A DNA stretch of 64,000 nucleotides from Emcibacteraceae bacterium (lineage in GTDB: Bacteria > Pseudomonadota > Alphaproteobacteria > Sphingomonadales > Emcibacteraceae). This document shows positions 1-64,000 of this stretch, piece after piece. The notes beneath the pieces are model-generated. The model was not told the DNA's origin, searched no databases, and saw nothing but the letters and a program-made list of their open reading frames with translations. Location: positions 310,001 to 374,000 of the forward strand of contig JAJFIR010000031.1 in assembly GCA_021774795.1 (NCBI GenBank), written 5' to 3'. Each line of letters starts with the position of its first letter. Positions within the stretch are counted from its first letter, which is position 1. A program made the translations under genes and the position numbers.

Positions 1-582
1 TCCATCTTCAAATCCAAATGTCGCGTGCGTATATTCATAAGCCTGTATTCCGGTAAATGCTGCCCCTAAAAGAATAGTATAAAGAAGCATTTGTTTAAAC
101 ATTGCGCGGTCACCTTCAACAAGTGAATGATGGGCCCATGTTACAGTACAACCTGAAAGAAGAAGAACCAATGTATTCACAAGCGGTAAATGCCACGGAT
201 CAAGTGTTTCAATTCCTTCGGGCGGCCAAACAAAATTAATCGCTTCTGTCGGGAAAACACTGGCGTTAAAGAATGCCCAAAACCACGCTATAAAAAACAT
301 AACTTCTGAAACAATGAATAAGAACATGCCATAGCGAAGGCCGAGTTGCACTATTGGTTTATGATGGCCATCGTATTCACCTTCCTTAATAACATCCCCC
401 CACCAGCTATAAGCGCCAAAAATTATCAGCAACGCGCCGACGATTAGCACCCAACTCGTATCAAAATGCATATACATAATACCACCAAGGAATAAAACGA
501 ATGCAGCGAATGCACAGAATATTGGCCAAGGACTTGGATCTACCAAGTGGTAGTTATGGTTTGGTGCGTGTGAATCTGACAT
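1..582 (-). CDS. coxC: Cytochrome c oxidase subunit III (partial, cut by window edge)
   Basis: Subunit III of the aa3-type cytochrome c oxidase, an inner-membrane protein that stabilises the catalytic subunits. Translating the minus strand from the ATG at 582 gives a protein beginning MSDSHAPNHNYHLVDPSPWP, the usual start of alphaproteobacterial CoxC. Several membrane helices follow, then a WAHHSL motif around residue 155. The frame is open to base 1, so about 194 residues are present and the C-terminal third lies outside the window. It is the last visible gene of the ctaC-ctaD-ctaB-coxF-ctaG-coxC run, 28 bases after ctaG. The identity is secure; the end is not visible. Confidence 0.93.
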   Translation of the reverse strand, partial: MSDSHAPNHNYHLVDPSPWPIFCAFAAFVLFLGGIMYMHFDTSWVLIVGALLIIFGAYSWWGDVIKEGEYDGHHKPIVQLGLRYGMFLFIVSEVMFFIAWFWAFFNASVFPTEAINFVWPPEGIETLDPWHLPLVNTLVLLLSGCTVTWAHHSLVEGDRAMFKQMLLYTILLGAAFTGIQAYEYTHATFGFEDG

Positions 583-610
583 AAATTGTTCCTTTTATAT
601 CTACATATAT

Positions 611-1177
611 CTATTCAAATTGTTTATTATAATCTTCTGACTGGAAAAACGTATATGAAAGCGTCATTTCCTTAATCTCATCCACGTCTTCGTCTTCGTC
701 GAATTCCGGATCAATATAAAAGCTAACCGCCATATCAACTTCCTCGCCTGGCTGTAATGTTTGCTCGGTAAAGCAAAAACACGCGATTTTGTTAAAATAA
801 TAAGCGGTTTTAAATGGAGTCACATTAAAGGTTGCAACGCCGGTTATCGGTTCATCACTATTATTAACAGCCTTATAAAAGATCAGGGCTTCTTCACCTA
901 CTCTTACTTTTACTCTTCTTTGCACCGGTTTGAAATACCAAGGCAGTTTTCCGTTAACGTCCGCATTAAATAAAACTGTCACTTCACGATCAAGAATCAT
1001 ACTTTCATCCGGCGCATATTCCGCTTTTCCAGTCGTGCCGCCTATACCTGTTGCCTGACAAAACATTTGATATAAAGGAACTGAGGCAACTACGAGCATC
1101 GCCATTGAGAATAAAATCCCAAGTGTAAAAAATAATGTTTTCGTGTTCGCATTTCTGGTTTGTACCGACATGGTCAT
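611..1177 (-). CDS. ctaG: Cytochrome c oxidase assembly protein CtaG/Cox11
   Basis: Copper chaperone that delivers copper to the CuB site of cytochrome c oxidase subunit I. The 188-residue protein has one N-terminal membrane anchor (about residues 15-36) followed by a periplasmic domain. The copper-binding CFCF motif lies at residues 133-136, with a further Cys at 40, as in the Cox11 family. Length matches the family. It starts 5 bases after coxF and precedes coxC, so it is co-transcribed with the oxidase genes. A second in-frame ATG two codons later is an alternative start. Confidence 0.95.
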   Translation of the reverse strand: MTMSVQTRNANTKTLFFTLGILFSMAMLVVASVPLYQMFCQATGIGGTTGKAEYAPDESMILDREVTVLFNADVNGKLPWYFKPVQRRVKVRVGEEALIFYKAVNNSDEPITGVATFNVTPFKTAYYFNKIACFCFTEQTLQPGEEVDMAVSFYIDPEFDEDEDVDEIKEMTLSYTFFQSEDYNKQFE

Positions 1178-1182
1178 TGCAG

Positions 1183-1302
1183 TTACACTACTCCTAATTT
1201 AACGAGAGTGATAACAAAGAATAGTAAAACCAAGCCGCCGAGAATGGCCGCCATCGCGTAATTTCGACCCGCTCTTTTCTTGTGTTCTTCATGAAGTGGC
1301 AT
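1183..1302 (-). CDS. coxF: Small membrane protein CoxF (oxidase-associated)
   Basis: A 39-residue ORF on the minus strand, starting MPLHEEHKKRAGRNYAMAAI and containing one hydrophobic segment of about 20 residues. Its ATG abuts the ctaB stop codon with no spacing, and its own stop is 5 bases before ctaG, so it is translated within the oxidase operon. Small single-helix proteins at this exact position are annotated as CoxF in other alphaproteobacteria. The assignment rests on position, size and topology, and its role in oxidase assembly or function is poorly defined. Confidence 0.75.
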   Translation of the reverse strand: MPLHEEHKKRAGRNYAMAAILGGLVLLFFVITLVKLGVV

Positions 1303-2226
1303 TTAAAAAACCTTCTCTGTTAAGTTTTCTATTCCAAGTACGGCAAAAAGCGCAAATAGATAGAAAATAGAAAAGAAAAAAACCTTTTTAGCACTACCAC
1401 TATTTTCCTCGACAGTGGATTTATCGCTCAGCAGGGCAAATGAAAGCCAAATGAACATCCCGCCCAATAGCGCCGCAGTAGCCGCATAGAGTTCTCCCGC
1501 AAAGTTAAAGTACCAAGGCAATAAGGTAATAGGGACCATGGCAATTGTGTATAACATGATTTGCCTTTTCGTTGCGGTTTCACCGCTAACGACGGGTAAC
1601 ATAGGAATACCGGCATTGGCATAATCTTTACAGGCGTATAGCGACAGTGCCCAAAAATGCGGCGGTGTCCACATAAATATAATAGCAAACAAAACGGCAC
1701 TCTCTATGCTTACACTTCCGGTAACAGCCGCCCATGCCACCATCGGCGGAAAGGCACCTGATGCGCCGCCAATAACGATATTTTGTGCGGTACGTCTTTT
1801 AAGCCACATCGTGTAAACAACCACATAAAAAAGAATAGTAACCAACAGTAATACTGCTGCCACAACGTTGACCATCAATCCCATTATAAGTACGGACGCA
1901 ACCGAAAGAGCAACGCCGAAATGAAGTGCTGATTGTGCATCGATGCGCCCAGAAGGAATAGGCCTATCGGCAGTTCGCCTCATTTTGGCATCAATATCTG
2001 CTTCATACCACATATTAAGACAGCCCGCAGCACCAGCGGCGACAGCGATACAAAGAAGAGCCGTAAACCCGATAACCGGATGAATATCACCCGGTGCCAC
2101 CAGCAACCCGATAAATGCCGTAAAAATAACCAAAGACATCACCCGCGGCTTGAGCAGGCTGAAATAATCACCCGCACTTGGCAGATGATATTCAGTGATA
2201 TTTTGGTTAGCGGACGTAATTTCCAT
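1303..2226 (-). CDS. ctaB: Protoheme IX farnesyltransferase (heme O synthase)
   Basis: Transfers a farnesyl group to protoheme to make heme O, the precursor of the heme A used by the neighbouring oxidase. It belongs to the UbiA prenyltransferase superfamily and has about nine membrane helices. The first Asp-rich prenyl-diphosphate/Mg site is seen at residues 71-79 (NMWYEADID), followed by KMRRTADRPI, typical of CtaB. The 307-residue length is normal. It lies 15 bases after ctaD and directly before coxF. Confidence 0.96.
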   Translation of the reverse strand: MEITSANQNITEYHLPSAGDYFSLLKPRVMSLVIFTAFIGLLVAPGDIHPVIGFTALLCIAVAAGAAGCLNMWYEADIDAKMRRTADRPIPSGRIDAQSALHFGVALSVASVLIMGLMVNVVAAVLLLVTILFYVVVYTMWLKRRTAQNIVIGGASGAFPPMVAWAAVTGSVSIESAVLFAIIFMWTPPHFWALSLYACKDYANAGIPMLPVVSGETATKRQIMLYTIAMVPITLLPWYFNFAGELYAATAALLGGMFIWLSFALLSDKSTVEENSGSAKKVFFFSIFYLFALFAVLGIENLTEKVF

Positions 2227-2241
2227 TTTACTATTTCTTTA

Positions 2242-3879
<1,638 letters not shown>

Positions 3880-3894
3880 TTAGAATTCTCCAGT

Positions 3895-4761
3895 TTATTG
3901 AGCAAACGCAAATTGTTGCGTACGCGGTGCATCAAGCGATGCATATTTTACCTTGGCTTCTTCAAGCCATGCTTCATATCTTTCTTGAGATACAACTTCA
4001 ACCATGATCGGCATAAAGCCATGACGTATACCGCATAGTTCTGAGCATTGCCCATAGTACATGCCTTCTTTCGTCGCCTTGAACCAAGTTTCGTTTAACT
4101 TCCCGGGTACTGCATCAATTTTTGCGCCAAATGCCGGAATTGTCCACGCATGAATAACATCAGTAGCTGTAACTTGAACACGAATTACTTTATTCACCGG
4201 TACAACAACACGTTCATCAGCACCAAGAAGCCGAGGATGATCTTTATAACCTTCATCTTCCTCCGTAAGCATTACGGCATCAAACATGATTTCTTCATAA
4301 TCGGGATATTCGTAAGACCAATACCATTGATTTCCAATCGCTTTAATTGTTACATCGGCTTCCGGTATAACATCCTGATTGTAAAGAAGTCTAAAAGACG
4401 GGATGGCAATAACTACCAATATTAAAATTGGCACTGTTGTCCACACAATTTCAAGCAGGGTATTATGTGTCGTCTTAGACGCAACGGGATTGGCTTTCGC
4501 ATTAAACTTAACAAATATATATAATAAAATGACCGTTACGAATATTGTGATTGCGGTGATGATCCACATGAGCAAATTATGAAACGCTATTGTCTCTTCC
4601 ATAATCGGTGACGCGGCTTGCATGAAGCCTAATTGCCCGGGTGCCGCGCTATGAATGCCATCAGACGCCGGATGGACTCTTCCCTGTGCACTCGCAAAAC
4701 CGGTGCCGATGAATGTTATTATTAAAGTCACTATCATCAAATATGTTTTTTTGAACAACAT
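3895..4761 (-). CDS. ctaC: Cytochrome c oxidase subunit II
   Basis: Carries the binuclear CuA centre that accepts electrons from cytochrome c on the periplasmic side. The 288-residue protein has a signal peptide (about residues 1-26), two membrane helices (about 60-85 and 105-125) and a cupredoxin domain. CuA ligands are H204, C239, E241, C243, H247 and M250 (in GQCSELCGIRHGFM). The aromatic electron-entry patch GNQWYWSYEYP is at 143-153. It is the first gene of the oxidase operon; its promoter must lie in the 4762-5112 region, which holds two FNR/FixK-like palindromes. Confidence 0.97.
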   Translation of the reverse strand: MLFKKTYLMIVTLIITFIGTGFASAQGRVHPASDGIHSAAPGQLGFMQAASPIMEETIAFHNLLMWIITAITIFVTVILLYIFVKFNAKANPVASKTTHNTLLEIVWTTVPILILVVIAIPSFRLLYNQDVIPEADVTIKAIGNQWYWSYEYPDYEEIMFDAVMLTEEDEGYKDHPRLLGADERVVVPVNKVIRVQVTATDVIHAWTIPAFGAKIDAVPGKLNETWFKATKEGMYYGQCSELCGIRHGFMPIMVEVVSQERYEAWLEEAKVKYASLDAPRTQQFAFAQ

Positions 4762-4900
4762 GTTCCTAATTACCCCTTAAATACGGATATGGATATAAAC
4801 GTTGTCGTAAATGGAAAAAGACAAAAAATCTTTATACTCGTGATAAAGACAATCCCCTGCTCCAAATAAAACGACCTTCGGGTGAGTTTATACCAGAATT

Positions 4901-4914
4901 TTGATCTAGCTCAA
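4901..4914. promoter_or_regulatory. FNR/FixK-like box, one mismatch
   Basis: TTGATCTAGCTCAA matches the FNR/FixK consensus TTGAT-N4-ATCAA except for one base in the right half-site. It is about 140 bases upstream of ctaC (minus strand) and about 200 upstream of the chosen tldD start. It lies 35 bases from a perfect box. Function is inferred from the motif alone. Confidence 0.4.
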
Positions 4915-4949
4915 GACTACAAGTGCAAAAAAATGTAATTTTATTTTCT

Positions 4950-4963
4950 TTGATATAGATCAA
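4950..4963. promoter_or_regulatory. Perfect FNR/FixK-type palindrome
   Basis: TTGATATAGATCAA is an exact match to TTGAT-N4-ATCAA, bound by FNR, FnrL, FixK or Anr regulators. It sits between the divergent ctaC and tldD genes. In alphaproteobacteria such regulators often lower aa3 oxidase expression when oxygen is scarce, so oxygen control of ctaC is the likeliest reading. Control of tldD cannot be excluded. Confidence 0.6.
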
Positions 4964-5112
4964 TAGATTCATTTGTCCTATTATTCAATTTTAGCGCAAT
5001 CGATTTTACGTTTTTTCGGCACTTTTGCTTGGGCTTGCAATTCATAAGTCAAATGGATATTACTAGGCACGACTTATTATTTCCCTCAAACATGAAAAGT
5101 TTATTTTTTCGT

Positions 5113-6558
5113 ATGAACAACATTTCTTCTGACAAATCGTATTTTTTTGCAAATGCTAATAGTGATTCTGGTCTTGATTCAATCCAAACCCAACGTTTGG
5201 TCGATGAAGCCTTACATGGAATGGATGACGGCGAACTGTATCTTCAATATGCACAATCAGAAACATTTTCATTCGATGATGGAAGGCTAAAAAATGCAGC
5301 ATATGATACATCAAAAGGATTTGGCTTAAGAAGCATTATCGATGATGTGACCGGTTTTGCTCACTCATCAGAATTGAGTGATGCAGCACTTCAAAGAGCC
5401 GTTGCGACAGTGCAAAGCATTAAGTCCGGCTCGGGCAGCACCCTTGCCATTCCACCACAACTTACCAATAAAAAAATTTACAGCGACGAAAACCCACTTG
5501 GCGGAGTTGAATTTAAAGACAAAATTCAAATATTGCAGGAAATAGACGAATATGCCCGTTCCAAAGATCCAAAAATATGCCAGGTAAGCTGCTCTATTTC
5601 TGGTGAATGGCAGATAGTCGAAATTATTCGCCCCGGCGGTCACAGGGTTCGCGACGTGAGGCCGTTGGTACGGCTCAACGTAAGTGTTGTTGCCAAACAC
5701 AAAGATAAAATGGAAAGCGGATATGAAGGTTCTGGCGGAAGATATACTTATAATCAGCTACTAACGCCCGAAAACTGGAAACAACAAACAGACAACGCCA
5801 TTCGTCAAGCTATCTTAAATTTGGACAGTGTTCCCGCACCTGCGGGCGAGATGGATGTGGTTCTGGGGCCCGGATGGCCAGGTGTGCTGTTGCACGAGGC
5901 GATTGGTCATGGTTTAGAAGGCGATTTTAACCGAAAAGGCACGTCCGCGTTTGCTGGCCTGATGGGCGGGCGAATTGCTGCAAAAGGCGTTACCGTTGTT
6001 GATGACGGCACCCTGGAAAACAGACGCGGATCGCTTAATTTTGATGACGAAGGAACTTCGACAAATTGTACGACCCTAATTGAAGACGGTATATTAGTGG
6101 GATACATGCAAGACCGCATGAATGCGCGTTTGATGGGTAGCACGTCTACAGGAAATGGACGCCGTCAAAGTTACGCTCATCAACCAATGCCGCGCATGAC
6201 AAACACTTATATGTTAAGCGGAAATCAGGATCCCGAAGAAATACTTGCCAGCGTTAATGACGGATTATATGCGGTTAATTTCGGGGGTGGGCAGGTTGAT
6301 ATAACCAACGGTAAATTCGTGTTTAGCTGCACAGAAGCCTATTTGATCAAAAATGGTAAGATTGACGCACCGGTGAAAGGCGCGACACTTATCGGCAGCG
6401 GTCCCGACGCCTTGAAACGAATAGGCGCAATTGGCAACGACCTTAAACTTGATAACGGTGTTGGCATCTGCGGTAAAGCAGGACAGTCTGTTCCCGTTGG
6501 TGTGGGTCAACCGACATTGCGGATTGATGGCATTACGGTTGGTGGAACGGATATTTAA
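5113..6558 (+). CDS. tldD: Metalloprotease TldD
   Basis: Catalytic subunit of the TldD/TldE(PmbA) zinc protease, a cytoplasmic heterodimer that cleaves unfolded peptides and processes some ribosomally made peptides. The zinc motif HEAIGH of the HEXXXH class is read from about 5895 to 5912. The N-terminal FDDGRLK and GFGLR stretches and the C-terminal GGTDI end are typical. The frame is open from 5029, but the extra N-terminus has no family resemblance. I chose the ATG at 5113 (481 residues) because it gives a normal family length; 5092 is an alternative and neither has a clear Shine-Dalgarno sequence. The partner pmbA is at 52536. Confidence 0.93.
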   Translation: MNNISSDKSYFFANANSDSGLDSIQTQRLVDEALHGMDDGELYLQYAQSETFSFDDGRLKNAAYDTSKGFGLRSIIDDVTGFAHSSELSDAALQRAVATVQSIKSGSGSTLAIPPQLTNKKIYSDENPLGGVEFKDKIQILQEIDEYARSKDPKICQVSCSISGEWQIVEIIRPGGHRVRDVRPLVRLNVSVVAKHKDKMESGYEGSGGRYTYNQLLTPENWKQQTDNAIRQAILNLDSVPAPAGEMDVVLGPGWPGVLLHEAIGHGLEGDFNRKGTSAFAGLMGGRIAAKGVTVVDDGTLENRRGSLNFDDEGTSTNCTTLIEDGILVGYMQDRMNARLMGSTSTGNGRRQSYAHQPMPRMTNTYMLSGNQDPEEILASVNDGLYAVNFGGGQVDITNGKFVFSCTEAYLIKNGKIDAPVKGATLIGSGPDALKRIGAIGNDLKLDNGVGICGKAGQSVPVGVGQPTLRIDGITVGGTDI

Positions 6559-6581
6559 GAATTATAAAAAGGCCAATATAA

Positions 6582-6797
6582 ATGTGGGATGATAGATATA
6601 GCGCAAAGGATTATATTTGCGGAACAAATCCAAACGACTTTTTGTTCGAATATGCGTATCAGATTCCGGAAAGAAAATTTCTTTGTGCCAATTTAACCAA
6701 ATTTAAAATTGAACCGGATCACCGGGACGCTATTATTTTAATTTTTTGCCACATTCCTGTCAGCTTGCGAAAAACGGTAAATAAAAATGCAGGGTAG
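6582..6797 (+). pseudogene. Remnant of TehB-like class I SAM methyltransferase (internal deletion, truncated)
   Basis: The 71-codon frame starts MWDDRYSAKDYICGTNPNDF, resembling the N-terminus of roughly 200-residue SAM-dependent methyltransferases of the TehB-like group. After residue 34 it jumps to ANLTKFKIEP then IILIFCHIPVSLRK, which in that family lies about 45 residues further on (xADLxxFxIEP and SIFCHLPxxLR). The skipped part would hold SAM-binding motif I (GEGEGRNA). The frame stops soon after, so the C-terminal half is also missing. The reading frame is intact across the deletion. It cannot be a working methyltransferase as written. The family match is from recall of the motifs, not from a search. 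Confidence 0.65.
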
Positions 6798-7797
6798 AAT
6801 TGCTTGGGTAGAATATGCAAAAGCCATTGGAATTCTGTTGGTCGTATACGGCCATGTTGCGAGAGGCGTATTCAACGCCAATCTCTCTATCGACGAACAA
6901 CAATTCCGTTTAATTGACAGTATAATATATAGTTTCCATATGCCTTTATTCTTTTTTCTTTCCGGCCTATTCTTTATGAATTCGATGCAGAAATGGGGTA
7001 AAGGAAATTTTATGCGGCTTAAGATTGGCAGTATCGTTTATCCCTATTTGCTGTGGTCATTGATTCAAGGTTTTATAGAGGTGTTTTTAAATTCTTATAC
7101 GAACAGGCCAATCAATTTTTCCGATGTCTTTGCCCTACTATATCAACCCAGAGCTCAGTTTTGGTTTTTATATGCGTTGATTATTATTTTTGCGTTGTCA
7201 CTGTTGCTTTACTACAACAACAAAAAGGCAAATAACGTGTTGGTATTTATATTGGCTATATTCCTGTTCGTTTTTCAACATGAAATTCCCACTATTTTTA
7301 ACCTACACTTTTTTAATTATTATTTTATCTATTTCTCCTTTGGAGTTTTATTCAGCTCCTTGATTGCCACTGATACTTTGGCTTCTAATAAGGCGCTATT
7401 CATAACAAGCTGTGGATTTATATTAGGCCAATATCTATTTCAATTAGAACATGATTATTTGATGGTTTATAGAAATATGCTCACGTTGATATTGGTTTTG
7501 ATGTCCATCATATTGGTAACAAGCTTATCAAAGCGTCTGGTAAAAATCCCGATAAGTTTTCTTGTCATAATTGGGAAAAATTCGTTTGCTATTTATTTGA
7601 TGCATGTAATATTTGGCAGTGGAGCGAGAATTATTCTAATAAACTTGTTCAACATTCATGATGTTACTGTTCACTTAATTATAGGATGCATTATGGGAGT
7701 AGCCCTTCCGATCTTGGCGGCGTATGCAGTAAACACTTATAAAATCCCTTTTATATTTTCGATACCCACTAAAAATCTATTCATAAACAAGCTTTAG
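6787..7797 (+). CDS. Acyltransferase 3 family membrane protein (fucose 4-O-acetylase-like)
   Basis: Integral membrane O-acyltransferase of 336 residues and about ten helices. The family signatures are an early YGHV (about residues 21-24), with the conserved His thought to be catalytic, and SFHMPLFFFLSGLFF (about 49-63). Such enzymes acetylate or succinylate sugars of surface polysaccharides or small molecules; the substrate is not predictable. The ATG overlaps the end of the upstream methyltransferase remnant by 11 bases. Its codons look more AT-rich than the neighbouring tldD, so it may have arrived with the event that broke the methyltransferase. No other polysaccharide genes are adjacent. 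Confidence 0.85.
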   Translation: MQGRIAWVEYAKAIGILLVVYGHVARGVFNANLSIDEQQFRLIDSIIYSFHMPLFFFLSGLFFMNSMQKWGKGNFMRLKIGSIVYPYLLWSLIQGFIEVFLNSYTNRPINFSDVFALLYQPRAQFWFLYALIIIFALSLLLYYNNKKANNVLVFILAIFLFVFQHEIPTIFNLHFFNYYFIYFSFGVLFSSLIATDTLASNKALFITSCGFILGQYLFQLEHDYLMVYRNMLTLILVLMSIILVTSLSKRLVKIPISFLVIIGKNSFAIYLMHVIFGSGARIILINLFNIHDVTVHLIIGCIMGVALPILAAYAVNTYKIPFIFSIPTKNLFINKL

Positions 7798-7878
7798 TTT
7801 TGACTTTCCACTTATTGGCGAAAAAAAATGAGCCAAAATACTCACCTACCGCAAAACAATTAGATTAAAAATCAATTA

Positions 7879-8292
7879 TTAATTTGACAATTTTTCTAAT
7901 GCCGTTATGGCTTTTAATCCATCCGCTTCCGGTACAAATATATGATCATGATAATACCCTGCGACAACATTTGCGCTTATATTTGCATCAGCGAGTGCAT
8001 TTGCAAATGCTGCGGTAAGCCCAACTGCTTCCAGGCTAGAATGCACTTGAAGCGTGATTTTATTAAAAGTTCCACTATAGGTCACAGCCGCTTGATCGGC
8101 CGTCTGTTTTGCAAGAATAACTGTTAAACCTTCTTCTTCCTGAAAAGTCCCGACTGGGTCCAATTTCAATAAAGTGTCGTCAAGTTTCTTATCAAAGCTA
8201 CAAAAAACATAAATATCGCTGCTTAACACTGGTTTCATTTGTTTTAGCAAAATATTTAAATCGCTAATTCCTTGCATGGTAATTTTCTCCAA
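7879..8292 (-). CDS. ACT-domain protein
   Basis: A 137-residue soluble protein that resembles small stand-alone proteins made of paired ACT-like domains. The N-terminal part ISDLNILLKQMKPVL and the C-terminal stretch VGLTAAFANALADANIS followed by NVVAGYYHDHIFVP are typical. ACT domains bind amino acids and usually regulate enzymes; the ligand here is unknown. GGAG 10 bases before the ATG supports the start. It follows tRNA-Ala on the same strand, with a strong hairpin between them. Confidence 0.75.
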   Translation of the reverse strand: MEKITMQGISDLNILLKQMKPVLSSDIYVFCSFDKKLDDTLLKLDPVGTFQEEEGLTVILAKQTADQAAVTYSGTFNKITLQVHSSLEAVGLTAAFANALADANISANVVAGYYHDHIFVPEADGLKAITALEKLSN

Positions 8293-8301
8293 TTGGATAT
8301 A

Positions 8302-8339
8302 GCAATGCCCGTCATTGAAAAGTCAAAAACGGGCATTGC
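8302..8339 (-). terminator. 11-bp perfect hairpin between tRNA-Ala and the ACT gene
   Basis: GCAATGCCCGT (8302-8312) and ACGGGCATTGC (8329-8339) form a perfect 11-bp stem with a 16-base loop. It lies 9 bases downstream of tRNA-Ala and 10 bases upstream of the ACT-domain start. There is no good U-tract on either strand, so it may be a weak terminator, a tRNA 3' processing structure or part of the ACT gene leader. Confidence 0.5.
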
Positions 8340-8348
8340 CAAAATGAA

Positions 8349-8424
8349 TGGTGGAGCTAAGCGGGCTCGAACCGCTGACCTCTACACTGCCAGTGTAGCG
8401 CTCTCCCAGCTGAGCTATAGCCCC
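8349..8424 (-). tRNA. tRNA-Ala (anticodon GGC)
   Basis: The reverse strand reads GGGGCTATAGCTCAGCTGGG at the 5' end, has the anticodon stem-loop CTACA-CTGGCAG-TGTAG with GGC at positions 34-36, a T-arm with GGTTCGAGCC, and ends GCTCCACCA. The 7-bp acceptor stem (GGGGCTA/TAGCTCC with one G-U pair) closes, and CCA is encoded. Total 76 bases. It reads alanine GCC/GCU codons. Confidence 0.97.
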
Positions 8425-8524
8425 TTGTTGCTCATTCCTGATCTGGTTTGAAATGACACCGACGATTTATTGGCGCAACTTATTCGCCCTAACATTTTTA
8501 ATCAATAACAAAAACAAATTTAAA

Positions 8525-8881
8525 TCAATCGTCTACTGGTTTCTCAATTGGTGCATCTACTACCGCTGCAACGTTGGTATCATCATCATCACTCAATACA
8601 ACGGTATTATCATCTGGCGGGATCACAGCATCATCTTCTTCTTCAACGAGAAGGCTATCATCATCAAGCAGATCTTCCGCAGCTTCTTCATCTTTTTCAG
8701 ACTGCCTTTTTTCGGATATAAGTTCAATCGAATGAGTTTTGCTTTTTAAGATAATTTCCGGTTTAAACTTATTCTCACAACTTACGCAAACGATCGGCTC
8801 AAATTCACCTAAGTCGTAAAATCTGGTACCACATTTCGGGCATTGACGTTTCTCGCCCCACTCCGCTTTTGCCAAAGTCAT
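8525..8881 (-). CDS. TIGR02300 / FYDLN-acid family protein
   Basis: A 118-residue protein of a family largely confined to alphaproteobacteria. The N-terminal half has two Cys pairs (CPKCGTRFYDL and CVSCENKF) forming a probable zinc ribbon around the FYDL motif that names the family. The C-terminal half (about residues 60-118) is a disordered, strongly acidic Asp/Glu tract. Function is unknown. It lies beside aroA-cmk-rpsA, its usual neighbourhood, and is transcribed away from aroA. Confidence 0.88.
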   Translation of the reverse strand: MTLAKAEWGEKRQCPKCGTRFYDLGEFEPIVCVSCENKFKPEIILKSKTHSIELISEKRQSEKDEEAAEDLLDDDSLLVEEEDDAVIPPDDNTVVLSDDDDTNVAAVVDAPIEKPVDD

Positions 8882-9125
8882 TCTCCTCAGAACATAATCT
8901 ATTGGTTCATTAATATGTAGATAGGTGCGTTAGCAGCCCATAAAAAACCATCATTTGCCACGTTAGAAGCCAACTGTCAAAGCCTATTATGACAAAAGTG
9001 CTATCTTTAATCATAAAAGTCGCCATTTATTAAAAAAGACACACAAAAAGTGACACATAAAGAATTTTTTGTGTTATCCCACTATTAAAAATAACAATAG
9101 ATAATTCGGATATATAATAAGCAGC

Positions 9126-10424
9126 ATGACTGAGCTTTCTTCATCAAAATCAGGGCCTTTAATAGGAAACATTACAGTGCCGGGCGATAAATCAATTTCC
9201 CACAGGTCCCTTATTATGGCTGTTTTAGCAATCGGTGAAAGTACTATTTCCGGTCTTCTGGAAGGTGAAGATGTACTTGGTACCACTGATGCTTTAAAAG
9301 CACTTGGCGCAGAAATATACAAAGATGATAATGGTATGTGGCATGTCTTTGGTGTCGGTATAGGCGGATTAAAGGAACCCGCAACCCCGCTTTTCATGGG
9401 AAACAGCGGTACAGGCGTTAGATTAATGATGGGCCTGGTTGCAACCCATCCCATCACCGTCACATTCACTGGTGACGATTCGTTGGCAAAAAGACCAATG
9501 CAAAGAGTAACGGTTCCCCTCGCTGAATTCGGTGCTTCATTTCAAAGTAACGGGCAAGGCACATTACCAATTACTGTAAAAGGAACCCAAATGCCGCTCT
9601 CCATAAACTACCGACTTCCTGTTGCATCAGCACAGGTGAAATCTGCGATAATGCTAGCGGCACTTAATACACCTGGCCAAACAACCGTGATTGAGAAAAT
9701 CCCCACCCGTGATCATTCAGAGCGAATATTCAAATATTTTGGTGTTGATATTAAACAGAACAATGAGCAGATCATCGTAACCGGTCACAGTGAGTTAAAG
9801 GCAAAAAACATGACTGTCCCCGCTGATTCTTCGTCGGCAGCATTTCTTGTCGTCGCTGCTCTTATTACAGAAGGTTCAGATATCGTAATGAAAAATATTG
9901 GCATCAACGAAGCACGAACAGGACTGTTTAAAACTTTGATCGATATGGGCGGCAATATTTCGTTTGAGAATAAACGAACAGAATGTGGTGAGGAAGTCGC
10001 TGACATCCATGTTCAATACTCAAAATTAACCGGAATAATAGTACCGAAAGAGCGTGCACCCTCGATGATCGATGAATATCCCGTCCTTTGTGCCGCAGCA
10101 GTATGTGCTGCTGGCGAAACGGTAATGAGAGGTATAGAAGAACTAAGAGTAAAAGAATCTGACCGAATAGCCGTTATGGTTCAAGGATTAGAGTCCTGTG
10201 GCGTAAAGGTCACAGAACATCCAGACGGCATGACTGTAAGACCTTCTAGCATAAACGGCGGCGTGACAATTAAGACGCACTTAGATCATCGTATCGCCAT
10301 GTCCTTTCTGGTCCTTGGTTTAATATCCGAAAAGCCAATAACTATTGACGATGCCACCGTTATCGAAACAAGTTTTCCCGGTTTTGCTAATCTTCTTAAT
10401 GGTATCGGTGCAAATATATGCTAG
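9126..10424 (+). CDS. aroA: 3-phosphoshikimate 1-carboxyvinyltransferase (EPSP synthase)
   Basis: Sixth step of the shikimate pathway: joins phosphoenolpyruvate to shikimate 3-phosphate. The 432-residue sequence has PGDKSISHRS near residue 20, LLEGEDV, RPMQRV, SAQVKSA, RDHSE, APSMIDEYP, KESDR and HLDHRIAMSFLV. These resemble the class II (CP4-like) enzymes of alphaproteobacteria. In the PEP-site loop it reads GNSGTGVR, with Gly where the glyphosate-tolerant CP4 enzyme has Ala (GNAATGCR); this suggests ordinary glyphosate sensitivity, by inference only. It overlaps cmk by 7 bases. Confidence 0.97.
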   Translation: MTELSSSKSGPLIGNITVPGDKSISHRSLIMAVLAIGESTISGLLEGEDVLGTTDALKALGAEIYKDDNGMWHVFGVGIGGLKEPATPLFMGNSGTGVRLMMGLVATHPITVTFTGDDSLAKRPMQRVTVPLAEFGASFQSNGQGTLPITVKGTQMPLSINYRLPVASAQVKSAIMLAALNTPGQTTVIEKIPTRDHSERIFKYFGVDIKQNNEQIIVTGHSELKAKNMTVPADSSSAAFLVVAALITEGSDIVMKNIGINEARTGLFKTLIDMGGNISFENKRTECGEEVADIHVQYSKLTGIIVPKERAPSMIDEYPVLCAAAVCAAGETVMRGIEELRVKESDRIAVMVQGLESCGVKVTEHPDGMTVRPSSINGGVTIKTHLDHRIAMSFLVLGLISEKPITIDDATVIETSFPGFANLLNGIGANIC

Positions 10425-11071
10425 CAGGGGAAAAAATAATCATCGCTGTTGACGGGCCTGCGGCTTCAGGTAAAGGAACATTAGCTCGAAAACTGGCGGT
10501 GCACTTTAATTTAGCATTGCTGGATACCGGTAAGTTATATAGGGCGGTAGGCTGGAACGTTTTAAGTGCTGGCGGTAATCCTGAGAATGAAAATGCAGCA
10601 TTGGAAGCCGCCCAAAAAATAGCGAAGGCCGACCTAACAAATCCTGAACTCCGAAGCGAATCAATAGGCGCGGCCGCGTCGAAAGTTGCGAGCATGCCCG
10701 CAATTAGGCAGGTTTTGGTTGATTTTCAGAGACATTTTGCTGCAAATCCACCGGGAGACAAATTCGGCACCATACTTGATGGCCGCGACATCGGCACTGT
10801 CATTTGCCCCGAAGCTACAGTCAAATTATTCGTTACAGCAGACGTCAAAACCCGCGCAAAACGGCGTTTTATCGAAGAATTTGGCGAAAAAGGTACTGAA
10901 GAACAATATATCTCCATATTGAACGATTTAAAGACTCGCGACGAACGCGACATTAACCGCAGTGCTTCGCCCTTAAAACAAGCTGAAAATGCGTACTTGA
11001 TAGATACATCAGATTCGGATATAGAGGCCGTGTTTGAAGCGGCTGTTAAGCTTGTTTCAAGCAAAACGTAG
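10418..11071 (+). CDS. cmk: Cytidylate kinase
   Basis: Phosphorylates CMP and dCMP to the diphosphates. The Walker A loop GPAASGKGT is at residues 14-22, DTGKLYRAVG follows in the NMP-binding region, and DGRDIGTVICPEA and RDxRDxxRSxSPL (RDERDINRSASPL) are the usual C-terminal signatures. Length 217 is normal. The start ATG overlaps the end of aroA by 7 bases, so translation is coupled, and rpsA follows as in most proteobacteria. Confidence 0.97.
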   Translation: MLAGEKIIIAVDGPAASGKGTLARKLAVHFNLALLDTGKLYRAVGWNVLSAGGNPENENAALEAAQKIAKADLTNPELRSESIGAAASKVASMPAIRQVLVDFQRHFAANPPGDKFGTILDGRDIGTVICPEATVKLFVTADVKTRAKRRFIEEFGEKGTEEQYISILNDLKTRDERDINRSASPLKQAENAYLIDTSDSDIEAVFEAAVKLVSSKT

Positions 11072-11172
11072 AATAAAATTCGAATTTGACTTTATTTCTA
11101 ACCTATCTAATCGATGGGAAGGAGTGGGTTTTGTTTTTTGTTTTATTAATCTTAAACTTGTTTTTGAAGACC

Positions 11173-11238
11173 GTCGGACACAACCGACAGGCCTACATAA
11201 AAGCAGGATGCCCCTTTTGTAAAGAGGAAAAAGCATCC
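11173..11238 (+). promoter_or_regulatory. Structured rpsA leader (two hairpins)
   Basis: The 189-base gap between cmk and rpsA contains a small hairpin GTCGG-acacaa-CCGAC (11173-11188) and a longer one closed by GGATGC/GCATCC (11206-11211 and 11233-11238) with a C-rich/G-rich interior. No U-tract follows the second. S1 controls its own translation in other proteobacteria, so an autoregulatory leader is plausible. A TTGACT at 11086-11091 could be a -35 element, but no good -10 is seen at normal spacing. Confidence 0.4.
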
Positions 11239-11260
11239 AAAATAGAATAGGTAATAAATA

Positions 11261-13171
11261 ATGAATACTGAACTAGATGTTCCAACCACTGATGACTTCG
11301 CTGCGATGCTCGAAGAATCATTTGGCCCCGAAGGCAAGTTTGACGGCAAAGTTGTCACAGGGACCATTATAGCGACAGATAAGGAATCTGCGACTATAGA
11401 TATCGGTCTTAAAGCTGAAGGCCGTATCCCACTCAAAGAATTTGCAGCTCACGGACAAACACCCGAACTTAAAGTCGGCGATCAAGTTGAAGTTTATGTT
11501 GAGCGAATTGAAAATGCCCGTGGCGAAGCGATGTTATCTCGCGAAAAAGCACGCCGCGAAGAATCATGGACACTTCTCGAAAAATCATACGAAGCTGAAG
11601 AACGCGTTAACGGCGTTATCTTTGGTCGCGTTAAAGGTGGCTTTACTGTTGATCTTGAAGGCGCTATAGCGTTCTTGCCAGGCAGTCAAGTTGACGTTCG
11701 TCCAATTCGTGACGTAACACCACTTATGAATATCGAACAACCGTTCCAGATTTTAAAGATGGACCGTAAACGCGGAAACATTGTCGTTTCCCGACGGGCT
11801 ATCTTGGAAGAAACACGCGCCGAACAACGCACAGAAATTATCGCAAACCTTGGTGAAGGGAAAACCGTTGAAGGTGTTGTTAAGAACATCACCGATTACG
11901 GTGCCTTTGTTGATCTTGGTGGAATTGACGGATTGCTCCACGTAACTGATATTTCATGGAAACGTATCAACCATCCTTCCGATATATTAAATATTGGTGA
12001 TACAATTGACGTGCAGATCATACGCTTAAATCCTGATACTCAAAGAATATCTCTTGGAATGAAGCAACTAACGGAAGACCCATGGTCAACGATTACCAAA
12101 AAATATCCAATCGAATCAAAATTAACAGGTCGTATCACGAATATTACTGATTACGGTGCATTCGTCGAACTTGATGACGGTGTCGAAGGTCTTGTCCACG
12201 TTTCAGAAATGAGCTGGGTTAAGAAAAATGTTCATCCTGGTAAAATTGTATCTAGCAGCCAGGAAGTGGAAGTTATGGTTCTTGAGATTGATTCAGAAAA
12301 ACGCCGTATCAGTCTTGGACTTAAACAATGTATGGATAATCCATGGTTATCTTTTGCTGACAAATATCCCGCAAAAACCGAAATTGAAGGCGAAGTTAAG
12401 AACATCACTGAGTTTGGCCTCTTTATTGGTCTAGACGGTGATATGGACGGTATGGTTCATCTATCTGACCTTGATTGGAACAAAGCCGGTGAAGAAGCGA
12501 TGTCTGAATATAAAAAGGGTGACATGGTTAAAGCTGTCATCCTTGATGTTGATACCGACAAAGAACGTATCTCGCTTGGTATCAAACAGCTTAAATCTGA
12601 TCCAGTAAGTTCAATCACCGGATTGAAAAAAGGTGGCACGGTGACTTGTACTGTATCAGAAGTAACTGAAAACGGTCTGGAAGTTATCGTTGGTGATGAA
12701 GGTGGTATGAAGGCCTTTATTCGCCGCTCTGATCTTAGCCGCGATCGTGCAGACCAACGCCCTGAGCGTTTCTCTGTTGGTGAAAAATTGGATGCAAAAG
12801 TGACGGCATTGGACAAGAAGGCTCGCAAAATAGGCCTTTCAATTAAACAGCTTGAAATTTCCGAAGAGAAAGAAGCTGTAGCACAATATGGCTCATCTGA
12901 CAGTGGTGCAAGTCTTGGTGACATTCTTGGTGCTGCAATAGCGAATGCAGCCCCAGCTGAAGAAGAAAAACCGGCTAAGAAAGCGGCTCCTAAGAAGGCC
13001 GCAGCGAAGAAAGAGGCTGCACCAAAGGCAGACGCTAAAGAGAAAAAGCCAAAAAAAGCCGCTCCTAAAAAAGCAGCCACAAAAAAAGCTGCCGACAACG
13101 AAGCTAAAGAAGAAAAACCAAAAAAGGCTGCTCCAAAAAAGAAAGCTGCTCCTAAAAAAGCCGCAAAATAG
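11261..13171 (+). CDS. rpsA: 30S ribosomal protein S1 with Lys/Ala-rich C-terminal tail
   Basis: mRNA-binding protein of the small ribosomal subunit. Six S1 (OB-fold) repeats occupy roughly residues 25-535; the middle ones carry the repeating ITDYGAFV/HVSEMSW and KNITEFGLF patterns. Ordinary alphaproteobacterial S1 is about 560-570 residues. This one is 636 because of a tail from about residue 566 made of KKAAPKKAA-type repeats mixed with EEKP segments, resembling histone H1 or AlgP tails. The tail is in frame with no sign of frameshift, ends in KKAAK, and is followed by a terminator. It follows cmk. Confidence 0.97.
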   Translation: MNTELDVPTTDDFAAMLEESFGPEGKFDGKVVTGTIIATDKESATIDIGLKAEGRIPLKEFAAHGQTPELKVGDQVEVYVERIENARGEAMLSREKARREESWTLLEKSYEAEERVNGVIFGRVKGGFTVDLEGAIAFLPGSQVDVRPIRDVTPLMNIEQPFQILKMDRKRGNIVVSRRAILEETRAEQRTEIIANLGEGKTVEGVVKNITDYGAFVDLGGIDGLLHVTDISWKRINHPSDILNIGDTIDVQIIRLNPDTQRISLGMKQLTEDPWSTITKKYPIESKLTGRITNITDYGAFVELDDGVEGLVHVSEMSWVKKNVHPGKIVSSSQEVEVMVLEIDSEKRRISLGLKQCMDNPWLSFADKYPAKTEIEGEVKNITEFGLFIGLDGDMDGMVHLSDLDWNKAGEEAMSEYKKGDMVKAVILDVDTDKERISLGIKQLKSDPVSSITGLKKGGTVTCTVSEVTENGLEVIVGDEGGMKAFIRRSDLSRDRADQRPERFSVGEKLDAKVTALDKKARKIGLSIKQLEISEEKEAVAQYGSSDSGASLGDILGAAIANAAPAEEEKPAKKAAPKKAAAKKEAAPKADAKEKKPKKAAPKKAATKKAADNEAKEEKPKKAAPKKKAAPKKAAK

Positions 13172-13200
13172 TCGTTTAACTTTTTTTCTTAAAAGATTTC

Positions 13201-13233
13201 AACCCGCTCGGTTCATTCGAGCGGGTTTTTTTA
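13201..13233 (+). terminator. Rho-independent terminator after rpsA
   Basis: Stem AACCCGCTCG (13201-13210) pairs with CGAGCGGGTT (13218-13227), loop of 7, followed by a run of T. It lies 30 bases after the rpsA stop. Confidence 0.92.
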
Positions 13234-13472
13234 TAGTCAGTTTTATTGAGACGATTCTTTTTTTACTTATTGTACACCATAACGAAAATACTTCGAAAGC
13301 AATTAAATCTTGTATTAAAACAACAAAAAAAGCACCTTTTTCTGGTAATTCGCTTTAATTTTGAAAAAAAACATGACTTATAAGGTACTTAGCCTTGACG
13401 CCTCTCTCACTCTCTGTCAACTTATACACTCACAAGATAGTTGTAATATTAATAACATATAGGGGTCTAACG

Positions 13473-13754
13473 ATGATAAAGTCGGAGCTGATAGCAAGAT
13501 TAGTTGATTCTAATCCCCACCTTTATCAACGCGATGTTGAACGTATCGTCAATACCATATTTGAAGAAATCACAAATACTCTTGCTGATGGCAATAGGGT
13601 TGAACTTCGTGGATTTGGCGCCTTCTCAGTTAAACACCGCCCTGCACGTACAGGGCGGAATCCTAGAACCGGTCAAGCGGTAAGTGTACCGGCAAAAAGT
13701 GTCCCATATTTCAAAACGGGTAAAGATTTGAGAGAAAAACTGAACAATAAGTAA
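13473..13754 (+). CDS. ihfB: Integration host factor subunit beta
   Basis: DNA-bending nucleoid protein of the HU/IHF family, the beta half of IHF. The 93-residue product begins [10 protein letters not shown], has [26 protein letters not shown] (read in parts, about residues 42-68) forming the DNA-binding arm, and ends in [11 protein letters not shown]. An upstream in-frame extension exists from 13395, but the ATG at 13473 has AGGGG 7 bases ahead and gives the family length. It follows rpsA, a conserved arrangement. The 301-base gap from rpsA to ihfB holds the rpsA terminator and a possible -35 (TTGACG, 13395-13400). Confidence 0.96.
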
Positions 13755-13805
13755 TATTGTTCTATAATTAACAGCATAATACTTAAATCATTGAGGCACT
13801 ATATT

Positions 13806-14132
13806 ATGCGCTTTATATTTTATGCTGCATTCGTCCTTTTTACACTGCTATGCATAAGCATCGCCGTTTCAAACAGTGAAATCATAAATTTTAACCTTAA
13901 GCCATTAACTCTTAATATAGCAATACCCGCTTACATGCTGGTATTTTTGGGGATCATGGTCGGTCTTCTGGGCGGTTGGATCGTTTCAATTTATTCGGGC
14001 ATCCACCACGCCAGACGTCATCGTCTTGCCAATAAGAAAATATCTGAACTTGAAAAACAGTTAAATTCTCTAAATTCATCAACTATTGAATTGTCAAATA
14101 GTTCGAACCGTGGCAAAAGCTCTTCAGAATAG
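13806..14132 (+). CDS. lapA: LapA/DUF1049 membrane protein
   Basis: A 108-residue inner-membrane protein with two hydrophobic helices (about residues 2-22 and 42-66) and a basic then coiled-coil C-terminus (KKISELEKQLNSL). This matches the LapA domain family, linked to lipopolysaccharide assembly in E. coli. GAGG at 13793-13796 places the start at the ATG of 13806. It lies between ihfB and pyrF, a common position for this gene in alphaproteobacteria. Confidence 0.85.
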   Translation: MRFIFYAAFVLFTLLCISIAVSNSEIINFNLKPLTLNIAIPAYMLVFLGIMVGLLGGWIVSIYSGIHHARRHRLANKKISELEKQLNSLNSSTIELSNSSNRGKSSSE

Positions 14133-14148
14133 CTTTCAGGAATAGATC

Positions 14149-14871
14149 ATGTCTGACCTTATACCTTCACAGCGTATATTATGCGCTCTTGATACAATAG
14201 ACACCGAAGAAGCGTGCTCACTCGCCAGAACGCTTAGTCCATATGTTGGCGGTATAAAACTTGGTTTAGAATTTTTTGGTGCTAATGGACCCACTGGATT
14301 TTTCAAAGTATCTAAAGAGCGCAACAACATTTTTCTGGATTTAAAATTGCATGATATCCCAAACACCGTTGCGAAAACGGTTCACGCCCTCATGCCGCTT
14401 CGCCCTAGTATTATAACGGTTCACACCGCTGGTGGCTCAAAAATGATGCAAGCAGCCGCAGAGGCTGCAACTGAAGCTTCTGCGCAAATCGGGAGCACAC
14501 GTCCGCTTATGGTGGGAGTTACGATCCTGACCAGCCTTGATGATAATGATATGGATGCCATTGGTTATCATGATAAAGTCAGCAACCAGGTCATAAAAAT
14601 GGCTAGGCTGGCGAAAGAAAGCGGTCTCGACGGCGCCGTATGCTCACCTCATGAAATTGAAGTCATTAAAGAGGCCTGCGGCACCGATTTTAAGCTCGTG
14701 GTGCCCGGAATTAGACCCACGGGCAGTGCTGTGGTTGACCAAAAACGCGTCATGACACCTAAAGAAGCAGTAGCCCTTGGCGCAGATTATCTGGTGATCG
14801 GGCGACCTATTACGCAAGCCAAAGATAAAGTTGCTGCCGCGCAGGCTATAGCAAATGAAATAAACGGTTAA
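14149..14871 (+). CDS. pyrF: Orotidine 5'-phosphate decarboxylase
   Basis: Last step of UMP synthesis. The TIM-barrel catalytic array is visible as D64-x-K66-xx-D69 in FLDLKLHDIPNT, with LCALDT at residue 11 and the phosphate-binding VPGIRP and GADYLVIGRPI segments near the end. The 240-residue length is normal. Its stop codon overlaps the trpF start by one base (TAATG), so the two are translationally coupled. Confidence 0.97.
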   Translation: MSDLIPSQRILCALDTIDTEEACSLARTLSPYVGGIKLGLEFFGANGPTGFFKVSKERNNIFLDLKLHDIPNTVAKTVHALMPLRPSIITVHTAGGSKMMQAAAEAATEASAQIGSTRPLMVGVTILTSLDDNDMDAIGYHDKVSNQVIKMARLAKESGLDGAVCSPHEIEVIKEACGTDFKLVVPGIRPTGSAVVDQKRVMTPKEAVALGADYLVIGRPITQAKDKVAAAQAIANEING

Positions 14872-15524
14872 TGGTAGATATAAAAGCAAAAATTTGCGGC
14901 CTCTCTACTCCCGAATCCGTTAAGGCAGCGATAGAAGCAGGCGCGACTTATATTGGGTTCATATTTTACCCACCATCACCCCGTAACATTAGTCCGGAAA
15001 AAGCATCGGAATTAGCACGCTTAGCAGGAGACGACATAGATAAAGTTGGTGTATTTGTTAATCCGGATGATGAATTTCTTTCATCAGTTTTAAAATTAGT
15101 AGACTTGAATTTTATTCAATTACACGGTAACGAAACCGTCGAACGGATTCAATATCTGCAAAAACGATTTTCGGTAAAAGTAATAAAGGCAATCTCTGTC
15201 GCGTCTGTCGGCGATATTTCCCGGGCCAGAGAATACGAAAAAACAGCAGATATAATCTTATTTGATGCTAAAGCACCGATTGATCTGGAAAATGCCTTGC
15301 CAGGTGGGAATGGTATTGAGTTTGATTGGAACCTGATTTCCAATAGTATATGGCAAATACCTTGGATGTTATCTGGTGGTTTGGATGCAACAAATGTGTC
15401 GCAAGCCGTTAAAATAAGCGGCACTGGAATCGTTGATGTCTCAAGCGGCATTGAAATCAGCCCCGGCCATAAAGATATTGAAAAAATTAATAGCTTTATG
15501 AATACACTTCGAGACATAAAATAA
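14871..15524 (+). CDS. trpF: Phosphoribosylanthranilate isomerase
   Basis: Third step of tryptophan synthesis, an Amadori rearrangement on a TIM barrel. KICGL with the catalytic Cys at residue 8, [18 protein letters not shown]-like [13 protein letters not shown] (catalytic Asp) and [12 protein letters not shown] are the family signatures. 217 residues. It overlaps both pyrF and trpB by one base. Confidence 0.96.
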
Positions 15525-16738
15525 TGGATAAGAAAAAAGTTAATAGCTATAGAACCGGTCCTGACGAAGAAGGACATTTCGGTATATTCGGGGGGCGATA
15601 TGTAGCGGAGACGCTTATGCCTCTTATTCTTGAAGTTGAAAAAACATATAGAGACGCTAAAATTGATCCATCGTTCAAGCAAGAGTTTCAGGAATTACTT
15701 AAAGAATATGTGGGTCGTCCAAACCCACTATATTATGCAAAACGTTTCACGGAACATTTAGGTGGTGCAAAAGTATATTTTAAACGCGAAGAATTAAATC
15801 ATACTGGCGCCCACAAGATCAATAATTGTGTCGGTCAAATTTTACTAGCGCGGCGTATGGGTAAAACACGTATTATTGCGGAAACCGGCGCGGGTCAACA
15901 CGGCGTCGCAACAGCCACGGTCTGCGCGCTATTTGGTATGCCTTGTGTTGTTTATATGGGCGCAAAGGATATTGAGCGACAAAAGCCAAATGTCTTTAGA
16001 ATGAAACTGCTGGGCGCGGAAGTTATCCCGGTAACGTCCGGTTCACAGAGCCTCAAAGACAGCATGAATGAAGCCCTTCGCGATTGGGTTACCAATGTGA
16101 CCGATACCTTCTATATCATAGGAACGGCTGCCGGGCCACATCCCTACCCCGAACTTGTAAGGGATTTTCAATGTGTAATTGGCAACGAAGCGCGCTCGCA
16201 AATCCTTGAAAAAGAAGGCCGACTTCCTGACAGCCTCATTGCATGCGTCGGCGGCGGCTCGAACGCTATCGGGTTATTTCATCCCTTTTTGGATGACGAC
16301 GTTGATATTTATGCTGTTGAAGCAGCAGGTCACGGTATTGATACTGATAAGCATGCTGCTTCGTTAAGTGGCGGTGCACCAGGCGTGTTACACGGAAACA
16401 GGACTTATCTTTTGATGGATGATGACGGGCAAATATTAGAAGCACATTCGATTTCCGCCGGTCTTGATTATCCCGGTATTGGTCCCGAGCATAGCCACCT
16501 TCATGATATCGGTAGAGTGAATTATGTCCCGGTTACCGATAAAGAAGCGCTAGAAGCATTTCGGCTTTGCACAAAACTTGAAGGCATTATCCCGGCACTT
16601 GAAAGCGCACACGCCATCGCCTATGTCATGAAGCTCGCCCCAACTCTACAGAAGGATCACATAATGATCATGGGATTAAGTGGTCGTGGTGATAAAGATA
16701 TTTATACGGTCGCAGAGGCCTTAGGCGAGGATATTTAA
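15524..16738 (+). CDS. trpB: Tryptophan synthase beta chain
   Basis: Condenses indole and serine with pyridoxal phosphate. The PLP lysine is K98 in HTGAHKINN; the phosphate-binding GGGSNAIG is near residue 243. [13 protein letters not shown] at the N-terminus and [17 protein letters not shown] later are typical of TrpB1. The 404-residue length fits. It is paired with trpA two bases downstream, forming the alpha2-beta2 enzyme. Confidence 0.98.
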
Positions 16739-16740
16739 AA

Positions 16741-17571
16741 TTGGGCATTTCAAGACTGGAAGAAAGATTTGAAACACTAAAGTCTGAAGAACGCGCAGGG
16801 TTAATAACATTCACAACCGCTGGCGACCCGGATTACAATACGTCATTAAATATATTAAATGGCCTTCCAAAAGCCGGTGCCGACATAATTGAACTGGGAA
16901 TGCCTTTTTCTGATCCCATGGCGGACGGGCCTGCCATACAAGCGGCAAGCATTCGGGCTCTCAAAAACAAAATGACGATGGCTAAAACATTAGAAATGGT
17001 AAAAACGTTTAGAAAAAATGATACCACTACACCTATTATTTTGATGGGTTATTATAATCCTATATATATTTACGGTGTGGATCGTTTTTTAGAAAATGCC
17101 TTAAATGCCGGAGTTGATGGTCTTATTATAGTGGACCTGCCTCCAGAAGAAGATAGTGAACTGGCCGTGCCTGCAAATGCGGCGGATATGGCGATGATCC
17201 ACCTGGCTACACCTACAACAAATACAAAAAGGCTAGATAATATTTTGAGAAATGCATCGGGATTCCTCTATTACGTAACTATTGCTGGCGTTACAGGCTC
17301 GGCAAAATCCGATTTATCACCCGTAAAAGCTGCTCTCTCAGAATTTCGGCGTAGCTCAGATATCCCAATAGCTGTTGGATTTGGCATTAAATCGCCAAGC
17401 GACACATCGCGTTTTGCGGAATTTGCCGAGGCAGTGGTTGTCGGATCAGCAATTGTTGATATAATCGAGAGTAATATTGATGAACATGGTCTTGCAATTT
17501 CCACAATGGAGAGTAAAGTCCTCTCCTTTGTGAGTGAGCTCGCAGCGGGTGTTAAAAGCGCCAAACGATAA
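16741..17571 (+). CDS. trpA: Tryptophan synthase alpha chain
   Basis: Cleaves indole-3-glycerol phosphate to indole, which is channelled to TrpB. Catalytic residues are E51 (IIELGMPFSDP) and D62 (MADGPAIQ). GYYNPI and GVTGS follow as expected. 276 residues. The start is a TTG codon two bases after trpB; no upstream ATG is possible without overlapping trpB, and the N-terminus MGISRLEERF fits the family. Confidence 0.97.
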   Translation: MGISRLEERFETLKSEERAGLITFTTAGDPDYNTSLNILNGLPKAGADIIELGMPFSDPMADGPAIQAASIRALKNKMTMAKTLEMVKTFRKNDTTTPIILMGYYNPIYIYGVDRFLENALNAGVDGLIIVDLPPEEDSELAVPANAADMAMIHLATPTTNTKRLDNILRNASGFLYYVTIAGVTGSAKSDLSPVKAALSEFRRSSDIPIAVGFGIKSPSDTSRFAEFAEAVVVGSAIVDIIESNIDEHGLAISTMESKVLSFVSELAAGVKSAKR

Positions 17572-17585
17572 TTTGAGGTTACAAT

Positions 17586-18443
17586 ATGAACTGGTTGACA
17601 AATTTTGTACGTCCTAAAATTCAAAGCATTATAGGTCAAAAATCAGAAACCCCTGATAATCTATGGCATAAATGCAAGGGTTGCGGCCAACTTCTTTACG
17701 TTAATGATTTTGAAAACAATCAAAATATCTGTCCCAACTGTGACCATCACGATCGAATTGGACCAACGGAACGGTTTAAACACCTGTTTAATAAAGGTGA
17801 ATATAGCCTTATCGAGCTGCCAAAGGCTAATGATGATCCACTGAAATTTAAGGACCAGAAGAAATATACTGAACGATTAAAAACGGCACGTGGGAAAAGT
17901 GAATATGAAGACGCTATTGCCGTTGCATACGGTAAATTGGGAAGCATTAATACGGTTATAGCCGTTCAAAACTTCCTGTTCATGGGCGGGTCTATGGGCG
18001 TCGGTGTTGGTAATGGCATTATCAGTGCTGCACAACATGCTATAGAGAAAAAATCCCCTCTTATCCTCTTTACTGCGGCGGGCGGTGCGCGCATGCAGGA
18101 AGGCATATTGTCACTTATGCAAATGCCAAGATGCACCGTAGCGGTCAAAAGGCTAAAAGAAGCCGGCCTTCCATATATTGTTGTTCTTACTGATCCAACA
18201 ACAGGTGGTGTAACCGCGTCATATGCCATGTTAGGTGATATTCAAATTGCCGAGCCCAATGCGCTCATTTGTTTTGCTGGCCCCCGCGTAATAAAAGATA
18301 CCATTCGCGAAGAACTGCCGGAAGGTTTCCAGCGAAGTGAATATCTGTTAGAGCACGGTATGATTGATATGATTGTTAACCGGGCACATATGCGTGATAA
18401 ACTAAAACAGTTATTGGGCCTTTTGATGAATCAGGCGGCGTGA
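17586..18443 (+). CDS. accD: Acetyl-CoA carboxylase carboxyltransferase subunit beta
   Basis: Transfers the carboxyl group from biotin to acetyl-CoA, making malonyl-CoA for fatty acids. The N-terminal zinc ribbon has the Cys pairs CKGC and CPNC (about residues 28-50), preceded by LWHKC. The crotonase-like core contains GGSMGVGVG, AAGGARMQEG and TDPTTGGVTASYAMLGD. 285 residues. It follows trpA by 14 bases and precedes folC, a conserved order. Confidence 0.97.
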   Translation: MNWLTNFVRPKIQSIIGQKSETPDNLWHKCKGCGQLLYVNDFENNQNICPNCDHHDRIGPTERFKHLFNKGEYSLIELPKANDDPLKFKDQKKYTERLKTARGKSEYEDAIAVAYGKLGSINTVIAVQNFLFMGGSMGVGVGNGIISAAQHAIEKKSPLILFTAAGGARMQEGILSLMQMPRCTVAVKRLKEAGLPYIVVLTDPTTGGVTASYAMLGDIQIAEPNALICFAGPRVIKDTIREELPEGFQRSEYLLEHGMIDMIVNRAHMRDKLKQLLGLLMNQAA

Positions 18444-18452
18444 CCAGAACTA

Positions 18453-19727
18453 ATGTATAAACGCGAAAGCGATCACATCTTAGAGAGCCTTTTAAAGCTC
18501 CACCCGAAAATCATCGACCTCTCCCTTGATCGAATGTACTGCATTCTAAACGCTATGGGAAACCCACAAAATAAATTGCCACCGGTGATCCATATTGCCG
18601 GCACAAATGGCAAGGGATCAACCATTGCATATGTGCGTTCAATACTTGAGGCAGCGAATTTGTCTGTACATGTCTATACATCTCCGCATCTTGTTTATTT
18701 TAAAGAACGAATTAGATTAAACGGAGCCCTTATCAGCGAAGAAGAGCTTTCGAGAATATTGGATTACTGCCGAGATGTTAATAATAATCAACCGATTACA
18801 TATTTTGAAATCACTACAGCAGCAGCCATTAAGGCATTCGCAGATCACCCTGCGGACATATTGCTTCTTGAAGTTGGACTCGGTGGCAGATTGGATGCCA
18901 CCAACATTGTGGACGCTCCACTCAGCACAGTTCTTACCCCCATATCTTTAGACCATGAACAATATTTAGGTTCTGATCTAAGCGAGATAGCGATGGAAAA
19001 GGCAAGCATCGCAAAGACAGATGTGCCGTTAGTTACAGCAATTCAAAGTGAGGTCGTTCATAATAAAATAAGTGAGATTGCTGCTGCAAAAAGGGCTCCT
19101 TTGATCAACAACTGGTCATATAAAGAAACTGAAACCGGTTTTTTGTATCAAGACGAATTCGGCTCGCTTGAACTGCCATTACCAAATCTAGTCGGTCCTC
19201 ATCAAATACCAAATGCCGCACTAGCGATTGCTGCACTACGTCACCAAGCAAAGATAAAAATAGATAAAAAATATTTCTCAACTGGAATAACAAATGCACG
19301 TTGGCCTGCCCGTATGCAAAATATAAGTGACAGTCCCTTCGGCAGGATGCTTCCAAAAGGTAGCGAGTTATGGCTCGATGGCGGTCACAATCCTGCCGCT
19401 GGTCAGGTCATTAATGAGTTTTTTAAAGAAGAACAAATAATATTAATTTGCGGAATGATGGAAACCAAAGATACACACGGATATTTATCTGAACTTTCAT
19501 CTGTCACCACCGCCCTTTACGGCGTCCATGTTGACGGTGAGGCCAGCCATAGTGGTGAAGCAATCACGCAAATGGCCATATCATTAGGTATTATTGCCAA
19601 ATCTGCAAAAAGTGTAAAAAAAGCGTTAACCGATATTACATCAAAAAGCCCGGTTAAAGTCTTAATCTGTGGTTCTTTGTATTTGGCTGGCCAAGTTCTC
19701 GATGATAATAACTTGATCCCAGATTAA
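18453..19727 (+). CDS. folC: Bifunctional dihydrofolate synthase / folylpolyglutamate synthase
   Basis: Mur-ligase family enzyme that adds glutamate to dihydropteroate and folates. The P-loop HIAGTNGKGST is near residues 47-57, YTSPHLVYFKERIR follows, and LLEVGLGGRLDATN and LDHEQYLG are the metal and substrate segments. WLDGGHNPAAG marks the C-terminal domain. 424 residues, normal. Nine bases after accD. Confidence 0.96.
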   Translation: MYKRESDHILESLLKLHPKIIDLSLDRMYCILNAMGNPQNKLPPVIHIAGTNGKGSTIAYVRSILEAANLSVHVYTSPHLVYFKERIRLNGALISEEELSRILDYCRDVNNNQPITYFEITTAAAIKAFADHPADILLLEVGLGGRLDATNIVDAPLSTVLTPISLDHEQYLGSDLSEIAMEKASIAKTDVPLVTAIQSEVVHNKISEIAAAKRAPLINNWSYKETETGFLYQDEFGSLELPLPNLVGPHQIPNAALAIAALRHQAKIKIDKKYFSTGITNARWPARMQNISDSPFGRMLPKGSELWLDGGHNPAAGQVINEFFKEEQIILICGMMETKDTHGYLSELSSVTTALYGVHVDGEASHSGEAITQMAISLGIIAKSAKSVKKALTDITSKSPVKVLICGSLYLAGQVLDDNNLIPD

Positions 19728-19771
19728 CGGCTGATAAAATGAAATAATCATGACCACGACTGGAATATAAC

Positions 19772-20398
19772 ATGCCTGATACCGGCCTCTATTTAATCAC
19801 TCCGTCTAAATTTGATCTTGTTGAGTTTACCGGACAGCTCAGAGACGCACTTGATGGCGGCAATGTCGCAAGCTTGCAACTACGCATGAAAGAAAGCTAC
19901 GACGAAGAGATCATTAAAGCGGCAAAGGTGTTGATGCCGATTTGTCATGAGAAAGACGTTGCATTTATAGTCAATGACCGCCCTGATATTGCCCGCAAAG
20001 TAAACGCCGACGGCGTACATATTGGCCAGGAGGACGCAAACATAAAGGCAACACGTGACGTCGTTGGCAGAGATAAAGTTATTGGTGTCACATGCAAAGA
20101 CAGTAGACATTTAGCAATGACCGCAGGAGAACAAGGCGCCGACTATGTCGCATTTGGGGCTTTCTACCCGACGATTACCAAAATATCAACTACCCGTGCG
20201 AAACCGGAAATTCTAACCTGGTGGCAAGACCTCTTTGAACTTCCTTGTGTTGCAATTGGTGGCATTACGATTGAAAACGCAAGAGATATGGCCAACGCGG
20301 GCGCAGACTTTATCGCAGTTTGTTCCGGTGTTTGGGATTTCGAAGGCGGCGCGAAACAAGCCGTAAAGAAACTTAACGAGGCGATCCGGCAAAAATGA
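19772..20398 (+). CDS. thiE: Thiamine phosphate synthase
   Basis: Joins hydroxymethylpyrimidine diphosphate and thiazole phosphate to make thiamine phosphate. Seen are LQLRMK (residues 36-41), FIVNDRPDIA, ADGVHIGQED, GVTCKDS and VAIGGITIENA, typical of the TIM-barrel family. The phosphate-loop TKISTTRAK replaces the more common TxTKxxA form, as in the shorter ThiE-like proteins of alphaproteobacteria. No TPP riboswitch and no other thiamine genes are adjacent. It overlaps the next gene by 4 bases. Confidence 0.88.
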   Translation: MPDTGLYLITPSKFDLVEFTGQLRDALDGGNVASLQLRMKESYDEEIIKAAKVLMPICHEKDVAFIVNDRPDIARKVNADGVHIGQEDANIKATRDVVGRDKVIGVTCKDSRHLAMTAGEQGADYVAFGAFYPTITKISTTRAKPEILTWWQDLFELPCVAIGGITIENARDMANAGADFIAVCSGVWDFEGGAKQAVKKLNEAIRQK

Positions 20399-21030
20399 GT
20401 GAATATCCTATACTTTATAGTTTTAGAAGATGCCCATTTGCCATGAGAGTCAGGCTAGTTCTTCATGCGTGCGAAATAACATGCGAATTACGTGAAGTCA
20501 TTCTAAAAGACAAACCTCAAGAAATGGTAGCCATCTCAGCCAAAGCAACAGTGCCTGTGTTGCAGTTACCAGATGCAAAGATAATTGATGAAAGTTATGA
20601 CATCATATTATGGGCTATCAAACAAAATGACCCTAACAACTGGACGTCTCATTTGGATGAACTGGCGCATCTTGTAAAAATAAATGATGATGAGTTTAAA
20701 ATACATCTGGATAAGTATAAATACTCAAGCCGTCATCCCGAACTTCCGAAGGAAGAACATCGTGAAAATGCAAACTTCTTTTTAAAATATTTAGACGAGC
20801 TACTCGACAAGAAGGCATTTTTAAGTGCCGATCATCAAACTGTAACTGATTTGTCAATATTTCCATTCATTCGCCAATTTGCTTTTGTTGATAAAAACTA
20901 TTTTGATCAATTAGATTTTCCAAGGCTTCAAAGATGGCTGGATTGGCATTTAAATTCGACCCTTTTTGATAAAGTCATGCAAAAATACGTGCGCTGGGAA
21001 GAGGGTCAGACAAAGACTTTTTTCGCGTAA
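20395..21030 (+). CDS. Glutathione S-transferase family protein
   Basis: A 211-residue thioredoxin-fold plus helical-domain protein. The N-terminus LYSFRRCPFAMRVRLVL has the CPFA active-site form of Cys/GST-omega-like enzymes; TVPVLQL contains the cis-Pro, and IDESYDIILWA the gamma-glutamyl-binding Glu-Ser. The substrate is unknown; deglutathionylation is common for this type. Its ATGA start overlaps the thiE stop. Confidence 0.88.
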   Translation: MSEYPILYSFRRCPFAMRVRLVLHACEITCELREVILKDKPQEMVAISAKATVPVLQLPDAKIIDESYDIILWAIKQNDPNNWTSHLDELAHLVKINDDEFKIHLDKYKYSSRHPELPKEEHRENANFFLKYLDELLDKKAFLSADHQTVTDLSIFPFIRQFAFVDKNYFDQLDFPRLQRWLDWHLNSTLFDKVMQKYVRWEEGQTKTFFA

Positions 21031-21040
21031 ACTATCATAC

Positions 21041-21054
21041 TTGATCTAAATCAT
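21041..21054. promoter_or_regulatory. FNR/FixK-like box, one mismatch
   Basis: TTGATCTAAATCAT differs from TTGAT-N4-ATCAA at the last base only. It lies 69 bases upstream of the DUF3775 start and 11 bases after the GST stop. Single near-matches arise by chance in AT-rich DNA, so this is a weak call. Confidence 0.3.
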
Positions 21055-21122
21055 TAATATTATCATTTGTTGGCGTTACCCTAAAAAAATGATACGCTAT
21101 TATTCAACGGTTGAGGTGTAAA

Positions 21123-21533
21123 ATGATTCCCTTAAGTCCAGAAAAAATAAAGTTCATTATTTCAGTTGCACGTGAATATCGTGAAGGTTCATTGGCGATG
21201 GTTAGCGAAGAGCTATCAGAAATTCATCATTCGGATAGTTATACGGAACACAGCGTTGCTGGCTTAGTTGAGGATTGTAAATCTGAAGAACATGCACAAG
21301 ACAGTGCTTATAATGAATTAAAGGGTGCAATCGAAACTCTAAATGAAGAAGAACGGTTTGGACTTGTTGCAGCAATGTGGATTGGACGCGGCACTTATAG
21401 CGCCGACGAATTAGAAACAGCAATTAAAGATGCCAGGGCCTCTGACAATCTGCACACGGCGGAGTATCTTATCGGAACTCCATTGCTTCCAGATTATTTG
21501 GAAGAGGGCTTGATACAAATAAGCGAAGATTAA
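21123..21533 (+). CDS. DUF3775 domain protein
   Basis: A 136-residue acidic soluble protein that I place in the DUF3775 family from its pattern: LSPEKIKFIISVAREY at the start, then LNEEERFGLVAAMWIGRG and a C-terminal TAEYLIGTPLLPDYLEEGL. The last segment is characteristic of the family. Function unknown. GAGG at 21113-21116 supports the ATG at 21123 over an upstream TTG. The stop overlaps the convergent GNAT gene by 4 bases. Confidence 0.8.
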   Translation: MIPLSPEKIKFIISVAREYREGSLAMVSEELSEIHHSDSYTEHSVAGLVEDCKSEEHAQDSAYNELKGAIETLNEEERFGLVAAMWIGRGTYSADELETAIKDARASDNLHTAEYLIGTPLLPDYLEEGLIQISED

Positions 21534-22009
21534 CTTCTGATTTTTTTTATAGTATCTTCATCTAATCTGTATTTTGTCCACCCATCGATAGGTGTCGCCC
21601 CGATTGATAGGTAGAAATCAATAGCTGGTTTATTCCAATTAAGAACACTCCATTCAAGCCGTCCACATTTGTTACTTTTCGCTATTTTTGCCAGATGTAT
21701 AAGTAACGCCTTTCCAAGTCCTGACCCCCGACTAACATCATTTACAAATAGATCTTCCAGATATACTCCGGGTTTTCCCTGGAACGTTGAATAGTTATAG
21801 AAATAAAGCGCAAAACCACATGCTTCACCATTAATTTCTCCGATTAAAACATGTGCTGTCGGATTTTTACAAAATAATGTTTCTTCCAATTGCTCTGCAT
21901 CGGCTACAACCTCGTGGCCCAGCTCTTCATATTCCGCTAACTGTTCAATGAAACCTAGAATACTGTTAACGTCATTTATGACGGCTTTCCGAATATTAAT
22001 ATTTTTCAT
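21530..22009 (-). CDS. GNAT acetyltransferase, diamine-acetyltransferase-like
   Basis: A 159-residue acetyl-CoA-dependent N-acetyltransferase. The core has GFALYFYNYSTFQGKPGVYLE-like segments, LEDLFVNDVSRGSGLGKALL (acetyl-CoA loop R/Q-x-x-G-x-G/A as RGSGLGKA) and LEWSVLNWNKPAIDFY, all typical of the spermidine/diamine acetyltransferase group. The substrate is not proven. It lies 8 bases downstream of the NfeD gene. Confidence 0.87.
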   Translation of the reverse strand: MKNINIRKAVINDVNSILGFIEQLAEYEELGHEVVADAEQLEETLFCKNPTAHVLIGEINGEACGFALYFYNYSTFQGKPGVYLEDLFVNDVSRGSGLGKALLIHLAKIAKSNKCGRLEWSVLNWNKPAIDFYLSIGATPIDGWTKYRLDEDTIKKIRS

Positions 22010-22017
22010 CGCAACCT

Positions 22018-22464
22018 TTATAGTGCCTCAACGATGAGCACGACGCCGTCAGATCCAACCACTTTCACTGCGGCCCCAATTTCCGCATTAAAATCACCAC
22101 GAACCAGCCATAAACTGTCGCCAATGCGCACTTTACCTTCCCCATTAACCAGCGGTCGTTCAAGTTCGTAATGATGGCCAACATAGCGCGCACCACGATC
22201 ATTTAGGTTTTCATCTTCACTTGTTATCGGATTTTTCTTCAGATATGTGCGTCCCGCGTACACACTTATTATGCCCAGCACTGAAAAGATAATAAACTGA
22301 ACTTCCCAACCAAGTGATGCGTCAATAAAAACAAGACCACCGACAATAATACTGGCAAAAGAAAGCCACATAAAAATAACCCCTGGAACAGCCATTTCAA
22401 GCCCTAAGAGAACCAAGGTTAGCACAAACCAGAACCAGTGATTAAAAACGAAATTCTCCAGCAT
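22018..22464 (-). CDS. NfeD-like membrane protein
   Basis: A 148-residue short NfeD (no ClpP-like protease domain) with two to three helices in residues 8-70 and a C-terminal OB-fold (about 85-146) containing GEGKVRIGDSLWLVRGD. Such proteins are partners of SPFH proteins in membrane microdomain organisation. The SPFH gene lies 28 bases upstream, so the two form the usual pair. Confidence 0.9.
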   Translation of the reverse strand: MLENFVFNHWFWFVLTLVLLGLEMAVPGVIFMWLSFASIIVGGLVFIDASLGWEVQFIIFSVLGIISVYAGRTYLKKNPITSEDENLNDRGARYVGHHYELERPLVNGEGKVRIGDSLWLVRGDFNAEIGAAVKVVGSDGVVLIVEAL

Positions 22465-22492
22465 ATAATTTTCCTTTCCTGATAAATTGAAC

Positions 22493-23440
22493 TTATGGCA
22501 TATGTTTATCGGTTGTGTCTTTATTGGCGTTTAAGTTTTTTAACATATCCGTCATACCGCCTAATGCGCCGATAACACCTGTTGCCTCAAGTGGCATAAA
22601 TACCAACTTTTCATTTCTTGAATTTGCGAACTGCCCCAACATATCAACATATTTTTGGGCCACAAAATAATTGATAGCTTTCGGGTCACCTTTTGCAATC
22701 GCCGTTGAAACCATTTCAGTTGCTTTGGCTTCCGCCTCTGCTTCACGTTCTCGCGCTTCCGCATCGCGATATGCGGCTTCACGCCTACCTTCTGCCTCAA
22801 GAATAACCGATTGCTTTTCACCTTCCGCCTTTAATATTTCAGATTGTCGCAGACCTTCTGCTTCCAAAATATTAGCCCGCTTAATACGTTCTGCTTTCAT
22901 CTGCCTGGCCATTGCATCAACAATGTCACGCGGCGGTTCGATATCCTTTATCTCAATGCGTGTTACTTTAATGCCCCATGGTTGGGTGGCTTCATCAACG
23001 ACATCCAATAATTTTGCATTAATTTGATCCCTAAGTGATAATAATTGATCAAGATCCATGGATCCCATTACGGTCCTTAAATTCGTCATAGTAAGATTTA
23101 ATATAGCACTTACTAAATCATTCACTTCGTAGGTCGCCTTCGCCGCATCAATAACCTGGAAGAAAACGACACCATTAGCTGTGACCATTGCGTTATCTTT
23201 TGTAATCACCTCCTGCGATGGAATATCAAAAACCTGTTCCTTCATATTCATTTTTGCACCAATTTTATCAAAAAACGGAATAATAAGATGAAACCCCGGG
23301 GGCAAAGTTTTAGTATACCGACCAAATCGCTCGACCGTGTATTGAAAACCTTGTGCAACAGTTTTTACGCCTGAGAAAAATAAGTAAATGACCAAAAGAA
23401 CGGACACTATCGCGAAAAACGGTAAATCTATAAATCCCAT
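22493..23440 (-). CDS. SPFH/band-7 protein (QmcA/paraslipin-like)
   Basis: A 315-residue stomatin-type protein: one N-terminal membrane anchor (residues 4-25), SPFH domain (about 25-185, with VERFGRYTKTLPPGFH and PSQEVITKDNAMV), then a long Ala/Glu-rich coiled coil (about 190-255, repeated LEAEG/LKAEGEKQ units) and a short C-terminal region. It assembles into membrane-anchored oligomers and may act in protein quality control. The name qmcA is possible but not certain. Partner NfeD follows. Confidence 0.92.
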   Translation of the reverse strand: MGFIDLPFFAIVSVLLVIYLFFSGVKTVAQGFQYTVERFGRYTKTLPPGFHLIIPFFDKIGAKMNMKEQVFDIPSQEVITKDNAMVTANGVVFFQVIDAAKATYEVNDLVSAILNLTMTNLRTVMGSMDLDQLLSLRDQINAKLLDVVDEATQPWGIKVTRIEIKDIEPPRDIVDAMARQMKAERIKRANILEAEGLRQSEILKAEGEKQSVILEAEGRREAAYRDAEAREREAEAEAKATEMVSTAIAKGDPKAINYFVAQKYVDMLGQFANSRNEKLVFMPLEATGVIGALGGMTDMLKNLNANKDTTDKHMP

Positions 23441-23599
23441 AAAAAATTCCTTTTCTTAAAAAATGACAGTGGTTAATACGAATTGACTTTGTATTTTATA
23501 TAATATTAAAACGTTTAATTGCAATAGTTAGGAAGAATACACTTAGTTGTTACTTCTAAATTGATTGTACCACAACCTTTTTTTTATTGGACACTGTTT

Positions 23600-23645
23600 A
23601 TATTACTTTGAAGAAACACTGGATATTACTTAGAAGAAACACTGG
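23600..23645. repeat. 23-bp tandem direct repeat (two copies)
   Basis: Copy 1 is 23600-23622 and copy 2 is 23623-23645, abutting without a gap and differing at one position (T versus A at base 10). Each unit contains ATTACTT and GAAGAAACACTGG. They sit upstream of the yqgE promoter, about 86 bases before its start, and could be an activator or repressor site. No third copy is seen apart from a loose GACACTG just before copy 1. Confidence 0.85.
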
Positions 23646-23660
23646 CAACCTTTATACGCC

Positions 23661-23689
23661 TTGACCCTTATCAAAGCTCTTACTATTAT
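23661..23689 (+). promoter_or_regulatory. Likely sigma-70 promoter for yqgE, overlapping an FNR-like box
   Basis: -35 TTGACC (23661-23666), 17-base spacer, -10 TATTAT (23684-23689). The same bases 23661-23674 (TTGACCCTTATCAA) match TTGAT-N4-ATCAA with one mismatch. The start codon is about 40 bases further on. Confidence 0.5.
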
Positions 23690-23730
23690 TAACCGATATA
23701 TTATTATTGAAGCATATATGGGATATTATA

Positions 23731-24306
23731 GTGGCAAAACAGGGATTTCTAAATGGGCAATTACTGCTTGCAATGCCTGGTCTCTCTGACCCGCGATTTG
23801 AAAGTGCCGTAATATATATTTGCACTCACACAGAAGAAGGGGCAATGGGGCTTGTTATAAACAATTTATGTGAAAATATCGATTTTCCGGATTTATTAAA
23901 TCAGCTTAAGATCGATTGCCCTGATACAAAAAAGTTCAAATTAGATAAAATAACCCTTCATGAAGGTGGTCCGGTTGAATCCGGAAGAGGCTTTATTCTT
24001 CATAGCGCAGATTATGTTCAAGAAACAACTTTAATCATATCAGAAACCGTTGCCATGACGGCCACCATTGATATTTTAACCGCAATAGCCTGCAATGAAG
24101 GGCCACAAGATTATCTTATTGCGCTGGGGTTCTCAGGATGGGGGCGCGGGCAGCTTGAAAGTGAAATTCGCAGAAACAGCTGGCTTACGATAGAAGCCGA
24201 TGACGAGCTGGTTTTTAGGACTGACCTGGACCTTAAATTACCGCGAGCGCTCGCCAAAATCGGTGTCGACATTAACATGTTGTCTTCGGAATGTGGAAAT
24301 GCCTGA
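23731..24306 (+). CDS. YqgE/AlgH family protein (DUF179)
   Basis: A 191-residue soluble protein of the UPF0301/DUF179 family. The signature GQLLLAMPGLSDPRFESAV is at residues 8-26, followed by YICTHTEEGAMGLVINN and LHEGGPV; the C-terminal half has ALGFSGWGRGQLESEI and a Trp-Leu pair. AlgH affects alginate regulation in Pseudomonas, but the biochemical role is unknown. I chose GTG at 23731, preceded at 7 bases by GGGA; a TTG at 23707 would add 8 residues. Confidence 0.9.
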   Translation: MAKQGFLNGQLLLAMPGLSDPRFESAVIYICTHTEEGAMGLVINNLCENIDFPDLLNQLKIDCPDTKKFKLDKITLHEGGPVESGRGFILHSADYVQETTLIISETVAMTATIDILTAIACNEGPQDYLIALGFSGWGRGQLESEIRRNSWLTIEADDELVFRTDLDLKLPRALAKIGVDINMLSSECGNA

Positions 24307-24801
24307 GGCCAGTAAGCCCTTAATTTAGAACCGTAAATAGATCAAAACATCATAATCTGTCATATCCTGTTGATTTTATTATCTTATACTAACGAACTGT
24401 GTCTAAATTACCACAGTATTGTAAATTTACATCAAATTTTAATTGAAAACCGTTTTTTCGGGAGTAATCAATTGATTTCTTTTGCAAATTCCTTTAAATA
24501 GATTCGTAGTGGAATATGTAATAGGGAGACTTTACTTTCACAAGATGTGACTTTTTTGCGACAGTGTATCAAAAAAGAAGCTGAATGTTACTTCTTATTT
24601 TCATTTTTACTATATACACCAATTGGTTAGGTGATTTTATTTCTCTGAATGCTCATTAATGTTCAGATGTAAGAAATTTAAGACGTTAGCCATTCACGGG
24701 GTCTTAATTCGGTAATAAGTTTTGGCCCTAGAATTTAAAAACACAATCAGTTGATTGTTCTAATTTTAGAAGAATTAGCTTTTTGGGAGGAATTATTAGA
24801 T
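24307..24801. other. 495-base intergenic leader before the TonB receptor
   Basis: This AT-rich stretch contains no credible gene. It must hold the receptor promoter and leader. Features seen are inverted repeats CTGAA/TTCAG (24645-24649 and 24662-24666) and CAATCA/TGATTG (24744-24749 and 24752-24757), and the receptor Shine-Dalgarno GGGAGGA (24785-24791). No confident -35/-10 pair, Fur box or riboswitch could be assigned. Confidence 0.5.
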
Positions 24802-27504
24802 ATGAAAAAATTATTACTCTTATCTGTGAGTTTGCCTACTCTTATGGTTGCAGCACCTGCTCTAGCCCAAGACGGTGGTCAACAAGAAGCAGATGTACTA
24901 ACAGTTATTGGTTCGCGTGTTGCGGGTCGTACGGCTCTACAGTCGAACGTACCTGTTGATGTGATTCAGGCTGACGAACTTGCTGCAACACCATCGATCG
25001 ATCTTAAAGATGCGATGCGCCAGGTATCACCATCATTTACAGTGGAACGTAACGCGATTGCGGATGGTGCTTCATTCCAACGTGAGGTTGCACTTCGTGG
25101 TCTTGATGGTGGTTCTGTTATCGTACTATTAAATGGTAAACGTGTTCACCGTAACGCTATTCTTGTTGGTACTGGCTATCAAGCCGCTGACTTGGGTACA
25201 TTTACTGTAAACTCACTGAAAAACGTATCCGTTCTTCGTGACGGTGCTGCCGCTCAGTATGGTGCCGATGCGATTGCCGGTGTGATCAACCTGACTATGG
25301 ATGATTCCGAAGGTATCGAAGGTTATGCACGTTACAGCAAATATTATGAAGGTGACGGCGCAGGTTATACTGTTGCTTCAAAAGTTGGTTTAAATCTTGC
25401 TGATCGTGGTTTCCTGGTTATTACTGGTTCATATGCGGATCAAAACCTTACAAACCGTGCTGATCCTCATTTAGTTGCGGCAGCCGCTGTTAGAAACTTT
25501 GGTGATCCCGTAGATCCAACTACAATTCGTGAACTTGGTATTCCGGCAAGAACAAATGTGAACTTCACATGGAACGCTGCAATGGAAGTTAACGAAAATG
25601 TTGAAGTATATACTTTCGGTAACTATGCAGCTGCGAACATTGATGAAACATTCAACTATCGTAACCGTCGTGGCACTTTGCCGGGTGATCTTAGAAACGG
25701 ACAAATCCAAGGTGCATCAAGTAACTTTAAAAACACAGCATTTACTGTACAGCGTCTACAAGATCTTTTTGGTCAAGTTAGAGGTTCGGAGCTTGCAAGT
25801 CTTGCAATTGATGGCGGTAACGGCGGTATTGATTTTGGTCAGGTTCATCCAGGTGGATTTACACCAGACTTTCTGGTCTTTGGTCAGGATATCGGTGCTT
25901 ATGCAGGTATCAGAGGTGAATTTGATAACGGCCTGACTTGGGATCTATCAGGATCTATTGGTCGTAACCGTGTTGATTATGATACAAACAATACGCTTAA
26001 CCCATCACTTGGTGCGCCAATTGATTTCTCAAGGCCTGGAATAAGTACGCTTACTGCTGGCGAGTTAGCTGCATTGCCGCTTAATTTTGCGAATGACCCG
26101 ATGGGTGTGCCATTTACCAATGCTGACTTCGGTGCGTTGGATTATGATAACGTTCAGACAGATTTCTATGCCGGTTCATTGGTCAATATTGAACGTTCAA
26201 TATCCCTTGATCTTGGTTATGAAATTGAAACAGATGCTGTTGATTCACTTAACGTATTCGCTGGTTATGAGCGTCGTACAGAACAATATTACAATGTTGT
26301 TGGTGAGCTAAATTCATTCTCAGTTGGTCCGTTATCTGACCTTAACGTTGGTGCAAACGGTTTCCAAGGTATTGACCCTGGACAAGCGTTTGATGTGAAT
26401 CGTTCAAGTAATGCTTTCTATATGGAAATTGACGCGAACATCATTGACGGTCTAAATGTTTCGGCTGCTGGTCGTTATGAGGACTTCTCCGATTTTGGTG
26501 ATAACTTCAGTTGGAAAGTTGCCGGTCGTTGGCAGGCTGTTCCTGATACGCTGGCCATCCGCGCTGCCGCATCAACAGGTTTCCATGCTCCATCAATTGG
26601 GCAAATCTCATCCATTAACTCGTTCACCGGGTTTAATGCTCAAACAAATCAAACAACCATTATTGGTACGGTTCCTGCCTCTAGCGATGTTGGTGCAATT
26701 TTGGGCGCAACCCCACTTGGACCAGAAAAAGCCAGAAACCTTTCTGCTGGTGTCATCATAACACCTGGTGATAACACGAACATCACACTTGATGTGTTCC
26801 AAATTACTCTGGATGACAGAATTCGTCGTTCAAGGAACTTCAGAACAGCTAATGATGGTACTGGTGGTAGTCCAAACGATGCACCATTATTCCAGCAAAT
26901 TATTGATCTGGGTACTGTTCTCGGTGCTGAAAGTTTCACGACCTTCAGATTCCTTGAAAATTCGATGGATACAAGAACACGTGGTATCGAACTGGTTGCT
27001 ACTCATAATGTCGAGTTTGACAATTCAAACTTGAGATTAACTCTTGCAGCTTCACATATTGATACTGAGGTACAAAGGTTTAACCCTGTAACAACTAACC
27101 TTAATAGCATTCACCAAGTTGAAAATGAAACTGAGCCATATAGAGCAACCTTCACAGGTGTTTATGCCTTTGATGATTTCTCATTCATGGGTCGTGCTCG
27201 TTGGTACTCTGGTCGCGATAGAGACGGAAACTTCGATTCTGTCACTGGCCAACCGCGTGGTGGTAGTGATCTAAATCAACGTATTGATAGAATTGACGGC
27301 GTTGTATTCTTTGATGCTTCAATAACATATGATGTTAATGAGCAATTCGAACTCATCGTTGGTGCGGATAACCTCTTTAATAAATTCCCACAGGAAAATA
27401 GAGATCTTATCCAGTTGTCAAATGCGAACGGTGCCAGATATGTTACACCTGGTCCTGATTGGCAAGGTGGCTCATACTACGTGAGTGTTAAAGCTAGATT
27501 CTAA
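24802..27504 (+). CDS. TonB-dependent outer-membrane receptor
   Basis: A 900-residue outer-membrane transporter powered by TonB. Signal peptide at residues 1-22 (cleavage after APALAQ); TonB-box-like VLTVIGSR around 32-39; plug domain about 50-160 with VALRGLDGGSVIVLLNGKR and DGAAAQYGADAIAGVINL; then a 22-strand barrel ending VSVKARF with the C-terminal Phe. The true start is the ATG at 24802 because a signal peptide follows and GGGAGGA precedes; an upstream in-frame extension to 24751 is rejected. The substrate is unknown: no periplasmic or ABC partner is adjacent. It stands alone, with its own terminator. Confidence 0.95.
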   Translation: MKKLLLLSVSLPTLMVAAPALAQDGGQQEADVLTVIGSRVAGRTALQSNVPVDVIQADELAATPSIDLKDAMRQVSPSFTVERNAIADGASFQREVALRGLDGGSVIVLLNGKRVHRNAILVGTGYQAADLGTFTVNSLKNVSVLRDGAAAQYGADAIAGVINLTMDDSEGIEGYARYSKYYEGDGAGYTVASKVGLNLADRGFLVITGSYADQNLTNRADPHLVAAAAVRNFGDPVDPTTIRELGIPARTNVNFTWNAAMEVNENVEVYTFGNYAAANIDETFNYRNRRGTLPGDLRNGQIQGASSNFKNTAFTVQRLQDLFGQVRGSELASLAIDGGNGGIDFGQVHPGGFTPDFLVFGQDIGAYAGIRGEFDNGLTWDLSGSIGRNRVDYDTNNTLNPSLGAPIDFSRPGISTLTAGELAALPLNFANDPMGVPFTNADFGALDYDNVQTDFYAGSLVNIERSISLDLGYEIETDAVDSLNVFAGYERRTEQYYNVVGELNSFSVGPLSDLNVGANGFQGIDPGQAFDVNRSSNAFYMEIDANIIDGLNVSAAGRYEDFSDFGDNFSWKVAGRWQAVPDTLAIRAAASTGFHAPSIGQISSINSFTGFNAQTNQTTIIGTVPASSDVGAILGATPLGPEKARNLSAGVIITPGDNTNITLDVFQITLDDRIRRSRNFRTANDGTGGSPNDAPLFQQIIDLGTVLGAESFTTFRFLENSMDTRTRGIELVATHNVEFDNSNLRLTLAASHIDTEVQRFNPVTTNLNSIHQVENETEPYRATFTGVYAFDDFSFMGRARWYSGRDRDGNFDSVTGQPRGGSDLNQRIDRIDGVVFFDASITYDVNEQFELIVGADNLFNKFPQENRDLIQLSNANGARYVTPGPDWQGGSYYVSVKARF

Positions 27505-27558
27505 TTATATGTTGTAAAGAGCTATTTGCTTTTTATAGTCTTATAAAGCCATAAAATT

Positions 27559-27594
27559 AACCCCTCATCTCTTCGGAAGTGAGGGGTTTTTTTA
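27559..27594 (+). terminator. Rho-independent terminator after TonB receptor
   Basis: Stem AACCCCTCA (27559-27567) pairs with TGAGGGGTT (27580-27588) around an inner CTTCGGAAG mini-hairpin, followed by a T-run. 55 bases after the receptor stop. Confidence 0.92.
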
Positions 27595-27653
27595 TCGGAT
27601 CATTTTTATCAAATTTATATTATAAATTTTAAAATAATATCAGTATTAACGGA

Positions 27654-28259
27654 CTATTTAAAATCAGTTGCAATTCGTCCATCATCAGACTTTAACGATT
27701 GATCGCTACCATGTTCAATCAAAACTTCCATCAATTCTTTCACCCCCATCGCAGTAGCAGACATCAGTGGAGTAAATCCACCCAACATCCTTACGTTCAC
27801 ATCCGGGTTAAAACTTAAAAGAACCTTTACAACATCCGTATGGCAACTTGATACGGCACTATGAAGCGCAGTCAAATCACTGCCATTCATAGCGACCTTA
27901 TTAATATTTGCGCCACTATTCAATAATAAACGGGCAACTTCGGCGTGACCAAAATAGCTGGCGATATGAAGGGCCGTAAAACCGTCGCCACTAAATTCAT
28001 GGACTAATTTATTATTTGCGGCAATCAACATTGATATTTGAGCCAGTCCCCCAAGGGCCGCCAAATCGAATATGTCTAACTCTGGCTCGAATGCCAAAAG
28101 AATATCAGTCAGTTCCGGTTTATCAATATACAGTGAAAACAGAACTGCTGACATACCATCATTACTGCGGCAAGACGCTAGCAACGGATCTTTTTCAAGT
28201 AACTCACTTAACGCTTTCGCGTCTGCAATATCTATTGCCTTAAAAACATCATCGCGCAT
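27654..28259 (-). CDS. Ankyrin-repeat protein
   Basis: A 201-residue protein with about five ankyrin repeats; clear ones are DGMSAVLFSLYIDKPELTDILL, DGFTALHIASYFGHAEVARLLL and the SDLTALHSAVSSCHTDVVKVLL unit (each read in parts), with GANINK and NPDVNV turns. No signal peptide. It is a protein-interaction scaffold of unknown partner. It starts 2 bases after the rnhA stop, so it is the last gene of the ispH-thrB-rnhA run. Confidence 0.9.
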   Translation of the reverse strand: MRDDVFKAIDIADAKALSELLEKDPLLASCRSNDGMSAVLFSLYIDKPELTDILLAFEPELDIFDLAALGGLAQISMLIAANNKLVHEFSGDGFTALHIASYFGHAEVARLLLNSGANINKVAMNGSDLTALHSAVSSCHTDVVKVLLSFNPDVNVRMLGGFTPLMSATAMGVKELMEVLIEHGSDQSLKSDDGRIATDFK

Positions 28260-28261
28260 TT

Positions 28262-28708
28262 TTATAATACTCTATAATTATTGAGGCCCATGTTGGCAAG
28301 CTCATCGGCGCGCTCATTACCTTCATCGCCGTTATGGCCCTTAACCCAGCACCAATTGATATTATGGCGCTGCACCGCTTCGTCAAGTGCCTGCCAGAGG
28401 TCGGCATTTTTCACCGGTTTTTTTGCTGTTGTGCGCCAGCCATTACTTTTCCAGTTCCGTATCCACTTTGTTATACCGTCTTTGACATACGTGCTATCAG
28501 TATGAAGCGTAATTGCACAAGGATGTTTTAAGACATTCAATGCTTCAATCGCCGCCGTGAGTTCCATACGGTTATTGGTTGTTTCGAACGCCCCTTCCAT
28601 GATCTCTTTCTGATGATCATCATAAATTAATAATGCACCCCAGCCACCAGAGCCGGGATTTCCAGAGCATGCACCATCAGTATAGATCGTTATTTTTTTC
28701 ATCTTCAA
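28262..28708 (-). CDS. rnhA: Ribonuclease HI
   Basis: Removes RNA from RNA-DNA hybrids. Catalytic residues are the Asp in [11 protein letters not shown] (residue 11), the Glu in [13 protein letters not shown], the Asp in [12 protein letters not shown] and the last Asp in NERADELAN. 148 residues, a standard bacterial RNase HI without an extra RNA-binding domain. The start ATG overlaps the thrB stop by 4 bases. Confidence 0.97.
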
Positions 28709-29670
28709 ACTATCACGCCGTATTCGGCGACCGTTTTTATGTTTTGGTGATATTTGAGCATTGATAAATATTCAAGCGGGTCTTTCGTTTTAACGAGTGC
28801 CCCTTCAACCCGGTTGAGCCAGTCATAAAGCCTTGTTAACATGAAGCGCAGTGCCGCACCGCGGCAAAGCAACGGCAGGGCGTTGAGTTCCGCCGCCGAT
28901 AATTGGCGCTTCTCGTTATACCCATTGACGAGAGCGGAAGCTTTTGCAATATTTAAGGAGTAATCGGCATTAAAACACCAGGAATTAATACATATTGCAA
29001 TGTCATAGGCGAGCATATCGGAACAAGCAAAATAATAGTCAATAAGGCCCGATAATTTTCCATTTAAAAAAAATACATTATCCGGAAACAAGTCGGCGTG
29101 AATGATCCCTGTTGGTAAATTACCAGGCCAGTTTTCTTGCAGCGTAGCCATTTCACGGTGAATGATATTACCCAGGCCAACCGAACATTCGTCAGCACGC
29201 ATTTCACAAGAAGTCACCAACCTTTTCCACCCTTCGATCGAAAGATCATTTTTGCGCATTAAAGTGAAATCTGATACTGCAAGATGCATTTGAGCGAGGG
29301 CCATACCCAACTGCGCACAATTTTGAACATTTGGCCGACTAATTGAAAGACCGTTGAGAAAGCTGATCAAGGCTGTTGGTCTTCCACATAGTTCTTTTAA
29401 ATTATTACCATTTCGGTCGGCAATAGGCGTTGCGCAATTAATGCCTTTATGGGCAAGATGATCCATCAATCCCAGGAAAAAAGGTAAATCTTTTGGGTTT
29501 ACTCTTTTTTCGTAGAGCGTGAGAATATATTTATCTTTAGTGGTGGAGAGTAGAAAATTAGAATTTTCAACGCCCTCTGCTATTCCTTTAAACGAAATCA
29601 CGTCACCAATATCATATTCTGCAATGAAGGATGCAATTTCATCAGCACTTACATTTGTGTAAACAGCCAC
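28705..29670 (-). CDS. thrB: Homoserine kinase (type II, APH-fold)
   Basis: Phosphorylates homoserine in threonine synthesis. The 321-residue protein has the aminoglycoside-phosphotransferase fold used by proteobacterial ThrB2. The start [33 protein letters not shown], the catalytic loop [14 protein letters not shown] and the metal-binding [11 protein letters not shown] are all typical. It lies 2 bases from ispH and overlaps rnhA by 4, the usual alphaproteobacterial order. Confidence 0.95.
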
Positions 29671-29672
29671 GA

Positions 29673-30620
29673 TCAGTCCTCCTTTAATAAAATTGCCGGT
29701 ACTTTAAAAGTGACATTTTCTTCAACAGTATGAATATTTTCAATATTGGTTGAAAACCGTTCATTAAAGGCAGAAAGCACTTCGTCAATAAGGACTTCCG
29801 GTGCAGATGCACCGGCAGATATGCCGACGGCATTGACATCGTTAATCTCTGCCCAATTTATCTCCGATGCGCGCTGTATCAAACTAGAACGACAGCCAAC
29901 TTTTCTTGCTACTTCAACCAAACGCCGCGAATTTGAGCTGTTGGGGGCACCAATAATTAAAGCCATATCAACCTTTTCGGCGAGAGCTTTAACGGCGTTC
30001 TGCCGGTTGGTTGTTGCGTAGCAAATATCTTCTTTTTTTGGATCCTGAATGGAAGGATATTTACTTTTTAACGTCGCGATAATATCCGAAGTATCATCAA
30101 GTGAAAGTGTGGTTTGCGTTATATAAGCAACATTGTCAGTATTTTTAAGCTGGAGTTGCTCCACGTCGTCGGGCCCCTCTACCAAATGAATGGCCCCTTC
30201 GGGCAATTGCCCCATTGTTCCAATAACTTCCGGGTGACCTTTGTGGCCAATCATAACGATTTCTGCCCCTTGACGGTGATATCTTTCGGCTTCGCGGTGC
30301 ACCTTGCTCACCAAAGGGCATGTGGCATCAATGAATAGCATCTTGCGGTTCACGGCTTCGCTAGGCACAGATTTTGGAACACCGTGTGCGGAAAAAACAA
30401 CCGGTTTGTCTGACGGAACTTCAAAAAGTTCGTCAACAAAAATTGCCCCGCGTTGCACAAGCCCCTCAACCACGTATTTATTGTGAACAATTTCGTGGCG
30501 TACATATACCGGGGCACCATATTTCTCGAGCGCCATCTCAACAATTTGAATAGCCCTGTCCACACCGGCACAAAACCCACGCGGGTTAGCAATATATAGG
30601 TTCATTTTTCTTTCGATCAT
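29673..30620 (-). CDS. ispH: 4-hydroxy-3-methylbut-2-enyl diphosphate reductase
   Basis: Last enzyme of the MEP pathway, an iron-sulfur protein making IPP and DMAPP. Cluster cysteines are in [13 protein letters not shown] (residue 17), [11 protein letters not shown] and [23 protein letters not shown] and [10 protein letters not shown] supply the substrate-binding His residues. 315 residues. The ATG at 30620 has AAGG upstream; an internal ATG at 30605 is possible. First of the ispH-thrB-rnhA-ankyrin group. Confidence 0.97.
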
Positions 30621-30667
30621 AAGATGACCTTATACACGCAGTTAGATGAAATTAAAACGACCTATAT

Positions 30668-32518
30668 TTAAAAATCCGGACTTATATTACCCATACAATT
30701 CACACAGAGAACATAAGCATGCTGCGGATCGTTCATAATCGAGAAGAGAGATAATTTATCGATGATTTTGTTCATCAATATTTTTTCGGGGCGTTGCGCC
30801 AGCGATTGCGCCATATTTCGTGACTGTCCATCATTATTAAACAATTTAGCAATTATTTGCATTTCAAACGGTACTTCATCTTCCCAATGCACAACATTAT
30901 AATCGGTCAGCCCTGCCATTTTTGCCGCAGCTTGAATTGCTTGATCGATATTACCAAGTTGATCAACAAGGCCAATTTTTTGTGCTTTTGAGCCTGTCCA
31001 CACCCTACCCTGCGCAATTTCATTCACCTGATCAGTTGTCATATTACGACCTTCAGCAACGATTTCCAGGAACCGCTGATATCCATTTTCAATATTGCTT
31101 TGAATGATCGTTTTTAATTTTTGCGGTAGTGGTTTATTAAGCCCCGCCGAGATCAACGACGTCGTTCCAACCCCATCTGTGGTTATGCCGATCGCAGCGA
31201 GTGTACCCTCAAGATTGGGTATCGCGCCAAATATTCCTATCGAACCAGTAATCGTTGTGGGACTTGCCCAAATTTCGTCTGCATTTGCGGATATCCAATA
31301 CCCGCCCGACGCGGCAACAGATGCCATCGACGCAATAACAGGTTTACCCGCTTCTTTTAAAAGCAGCACTTCTTGGCGAATAATTTCAGATGCAAACGCG
31401 CTTCCGCCCGGGCTGTCTACTCTTAATACTACGGCTTTTACGTCATCATCTAATCTGGCACTTCGCAACAATTTAGATAAGGTATCACCACCAACAGTAC
31501 CCTGAGGCATATCACCGTCCATAATTGCACCCGTCGCATAAACAATCGCAATGGAGTTATTTCTTTTCTCGAGATCTCCCGCATCAAACTTAGACGCTAG
31601 ATAATTTTTAAATCTTATTTGATTATAGCCATTGCCATCTTTTCCCGCGCTAGTGATACTTTGCATATAATTCACCCATTCTGCTCTGGTCTTAAGGCCA
31701 TCAACAAGGGAGTTTTCCAGTGCTAACCTACCGAGATCACCTCCAAGTTTAACAAGCAGCTGATCCGCATTTTCAATACCGTCTCTTATGACAGTCTCAT
31801 CTATTGATCGTGCTTTCGCGATTTGCCTTATATATTGATCCCAAAGATCATTATAAAGCTCCAAATTAGCTTCTTTTGCTTCGTCGGACATATCCGCACG
31901 GATAAAGGGTTCCATCGCAGACTTATATTTCCCAACCCTGAAAAGTTGAACTTCAGCTTTAATTTTCTCAAGAAACCCGAGGAAGTAGTTCTGGTATGAA
32001 CCATACCCATAAAGCAAAATTGAACCTTGAGGATGCATGTAAATTTCATCAGAGAATGAAGCTAAAAGGTAAGCCGACTGATCATAAATGCTGCCGTAAG
32101 AAATTACTTTTTTGCCACTTTCTTTAAATTTATCAATTTCCTTGCCGATGAAATGAAGTTTTGAAGGATAAGCACCAGCAAACTTATCAAAATTAAGAAC
32201 GAGAGCTTCAATATTGTCGTCTTCCGCCGCAAGCTCTATCGCTTTTGTTATGTCCCTGAGCCGCGTGTCGGACCCAATATCACCTGTCAGTAATTGCTCA
32301 TACGGGTCACTGCTAAATGCTTCTTGTTCTACAATGGACCCTTTGATATCAATAACTAACGCAGTTTTATCTTTCACATCTTGATCGGAAGATGAACCAG
32401 AAAATATTTGCCCTAATATGAAAGACGAAAAAATTATCAGAATAATCAGAAACAGAAAAGTACCAACAAAAGACTGTATCTTTTGAATAAATTTCCAGAA
32501 CGACTTTATAATATTCAT
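30668..32518 (-). CDS. sppA: Signal peptide peptidase SppA, 67K type
   Basis: Membrane serine protease that degrades cleaved signal peptides. The 616-residue double-length form has an N-terminal anchor (about residues 18-38), an N-domain with the general-base Lys region (VGKYKSAMEPFIRADMS), and a C-domain with the nucleophile Ser in VAASGGYWISANADEI. DSPGGSAFASEI forms the oxyanion segment. It faces away from the gcv riboswitch and has 47 bases to ispH. Confidence 0.95.
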   Translation of the reverse strand: MNIIKSFWKFIQKIQSFVGTFLFLIILIIFSSFILGQIFSGSSSDQDVKDKTALVIDIKGSIVEQEAFSSDPYEQLLTGDIGSDTRLRDITKAIELAAEDDNIEALVLNFDKFAGAYPSKLHFIGKEIDKFKESGKKVISYGSIYDQSAYLLASFSDEIYMHPQGSILLYGYGSYQNYFLGFLEKIKAEVQLFRVGKYKSAMEPFIRADMSDEAKEANLELYNDLWDQYIRQIAKARSIDETVIRDGIENADQLLVKLGGDLGRLALENSLVDGLKTRAEWVNYMQSITSAGKDGNGYNQIRFKNYLASKFDAGDLEKRNNSIAIVYATGAIMDGDMPQGTVGGDTLSKLLRSARLDDDVKAVVLRVDSPGGSAFASEIIRQEVLLLKEAGKPVIASMASVAASGGYWISANADEIWASPTTITGSIGIFGAIPNLEGTLAAIGITTDGVGTTSLISAGLNKPLPQKLKTIIQSNIENGYQRFLEIVAEGRNMTTDQVNEIAQGRVWTGSKAQKIGLVDQLGNIDQAIQAAAKMAGLTDYNVVHWEDEVPFEMQIIAKLFNNDGQSRNMAQSLAQRPEKILMNKIIDKLSLFSIMNDPQHAYVLCVNCMGNISPDF

Positions 32519-32626
32519 TTAGACCTCACCGTTTCATAATTGAAGGACAACCAATTTAATACATTGTGTCTTTATAATCACTTAATTTCAATGCAAACTT
32601 TTATGATCTTTATATAATCACTTTGA

Positions 32627-32654
32627 TTGACTCTTCAAGCAATCACATTATTAT
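32627..32654 (+). promoter_or_regulatory. Likely promoter of the gcv operon
   Basis: -35 TTGACT (32627-32632), 16-base spacer and -10 TATTAT (32649-32654). This would start transcription near 32661, just before the first aptamer of the glycine riboswitch at 32673. Confidence 0.6.
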
Positions 32655-32672
32655 GTCCAATGCTATTTTCCC

Positions 32673-32764
32673 TTAGCGGGAGAGTTCAAAGCTGAACAAT
32701 GTTATTTAGATTTGACGCCGAAGGAGCAACCGCCCCGGAAACTCTCAGGCAACCGGACCGCTAA
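32673..32764 (+). ncRNA. Glycine riboswitch, aptamer 1
   Basis: The closing stem TTAGCGG (32673-32679) pairs with CCGCTAA (32758-32764). Inside are the conserved GCCGAAGGAGCAA core and CTCTCAGGCAACCGGACCG. It is followed after a short linker by a second aptamer, the classic tandem gcvT element. Glycine binding normally switches on the glycine cleavage operon. Confidence 0.95.
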
Positions 32765-32775
32765 GCACTAAAGCA

Positions 32776-32857
32776 CTCTGGAAAGTGAGGTTATTAACCT
32801 CCGCCGACGGGGTAAGCCTATTAAATAGGTCAAATCTCTCAGGCACCCATGACAGAG
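32776..32857 (+). ncRNA. Glycine riboswitch, aptamer 2
   Basis: CTCTG (32776-32780) pairs with CAGAG (32853-32857). The conserved core GCCGACGGGGTAAGC and AAATCTCTCAGGCACCCATG are present. The expression platform between 32858 and gcvT (32913) has no U-tract terminator, so control is probably at translation initiation. Confidence 0.94.
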
Positions 32858-32912
32858 GGGGCACCGACGATGCGGGTTTGCGTATCTAAAGTGCTGATTC
32901 TGGAGACAAATT

Positions 32913-34034
32913 ATGGGTGCAGTTAATAATGATCTATTAAAAACGCCTCTCTATTCATTACATGAAGAACTTGACGGCAAAATGGTACCGTTTGCGGGCT
33001 ATCTTATGCCCGTTCAATATCCACTTGGGGTAATGGGTGAACATAACCACACTCGTGAAAAAGCGGGATTATTTGATGTTTCACATATGGGGCAAGTGGT
33101 TATAAAAGGCAACAATGCCGACAAGTGGCTTGAAACACTTGTCCCTGGCAATATCATCGATTTAAAACCAAACCGAATTCGTTATTCAATGTTTACCAGC
33201 GAAGATGGCGGCATATTAGACGATTTAATGATTACGAAACGCGAAAATGACATTTTCATGGTAGTCAATGCAGCTTGCAAAGAGCAAGATATAGCACATA
33301 TGAGATCGAACCTTCCTGATCATTTGGAACTTGCAGAACTCAATAATCGTGCGCTTGTTGCGCTTCAGGGCCCAATGGCGGCAGAAGTGTTAGCGCGGTT
33401 TGCCAGTGGTGCTGATGAAATGGACTTTATGTCCTACGCGGAAGTCGAAATTTGCGGTGCAACCTGTCTTATAAGCCGCAGTGGCTATACTGGTGAAGAC
33501 GGCCATGAAATTTCCATACCTGCGCAAAAAGCTATTGAAGTATGCAAAGCACTATTATCAGAACAAGAAGTCGAAGCCATCGGGCTTGGTGCCAGGGATA
33601 GTCTTCGTTTGGAAGCTGGCCTTTGCTTGTATGGGCATGACATTACAGAAGACACCACACCTGTCGAAAGCGCGCTCATTTGGTCAATTGGGAAGCGTCG
33701 ACGCGAAGAAGGTGGATTTCCAGGTGCACAAATAATTTTAGAGCAAATTTCTAACGGAACCATAACCCGAAAACGGGTCGGTATTATTCCGTCGGGCCGC
33801 GTACCTGCCCGTGAAGGGACAGAGATCTTGGACAGTGCCGATAATGTTATTGGCGTCATTACCAGTGGCGGGTTTGGCCCAACATTTGGCGGACCAGTAG
33901 CCATGGGCTATGTCGATATAAAAAATTCAGAAAATGGAACGGATGTTTTTTTAAAAGTCAGAAAAAATAAGCTTGAAGCCAAGGTATCTGCCACCCCATT
34001 TGTTCCACAACGATATTACAGAAAACAAAAATAG
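32913..34034 (+). CDS. gcvT: Glycine cleavage system T protein (aminomethyltransferase)
   Basis: Transfers the methylene group from lipoyl-bound aminomethyl on GcvH to tetrahydrofolate. The 373-residue protein has the folate-binding MPVQYP near residue 30, GLFDVSHMGQV, IxDDLMITK, SRSGYTGEDGHEI and GLGARDSLRLEAGLCLYGHD, all family signatures. It is the first gene behind the glycine riboswitch and is followed 13 bases later by gcvH. Confidence 0.97.
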   Translation: MGAVNNDLLKTPLYSLHEELDGKMVPFAGYLMPVQYPLGVMGEHNHTREKAGLFDVSHMGQVVIKGNNADKWLETLVPGNIIDLKPNRIRYSMFTSEDGGILDDLMITKRENDIFMVVNAACKEQDIAHMRSNLPDHLELAELNNRALVALQGPMAAEVLARFASGADEMDFMSYAEVEICGATCLISRSGYTGEDGHEISIPAQKAIEVCKALLSEQEVEAIGLGARDSLRLEAGLCLYGHDITEDTTPVESALIWSIGKRRREEGGFPGAQIILEQISNGTITRKRVGIIPSGRVPAREGTEILDSADNVIGVITSGGFGPTFGGPVAMGYVDIKNSENGTDVFLKVRKNKLEAKVSATPFVPQRYYRKQK

Positions 34035-34047
34035 AAGGGAAAAAGTT

Positions 34048-34422
34048 ATGACAATATATTACTCAGAAGATCACGAATGGATCAGTGTTGACGGTAATGT
34101 TGGCACTGTTGGTATCACGAATTATGCACAAAATGCATTAGGAGATATCGTATTTGTTGAAGTGCCGGAAGTTGGTGACGATTTTGCGAAGGGCGATGAA
34201 GTTGCGGTTGTTGAATCCGTAAAAGCTGCCTCTGAAATCTATAGTCCTGTTGGTGGGAAAATCACGGAAACAAACGGTGAACTTGAAGACAATGCCGCAC
34301 TTGTGAATTCTTCGCCGGATGGCGACGGATGGTTTTTTAAAATCAATATTTCTGACAGTGGCGAGCTTGAAGGCCTTATGGATGCCGACGGATACAAAAC
34401 ATTCATTGCAGGATTAGAATAA
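34048..34422 (+). CDS. gcvH: Glycine cleavage system H protein
   Basis: Lipoylated carrier of the glycine cleavage complex. The lipoyl lysine is K59 in AVVESVKAASEIYSPV. The start at 34048 gives 124 residues, has AGAAGGGA 8 bases ahead and begins MTIYYSEDHEWI, normal for the family; an in-frame extension into gcvT is rejected. Confidence 0.97.
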   Translation: MTIYYSEDHEWISVDGNVGTVGITNYAQNALGDIVFVEVPEVGDDFAKGDEVAVVESVKAASEIYSPVGGKITETNGELEDNAALVNSSPDGDGWFFKINISDSGELEGLMDADGYKTFIAGLE

Positions 34423-34443
34423 ATTTGTTTAAGGTTAATTTCA

Positions 34444-35790
34444 ATGCGTTATTTACCATTATCCGCTGATGACCGGGCAGAAATGCTTGATAAAATTGGC
34501 GAGAAAAACATTGATGACTTGTTTGTTGATGTACCGAAATATGCTTTACTGAAGGGACTGGTCGACCTTCCGTTGCATATGACTGAAATGGAAGTTGAAC
34601 AGAATTTTTCTGCTTTCTCATCGAGGAACGTGGCCGCAGGCGATGTACCATTTTTTGTCGGCGCAGGCGCATATCGCCACCACGTACCCAGCAGCGTCGA
34701 TTATCAAATTCAGCGTGGTGAATTTCTTACGGCTTATACACCCTATCAGCCGGAGATTTCCCAAGGAACACTTCAGACACTGTACGAATTTCAGTCGCAA
34801 GTAGCACAAATTACCGGCATGGATGTTGCAAATGCTTCAATGTATGACGGGTCGACAGGATGCGGTGAAGCGGCGCTAATGGCGCGACGCATTACACGTA
34901 AAAAACGCATTATAGTCAGCGGCAACCTTCATCCACATTATATAGAGGTCGTTAAGAGTGCGACTAAATTTGCCGATGACGTTGTTGTGGTAAATGATCC
35001 AGCCATCAATCAAGCAGAAAACTTATTAGCACAGGTCGACGAAACAACAAGTTGTGTCATCGTACAAAATCCTGATTTCTTTGGCAATATAAATGATTTC
35101 ACCGCTCTTGCCCATGCTCTTCACGAGCAAAAAATGCTGCTCGTGGTAGTAACCACGGAAATAGTTGCGCTGGGTGCTATTAAATCACCCGGTGAGATGG
35201 GTGCAGATATTGTTGTAGGTGAAGGACAGTCAATCGGTAACGGACTAAATTACGGCGGACCTTATGTGGGATTATTTGCTACCCGCCAAAAATATGTTCG
35301 TCAAATGCCCGGACGCTTATGCGGCGAAACAACCGACGCCGAGGGTAAGAGAGGTTTTGTATTAACACTTTCCACCCGTGAGCAACATATTCGCAGAGAA
35401 AAAGCGACCAGTAATATTTGCACGAACGCAGGATTATGCACCCTCGCCTTCACCATTCATATGTCGTTGCTTGGTGAAAAAGGGTATCGGCATCTGGCGA
35501 AGCTCAATCATGCGGGAGCCGTTAAAATGGCCGACAAATTACGAGCGATCGATGGTGTGGAAATTCTTAACGCCACCTTCTTTAACGAGTTTACCGTGCG
35601 TCTAAACAAAGACGCCGCTGCTGTCGTTGAGGAACTGGTTGACCGCGATATTATCGCGGGCGTACCAGTTTCAAGGCTTTATCCAGATAGGCCGGAACTT
35701 GCGAACCATTTGATCATCGCGGTAACTGAAACCACATCGGAAGATGACATGGACATTATGACCAAGGAACTTAAAGAGGTGCTCAAATGA
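34444..35790 (+). CDS. gcvPA: Glycine dehydrogenase (decarboxylating) subunit 1
   Basis: N-terminal half of the split P protein that decarboxylates glycine with pyridoxal phosphate. 448 residues beginning [58 protein letters not shown] and [21 protein letters not shown] are typical. It overlaps gcvPB by 4 bases, in keeping with the two halves forming one heterotetramer. Confidence 0.97.
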
Positions 35791-37325
35791 TGAATAATCA
35801 GGGACGCCCAACAAACAACAATGCCGCATCAGACGCACAAATAACAGGTTATAAAAGTTACACAGGTAGTAGAGGCCTAGAGCAGGAAGAATTACTTATT
35901 TACGAAATAGGCGATACCCAACGCACTGGCGTTGATTTACCGGAAGTGGAAGATTTCAAAAGCTGTCTCGGCGATGTAGAGCGCGATCAGGAAATAGGGC
36001 TGGCGGGACTATCAGAGCCCGAAGCAATGAGACACTATACCCGATTAAGCCGTAAGAATTATGCCATCGATATGGGGTTATACCCGCTTGGTTCATGTAC
36101 CATGAAACATAATCCGCGCCTTAACGAAAAAATGGCACGGTTACCCGGGCTGGGGGATATTCACCCGATGCAGCCCCTTAGTACCGTTCAAGGCGCATTA
36201 GATCTTATTGATACACTAGCGCATTGGTTAAAAACTTTAACCGGGATGCCGGCTGTGGCGATGTCTCCGAAAGCAGGGGCGCACGGCGAACTGTGCGGGC
36301 TTATGGCCATTCGTACGGCACTTGAAGCGAAAGGCGATGGAAGGTCCATTGTGCTGGCTCCGGAATCAGCACACGGTACCAATCCCGCCACGGCTGCGCT
36401 TTGTGGCTATAAAGTTGTTTCAATTCCCGCAACTTCCGAGGGCCGTGTTGATCTAGCCGCCATGAAAGATGCCATGGGTCCTGAGATAGCAGCGATTATG
36501 GTAACAAATCCGAATACATGTGGTTTATTCGAACGTGAAATTGTTGAAATGGCAGATGCCATCCATGCTGTAGGTGGTTATTTCTATTGCGACGGTGCTA
36601 ATTTCAATGCCATTGTCGGTAAAGTCAGACCAGGTGACCTCGGTGTTGATGCCATGCATATTAATTTGCATAAAACATTCTCAACGCCTCACGGTGGTGG
36701 TGGACCTGGCGCCGGACCGGTGGTTTTATCAGAAGCTCTCGCCCCCTATGCTCCAATCCCCTATGTAGTAGCGGGTGAAGAAGAGTTTAACATGGTTGAG
36801 CATGACGTAGAAGGCGGGGAAAGTTTTGGCCGTATGACTGCGTTTCACGGCCAGATGGGCATGTTTGTTCGCGCGCTTTCATATATGATGTCACATGGGG
36901 CAGATGGCCTGGCCCGTGTTGCCGAGGACAGCGTTCTTAATGCCAATTATGTACTTGCTTCATTGAAAGATGTTATGAGTGCAAGTTACGAAGGACCCTG
37001 CATGCACGAAGCATTGTTCGATGATCACTTCTTAAAAGATACCGGTGTCAGCACCCTTGATTTTGCAAAAGCAATGATCGACGAAGGCTATCATCCGATG
37101 ACGATGTATTTCCCGCTCGTGGTTCATGGCGCGATGCTTGTTGAGCCAACGGAATCAGAAAGCAAGCAATCTGTTGATCAATTTATCGAAATGATGCGCC
37201 ATTTGGTAAAAGCTGCCAAGGGTGGCGAAGTAGAACGTTTCTCCGGCGCACCCTATAATGCGCCTTTAAAGCGGCTTGATGAAACAGGGGCAGCACGCAA
37301 TCCCAAATTACGGTGGGAAGATTAA
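35787..37325 (+). CDS. gcvPB: Glycine dehydrogenase (decarboxylating) subunit 2
   Basis: C-terminal, PLP-bearing half of the split P protein. The PLP lysine is K296 in [31 protein letters not shown] near residue 103, SPKAGAHGE and AHGTNPATA are also seen. 512 residues. The N-terminal 25 residues are Asn/Ala-rich and less conserved. Last gene of the riboswitch operon, although the next GNAT gene follows by only 9 bases. Confidence 0.97.
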
Positions 37326-37334
37326 GAATTTTAT

Positions 37335-37898
37335 ATGGATAAAATTACCGAGCTAGAAACCAATCGTCTAAAATTGCGTCAATGGCTGTTAAAAGATCAA
37401 GCTCCTTTTGCCATATTAAATGCCGACCCTAAAGTAATGGAGTTTTACCCAAACACACTAAAAGAGGCCCAAAGCAACTCTTTTGCTCAAAAGCTCTCTT
37501 CCTTAATTTCGAACAATGGTTGGGGTTTGTGGGCGGTGGAATCAAAAGCCGACAACAATTTTATCGGCTATGTCGGATTACATAAACCACAAGAAGATTT
37601 ACCCTTTAGTCCATGTGTAGAAATCGGTTGGCGTTTATCAAGACATTATTGGGGTAAAGGCTATGCGATCGAAGCTGCCGATGCAACTCTGAAATTCGCT
37701 TTTGATATTTTGCAATTAAATGAGGTTGTCTCATTCACTTCTGTACTAAATACAAAATCATTAGCTGTTATGAAAAAGCTTAATATGGTTGATGAAAAAC
37801 AAAATTTTGAACATCCCAATATCCCAATTGATCATAAATTAAGAAAACATGTGCTTTACAAAATTAGCAAAGAACAATGGTCATCAAATAGATTATGA
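37335..37898 (+). CDS. GNAT acetyltransferase (RimJ/RimL-like)
   Basis: A 187-residue acetyl-CoA-dependent acetyltransferase. The start ITELETNRLKLRQWLLKD, then EIGWRLSRHYWGKGYAIEAADA (acetyl-CoA loop RHYWGKGYA) and EVVSFTSVLNTKSLAVMKKL, match the RimJ/RimL subgroup. The substrate may be a protein N-terminus or a small molecule. It lies 9 bases after gcvPB and may be read through from that operon, but has no known link to glycine cleavage. Confidence 0.87.
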   Translation: MDKITELETNRLKLRQWLLKDQAPFAILNADPKVMEFYPNTLKEAQSNSFAQKLSSLISNNGWGLWAVESKADNNFIGYVGLHKPQEDLPFSPCVEIGWRLSRHYWGKGYAIEAADATLKFAFDILQLNEVVSFTSVLNTKSLAVMKKLNMVDEKQNFEHPNIPIDHKLRKHVLYKISKEQWSSNRL

Positions 37899-37934
37899 TC
37901 AATACATTTGAGTATTTAAATAATAATATTGATC
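37897..37934. terminator. Possible bidirectional AT-rich hairpin
   Basis: GATCAATA (37897-37904) and TATTGATC (37927-37934) are a perfect 8-bp inverted repeat with a 22-base loop between the convergent GNAT and thiol dioxygenase genes; a T-rich run follows on the plus strand. The stem is weak, so this is tentative. Confidence 0.3.
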
Positions 37935-37935
37935 T

Positions 37936-38529
37936 TTATTTTGTCGTTTTGACAACCATTTTAAACTTCTCACAAGTTTGTAATTCTTTGTTCCACATTA
38001 ATCGCTCACTCAATGTTTCAAGGCCGCGTCCATATAGGTGAAGATGGCGGGTGCTGGTTCCCTCATTGATGGCGATTGAATGAATATCATCAGGTAAAAA
38101 CCCGATGCCTTGGCCCGGCTTCACGATAACTGTATCAACCAGTTTGATATCTCTTTCCCCCGGCATTAAAGGCCCGTCTACTTCAGGTTCGTAAAGATAA
38201 TTATATTCTTCACCTTCGACGGCACTGATGCAAGCCCAGGTGGTATGATTATGAGGGGGTGTTACTTTCCCCTTATGCATAACATTTAAATATAGGGCAT
38301 AACTATCGTCTTCGTCCTGGGATATTAAATATCTGGTTTGAACTTGGTCGCCAGTTGGTGCAGGAAATTCTTCTTCACACCATAATTCTTCTTTATTGGC
38401 GATATCAACCATCGCGTTCTTTATCTTATCGAGATTTTTCCGACTAACCTCAACCGGACCTGCCATATTTCTCACGTTATTTAAGAGTTCATTTACCTCT
38501 TTTTGCCGGTGTGCTGCTGCTAAACTCAT
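37936..38529 (-). CDS. Cupin thiol dioxygenase-like protein (cysteine dioxygenase family)
   Basis: A 197-residue single-domain cupin. The iron-binding three-His set is H93 and H95 (PPHNHTTWAC) and H150 (DDIHSI), as in cysteine and 3-mercaptopropionate dioxygenases. RHLHLYGRGL (161-170) is also typical. Such enzymes oxidise thiol groups to sulfinates. The exact thiol cannot be told from sequence alone. It starts 4 bases after the serine hydrolase stop on the same strand. Confidence 0.82.
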   Translation of the reverse strand: MSLAAAHRQKEVNELLNNVRNMAGPVEVSRKNLDKIKNAMVDIANKEELWCEEEFPAPTGDQVQTRYLISQDEDDSYALYLNVMHKGKVTPPHNHTTWACISAVEGEEYNYLYEPEVDGPLMPGERDIKLVDTVIVKPGQGIGFLPDDIHSIAINEGTSTRHLHLYGRGLETLSERLMWNKELQTCEKFKMVVKTTK

Positions 38530-38533
38530 ATTT

Positions 38534-39634
38534 TTACATTCCTTTATATTTAATAAGTTTATCCACTATTTCTTGTGCGAAATCATGATAGGGTTGTGTT
38601 GTCGTATTTGACATCATGACAAAGCCAATATCAAGATCCGGTATCATATTTACGTAGGATTTATAGCCGTCATTGCCGCTGTGGTAAATAGTTTGATAAC
38701 CTTTATGTTCTCTACGGTGCCAGCCAAAGCCGACATTATCAAATTTTCCCGACGCTGGCTCCCACATCGATTTCAGCGTTTCCCGTTTTAAAATTCTGTT
38801 ACCGTCAAGTGTACCACCATTTAAATTAACCCGGACCCAACGGATCATGTCATCCACGTTAGATATGAGAGTTGAACTAGGCCCGTGCGCACGGTTATAA
38901 GGATAAATATCAGCTACTTTAAGTTCACCGTCCTTGGGTCGGTGCAGACTATTTAATCGTGTCATATCCGCGTCTTGGATGAGGAGTGTGCTATCAACCA
39001 TACCAAGGGGTAATAAAATATTTTCCCAGACATAGTCTTCAAATGATATTCCTGCCGCTTTCGCGATGACATCACCGAGCACTTCGTAGCCTGTGTTTGA
39101 ATATTGATAAATCGTGTTTGGCTCGTGGGTCAGAAATTTGTGTGAGACAAAATTACGCACAAATCGCTCCAGCGCGTCTTCGTCATAATCGGGGTCATGC
39201 CAGGGATCACTGTCAAAATCTGGCATACCGGAAATATGGCTTGCGAGTTGCCTGATCGTAATATTCTTATATCTGTTGTCGACAAGCACAAAATACGGAA
39301 GAATATCCACGACCGGTTTATCGACATCAAGCTTCCCCTGTTCATGCAGTTGCATCAAAGCAGTAGCCACAAATGTTTTGGTAACGGAGGCCATATGGAA
39401 AAGTGATTTACTGGTTTCCGGTTCTTTAGTGTATATATTTTTTATACCAAAAGTTTTTTGAAACAAAACATCATCTTTTGAAACAACTGCAAAAACGAAC
39501 CCTTGTACATTATGCTCGGCCATGGCTTGTTCGATAAAGGGCGTAAAGATTTTATCCAACGCCGCTTCATTTGCCGCAACGACGTTTGGCAATAAGAATA
39601 TGAGTGACACAATTCCAATAAATATTTTTCTCAT
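38534..39634 (-). CDS. Serine hydrolase, beta-lactamase/PBP4* family, exported
   Basis: A 366-residue protein with signal peptide (residues 1-21) and a class C beta-lactamase-like fold. The catalytic S-x-x-K is in MASVTKTFVATAL, the Y-x-N in YQYSNTGYEVLG, and the HSGNDGYKSY region supplies the third motif. These proteins can be esterases, peptidases or penicillin-binding proteins; a true beta-lactamase is unlikely. I chose the ATG at 39634 because a signal peptide follows; a longer frame from 39733 adds 33 residues with no such feature. Confidence 0.88.
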   Translation of the reverse strand: MRKIFIGIVSLIFLLPNVVAANEAALDKIFTPFIEQAMAEHNVQGFVFAVVSKDDVLFQKTFGIKNIYTKEPETSKSLFHMASVTKTFVATALMQLHEQGKLDVDKPVVDILPYFVLVDNRYKNITIRQLASHISGMPDFDSDPWHDPDYDEDALERFVRNFVSHKFLTHEPNTIYQYSNTGYEVLGDVIAKAAGISFEDYVWENILLPLGMVDSTLLIQDADMTRLNSLHRPKDGELKVADIYPYNRAHGPSSTLISNVDDMIRWVRVNLNGGTLDGNRILKRETLKSMWEPASGKFDNVGFGWHRREHKGYQTIYHSGNDGYKSYVNMIPDLDIGFVMMSNTTTQPYHDFAQEIVDKLIKYKGM

Positions 39635-39717
39635 CAGATGACCCTTTAAATACTCTACTCCCTTTATATCTAAACCTCTGAGGCGGTTTTTGCAATAAAG
39701 CACGCGTAAAATGTAAG

Positions 39718-39747
39718 TTGACGCGGCACGCACGATACGGTTTTATA
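39718..39747 (+). promoter_or_regulatory. Possible promoter for M28 peptidase
   Basis: TTGACG (39718-39723) and TTTATA (39742-39747) with an 18-base spacer precede the peptidase ATG (39779) by about 32 bases. AGGGAG provides the ribosome-binding site. Confidence 0.45.
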
Positions 39748-39778
39748 TATAAAGAAAATAAAAATAGGGAGAATTCGC

Positions 39779-41173
39779 ATGCCGTCTCAGCTAGCGTTAA
39801 TCAGAAAATTTATTATTGCGACAATTAACCTCTTCGTCTGGGGTGGATTAGCCATCGCACAGGAAGTGCCGCCACAAGAACTGCCGATGATCCATCAATT
39901 GGTGAAAGATGTTTCAAAAGAAAGAATTGAAAAAGACATCCGTAAATTGGTTAGTTTCGGTACGCGACATACATTATCCGATACTGTCTCAGAAACGCGC
40001 GGCATCGGCGCGGCGCGGCGTTGGATTTTCGCTGAGTTTGAGAAGATCGGCGCGGAATGTGGAAATTGTCTTGAGGTGATGTATATAAGCGATACGATAT
40101 CCGGCGAGAACCGCATCCCGGAGCCCACAGAAGTTGTTAGTGTTATCGCGATCCAGCGCGGAATGCACGATCCAAACCGTTATGTTGCTATGTCGGGGGA
40201 TATTGATAGCCGCATATCTGATCCTTTAAACGGTATCGATGATAGTCCGGGGGCAAATGATAACGCGTCGGGTATGGCTGGTGTCATCGAAGCGGCGCGT
40301 GTCCTTAGCAAACATAAATTTTCAGGTTCAATTATTTACATGGGCCTATCCGGTGAAGAACAGGGGCTATTTGGTGGCCAAATTGTTGCTAAACATGCGC
40401 TTGAAAATAACTGGCGTATTAAAGCAGTGCTTAATAACGACATGATCGGCAATATTACCGGAATTGACGGCGTGACGGATAATACCACGGCACGTGTTTT
40501 TTCGGAAGGTACTCGCGATGTTGAAACACCGGAAGAAGGACGCGCCCGCCGTTTCGCCGGCGGTGAAGTGGATAGTCCGTCCAGAAACATTGCCCGTTTC
40601 ATTGACCGCCAGGCAGATAAATATATACCTAACCTGGATGTTATGATGATCTACCGACTTGACCGGTTTGGCCGCGGAGGGCATCATCGTCCCTTTAACG
40701 CTGTTGGCATTCCCGGTGTACGTATTATGGAAACACACGAACATTATGACCGGCAGCATCAAGATATTCGCGTTGAGGATGGCCGCGAATATGGTGATGT
40801 GATTGAAGGGGTTAATTTCGAATATGCAGCGAAACTTACGTCCCTTAACATCGTCAATCTTGCCGAAATGGCGTCCGCCCCGCCCTTTCCGGCTGATGTT
40901 GAATTAAAAGGCGCCGTGCGTGCGTCGGCCGTCATCAGTTGGAAAAAACCAACCGGTGAAATGGCTGAGAATCTAGCCGGTTACAAAGTATATTGGCGCC
41001 TTACCGATGCAAATCAATGGACAAACAGCAAATATGTTGGCGATGTGGAAACATATACTTTTGAAAACCTGGTAATAGATAACTATTATTTTGGTGTTGT
41101 TGCCGTTGCCACAAATGGTGCGCAAACCCCCGTAGTATTCCCGGGACCGATGGGATCTTTCGGTGAATACTGA
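39779..41173 (+). CDS. M28-family zinc aminopeptidase, exported, with C-terminal fibronectin-III-like domain
   Basis: A 464-residue secreted metallopeptidase. Signal peptide at residues 1-30 (cleavage near AIAQE). The M28 core runs to about residue 370: GANDNASGM (metal Asp), LSGEEQGLFGG (catalytic Glu and metal Glu), LNNDMIGN and ETHEHYDRQHQ supply the remaining ligands. The last 95 residues (from about PADVELKG) are a fibronectin-III-like module ending YYFGVVAVATNG and PGPMGSFGEY. Substrates are probably peptides in the periplasm or medium. A near-copy of its last 30 codons survives at 42571, so a second gene once lay downstream. Confidence 0.93.
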   Translation: MPSQLALIRKFIIATINLFVWGGLAIAQEVPPQELPMIHQLVKDVSKERIEKDIRKLVSFGTRHTLSDTVSETRGIGAARRWIFAEFEKIGAECGNCLEVMYISDTISGENRIPEPTEVVSVIAIQRGMHDPNRYVAMSGDIDSRISDPLNGIDDSPGANDNASGMAGVIEAARVLSKHKFSGSIIYMGLSGEEQGLFGGQIVAKHALENNWRIKAVLNNDMIGNITGIDGVTDNTTARVFSEGTRDVETPEEGRARRFAGGEVDSPSRNIARFIDRQADKYIPNLDVMMIYRLDRFGRGGHHRPFNAVGIPGVRIMETHEHYDRQHQDIRVEDGREYGDVIEGVNFEYAAKLTSLNIVNLAEMASAPPFPADVELKGAVRASAVISWKKPTGEMAENLAGYKVYWRLTDANQWTNSKYVGDVETYTFENLVIDNYYFGVVAVATNGAQTPVVFPGPMGSFGEY

Positions 41174-41301
41174 TTACCTAATCAAGGCAGTAGTTGATTT
41201 GATATTAGTTGGTTTTCGTTTCCAAATTAGGCATTTTATTGAACAGTCCCCTCTGCGTAATATAGAATTTAGGTGGTATGAGTTTATATTCAATTATCCT
41301 A

Positions 41302-42438
41302 CTACCCTCTAAATAAATTTAAGTAATCCTGAAACACAAATAATCGGTAACGTCTTTGTAAGGTCACTTCTTCCAGAATACCATAACGCACAAGGTCTGC
41401 TACCAAAGAGCTTGCTGTATTCGTGGTAGTGTTCAAATGAATTGAAGCTGCTTTTACATCCATAATAGGTTGTCTATAAAAATTTTGCATGAGTGACTGA
41501 ACATTATTTTGTCTCCGTGTACTAAAGTGGGGCAACACTTCACGCTCAATACGTTCTTTCATAGAAACAATCTCCCTGAACACAGCAATTGAAGATGCAG
41601 CCGTCTCTTTAATTCCATGAAGGAAAAATACCAACCAGTCTTTCATGTGATCACCCTCACGAACAGCCATTAAATGATCGACATAAGCTGTTTTATTCCG
41701 CTCGAAATAATCTGACAAATAAAGTGCCGGTTGGGCGAGCAATTTCTCAGAAGCTAGATAAAGTGATATCATCAAGCGTCCAAGCCGACCATTACCATCT
41801 AAAAAAGGATGTATAGTTTCGAATTGGTAATGAGCAATCGCAATCTTAATCAATGGTGATACTATAATGGCATCATCATGAAGAAACTTTTCCATATCAC
41901 TCATAAAATCAGGAACATGCTCATGGTATGGTGGTACGAAGACTGCATTGTTTAGGCTTACTCCAATCCAGTTTTGACTGGTGCGAAACTCACCTGGTTG
42001 TTTATTCTTTCCACGCACTCCCTGCATTAAAATTTTATGAGTTTCTTTAAGCAAACGATTGGATAATGGAATGGTAGTAAGTTGATCAATAGAGAATTGA
42101 ATAGCTTTTATATAATTTTGTACTTCACTCCAATCGTCTCTCGCTTCTGGTGAAATATCATCTGCGTCCTTGAAAGCATCTTCAATATTCGTTTGTGTTC
42201 CCTCAATACGACTTGATTGAGTTGCCTCTTTCGCAACATACGTAGCAATAAAGAAATCAATATCGGGTATAAGCTGAGAATAAGCATTCAATTCTCCTAA
42301 TGCACGATCAGCTTGCCCAAGCAAATGCTGTATCTTTGGATCAGAAATAATCCAGTCATGACTAATGATTGTCGGAACAAAGCTCTTATATTGATATTGG
42401 GCTTCATAGTGCCCCGCCTGATAGTCATTTAAATTCAT
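41302..42438 (-). CDS. Fic domain protein (AMP transferase), class II with self-inhibitory motif
   Basis: A 378-residue protein that probably adds AMP from ATP to target protein hydroxyls. The Fic core is HPFLDGNGRLGR at residues 210-221 (catalytic H210). The N-terminal inhibitory helix is present within the same chain as SSRIEG (S75 to E79-G80), making it class II; R221 is the arginine that E79 would lock. A C-terminal winged-helix-like domain (about 300-378, with KAASIHLNTTTNTASSLVADL) suggests DNA binding or autoregulation. No separate antitoxin is adjacent. It sits between the M28 gene and a severed copy of that gene, so it looks acquired. Target unknown. Confidence 0.94.
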   Translation of the reverse strand: MNLNDYQAGHYEAQYQYKSFVPTIISHDWIISDPKIQHLLGQADRALGELNAYSQLIPDIDFFIATYVAKEATQSSRIEGTQTNIEDAFKDADDISPEARDDWSEVQNYIKAIQFSIDQLTTIPLSNRLLKETHKILMQGVRGKNKQPGEFRTSQNWIGVSLNNAVFVPPYHEHVPDFMSDMEKFLHDDAIIVSPLIKIAIAHYQFETIHPFLDGNGRLGRLMISLYLASEKLLAQPALYLSDYFERNKTAYVDHLMAVREGDHMKDWLVFFLHGIKETAASSIAVFREIVSMKERIEREVLPHFSTRRQNNVQSLMQNFYRQPIMDVKAASIHLNTTTNTASSLVADLVRYGILEEVTLQRRYRLFVFQDYLNLFRG

Positions 42439-42525
42439 ATCTCAAATCTCACCCCAGTTTCTCATTTATAATATTTCTTATAGTAGATTCTCCTGACTTG
42501 CAATATTTAATGTCAGTTTTGTATG

Positions 42526-42563
42526 TATTTTCTGATATTAAAATTACATTATGTCAGAAAATA
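42526..42563. promoter_or_regulatory. Perfect 10-bp inverted repeat upstream of Fic gene
   Basis: TATTTTCTGA (42526-42535) and TCAGAAAATA (42554-42563) are exact inverted copies 18 bases apart. Additional CTGAC (42493-42497) and GTCAG (42512-42516) half-sites lie between it and the Fic start. The spacing suits an operator, possibly for the Fic protein's own winged-helix domain. Confidence 0.5.
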
Positions 42564-42570
42564 TAAAACT

Positions 42571-42675
42571 ATGGTAGTTATCAATTATTATTTTGGTGTT
42601 GTTGCCGTTGCCAACGACGGTGCGGAAACGCCAGTCGTATTCCCCGGGCCGATGGGATCCTTCGGCGGGTATTAA
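42571..42675 (+). pseudogene. 3' remnant of a second M28 peptidase gene
   Basis: This 34-codon frame reads MVVINYYFGVVAVANDGAET then TPVVFPGPMGSFGGY and stop. It is nearly the same as the last residues of the M28 peptidase at 39779-41173 (LVIDNYYFGVVAVATNGAQT ... GSFGEY), including about 28 bases of exact DNA identity. No upstream part of the gene remains. It is the tail of a tandem paralogue, cut at about 42570 where the Fic segment begins. Any translated product would be non-functional. Confidence 0.88.
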
Positions 42676-42691
42676 AGCGAAATCTCAAAAG

Positions 42692-42725
42692 AAAATAAAA
42701 GGCTAGGGTATTTCCCAGCCTTTAT
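42692..42725 (-). terminator. Terminator of gshA (hairpin, possibly bidirectional)
   Basis: AAAAGGCTAGGG (42697-42708) pairs with CCCAGCCTTT (42714-42723) with one bulged A; on the minus strand the stem is followed by TTTTATTTTC. It lies 6 bases beyond the gshA stop and also follows the M28 remnant on the plus strand. Confidence 0.8.
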
Positions 42726-42730
42726 ACTTA

Positions 42731-44092
42731 TCAGAAAGAGCAATCCTTGAAGACCATAGAGATGTCTTTGTCCCATTCCCCGTAATAGCAATCCAACATC
42801 CTTTGCGCGGTTGTTTTTCCGCTTTCGGCAGTTTCAAAAAGTGACTTCAAGAAAACCCGCTCATCTTCACCGCTGTTATTAAAATGAGCCCGTCGTTCAA
42901 GACCTTCCGCAGAAATTTTCAGCATTTGCAGCGCAAGGTTCTGCGTTGTACCATTTCTGAAAGGCACCTTAAGTGCATCTCTGGGCACATTATCCCGTAA
43001 ATGCTGATGTTCTTCATGTGTCCAATCTTTTACCATATCCCACGCAGCATCAAGAGATGTTTGATCATATAATAATCCGACCCAAAGTGCTGGAAGTGCA
43101 CAAATTCGGCTCCATGTGCCACCATCAGCACCGCGCATTTCAAGGAATTTCTTTAATCGCACTTCCGGGAATAATGTACTCATATGATCTTCCCAGTCCG
43201 CTATGGTCGGGAGCTCTCCTTCAAAGCCTTCTAATTTTCCGTTCATGAAATCCTTAAATGATTTACCGGAAACGTCACGGTAAATGCCATTCCGATGAAC
43301 AAAATACATTGGCACATTAAGCACATGGTCAACATATGCTTCAAATCCCATACCATCTTCAAAAACAAATGGTAAAATACCGCAGCGATCAGGGTCAGTA
43401 TCTGTCCAAATATGAGAACGGTAGCTTTGAAAGCCGTTTGGTTTGCCTTCTGTGAAGGGTGAGGCTGCGAAGATCGCAGTAGCGAGAGGTTGCAGTGCGA
43501 GTGAAACGCGGAATTTTTTTACCATGTCCGCTTCGCTGGAATAATCAAGATTTACTTGAATGGTGCAGGTCCTTAGCATCATATCAAGACCTAGATTGCC
43601 TTTTTTTGGCATATAATCACGCATGATATTATAGCGGCCTTTGGGCATAATCGGCACATCTTCGCGTTTAGTGTTAGCGTTAAATCCCATACCAATATAA
43701 TTAATGCCAAGTTTTTCACTTACGGCTTGAGCTTGGCGAAGATGGCTGTTGGATTCTGCGCACGTTTGATGCAATGTTTTAACCATCGCCCCGGAAAGTT
43801 CAAGTTGGCCACCCGGTTCCAAAGTTACAGACTGACCATCTTTTTTAAGGCCAATTATATAATCGCCTTCCATAATTGGCTGCCAATCAAATTCAGTTTT
43901 TAAGGCTTCTAAAATAGCCCTGATACTGCGCTTGCCTTCATAAGGGACCGGTTTCTGACTATCAACACAATAAACAAATTTTTCATGTTCTGTGCCAATG
44001 GTCCATTCACTTTCGGGCTTTGAGCCAGATGCTATATAGTCTATTAATTGTTGTTTGGATTCTATAATGGCGTCTCGGGAAATACTGGTCAC
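42731..44092 (-). CDS. gshA: Glutamate-cysteine ligase (plant/alphaproteobacterial type)
   Basis: First step of glutathione synthesis. The 453-residue protein belongs to the GCS2 family shared with plants rather than the E. coli type. Seen are GTEHEKFVY (residues 33-41), ILEALKTEFDWQPIMEGD, LEPGGQLELSGA, TCTIQVNLDYSSEADM and EMRGADGGTWSRICALPALWVGLLYD (in parts). It is followed by a terminator and stands alone. Confidence 0.96.
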   Translation of the reverse strand: MTSISRDAIIESKQQLIDYIASGSKPESEWTIGTEHEKFVYCVDSQKPVPYEGKRSIRAILEALKTEFDWQPIMEGDYIIGLKKDGQSVTLEPGGQLELSGAMVKTLHQTCAESNSHLRQAQAVSEKLGINYIGMGFNANTKREDVPIMPKGRYNIMRDYMPKKGNLGLDMMLRTCTIQVNLDYSSEADMVKKFRVSLALQPLATAIFAASPFTEGKPNGFQSYRSHIWTDTDPDRCGILPFVFEDGMGFEAYVDHVLNVPMYFVHRNGIYRDVSGKSFKDFMNGKLEGFEGELPTIADWEDHMSTLFPEVRLKKFLEMRGADGGTWSRICALPALWVGLLYDQTSLDAAWDMVKDWTHEEHQHLRDNVPRDALKVPFRNGTTQNLALQMLKISAEGLERRAHFNNSGEDERVFLKSLFETAESGKTTAQRMLDCYYGEWDKDISMVFKDCSF

Positions 44093-44156
44093 TTTTAAGC
44101 CCTCTTTTTATTGACGTGCGATTTGCTTTTGCGGCACATTATTCATCATGTAAGAA

Positions 44157-44891
44157 TTAAGGATGCAATGTCAATAGGCCGTTTCTAACTTCATAGCCAC
44201 TTAATTGATTTAGAAAACTCATACCCAGAAGTGATATATCCAAGTCCCCCTGATTTATAAATCCTTCAACATTTTCTGCTCTAATAGGACCGACCTCGAT
44301 TGCGCCTATATTGACTTGCGCGCTATAAACTATTCCATTTGCCGTAGAAGCAGGCATATTGAATGATACTTGATCAAGATTGTAACCAATTCTTTCGGCG
44401 TCTTTCATATTTAAAACCACATGTGTCGCGCCCGTATCAATCATGAAATCGATATCAATGCCATTTATCTCTGCCGTAACCTTAAAGTGACCGCTTTGAT
44501 CAGCACGAAAGGTTATGTCTTCGCCCTGAATATTTCCACTAGGTGGATTGAATTCGCTGGCCAAACGCCCATTACCGTTCCAAATGGAATATCCAAGTCC
44601 GAGTATTCCGAAAATAAGCACCCAGCCCGCAACATTACGCAGCGCCTGCCCCGGGTTACTAATGATATGTCCAATCAGACCTGCTCCCACGAGCGCGAGA
44701 AGGAGAAAGTCATATACCAAACTTGTCGCCTGTCCTTTAGACAAACCATCACTTAATACCCAAGCTATGACCAAAGTAAGCAAGACGACACCGGTAACAA
44801 CAAACATAAATGATCTTATTGATTTTTTTGGCGGTTTCGGATTACTTTCGTTTGAAGGCTTTCCCCAAGGTGAGTGTTCATTATCATTCAT
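44157..44891 (-). CDS. Retropepsin-like aspartic protease, membrane-anchored (TIGR02281)
   Basis: A 244-residue protein with three hydrophobic helices (about residues 28-48, 58-78 and 86-105) followed by a single-lobed aspartic protease domain. The active site is D152 in FMIDTGATHVVL, and LLGMSFLNQLSGYEVRNGLL near the end is the usual closing segment. Clan AA proteins of this type are widespread in alphaproteobacteria and presumably act as homodimers on the periplasmic side. Its start overlaps the rsmE end by 8 bases. Confidence 0.9.
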   Translation of the reverse strand: MNDNEHSPWGKPSNESNPKPPKKSIRSFMFVVTGVVLLTLVIAWVLSDGLSKGQATSLVYDFLLLALVGAGLIGHIISNPGQALRNVAGWVLIFGILGLGYSIWNGNGRLASEFNPPSGNIQGEDITFRADQSGHFKVTAEINGIDIDFMIDTGATHVVLNMKDAERIGYNLDQVSFNMPASTANGIVYSAQVNIGAIEVGPIRAENVEGFINQGDLDISLLGMSFLNQLSGYEVRNGLLTLHP

Positions 44892-45621
44892 TTGACCAAT
44901 CCCCTATAAAAGAGTGCCATAGAGATAGTGCCACGACCGCCGCCGTATCAGCGCGCAAAATACGCGGCCCTAATGTTACTGCGACCGAGTTTTTATGGCT
45001 TCTGATCATTTGGCGTTCCTGATCAGTGAACCCACCTTCCGGTCCGATTAAAACAGCCCATTTTGCATCCAACTCGTTGATATCTTTCATTTGAACTGCG
45101 TCACCAGCTTCATCACAGAATATTAACTTTCGGTCTTCTGGCCATTCAGACAGCAAATCAGATAGCGACGTCATGCCGCCAATTTCTGGAACCGTCATTC
45201 GACCACACTGTTCGGCGGCCTCGATCGCATTTGCCTGCAATTTGTCAAATTTCAGTCGGTCGAGATTAGTACGCTCTGTTTTTACAGGGCGTATTAGATT
45301 TACGCCTAGTTCTGTGGCTTTTTGCATCATATAATCCAGACGCGCTTTTTTTATCGGGGCAAACAAATACCATAAATCGGACTCAAAAATCTGGTCAGCC
45401 ACTTTTTCTCGGACGGTGACATTTGCTTTTCCCTTGCCGACTTTTGTTACTTCTGCAATCCATTCACCCTGTTCGCCGTTAAAAAAGCTAACATAATCGC
45501 CCATATTTATACGCATGACATTGACCAGATAATGACCTTGACCGTTTTTAACTAATATAACAGTCCCAGCTTTTAATTCAGTCTGCACATAAAGTCTTGT
45601 TTTGGGGTTTTTATTCGACAT
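44884..45621 (-). CDS. rsmE: 16S rRNA m3U1498 methyltransferase RsmE
   Basis: Methylates N3 of U1498 in 16S rRNA. N-terminal PUA-like domain (about residues 1-70), then a SPOUT knot with VKTERTNLDRLK, AAEQCGRMTVPEI, LIGPEGGFTDQE and LGPRILRADTAAVVAL. I chose the ATG at 45621 (245 residues, MSNKNPKTRLYV), preceded by AGG; a frame from 45651 adds 10 residues but would run through a 16-bp palindrome. Divergent from ubiA. Confidence 0.95.
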   Translation of the reverse strand: MSNKNPKTRLYVQTELKAGTVILVKNGQGHYLVNVMRINMGDYVSFFNGEQGEWIAEVTKVGKGKANVTVREKVADQIFESDLWYLFAPIKKARLDYMMQKATELGVNLIRPVKTERTNLDRLKFDKLQANAIEAAEQCGRMTVPEIGGMTSLSDLLSEWPEDRKLIFCDEAGDAVQMKDINELDAKWAVLIGPEGGFTDQERQMIRSHKNSVAVTLGPRILRADTAAVVALSLWHSFIGDWSNE

Positions 45622-45636
45622 TTGACCTAATTCATT

Positions 45637-45652
45637 TATGACTATAGTCATA
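45637..45652. promoter_or_regulatory. 16-bp perfect palindrome between rsmE and ubiA
   Basis: TATGACTATAGTCATA reads the same on both strands. It lies in the 66 bases between the rsmE start (45621) and the ubiA start (45688), so it could be an operator shared by both promoters. No known regulator is assigned. Confidence 0.55.
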
Positions 45653-45687
45653 TGATAATCATCAAATGCAAAAACACAATTGACTAA

Positions 45688-46632
45688 ATGACTAAATTAG
45701 ACGAACGCATAAAAAATGCCCCTGAAGATACGGTGCAAAAAAATTGGGTGAATAAGTTATCACCGGATTTCGCGTTGGGATATCTTCAATTAATGAGAGC
45801 CGATCGCCCCATCGGCACATGGTTACTATTATGGCCCGGATTATGGTCGATAATACTCGCTAATCACTTTAACGATGACCCCTCTATATTGCCAAATCTT
45901 GAACTTATGCTCTTATTTTTATTAGGAGCTTTTGTGATGAGAGGAGCGGGCTGCGTGGTCAACGATCTTTGGGATAAGGATGCTGATGCACTGATCGAGC
46001 GAACAAAAGGCCGCCCTTTACCCAGTGGCAGAGTGTCCGTTTTTGGTGCATTTGTCTTTCTTGCATTTTTATGTGTTATTGGACTTCTTATCCTTTTGCA
46101 ACTTCAACCATTTGCGCGGCTTGTTGGTACGATATCGCTTATTCTAATCGTGATTTATCCGTTGATGAAACGCGTTACTTACTGGCCACAATTGATGTTA
46201 GGATTTACGTTTAATTGGGGGGCATTGCTTGGCTGGGCTGCAGTTACCGGAACCATAGAAATACCTGCGCTGATATTATATGCAGGGGGGGTATTTTGGA
46301 CGCTGGGGTACGACACGATATATGCCCACCAAGACAGACTTGACGATCTGATCGTCGGCGTAAAATCAACGGCTCTGAAGTTTGGTGAGAAAACACACAT
46401 ATGGCTGTCTGTTTTTTATCTTATATGTTTCTCGTTGCTGCTTTACGCCGGATGGCTGGTGCAAATGAATGTTGGATTTTACTTCGCAATGATATTTGCC
46501 GGGGGGCATTTAATATATCAACTTAAGAAACTTGATATTGATGACCGCGATATGTGCCTGGCGTTATTTAAATCAAACCATCATTTTGGAATGATTGTTT
46601 TTATAGGCACGCTACTGGGTCATATAGCCTAG
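45688..46632 (+). CDS. ubiA: 4-hydroxybenzoate octaprenyltransferase
   Basis: Attaches the polyprenyl tail to 4-hydroxybenzoate in ubiquinone synthesis, in the inner membrane. The 314-residue protein has about eight helices. The two Asp-rich sites are NDLWDKDADALIERTKGRPL (near residues 91-110) and DTIYAHQDRLDD (near 209-220); the second is typical of UbiA. RADRPIGTWLLLWPGLW near the N-terminus also fits. The stop overlaps the convergent glycosyltransferase by 4 bases. Confidence 0.96.
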   Translation: MTKLDERIKNAPEDTVQKNWVNKLSPDFALGYLQLMRADRPIGTWLLLWPGLWSIILANHFNDDPSILPNLELMLLFLLGAFVMRGAGCVVNDLWDKDADALIERTKGRPLPSGRVSVFGAFVFLAFLCVIGLLILLQLQPFARLVGTISLILIVIYPLMKRVTYWPQLMLGFTFNWGALLGWAAVTGTIEIPALILYAGGVFWTLGYDTIYAHQDRLDDLIVGVKSTALKFGEKTHIWLSVFYLICFSLLLYAGWLVQMNVGFYFAMIFAGGHLIYQLKKLDIDDRDMCLALFKSNHHFGMIVFIGTLLGHIA

Positions 46633-47972
46633 GGGTTATTTTTTAAAATATCTTCCATGAATTTTTCCAGTTTCTCAAATTGGGTTGACCGCGTAAATTT
46701 TTCTTTATTCTTGTTGGACGCGTGCCAATTTGATTTCTTTGCTTTGGCTTTTAAACAAGTTTCCAGATAATTTGAAATTTCCTCCGGGTCTTTACTAACA
46801 ATGCCGAAATCATTATCGCGTATGATATCCGCGGCTTCACCGGTCGTACTGCCGACAGACAGGATTGGTTTGTCAGCACCAATATATTCAAATAGTTTGC
46901 CGGCAATAACACCGTCTTCTTTGGGATCATCCCAACGGAGCAGCAATAAAATATCCACACCTGATTGAATTTGATGTAGTTTGGATTGCGGAATAAACCT
47001 GCTTGCGACGATTTGATCTTGTATTTTATATTTTTCGATCAGTGCTTTTTGTTTTTCATTTAAATCATCGATACCTTCGGGCGTATAAAATAAAACCTTA
47101 ATATCCTTTACTTTGTCACCCATTTTACCAAGAGCTACAAATAATGCGGACGGATCCCGTTTGTCACCATAAAGTTCACCCGCATATAATATGGTTAGAT
47201 GATCCGGATATAATATTTCGGGTTTAATGGAGTTAAAATCATCGGGATCATATCCGTTCATGACGAATTCAACGGGTATGTCCGAAGTTTCTTTCAAGTG
47301 TTTGGACCAAGTGTTCGTCACAGTAACCAGGCCTTTACAGTTTGATAAAATTCTTTTTTCAGCAAACACATCAATATTTTTTCTTATTTTGATAAATTCA
47401 TCGTAACTTTCATACGTCTCATCGATCCATAAATCCCTATAATCAGCTACCCAAGGCACATCAATAATTTTTGCTAACTTGTGTGCAACCAAAAATCCGG
47501 TGTAGGGCGGTGCTGTGGAAAAGATAATATCCGGGCTCCACGCGCTAAATATTTTGCGTCCCTTCCTTACGGCTTCCGGATACCACCCGACCGTAGCGTC
47601 AGGAATGTTTGTTAAAGCTCTGTAGACAAAACTAATTTTAGATTCTTCCCCTTCATTATCGGACGTCTGATCAATCTCTTCAAATGTTTCATCGGTTGTT
47701 TCTTCAGCATGACTATTTTTAGCTGGCAAAAACATGTTTCTAAAAAAACCTTTAATCTTCGTAGGAAATTTATTTATATCGTAATAATCGGTGAAGATAA
47801 TTTTGTCTTCTGAAATTTCTGGTTCTAAGGACATGTCCTGACCAAGCAATCTGGGTGCTAGCACTTTGATTTCGTGACCTTTATTATCCAAAAATTTTGC
47901 AAGCTTATTCACCCGGCTCGCCGACGAAGGAGCATAAGGAGGGAAAGTCCCTGCAACTATCAGTATTTTCAA
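46629..47972 (-). CDS. Glycosyltransferase, GT-B fold (GT4-like)
   Basis: A 447-residue predicted sugar transferase. The N-terminal Rossmann domain starts KILIVAGTFPPYAPSSASRV, with DIIFSTAPPYTGFLVAHKLA and VADYRDLWIDE; the C-terminal domain has LTILYAGELYGDKRD and GVIAGKLFEYIGADKPILSVG, the nucleotide-sugar-binding region. An acidic Glu-rich stretch lies at about 105-120. The start is probably TTG at 47972, with AAGGAAG 5 bases ahead; a longer frame to 48017 would include that Shine-Dalgarno sequence as coding. No other polysaccharide genes are near, so the acceptor is unknown. Confidence 0.85.
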   Translation of the reverse strand: MKILIVAGTFPPYAPSSASRVNKLAKFLDNKGHEIKVLAPRLLGQDMSLEPEISEDKIIFTDYYDINKFPTKIKGFFRNMFLPAKNSHAEETTDETFEEIDQTSDNEGEESKISFVYRALTNIPDATVGWYPEAVRKGRKIFSAWSPDIIFSTAPPYTGFLVAHKLAKIIDVPWVADYRDLWIDETYESYDEFIKIRKNIDVFAEKRILSNCKGLVTVTNTWSKHLKETSDIPVEFVMNGYDPDDFNSIKPEILYPDHLTILYAGELYGDKRDPSALFVALGKMGDKVKDIKVLFYTPEGIDDLNEKQKALIEKYKIQDQIVASRFIPQSKLHQIQSGVDILLLLRWDDPKEDGVIAGKLFEYIGADKPILSVGSTTGEAADIIRDNDFGIVSKDPEEISNYLETCLKAKAKKSNWHASNKNKEKFTRSTQFEKLEKFMEDILKNNP

Positions 47973-48210
47973 CAAATCTTCCTTTAAAAACGTGCGTTTA
48001 ATAATTTTATATAACAAACAATGCGATAAAAAGAAGTTAATTTTAAAAATCTAATGAGAACTGATGTCATCAAAGCCAATTCTGCTCTTGATTTCCTAAG
48101 CATAATTGAGCATTGTGTTCTATCTTTTGCAGGGGAGTGTAATAAATGCATTTATTTTATGCACTTTTAAAAGGAAATTTTAATATCTAAAAACCAAATA
48201 GAGGGAACGA

Positions 48211-50310
48211 ATGACTAATATTTATTTAACGATCGTGGGCTGCGGTGTATTCGCGTTGCTTTACGGTGTTTACGCAACGAAGCGCGTAATGAATTATGGC
48301 ACCGGTAATGAAAAAATGCAGGAAATTGCCGCTGCCATTCAGGAAGGTGCCGCCGCTTATCTTAACAGACAGTATAAAGCAGTAGCCATCGTAGGTGTTA
48401 TCGTTGCAATTGCACTATATTTCTTGCTTGGTCGGCATGTTGCCGCTGGCTTTATCACAGGTGCGGTTTTATCCGGCGCAGCCGGATATATCGGAATGAA
48501 TGTGTCCGTACGTGCAAACGTCAGAACATCGCAGGCGGCATCTGAAAATATCGGTAAAGCACTTGATGTTGCCTTTACATCAGGTGCCATTACCGGAATG
48601 CTCGTAGTCGGCCTTGGTCTGCTCGGTGTTGCACTATACTATATTTACATGGTCTCATCTGGCGCAGATGTTCGCTATAACCTTGAAGGTCTGATAGGCC
48701 TTGGTTTTGGTGCAAGTCTTATTTCAATCTTCGCTCGTCTTGGCGGCGGTATCTTTACAAAAGGTGCTGACGTGGGCGGTGATATGGTTGGTAAAGTTGA
48801 AGCTGGTATTCCTGAAGATGATCCACGCAACCCGGCGACTATTGCTGACAACGTTGGTGATAATGTTGGTGACTGTGCGGGTATGGCAGCGGACTTATTT
48901 GAAACATATGCGGTTACAGTTGTTGCAACTATGCTTATCGCATCCAGTGCATTCATCGAAAGTTCCGTTGAAAGTATGATGATATTGCCGCTGTTGATCG
49001 GTGCTCTCAGCATTATCGGTACTGTTATTGGAACATTTTTTGTTAAACTGGGATCAGGTTCAGAAAACATCATGGGCGCACTATATAAGGGTCTTATCGC
49101 CAGCGCGGTAATATCCGGGGCACTTATTTTCGGCATGTTCAATCAAATGGACATGTTCTCAAATGCTCAGCTTTCTGATGGTACGGTGCTTACGACAATG
49201 AACTTGTTCTATTGTGTGTTAACCGGTCTTGGTGTTACAGCACTTATCGTATGGATCACTGAATATTACACAAGCACTGAATACCGTCCTGTGAAAGTGA
49301 TTGCGGAAGCGTCCGAAACGGGCCACGGTACCAACGTTATTCAAGGCCTCGCGATTTCAATGGAATCAACCGCTGTTCCAGTAATCATTATATGTGGTGG
49401 TATCTTTATTGCTTATTCGCAGGCCGGTCTGTTTGGTATTTCAATTGCCGCTACAGCGATGTTATCCCTTGCGGGTATGGTCGTTGCTCTTGACGCTTAT
49501 GGCCCCGTTACTGATAATGCTGGCGGTATTGCCGAAATGTCAAACTTACCTGAAGATGTTCGAAACACAACCGATAAGCTTGATGCTGTTGGTAACACAA
49601 CAAAAGCAGTTACCAAAGGTTATGCTATTGGTTCAGCAGCGCTAGCGGCACTCGTGCTGTTTGCGGCTTACACCGAAGAAATTGCTCATTATCTTCCGCA
49701 ATATGCTGATATTACCTTCCCGCTTCAGGATCCTTTCGTGGTGATTGGACTGTTCATTGGCGGTATGCTTCCTTATCTGTTTGCGTCAATGTCAATGCTG
49801 GCTGTTGGCCGCGCGGCTGCCAGCGTGGTGGTTGAAGTTCGTCGTCAGTTCAAGGAAATCCCCGGTATTATGGAAGGCACTGCAAAACCGGAGTATGGTA
49901 AAGCTGTTGATCTTCTAACCAAAGCAGCGATTAAAGAAATGATCCTACCGTCACTGCTGCCGCTTCTAGCACCATTTATACTGTTCTTCGCAACGTACGG
50001 TGTTACAGGAAGCCTCGTCCCTGCATTCCAGGCACTGGGCGCAATGCTCCTCGGTACCATCGTCACCGGGCTGTTCCTTGCGATTTCGATGACATCAGGT
50101 GGTGGCGCATGGGATAATGCCAAAAAATATATCGAAGATGGTAATCACGGCGGTAAGGGTTCGGAAGCTCATAAAGCGTCCGTAACCGGCGACACTGTTG
50201 GTGATCCTTATAAAGATACAGCCGGACCAGCGATTAACCCATTGATAAAAATAACAAATATCGTTGCGATTTTACTGGTAGCAATTGTCGCCAAACTAAA
50301 TATCGGTTAA
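48211..50310 (+). CDS. hppA: Membrane pyrophosphatase, H+-pumping, K+-independent type
   Basis: Uses pyrophosphate hydrolysis to pump protons out of the cytoplasm. The 699-residue protein has about 16 helices. The pyrophosphate site is [20 protein letters not shown] and [18 protein letters not shown] (from about residue 186). The K+-dependence position reads GNTTKA, with Lys where K+-requiring enzymes have Ala, so this is the K+-independent class by known rules. A terminator follows, then soluble ppa. Together they suggest active management of pyrophosphate from biosynthesis. Confidence 0.96.
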
Positions 50311-50338
50311 CAATAACCAACATTTAAAAATATTTAAG

Positions 50339-50366
50339 AAACCCCGCTTTATAGCGGGGTTTTTTG
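50339..50366 (+). terminator. Rho-independent terminator after hppA
   Basis: ACCCCGCT (50341-50348), loop TTAT, AGCGGGGT (50353-50360), then a T-run. 30 bases after the hppA stop; it separates hppA from ppa. Confidence 0.95.
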
Positions 50367-50446
50367 TAAGAAATATGCTGACAAAACTATATTTATGGCT
50401 ATATTGCGCCCATATTATTATAACTGAATAACGTGAGTGCCATTAA

Positions 50447-50995
50447 ATGCCATCAATTAATCTAATCAACGCCGGCCTTAATCCACCCGATGAAATCAAC
50501 GTAATTATTGAAGTTCCTGTTGGCGGTGCCGCAGTAAAATATGAAATGCATAAACGCAGCGGTGCCATTCTTGTTGATCGCATTTTGCACACGCCGATGC
50601 GTTATCCGGCGAACTACGGCTATATGCCACATACGCTTTCTGACGACGGTGATCCTTGTGATGTGCTTGTGGTAGTAGGCGAGCCACTGGTTCCCGGTTG
50701 CATTATCCGCGCACGCCCCGTTGGCGTTCTTTTGATGGAAGATGAAGCCGGACAAGACGAGAAAATTCTTGCCGTTCCTGATCTTAAGACCGATCCTACA
50801 TATAAGGATGTTCGCACACATGAAGACCTTCCGGAATTGCTGCTTAATCAAATTCAGCATTTCTTTGAACATTATAAAGATCTCGAAGACGGGAAATGGG
50901 CTAAAATCATCGGATGGGAGGGCCCCGAAACGGCCAAGCGGATTATTATGGAAGCTATTGAGCGCGAAAACGCCGCACCAAAAGAGGAAGAGTAA
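50447..50995 (+). CDS. ppa: Soluble inorganic pyrophosphatase (family I)
   Basis: Hydrolyses cytoplasmic pyrophosphate to phosphate. 182 residues with the family I signature [10 protein letters not shown] (near residues 66-75), [11 protein letters not shown] before it, and DPTYKDV and [10 protein letters not shown] after. It lies 136 bases after hppA behind a terminator, so it has its own promoter; the two pyrophosphatases would compete for the same substrate. Confidence 0.97.
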
Positions 50996-51037
50996 TTTTA
51001 CGCTTATCTTTTTAGCGGATTTCTCTTATAAGAAGGC

Positions 51038-52522
51038 ATGACCTATTCATCGCTAAGAGATTTCATCGACCACCTTGAAAAAGAGCAAAAGCTGGTTCGC
51101 ATTAGCGAGCCGGTTTCCGCCGATCTTGAAATGACCGAGATCGGCTGCCGGGTCCTGGAAAAAGGTGGACCAGCCCTTTTATTTGAAAACGTCATCAGAT
51201 GTGACGGCACAAAAAGCAATATACCAGTGCTGACCAATTTATTTGGCACTGTGGACCGTGTCGCAATGGGGATGGGCGCGCGGGCCGATGAATTAAGAAG
51301 CATCGGCGAAACGCTCGCTGAGCTGCGACAACCGGAACCACCAAGCGGATTTAAAGATGCGCTTGATAAGTTGCCGATGCTTAAAAAGGCAATGACCATG
51401 AGGCCTAAGACAGTAAAGTCCGGACCCGTTCATGAAGTAATATTAACTGGCGATGATATAAATCTTAATGAATTGCCGATACAGAAATGCTGGCCTCAAG
51501 ATGTTAGCCCGCTTATTACCTGGCCGCTGGTTGTTTCAAAAGGACCGGGTAAAATTAAAGAAGATGACTATAACCTTGGCATTTATAGAATGCAGGTTCT
51601 AAATAAAAATCAGACATTAATGAGATGGCTTAAGCATCGTGGTGGGGCACAGCATCACAGAAGATGGAAAGCAGATAAGACAGAACCCTTGCCAGTGGCG
51701 ATCGTCCTGGGAGCTGATCCGGCAACAATCCTTGGCGCTGTAACGCCTGTGCCGGACACGCTGTCCGAATATCAATTTGCCGGTCTGTTGCGCGGTAAAA
51801 AAACCGAACTTATCGACTGTAAAACGGTGCCTCTTAAGGTGCCTGCGACAGCTGAAATAGTGATCGAAGGTCATGTGTCACTTGATGAATACGGCGAAGA
51901 AGGCCCCTTTGGCGACCATACCGGTTATTATAATAGCGTTGAAAAATTCCCTGTATTTACAGCAACCGCCGTGACCATGCGAAAAAATCCCATCTATCTT
52001 TCGACCTACACAGGAAAACCGCCGGATGAGCCCGCTATACTTGGTGAAGCACTTAATGAAATATTCATTCCGCTTTTACAACAACAATTTCCGGAAATTG
52101 TTGATTTTTGGTTGCCACCGGAAGGCTGCTCCTACCGGGTGGCGGTTGTATCCATTAAAAAAGCATATGCCGGACACGCCAAGCGTGTAATGATGGGGGT
52201 ATGGTCATATTTGAGGCAATTTATTTACACTAAATTCGTTATTGTTGTCGATGAGGATATTGATGCCCGCGACTGGAAAGAAGTAATTTGGGCAATGTCC
52301 ACACGTATGGACCCGGTTCGTGATACGACACTTACGGAAAATACGCCAATTGATTATCTTGATTTTGCTTCGCCCGTTTCGGGTCTTGGCGGCAAGATCG
52401 GTTTGGACGCGACTAATAAAATGGACGGGGAGACGAACCGCGAATGGGGCGAGCTTATAAAAATGGATGAAGCTATAGTCAGCACCGTTAATGAAAAATG
52501 GTCCAGGTTAAATATAGAATAA
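51038..52522 (+). CDS. ubiD: 3-polyprenyl-4-hydroxybenzoate decarboxylase UbiD
   Basis: Prenylated-FMN-dependent decarboxylase of ubiquinone synthesis. The 494-residue protein matches UbiD closely: [70 protein letters not shown] and [20 protein letters not shown]. The catalytic Glu-Arg-Glu set of the family falls within these regions. AAGAAGG precedes the ATG. The flavin prenyltransferase ubiX is not in the window. pmbA follows by 13 bases. Confidence 0.95.
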
Positions 52523-52535
52523 TTTAGGAAATTGA

Positions 52536-53891
52536 ATGAAAGAAAATGGCGCAGATATTATGTCACCGGAAAAATTAAATGATTTGGTGGCTAGAACCCA
52601 AAAAGCAGGAGCAGATCACGCAGACGCGGTTTTCTTCACCGGCAATTCCAGCTCGGTATCCTGGCGGCTTGGAAAACTGGAGGAGATGGAAAGATCCGAG
52701 AATTCTGATCTGGGACTACGGGTCATTATTGGCAAGAATCAGGCCATGGTTTCTTCCAGTGATATGAGCAACGAGGCACTGGATGAACTGGTGGGGCGTT
52801 CCATTGATATGGCCAAAAATACGCCAGAAGACCCATATTCAGGACTAGCCGACAAAGAGTTGCTCGCTATGGATAACCTTCCGGCACTTGATTTATGTGA
52901 TGACCGCAATATTGACGAAGAAACTTTAAAGAATTTAGCGGCAGAAGCAGAGGCACACGCCCTTGAAATAGAAGGAATTACCAATTCTGAAGGTGCCGGT
53001 GCCAGTACAACAAAAGGGAGTATCACGCTTGCTAATAGTGACGGTTTTGTCGGTAATTATTCCTCGAGCAATTTTGGTTGCAGCATTTCGGTCATTGCTG
53101 GCGAAGGCACCGCCATGGAACGGGACTATGCCTGGACATCGAAACGTCATTTTGAAGATATGGAAAGTCCCTATAAAATTGCCAGGGAAGCCGCAGAACG
53201 CACCTTAAAGAAAATGAACCCGCGCAAACCAGATACTTGTGAAATTCCAGTTGTTTATGACCCCAGGGTTTCCAGATCATTATTAGGTCACATGGCCGGT
53301 GCCATTAACGGTGGCGGTGTCGCGAGGGGGACCAGTTTCTTGCTTGAGATGATGGAAAAAGAGATATTTCCCAAAAATATAAATATTATGGATAACCCGC
53401 ATATTATTCGCGGCCCTTCGTCAAGACCATTTGATGCGGAAGGCGTTAGAAACGCACCAATGGATATCGTTAAAGAAGGCGTTCTTAAGAACTGGATCCT
53501 TGATAGCACAAGCGCCCGGCAATTAAAGCTAAAAAGCAATGGTCGCGCCAGCCGCGGCACATCATCGCCGCCCTCCCCGGCCGCCAGCAATTTATACATG
53601 GAAGCAGGCACGTTAAGCGTAAAAGAATTAATGAGTGACATCAAGCAAGGCTTTTATGTTACCGAGTTAATCGGCAGTGCAGTAAATGGCATCACCGGCG
53701 ATTATAGCCGCGGAGCCAGCGGTTTTTGGATTGAAAATGGTGAACTTACATATCCGGTGAATGAAATTACTATTGCCGGAAATTTGAAAGAAATGTTCCT
53801 GAACCTTACCGCTGCGGATGATCTGGAAATTCGTTACGGAACAGACGCACCAACCATTCGCATCGAAAACATGATGCTCGCCGGTAGTTAA
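52536..53891 (+). CDS. pmbA: TldE/PmbA, partner of TldD protease
   Basis: Non-catalytic partner of the TldD/TldE protease. 451 residues. FFTGNSSSVSWRLGKLEEMERSE and DLGLRVIIGKNQAMVSSSDMS resemble PmbA N-termini; the site equivalent to TldD's HEXXXH lacks the His pattern (RSLLGHMAGAINGGGV), as in TldE. The C-terminal YGTDAPTIRIENMMLAG is typical. It is separated from tldD (5113) by 47 kb. Confidence 0.94.
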   Translation: MKENGADIMSPEKLNDLVARTQKAGADHADAVFFTGNSSSVSWRLGKLEEMERSENSDLGLRVIIGKNQAMVSSSDMSNEALDELVGRSIDMAKNTPEDPYSGLADKELLAMDNLPALDLCDDRNIDEETLKNLAAEAEAHALEIEGITNSEGAGASTTKGSITLANSDGFVGNYSSSNFGCSISVIAGEGTAMERDYAWTSKRHFEDMESPYKIAREAAERTLKKMNPRKPDTCEIPVVYDPRVSRSLLGHMAGAINGGGVARGTSFLLEMMEKEIFPKNINIMDNPHIIRGPSSRPFDAEGVRNAPMDIVKEGVLKNWILDSTSARQLKLKSNGRASRGTSSPPSPAASNLYMEAGTLSVKELMSDIKQGFYVTELIGSAVNGITGDYSRGASGFWIENGELTYPVNEITIAGNLKEMFLNLTAADDLEIRYGTDAPTIRIENMMLAGS

Positions 53892-54023
53892 TAAAATACC
53901 TTGTAAATAACGTAGCCATCCGCCTTTTCTGGTTCTCTTGGTTTCCATTAATCTGTCGGTGAAGATGTTTACCTGTATGAATTGCGGTCATAATAATTTT
54001 GACTAATCGTTAGTGTCGGCGAT

Positions 54024-54944
54024 ATGATCCGTGTCATGAGAATTAATTTATCAATAATTGCTATTATTTTTACCTTTTTAACGGCCGCGCAAGCACAGGC
54101 GCAAGAGGCGTGTACAGCTGGCCGATATGACCGAACATTTTTTGACACGCTGAAGGAAACAGATTTTATGCCAATGGAAAGCGTAAGTGATAATTCGCTT
54201 TCCCTGTTGCTCGCTGAGTGTCTTGGTGACCCGGACCCAGTGCTTCGTGATGGCATTGCGTATGAAGGACTTGCCGCACTATTACGGCAAGGGCGGGTGA
54301 GCAACGCGGGCATCAGGCGACTTTTTGATAAATGCGCAGGATTTTTGCGTGAAAAAAATGACGCAAGCGGGTTTTTGCATCCGTTTGCCGCGCTATGTAT
54401 CGCCGAAGTAGCCAGGACAGATCGCATAAAACCACATTTTAGTGATGAAGAACACGTGAATATTACGACGCTTGCCACATACTATTTAAAATCAATCACA
54501 GATTACAGAGGTTTTGATGAAATAGAAGGCTGGCGTCATGGCGTCGCCCATTCAGCGGATGTGCTGATGCAATTAAGCCTAAATGATAATATTAGTGTGC
54601 ATCTCCACCGTCAAATGCTAACGGCAATTGCTACACAAGTTTCACCGATTGAGCATTTTTATAGTTACGGCGAACCTGCACGACTGGCGAGGCCCGTTCT
54701 GTTTATCGCTATGCAAGGCACAATCACAGAAGACGAATGGACAAAATGGTTTGCGGATATTTCAAAACCGGGGCCAGTGCTCGGCAGTTGGAACGACGTT
54801 TTTTCTTCACAGGCGGGTCTTGCAAAAAGACATAATCTAACCGCCTTTTTATCGGCGCTCCGTTTAAATGTCGCATCCAGTGACAATGAAAACGTAACAG
54901 CCTTGATGCCTGGCCTTACGGCAGCGATCAGAGAGTTGCCATGA
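54024..54944 (+). CDS. DUF2785 domain protein, exported
   Basis: A 306-residue predicted periplasmic protein with a signal peptide (residues 1-26, cleavage near AQAQE). The helical body contains DYRGFDEIEGWRHGVAHSAD at about residues 164-183, the clearest signature of the DUF2785 family (usual form RGYxExKGWxHAVAHxAD). Function is unknown. It begins 132 bases after pmbA and is followed by 70 bases with nothing recognisable before the convergent DUF3179 gene. Confidence 0.8.
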   Translation: MIRVMRINLSIIAIIFTFLTAAQAQAQEACTAGRYDRTFFDTLKETDFMPMESVSDNSLSLLLAECLGDPDPVLRDGIAYEGLAALLRQGRVSNAGIRRLFDKCAGFLREKNDASGFLHPFAALCIAEVARTDRIKPHFSDEEHVNITTLATYYLKSITDYRGFDEIEGWRHGVAHSADVLMQLSLNDNISVHLHRQMLTAIATQVSPIEHFYSYGEPARLARPVLFIAMQGTITEDEWTKWFADISKPGPVLGSWNDVFSSQAGLAKRHNLTAFLSALRLNVASSDNENVTALMPGLTAAIRELP

Positions 54945-55014
54945 AAAATACTATACTGATATTCATGTAGGCAACACAAATATTAAAGTCGCAATCATTT
55001 ATATGTGCAATTAA

Positions 55015-56001
55015 TTAATCCCGGTTTTCGGTGTGAATTATTCCGTCTGGATTAAAAGCCAAAAATGCAAAGGCAAACGGTACATGGTAAACGACGTCAT
55101 CATTATTTCGCGTGACTATAACATTTCCTATATCTCTGCCTCTTTTGATTTTTTGTTTGCTTAGTGAAGAATTCTGACCAGATATCCACTCTATGACAAG
55201 ATCATCGATTAAAATTCTCTTCTTATCTTTAACTAATTTTAACGGCCAAGCGTGATTACCAACCGCAACAACACGAGATAACGGAGGCACATCTTTGCGT
55301 AAGACACCGCTGAATAAAGGCGGATTTCTTCTGGAATCATATTCCACGTAAGGGTTATCACCATAATTGCGATACTTGGGATTATTTGGTACCTGAATTT
55401 GACCATCAGGATGTCGTTGCTTAAAAAGCTTTAAAGATTCAATTCGAGACGGGACGGGCTTTAATGCTTTACCAGCATAAAACCCGATAATCGCCTCTCC
55501 AGTGAATTGTTGCCACCAGCTTTCCGTTTGCCGGTCATACATAACCATATCAGATTTGCGCAATGTTCCAGTTGCTTCAAACTCTAATACCCTGCCATCC
55601 AAGCTTCTCTCAAACGTAAGTGAAGCATTGCATAACGGGCAATACGTAACTGTTATCGGAATCCCGCCAACAACGTCATTAACAACTTCGTGAAATATCA
55701 AAATACGGATGGGATATCCACGCACGTCACCATTAATTTCAACGGTAATAATGGGTTCATTAGTTCCAATATTTTTCGCATCAGCAACGTTAACAAATTT
55801 CGGATTATCAATAGAAGGAATGCCACCTCGACCAGGGCCACCGTCTACTATTTCGTTTAGATCAATTGTTCGTTTGCTAAAATCTGTATTTGGGAAACTT
55901 AGTTGCCATTGTTCAACATTGTCAGCCAGTGCATATGAATGCAAAGGCAAGATAATTAATATCAATAAATTATTTATGTATAGGGATAATATATGCCGCA
56001 T
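55015..56001 (-). CDS. DUF3179 domain protein, exported
   Basis: A 328-residue protein with a signal peptide (residues 1-26) and a DUF3179 domain filling most of the rest. VDGGPGRGGIPSIDNPKFV, VRGYPIRILIFHEVVND and VTYCPLCNASLTFER (with the conserved C-x-x-C) are typical, followed by GTLRKSDMVMYDRQTESWWQQF. Function unknown; the CPLC pair suggests metal or redox chemistry. It stands alone. Confidence 0.88.
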   Translation of the reverse strand: MRHILSLYINNLLILIILPLHSYALADNVEQWQLSFPNTDFSKRTIDLNEIVDGGPGRGGIPSIDNPKFVNVADAKNIGTNEPIITVEINGDVRGYPIRILIFHEVVNDVVGGIPITVTYCPLCNASLTFERSLDGRVLEFEATGTLRKSDMVMYDRQTESWWQQFTGEAIIGFYAGKALKPVPSRIESLKLFKQRHPDGQIQVPNNPKYRNYGDNPYVEYDSRRNPPLFSGVLRKDVPPLSRVVAVGNHAWPLKLVKDKKRILIDDLVIEWISGQNSSLSKQKIKRGRDIGNVIVTRNNDDVVYHVPFAFAFLAFNPDGIIHTENRD

Positions 56002-56164
56002 ATTAATTCACCTGCCGTAAGATGTGAACATTTCCCCTATAATACGGACAATTGTGTTGTCTGCATATAAACACTGTTCAATTTTCTGTGATAAAATTAT
56101 ATTTCTATCAGTAACAAATTCCACGGCACTTTTTTTAGAACTGATATTTCAGGTAATATCTTCG

Positions 56165-56860
56165 TTAAAAAAAGGCTGCTATACTGAAAATTACGCCGCT
56201 ATCAGAACGTTGGCCGGGCTGGTTTGTATCGACATAGGCTACACCAAGTTCAAATTGTTCAAAGGCGACACTTGTACCTAATTTCCAGTCCCATTTGCTA
56301 TTGCCAAACACGCCATCTTCATATCCAATATTGAAATTGACCGAAAACGGAGTATCGGGGATATCACCCCGGATTTCACCGAAGAAATACACATTATCTT
56401 GATCGCCATTATTGGACTGGCTCGGCATATAAGAAAGGCCAACTGAGCTGGTGAGAAGGCCAAAGTCAAGACCGACAGAGCCGTAAGCTTCGACATAATT
56501 GGCGTTTGTACCGCCGGGGTATACATAAGCAGTAAGGCCCACATCATAAATGATGCCGTTATTTTCAGTGTTATAGCCTAGATAGAGATTTGATTCCACA
56601 TCAGACCCCCTAAAATCGGAGACATTGGACGCCCAAATACCGGTATAAAGACCACTATCTAAGAAGAAATCAAGGCTACCTTGTACGGCAAAATCATTAT
56701 TGGTTTTGGATACACCACGAAAACGATAATCGCTAACCACCTTTGCCTCTGCGGTGACATCGCCGCTAAAAATGCTATTTTGTGCATGACTTTCTGTCGA
56801 AAATATAAAAACAAACGCCAAAAAAATCGGCACTAATTTTTTATATCTTTGAAAAATCAT
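56165..56860 (-). CDS. TorF-family outer-membrane protein (TIGR02001)
   Basis: A 231-residue protein with signal peptide (residues 1-26, cleavage near SHAQN) and alternating beta-strand pattern. VVSDYRFRGVSKTNNDFAVQGSLD and GLYTGIWASNVSDF near the N-terminus are hallmarks of the TIGR02001 family; it ends IFSIAAFF with the C-terminal Phe of outer-membrane barrels. Called a putative porin; substrate unknown. It precedes the M23 gene's 3' side by 44 bases on the same strand. Confidence 0.88.
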   Translation of the reverse strand: MIFQRYKKLVPIFLAFVFIFSTESHAQNSIFSGDVTAEAKVVSDYRFRGVSKTNNDFAVQGSLDFFLDSGLYTGIWASNVSDFRGSDVESNLYLGYNTENNGIIYDVGLTAYVYPGGTNANYVEAYGSVGLDFGLLTSSVGLSYMPSQSNNGDQDNVYFFGEIRGDIPDTPFSVNFNIGYEDGVFGNSKWDWKLGTSVAFEQFELGVAYVDTNQPGQRSDSGVIFSIAAFF

Positions 56861-56904
56861 ATTTCTTGTCCTTTTTTAGTCTAGTCTTTTAGACTATATT
56901 TTAT

Positions 56905-57729
56905 TTATTCTATTCCAAGCACAACACCGGCGTTAAGCCTTTCACCGTACCAATTCATCCCCCAATGAAGATGAGGGCCTGTTGCTCTACCCGTCATGCC
57001 GACAACACCTATTTCATCGCCTTGCGCTACCATTTGCCCCTCTTTCACAAGAGCTTTTTCCATATGGGCATATACACTGCTTATACCGTGGCCATGATCA
57101 ATTACCATCGTATTACCGGTAAAATACTGATCACTGACCAATGTGACCCTACCGCCCAAAGGTGCCACAATTATGGCACCGGCACCGGGAGCGATATCAA
57201 GGCCTGTATGCGGGCTTCTTGGTTCGCCGTTCAATATACGGTGTGATCCAAACCGACCGCTTATGCGACCGTTGACGGGCCATATCATTTGTTCTTTAAA
57301 ATTTTGCAGATCAGTATCGAGGGCGCGGACCCGCCGAACGTCCATCGCATCTTTAGTGATGCGGTCCTGCACTTCTTTTGGAGGCGCGACGAATTTGGGT
57401 GGCAAGCCGGTAATTTCCTCCACTTCATAATCGTGGGGCAGCACATCAAGGTGATGCATTGTATGACCACCGGCTTTATGATCAACACGAATATTTGCGA
57501 CATTTTTATATTGCCAACCGAGCCCTATGACAAAATACCCGTCTGAAGATTGCTTTACGGTCTCACCGTGAAAAGTCACTTTATCACCCGGTGAGACTTT
57601 GCCGACGTAATAGCCGCCTTGTTTTAAGGGTTCTTTCATTGCGAGTGCGTTTTCTGCACGGCCGATAGAGCCGAATGATATAATAAGTAAAGCAGACAAA
57701 AATAAATAATTCAAAACAACTAATCTCAT
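56905..57729 (-). CDS. M23-family metallopeptidase (LytM-like), exported
   Basis: A 274-residue periplasmic peptidase or peptidoglycan endopeptidase. Signal peptide (residues 1-25), an N-terminal beta-rich region with KVSPGDKVTFHG, then the LytM domain. Zinc ligands are His and Asp in PHTGLDIAPG and the His-x-His in GPHLHWGMNW, with HGHGISSVYAHM between. All catalytic residues are present, so it may be an active cell-wall hydrolase rather than a NlpD/EnvC type activator. Its ATG overlaps the xseA stop by 4 bases. Confidence 0.93.
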   Translation of the reverse strand: MRLVVLNYLFLSALLIISFGSIGRAENALAMKEPLKQGGYYVGKVSPGDKVTFHGETVKQSSDGYFVIGLGWQYKNVANIRVDHKAGGHTMHHLDVLPHDYEVEEITGLPPKFVAPPKEVQDRITKDAMDVRRVRALDTDLQNFKEQMIWPVNGRISGRFGSHRILNGEPRSPHTGLDIAPGAGAIIVAPLGGRVTLVSDQYFTGNTMVIDHGHGISSVYAHMEKALVKEGQMVAQGDEIGVVGMTGRATGPHLHWGMNWYGERLNAGVVLGIE

Positions 57730-59165
57730 AATAATTGCCCTTGTTTTCCAGGCGGCAGTTTATCGGCTTTTGCCTTTTTCTTTACCGGACCCGATTTTTC
57801 ACCGGTTGCCATAGCTGATATGATTCCGTCTCTGAATTCAATGCCAAGGTTTGCGCCTTTTTTAATTTTCTTTCCGTCACTAAGCGTTTTGCCATTATCA
57901 CCACGAACCACGGCAAACCCTCTTTCCAATACTCCTTGGTAACTAAGGCTTTCAAGCAATCTTGCCGGTGTTTCAAACTCATTTTTCTTCAGTCCGACAT
58001 AGTTCAAAATTGCTCTGCCCATTCTTTCACTTCCTTGAATTAAATGCTCGTCTGCCCGTCTTATTTCTGCCTTAACGGTTTCAGGCTTTAACATTCGTTT
58101 CACGCTTTCAAATTTCATTGCCTGGCGTTCGATGCTTACTTTTAGAGCACGCGGCAATCGTTCGCTAAGTTCGTCGAAACGCTGCGACGAAAGCGCAAGC
58201 AGTTCTGACGGTTTTGGCAGCCCGCGGCCCAATCCTTCCACTTTTTGTTCAAGATCATTAAAATATCGCCGTGTGGCTTTTTCAAGGCGCATATCAAAAT
58301 CACGAACCGTGTAAATTAAATCATCCCGAACAGGCACCGCCTTTTCCGCCGCCGCTGTCGGGGTTGGTACGCGAAAATCAGAAGCAAAATCAATTAAGGT
58401 AGTATCGGTTTCATGGCCGACCGCAGATATTAAGGGAATTTTCGACCCTGCAACCGCGCGGATCACTTCTTCCTCGTTAAAACACCAAAGATCTTCGAGG
58501 CTTCCGCCACCGCGAGCGACGATTAACACGTCGGGTTTTGGTATTTTGCCCTTTTCCGGCATATTATTAAATCCGTCAATGGCATCCGCTATTTGCTTTG
58601 ACGCACCCTCACCCTGCACAAGGACGGGCCAAACAAGTACGTGACGCGCAAAGCGATCTGACAAACGGTGCAAGATATCACGGATCACGGAACCCGTGGG
58701 CGACGTTACGACGCCAATAACTTTCGGCAAATAAGGAATTTCGCGCTTTCGGGACGCATCAAATAAACCTTCAGCCGCCAGCTCCCGTTTGCGCTTTTCA
58801 AGAAGCGCCATCAATGCACCCTCGCCAGCGACTTCCATTCGCTCAATGATGATTTGATATTTTGATCGTCCGGGATAGGTCGTTAATTTTCCCGTACAAA
58901 CAACCTCCAAGCCATCTTCCGGCCTAAAACTGAGCCTGCCCGCGACACCTTTCCACATCACGCCGTCGATAACAGATTTCTCGTCTTTTAAATTGAGATA
59001 AACATGGCCGGATGCGGCGCGTTTACATCCTGAAATTTCGCCTCTTATTCTTACATAACCAAACTGGTCTTCTACCGCGCGTTTTAAAGCAAGGCTTAAT
59101 TCGGTTACTGTGAATTCTTGGACGTTGGTTGCGGGTGCGTCGCTATTAAAGGGAATTTCGCTCAT
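57726..59165 (-). CDS. xseA: Exodeoxyribonuclease VII large subunit
   Basis: Large subunit of the single-strand-specific exonuclease ExoVII. N-terminal OB-fold (about residues 18-115, with YVRIRGEISGCKRAASGHVY), the catalytic region with GVVTSPTGSVIRDILHRL, VARGGGSLEDLWCFNEE and SAVGHETDTTLIDFASD, a long coiled-coil segment, then LGRGFAVVRG-like LERGFAVVRGDNGK near the end. 479 residues. The tail is Lys-rich. The small subunit xseB is not in the window. Confidence 0.96.
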   Translation of the reverse strand: MSEIPFNSDAPATNVQEFTVTELSLALKRAVEDQFGYVRIRGEISGCKRAASGHVYLNLKDEKSVIDGVMWKGVAGRLSFRPEDGLEVVCTGKLTTYPGRSKYQIIIERMEVAGEGALMALLEKRKRELAAEGLFDASRKREIPYLPKVIGVVTSPTGSVIRDILHRLSDRFARHVLVWPVLVQGEGASKQIADAIDGFNNMPEKGKIPKPDVLIVARGGGSLEDLWCFNEEEVIRAVAGSKIPLISAVGHETDTTLIDFASDFRVPTPTAAAEKAVPVRDDLIYTVRDFDMRLEKATRRYFNDLEQKVEGLGRGLPKPSELLALSSQRFDELSERLPRALKVSIERQAMKFESVKRMLKPETVKAEIRRADEHLIQGSERMGRAILNYVGLKKNEFETPARLLESLSYQGVLERGFAVVRGDNGKTLSDGKKIKKGANLGIEFRDGIISAMATGEKSGPVKKKAKADKLPPGKQGQLL

Positions 59166-59218
59166 TACTTTATCATATTGTTTTGTGGCTATATAATTTC
59201 ATTGATTGCTGACTTGCT

Positions 59219-59237
59219 TATCATAAAAGCTATGATA
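59219..59237. repeat. 7-bp inverted repeat upstream of purD
   Basis: TATCATA (59219-59225) and TATGATA (59231-59237), five bases apart, 36 bases before the purD ATG. It could be an operator or part of the promoter; no PurR-type consensus is recognised. Confidence 0.4.
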
Positions 59238-59272
59238 CAAGAGTGAAAAGAATTTAAAAAGGATAATTCATT

Positions 59273-60550
59273 ATGAATATTTTGATCATTGGTTCTGGCG
59301 GACGCGAGCATTCACTTTCCTGGAAAATTGCTCAGTCGCCATTACTGGATCAGCTTTATGTGGCACCCGGTAACGGGGGCATGGGTGATATTGCCAAATG
59401 TGTCGATTTAGATGCCGCAAATCAAAACGAAGTTGTCGAATTTTGCCACGATAAAAATATTGAATTTGTTGTTATTGGCCCTGAAGCACCACTAGTAGAT
59501 GGCCTCGCTGATCGGTTATCACAAGGAAACATCACAACCTTTGGCCCAACAGCGGCGGCCGCAATTTTAGAGGGATCAAAAGGTTTCACAAAGGATTTAT
59601 GTGCAAAATATAAAATTCCAACTGCGGCATACGGCCGATTTAAAGAAGCCGCTACAGCAAAAAGTTTTGTCGCAGAAAAAGGAACACCGATTGTCATCAA
59701 GGCCGATGGATTAGCGGCGGGAAAAGGCGTAATCATTGCAGAAAATATTGAAAAAGCAAACACCGCAATTGATGATATATTCGGGGGGCAGTTTGGTGAA
59801 GCAGGTGCGGAGCTGGTCGTAGAAGAATTTTTGGAAGGAGAGGAAGCGAGCTTTTTCGTGCTTACAGACGGCGAAAACATATTACCGTTCGGCACAGCGC
59901 AGGACCATAAGCGAGTTGGCGAAGGTGACACAGGTCCAAACACCGGTGGAATGGGGGCATATTCGCCCGCACAGGTTATGGATGGTCAAATGATTGAGCG
60001 GACAATCAACGAAATTATTTTACCTACCGTTAAGGGAATGAAACAGGAAGGACGTCCCTTTCAAGGTGTTCTTTTCGCAGGACTCATGATTACCGAAAAG
60101 GGTCCTGAACTTATTGAATATAATGTCCGCTTTGGCGACCCGGAATGTCAAACCCTTATGATGCGCTTAACATCAGATATTGTTCCTGCTTTAATAGCCT
60201 GCGCGACAGGTAATGTTGATAAGGTGCCTGTGACATGGTCAGAAAATGTTGCATTGAATGTGGTTATGGCGGCGAATGGATATCCGGGAAGTTATCAAAA
60301 AAATACGGAAATTAGAAACCTTGATCAAGCAGGCAGCGCGGATAATATCGTTATATTTCATGCTGGAACAAAAAAAGACGGGAATGCTATTCTTGCAACG
60401 GGTGGTCGCGTATTGAATATTACCGCCCTTTCCCCGACCGTATCCGAAGCGAAAAAAAACGCCTATAAGGCCCTTGATCAGATTGACTGGGAACATGGGT
60501 TTTGCCGCCGTGATATTGGCTGGCGCGCGGTCAAAAGAGAGAATGTTTAA
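59273..60550 (+). CDS. purD: Phosphoribosylamine-glycine ligase (GAR synthetase)
   Basis: Second step of purine synthesis, an ATP-grasp enzyme. 425 residues: the N-domain starts MNILIIGSGGREHSLSWKIA; PGNGGMG, FVVIGPEAPLVDGLAD, VIKADGLAAGKGVII (ATP-binding loop), FGTAQDHKRVGEGDTGPNTG and EYNVRFGDPECQ are family signatures. Divergent from xseA. Confidence 0.97.
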   Translation: MNILIIGSGGREHSLSWKIAQSPLLDQLYVAPGNGGMGDIAKCVDLDAANQNEVVEFCHDKNIEFVVIGPEAPLVDGLADRLSQGNITTFGPTAAAAILEGSKGFTKDLCAKYKIPTAAYGRFKEAATAKSFVAEKGTPIVIKADGLAAGKGVIIAENIEKANTAIDDIFGGQFGEAGAELVVEEFLEGEEASFFVLTDGENILPFGTAQDHKRVGEGDTGPNTGGMGAYSPAQVMDGQMIERTINEIILPTVKGMKQEGRPFQGVLFAGLMITEKGPELIEYNVRFGDPECQTLMMRLTSDIVPALIACATGNVDKVPVTWSENVALNVVMAANGYPGSYQKNTEIRNLDQAGSADNIVIFHAGTKKDGNAILATGGRVLNITALSPTVSEAKKNAYKALDQIDWEHGFCRRDIGWRAVKRENV

Positions 60551-60596
60551 GCCCTAAAATTAATCATCTTATTTGGACGATATATATTTCTGTTAA

Positions 60597-60640
60597 TTGT
60601 TACATTTTTATTACAAATTTGTTGCATATTCATGACAATG
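60597..60640 (+). promoter_or_regulatory. Pho-box-like array of four 11-bp units
   Basis: Four 7-base elements at exact 11-base spacing: TTGTTAC (60597), TTATTAC (60608), TTGTTGC (60619) and TCATGAC (60630), each followed by a 4-base AT-rich spacer. This is the 7+4 architecture of PhoB sites (CTGTCAT-N4 direct repeats), though the bases differ from the E. coli consensus. It ends 48 bases before the Na+/phosphate symporter start, which fits phosphate control. Confidence 0.6.
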
Positions 60641-60687
60641 ATGGAATCATGCCGTTAGTTTAATAACTATTTTGGAATCCCACCATC

Positions 60688-61851
60688 ATGACTGAAACGT
60701 CGCAGGTAAATATCGACACCGTTAGTTCGCAAAATAACATAAAAACATTCTTCCAATGGGTTGCAATTGCAACATTGGTTTATTTGTTGATTAGTTCGGT
60801 CGGTATGATCGGGGCCGGCTTTAAGGGAGCCACAAAAGGACAGGCCTCCGAACTATTTCAGTTCGCCACCAACCCATTTATGGGGCTTATCATTGGTATT
60901 CTCGCTACTGCAATGATCCAGTCATCTTCAACTGTAACATCGATAATTGTCGGGCTTGTCGCCGGGGGATTGCCGGTTGAAACGGCGGTTCCGATGATAA
61001 TGGGCGCAAATATTGGCACCACTATTACCAATACGATAGTAAGTTTAGGTCATGTTAGACGCAAAAAGGAATTTAGACGCGCGTTTGCCTCTGCAACGGT
61101 TCATGATTTTTTTAATGTTATGGCCGTCGCTATATTTTTGCCGATAGAAATCTTGTTTCACCCGCTGGCAAAAATTGGTGGTTTTTTTGCGGAAATATTT
61201 GTCGGCGGTGACAATATGAGTGTTAAAGGGCTTAACTTCATAAAACCCGCGACAAAACCAGTAATTGATTTGTTCACCGAATTATCAAAAATAATATCAG
61301 AAAATGCTATGTATATTCTATTAATCGTTTTTGGTATTTTGACTATATTTCTTGCCATTACCGTGATTGGAAAACTACTTAAGAAATTGATGGTGGGGCG
61401 CGCTAAAGTGATTATGCATAATGCAATTGGAAAAGGTCCGCTTACCGGCATATTTTCTGGTGCAATAGTCACTGTTCTGGTGCAATCTTCATCAACAACC
61501 ACCAGCCTAATGGTACCGCTGGCAGGATCCGGTGTTTTCAGATTGAAACAAATTTATCCGTTTACACTAGGGGCTAATATTGGAACAACGATAACTGCTT
61601 TGCTCGCCGCCACCGCCATATCCGGGGAGACAGCCGTTTTTGCCTTGCAGATTGCCCTCGTTCATTTGATCTATAATACTGCTGCGGTATCGTTTATTTA
61701 CGGCATCAAAAATCTAAGAAAAGTACCAATACGTGGTGCGCTATGGTTAGCAAAGTTGGCCACTGAGAGAAAATCGATAGCCCTCTTATATATCGTCGGT
61801 GTTTTCTTTGGACTTCCGGCAATACTCATTTTTATTACTAATCAATTTTAA
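60688..61851 (+). CDS. Na+/phosphate cotransporter (NptA/PF02690 family)
   Basis: Inner-membrane symporter of 387 residues with two inverted Na/Pi-cotransporter repeats. Each has the QSSST phosphate-site motif: residues 78-82 (QSSSTVTSIIVGLVAGG) and about 265-269 (QSSSTTTSLMVPLAGSG), each followed by GANIGTTIT. About eight to ten helices. Unlike many bacterial relatives it lacks a C-terminal PhoU domain. The next gene, 13 bases on, is a small coiled-coil protein. Confidence 0.93.
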   Translation: MTETSQVNIDTVSSQNNIKTFFQWVAIATLVYLLISSVGMIGAGFKGATKGQASELFQFATNPFMGLIIGILATAMIQSSSTVTSIIVGLVAGGLPVETAVPMIMGANIGTTITNTIVSLGHVRRKKEFRRAFASATVHDFFNVMAVAIFLPIEILFHPLAKIGGFFAEIFVGGDNMSVKGLNFIKPATKPVIDLFTELSKIISENAMYILLIVFGILTIFLAITVIGKLLKKLMVGRAKVIMHNAIGKGPLTGIFSGAIVTVLVQSSSTTTSLMVPLAGSGVFRLKQIYPFTLGANIGTTITALLAATAISGETAVFALQIALVHLIYNTAAVSFIYGIKNLRKVPIRGALWLAKLATERKSIALLYIVGVFFGLPAILIFITNQF

Positions 61852-61864
61852 CTAAAGGGCAGTT

Positions 61865-62086
61865 ATGACCGACGATGAATATGAAACATTATCAACTAAA
61901 AAGCTAAAGAAGCTCATTAAAAGAACGGAAGAAACGTTGGATGAGTTAAAAGGCGAAATGAAAAAAAGAAAGCTGGATGTTCAGCACTCTGAAATTGATC
62001 ATTTAGAAGATCATATGGATGAAGTTGAACACCGCTTTTCAAATTTTATGGTTTTTCTGAAAGATGTGCTCAAAGAAAAGAAGTAA
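61865..62086 (+). CDS. Small coiled-coil protein of unknown function
   Basis: A 73-residue, highly charged protein predicted to be almost wholly helical (TKKLKKLIKRTEETLDELKG, then LEDHMDEVEHRFSNFMVFL). No signal peptide, Cys or known motif. The ATG is 13 bases after the phosphate symporter stop, so it is probably co-transcribed with it. The position makes a link to phosphate transport possible, in place of the missing PhoU domain, but this is only inference from context. I do not recognise the family. Confidence 0.7.
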   Translation: MTDDEYETLSTKKLKKLIKRTEETLDELKGEMKKRKLDVQHSEIDHLEDHMDEVEHRFSNFMVFLKDVLKEKK

Positions 62087-62095
62087 TCTATTTGT

Positions 62096-62515
62096 CTAGG
62101 ACTGAGGTTTCCAGTCAGGTTGAGTGTTGAATATATGAAGTGCTTCATCCATATCGTCCCACTTTTTTTTGTTCCGGGAAAAAATTGCTACTTCCGGCAC
62201 AAACTGATTACCATCTTCAAATGTCCCCAGCGGCACCGTGATGAAGTCCGTCATTTTATCATTACAACTATAAATTAGACTACCGCATGAAGGGCAAAAA
62301 GCTCGAGTGACTTCATTACTGTTATTTGAAGTATTTTTATATTTGCTCAGATTTCCTGAAACCTTAAAATTTTCAACTTTAAACATAGCTCCCGTCGCAT
62401 GGCCCGCTCCGCTTTGTTTTTGACAATCTACGCAGTGACAATGCGCCACAATAACAGGATCACCTTCAACGGTATATTGAACTGAATCACATAGACAACT
62501 TCCGCTGCGAGTCAT
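62096..62515 (-). CDS. GFA-family zinc protein (Gfa/CENP-V domain)
   Basis: A 139-residue protein of the glutathione-dependent formaldehyde-activating fold. Zinc cysteines are in GSCLCDSVQYTVEG, AHCHCVDCQKQSGAGH and AFCPSCGSLIYS. Most members are not true Gfa enzymes, and the biological substrate is unknown. It converges with the small coiled-coil gene, 10 bases apart. Confidence 0.88.
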   Translation of the reverse strand: MTRSGSCLCDSVQYTVEGDPVIVAHCHCVDCQKQSGAGHATGAMFKVENFKVSGNLSKYKNTSNNSNEVTRAFCPSCGSLIYSCNDKMTDFITVPLGTFEDGNQFVPEVAIFSRNKKKWDDMDEALHIFNTQPDWKPQS

Positions 62516-62536
62516 TTTATTATCCCAACCATTTAA

Positions 62537-63835
62537 TTATATTAATTCGGCTTTACCAGGAAGACCTTTGGTAGATACGATATGAATATCTCTTTGCGGG
62601 TAAGGGAATTCTATGCCACCATCACTGAATTTATGCCAGATATCCAAGTAAACTTCGCTGGCAATATTTGAAACGCCATTTTCACTGTCTCTGATCCACA
62701 TTCTAAGTTCCAGATCAATTCCATTATCACCAAAACCCTTAATTAGAACTTTAGGTTCCGGGTTTTTAATGACGCGCGCGGAATCATCAGCAGCCTTAAG
62801 CATCAATGCCATCGCCTTTTCAATATCACTATTATAGGAAACGTTTACAGGCAAATGTCGGCGCACTTTGTTGTCAGAAAAAGTCCAATTGACCACAGGT
62901 TGCGTAATAATATCTTCATTCGGCACCAGATGTTCACGGCCGTCGCGGGAAATAACCGACGTATAGCGTGCGGCGAGCTTGTTAATCCTGCCATAAGTAC
63001 CCGAAATTTCAATCACATCACCTGGCTTTATGGATTTATCAAGAAGCAATATTACGCCACTGATGAAGTTTGAAACTACTTTCTGTAAACCAAAACCAAG
63101 ACCAACACCGATTGCACCACCAAATACAGCGAGAGCCGTCAGATCGATTCCCATACTTGAAATGGCAAATAAAAATGCGAATACCACAAGTACAATACGT
63201 GATAATTTACTGAGCAACACTCTCGCGGAAGGTGTGACATTTGACGATTGCCTTAGCTTTGTTTCAATAAGACTTGAGACGAATACTGCAAGCCATAACA
63301 GCACGATCATCGTTGCCACACCGGTGATGACTGCCAATATGCTTACGGTATTTCCGCCAATGGAGAATGTTGTAACACCCAGAAAATTAATGAAGGGTAC
63401 GAGAAGACCAAATATATTTAAAATCACAAGTGACCAAGCAATGACCCTTATCAAACGAGAGATGCTCTCACTATTAATCATAAGTGTCACAAAACTTAGT
63501 ACGACCCACATAGATATGAGACTTGAGGCCATTCTTAAAAGTATGATAGAGTTACCAAGGCTTTCCATGATCTGCCATGCGGTAAATACCGCTAACCACC
63601 AAATCAACGGCAGATACAGGGCTTTCCAGAACTTTTCCGATTTCTGATAGAAAATTTTGTCTTCAAGAACTTTGTGAATAAAGGGAGACAACGAGCGAGT
63701 GGCACCATAGCTTATTATATAAAGAACCAACACAATACCCAACTGGGTAACACTTTCGATCGTAAATAAGTTAACCTCCAGCCAATTTACGATAGCAATA
63801 TAAAAATCATTCGCCCTAGCGGTTATCTCATCCAT
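62537..63835 (-). CDS. Mechanosensitive ion channel, MscS family
   Basis: A 432-residue membrane protein with about five to six helices in the first 250 residues. The pore-lining helix and beta domain are GGAIGVGLGFGLQKVVSNFI and GVILLLDKSIKPGDVIEISG, followed by the cytoplasmic domain RLAARYTSVISRDGREHLVPN-like segment. It opens under membrane tension to release solutes in osmotic downshock. Larger than E. coli MscS because of extra N-terminal helices, as in the MscM/YbdG-like group. Confidence 0.92.
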   Translation of the reverse strand: MDEITARANDFYIAIVNWLEVNLFTIESVTQLGIVLVLYIISYGATRSLSPFIHKVLEDKIFYQKSEKFWKALYLPLIWWLAVFTAWQIMESLGNSIILLRMASSLISMWVVLSFVTLMINSESISRLIRVIAWSLVILNIFGLLVPFINFLGVTTFSIGGNTVSILAVITGVATMIVLLWLAVFVSSLIETKLRQSSNVTPSARVLLSKLSRIVLVVFAFLFAISSMGIDLTALAVFGGAIGVGLGFGLQKVVSNFISGVILLLDKSIKPGDVIEISGTYGRINKLAARYTSVISRDGREHLVPNEDIITQPVVNWTFSDNKVRRHLPVNVSYNSDIEKAMALMLKAADDSARVIKNPEPKVLIKGFGDNGIDLELRMWIRDSENGVSNIASEVYLDIWHKFSDGGIEFPYPQRDIHIVSTKGLPGKAELI

Positions 63836-63858
63836 TGGTTAACTTTCTTTACCTATTA

Positions 63859-64000
63859 TTATCTTCGTTCTTTAAAAAAATTCTTGAGTAATATTGTTGA
63901 AGGTCCCGCCATGATATCGCCGTATACTTCCGGCTTATGATGACAGCTTTTAGCGTTAAAGACAATTGCGCCGTTTTCAACGCCGCCGCCTTTTTTATCT
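63859..64000 (-). CDS. tadA: tRNA adenosine(34) deaminase TadA (C-terminal end only)
   Basis: The minus strand from the window edge to the stop at 63859 reads DKKGGGVENGAIVF, then SCHHKPEVYGDIM and ends LLKNFFKERR. This matches the C-terminus of alphaproteobacterial TadA (usual form DPKxGxVxHG, CHHxPEV, LLRxFFxxRR). TadA makes inosine at the wobble base of tRNA-Arg. Only about 46 residues are visible; the catalytic HAE and PCxxC motifs lie outside. It is transcribed towards mscS. Confidence 0.72.
   Translation of the reverse strand, partial: DKKGGGVENGAIVFNAKSCHHKPEVYGDIMAGPSTILLKNFFKERR

What the first reader, a model, noticed from the sequence alone, without database searches (positions are those of the whole stretch)
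41174..42675. Fic gene lodged between an M28 peptidase and the severed tail of its tandem paralogue
Bases 42571-42675 encode a near-copy of the last 30 residues of the M28 peptidase at 39779-41173, with about 28 bases of exact DNA identity, but nothing else of that second gene remains. The 1.4 kb in between carries a lone class II Fic gene on the other strand, with its own operator-like repeat. The simplest history is a tandem peptidase duplication, then replacement of most of copy 2 by a Fic cassette. This marks a small acquired module and gives its right boundary near 42570. No transposase or flanking direct repeat is seen, so the mechanism is open.
Basis: partly seen in the sequence, partly recalled or inferred. 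Interest (0 to 1): 0.65.

Follow-up and report, generated by a model that had tools for sequence, protein, structure and literature searches.

The report
Single-gene Fic insertion at peptidase end
A lone toxin- or defence-type gene (Fic) has been spliced into the tail of a peptidase gene, giving the peptidase a substitute ending and leaving its original ending stranded on the far side, a mark seen beside Fic genes elsewhere more often than beside other genes, which hints at how such single genes spread.

Summary
In detail: the M28 peptidase and the fragment at 42571-42675 share 94 nt at 82%, with an exact 28-nt core (41084-41111 / 42586-42613), around a SoFic-like class II fic on the other strand. 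The proposed history is mostly not supported. Eleven same-genus genomes have one M28 tail and no Fic, and of 396 genomes of the order only this one has two tails. In six of nine same-genus loci holding gshA, M28 runs straight into gshA; in three, cargo lies between. The stranded tail is the native 3' end, with native terminator and gshA; the last ~60 bp of the 'intact' M28 are the intruders. Joining the flanks at the core gives a tail identical in protein to relative G004. Best reading: a one-crossover insertion of a ~1.5-kb fic segment that brought its own diverged M28 3' end. Closest known: 'insertion with long target duplication' of restriction-modification genes. Other Fic homologues have close flanking direct repeats in 10 of 90 loci, against 0 of 170 neighbouring genes. 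Donor, enzyme and Fic function were not shown.

The parts
39779..41111 (+). Native part of the M28 peptidase gene (M28 domain, fn3 domain), up to the end of the crossover core
   Evidence: Pfam M28 and fn3; ordinary orthologue, its 3' part 74-80% identical in DNA to same-genus genes
41084..41111 (+). Left copy of the 28-nt identical core (inferred crossover site)
41112..41173 (+). Substitute 3' end of M28 brought by the insert (TNGAQTPVVFPGPMGSFGEY and stop)
   Evidence: 14-18 of 59 differences from every relative, against 8-18 for the stranded tail; residues not seen in relatives
41174..41301 (.). Insert: AT-rich stretch between the M28 stop and the fic stop (GC 0.32), no terminator found
41302..42438 (-). 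SoFic-like class II Fic protein adenylyltransferase: HPFLDGNGRLGR motif, SSRIEG inhibitory motif, C-terminal region aligned to that of SoFic
42439..42570 (-). fic promoter region with two palindrome-like boxes (TTTTCTGACATA..TATCAGAAAA and CTGACATT..AAGTCAG); GC 0.25
   Evidence: similar paired boxes upstream of orthologues L125-L128 and L195, other half-sites in L129
42571..42585 (+). Insert's own sequence just before the right core, only weakly like M28
   Evidence: in the 21 nt before the core 8-12 sites differ from every relative, and 11 match the left copy
42586..42613 (+). Right copy of the 28-nt core
42614..42675 (+). Stranded native M28 3' end (NDGAETPVVFPGPMGSFGGY and stop)
   Evidence: same protein as G004; followed by native terminator and gshA
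42698..42723 (.). Native terminator-like hairpin between M28 and gshA
   Evidence: stem-loop found; GGCCGG..CCGGCC hairpins in several relatives at the same place
42731..44092 (-). gshA, glutamate-cysteine ligase; right syntenic anchor
   Evidence: TIGR01436, 681 bits; directly follows M28 in six same-genus loci

Best explanation
A ~1.5-kb DNA segment holding one fic gene and a diverged copy of the M28 3' end recombined once with the host's single M28 gene inside a 28-nt stretch of identity. The host gene kept its body and took the donor's last 20 codons and stop, so it stayed intact; its own last 20 codons, terminator and gshA ended up beyond fic. This is the topology of a Campbell-type insertion (circle, single crossover), or equally of one-sided homologous recombination with an illegitimate joint at about 42571-42586. 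The cargo is most likely a SoFic-like autoinhibited AMP-transferase that acts as a toxin or phage-defence factor. Shown: the mosaic structure, the native type of the stranded tail, single-copy M28 in relatives. Inferred: the donor, its form, the route of entry, the function of Fic.
For: The tails are identical over the 28-nt core but differ at 15 of 59 positions beyond it (Fisher p 0.002); 0 of 55 genus pairs are identical over the core, mean 7.5 differences. Of the four first- or second-position differences, three set the M28 end apart from the genus (it matches 0, 0 and 1 of 11 relatives, the stranded tail 10, 11 and 10); the fourth is neutral. Joining the flanks at the core gives a 36-aa end identical to that of G004. 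The stranded tail keeps a terminator and gshA, and its 55-nt gap to gshA lies within the 33-66 nt of the six relatives without cargo. No relative has two tails. Fic is absent from the rest of the genus; fic GC3 is 0.31 against 0.36-0.44 for neighbours.
Against: Only 87 bp carry the signal, so conversion of 28 bp between older copies cannot be excluded. The substitute end is only a little more distant from relatives than ordinary orthologues are. No donor genome with M28-fic was found, and no integrase or transposase lies at the site. One of 55 genus pairs also has an exact run of at least 28 nt in this tail. Reads were not available to exclude strain mixing in the assembly.
Confidence: 0.62

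Rival explanations
1. Insertion with a true long target duplication: about 100 bp of the M28 3' end was copied when fic entered, and the copies diverged afterwards.
For: Length (~100 bp), position at a gene end and kind of cargo match the published pattern for restriction-modification genes (PMC3874152, PMC1643837). Fic homologues elsewhere have flanking direct repeats of 25-185 bp.
Against: Eleven of the 15 differences are at third codon positions, as expected of two genes long under selection, yet none is in the core; the stranded fragment still has the genus-type protein, so it has not had time to drift that far.
Confidence: 0.13
2. Site-specific integration: the 28-nt block is an attachment core in the 3' end of M28, and fic is cargo of an element that lost, or never had, its own recombinase.
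For: An exact core with a substitute gene end is the classical layout for integrases that use gene 3' ends (general knowledge); six tyrosine-recombinase matches exist elsewhere in the genome.
Against: No recombinase gene in the 1.5-kb insert; no doubled M28 tail in other loci; Fic homologues sit at unrelated sites.
Confidence: 0.12
3. Tandem M28 duplication followed by replacement of most of copy 2 with fic.
For: The anatomy fits, and elsewhere G578 and G671 share a severed ABC-ATPase tail with different cargo between it and the intact gene.
Against: No second M28 in the genus or the order sample; the M28 body is an ordinary orthologue, not a diverged paralogue; the identical core is not predicted.
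Confidence: 0.1

Closest known systems
Insertion with long target duplication (Nobusato et al. 2000, as cited in PMC3874152 and PMC1643837)
   Same: A small accessory gene lies between direct repeats of the order of 100 bp taken from the target; no transposase
   Different: Here the copies differ at 15 of 59 positions outside an exact core and look like two lineages; the cargo is a solitary fic, not a restriction-modification system
Homology-facilitated illegitimate recombination in natural transformation (PMC6382021 and works cited there)
   Same: One homologous crossover anchors foreign DNA, the other end joins with little homology
   Different: No experimental evidence here; a single crossover with a circular donor explains both edges of the core more simply
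SoFic / EcSofic adenylyltransferase (PDB 3eqx, 3zcn; PMC12249575)
   Same: Fic_N + Fic layout with C-terminal domain, inhibitory motif, catalytic motif
   Different: Far below the NCBIfam SoFic equivalog cut-off (178.9 against 550 bits); no downstream AS1 antitoxin identified
Integrative elements that use protein-gene 3' ends (for example trmE, PMC8409611)
   Same: Substitute gene end restores the target gene (general knowledge)
   Different: No recombinase gene in the insert

Membership tests
Insertion with long target duplication | Insert flanked by direct repeats of ~100 bp made of target sequence | tested here: met
   94 nt, 82%, spacing 1502
Insertion with long target duplication | Related genomes show an empty site with one copy | tested here: met
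   11 same-genus genomes have one M28 tail and no fic; six have M28 directly beside gshA
Insertion with long target duplication | Both repeat copies derive from the target itself | tested here: inconclusive
   Mosaic pattern suggests that one copy came with the donor
SoFic adenylyltransferase | NCBIfam NF046030 equivalog cut-off | tested here: not met
   178.9 against 550 bits
SoFic adenylyltransferase | Match to the PADLOC SoFic model over nearly full length | tested here: met
   E 3.9e-117, residues 14-376
Class II Fic AMP-transferase | HPFx(D/E)GN(G/K)R motif and N-terminal (S/T)xxxE(G/N) inhibitory motif | tested here: met
   HPFLDGNGRLGR and SSRIEG, the latter aligned to SSEIEN of SoFic
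Class II Fic AMP-transferase | AMP transfer activity, toxicity or phage defence | not testable with these tools
   needs experiment
Integrase-dependent genomic island at a gene 3' end | Recombinase gene in the element | tested here: not met
   only fic between the cores; no PF00589 match within the window

The most novel reading that the evidence does not exclude
SoFic-like fic genes spread as single-gene cassettes that carry homeologous ends of host genes and insert there by one crossover, replacing the target's end and so leaving it working; the 'long target duplications' around such genes would then be donor-derived ends rather than duplicated target.
Probability: 0.25. Interest if true: 0.72.

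Novelty: new variant of a known kind. Interest (0 to 1): 0.5.

Why it matters
How solitary toxin and defence genes move without transposases or integrases is an open question. This locus preserves both breakpoints well enough to say which end of the target gene is native and which is imported, and Fic homologues show flanking repeats far more often than neighbouring genes, so the question can be tested by comparing many such loci. If the repeats are donor ends, published 'long target duplications' deserve re-examination.

Tried and rejected
Tandem M28 paralogues in relatives: 40 relatives, 396 genomes of the order and 95 flanked M28 loci searched, none convincing. A recombinase at the site or further copies of the core in the genome: six integrase matches, none at the site; no extra core. 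Fic on plasmids and phages: only homologues below 60% identity. Outgroup test of a second fic locus with flavin-reductase repeats (G473, L232): too few close relatives and a complex repeat structure. For G578 (L255) relatives showed that the severed tail and its downstream DNA are shared with G671 around different cargo, so it is a hotspot with an older repeat and not a clean copy of the window's case. A downstream AS1-like antitoxin: only a 39-aa TTG-start frame at 41174-41293, no support. One script used a core position off by one; corrected.

Full report
What is there. The window carries an M28 peptidase with an fn3 domain at 39779-41173, a 378-aa Fic protein on the minus strand at 41302-42438, and at 42571-42675 a near-copy of the M28 3' end. 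The repeat is 94 nt at 82% identity with spacing 1502, the only direct repeat of at least 30 nt in 13 kb around it. Inside it 28 nt are identical (41084-41111 and 42586-42613), found nowhere else in the genome at up to 3 mismatches.

Relatives. Named relatives of the M28 locus are uncultured Kordiimonadaceae. Eleven same-genus genomes give one M28 tail each, and none of the 12 other same-genus genomes has this Fic. In the order sample of 396 genomes only this genome has two tails. In 95 further M28 loci no convincing second tail exists. The usual order is M28, hairpin terminator, gshA: they are 33-66 nt apart in six same-genus loci. In G005 and G006 an amino-acid permease lies in the gap, in G012 an RTX/cadherin protein; in G008 an RTX-type protein and in G003 an esterase-like hydrolase follow M28, with gshA not on the DNA held. 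So the M28-gshA gap is a small insertion hotspot, but only here is the M28 tail doubled.

Which tail is native. Beyond the core the two copies differ at 15 of 59 positions, inside it at none (Fisher p 0.002). Genus pairs differ at 7.5 core and 14.9 post-core positions on average, and none of 55 pairs is identical over the core. The stranded tail differs from relatives at 8-18 of the 59 positions and has the same protein as G004; the end attached to the M28 gene differs at 14-18 from all of them. Of the four differences at first or second codon positions, three set the attached end apart from the genus and the fourth is neutral. Joining the left flank to the right flank at the core gives a 36-aa end identical to that of G004, and the stranded tail is followed by a terminator and gshA at the native distance. 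The simplest reading is one crossover in the core between a single-copy M28 gene and incoming DNA that carried fic plus a diverged M28 3' end. The weak point is the short informative length: conversion between older copies remains possible.

What the cargo is. Fic_N and Fic domains; nearly full-length match to the PADLOC SoFic model (E 3.9e-117), but far below NCBI's SoFic equivalog cut-off; the nearest solved structures are SoFic. Catalytic and inhibitory motifs are present. EcSofic is toxic and acts in phage defence (PMC12249575); that this protein does the same is inference. Orthologues lie after hisE in G018 (78%; gene named from its sequence), beside type I restriction and HamB-like helicase genes in G017 (73%), and beside a type IIG restriction enzyme in G085 (72%). 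Their promoters have paired palindrome-like boxes like those of the window, so promoter and gene seem to travel together; autoregulation by the C-terminal domain is a guess.

Is it a wider pattern? Fic homologues were tested for direct repeats within 450 bp on both sides (E at most 1e-4). Without the window, 10 of 90 have them, against 0 of 170 other genes in the same loci (p 2e-5) and 4 of 389 elsewhere; no fic has flanking inverted repeats by the same test. With repeats of at least 40 bp only, 8 of 90 against 4 of 559 (p 3e-5). In the set collected after the idea was formed, 7 of 46 have them. Examples: an integrase 3' end in a viral contig (L190), an ABC-ATPase 3' end (L255), the 5' end of a flavin reductase (L232), a 94-nt gene start in G017 (L129). 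Some are weak (25-41 nt, one of them tRNA-like), the loci are not fully independent, and a small control with another solitary defence gene (Abi_2) gave 1 of 14, so the excess may belong to accessory genes in general. In G578 and G671 the same ABC-ATPase end is doubled around different cargo.

Known counterpart. Restriction-modification systems insert with long, variable target duplications of the order of 100 bp (PMC3874152; PMC1643837). The window is a new case with a solitary fic as cargo and with evidence that one copy came from the donor. A library search for that phrase together with Fic found no paper. From general knowledge, not tested: the topology of Campbell-type insertion and the use of gene 3' ends by integrases.

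Verdict. Observation confirmed; acquired module supported; tandem-duplication history not supported. New variant of a known kind, of moderate interest.

Noticed in passing
window 41174-42730 and L130, L131, L132, L155, L157: The M28-gshA gap is an insertion hotspot in this genus: empty in six loci, with fic, an amino-acid permease or an RTX/cadherin protein in others; other genes follow M28 in G003 and G008.
   Followed up: partly
window 42439-42566: Two palindrome-like boxes upstream of fic, also upstream of orthologues at 69-78% identity; the G017 orthologue has different half-sites at the same places.
   Followed up: partly
L129:4535-6100: In G017 fic is flanked by a 94-nt direct repeat (96%) from the start of a small gene, next to type I restriction and HamB-like helicase genes.
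   Followed up: partly
L295:984-5799: In G671 a three-gene cargo (2OG-Fe(II) oxygenase domain, UvrD-like helicase, weakly methyltransferase-like) sits between an ABC ATPase and a 227-bp copy of its tail; sister genome G578 has fic at the same site.
   Followed up: partly
L300:1794-5586: The G473 fic locus holds several partial copies of a flavin-reductase-like gene.
   Followed up: no
L186:1478-3337: A viral contig carries a fic homologue between perfect 148-bp direct repeats.
   Followed up: no
window 41174-41293: A 39-aa TTG-start frame directly downstream of fic on the same strand; its position resembles the AS1 antitoxin of EcSofic, no sequence support.
   Followed up: no
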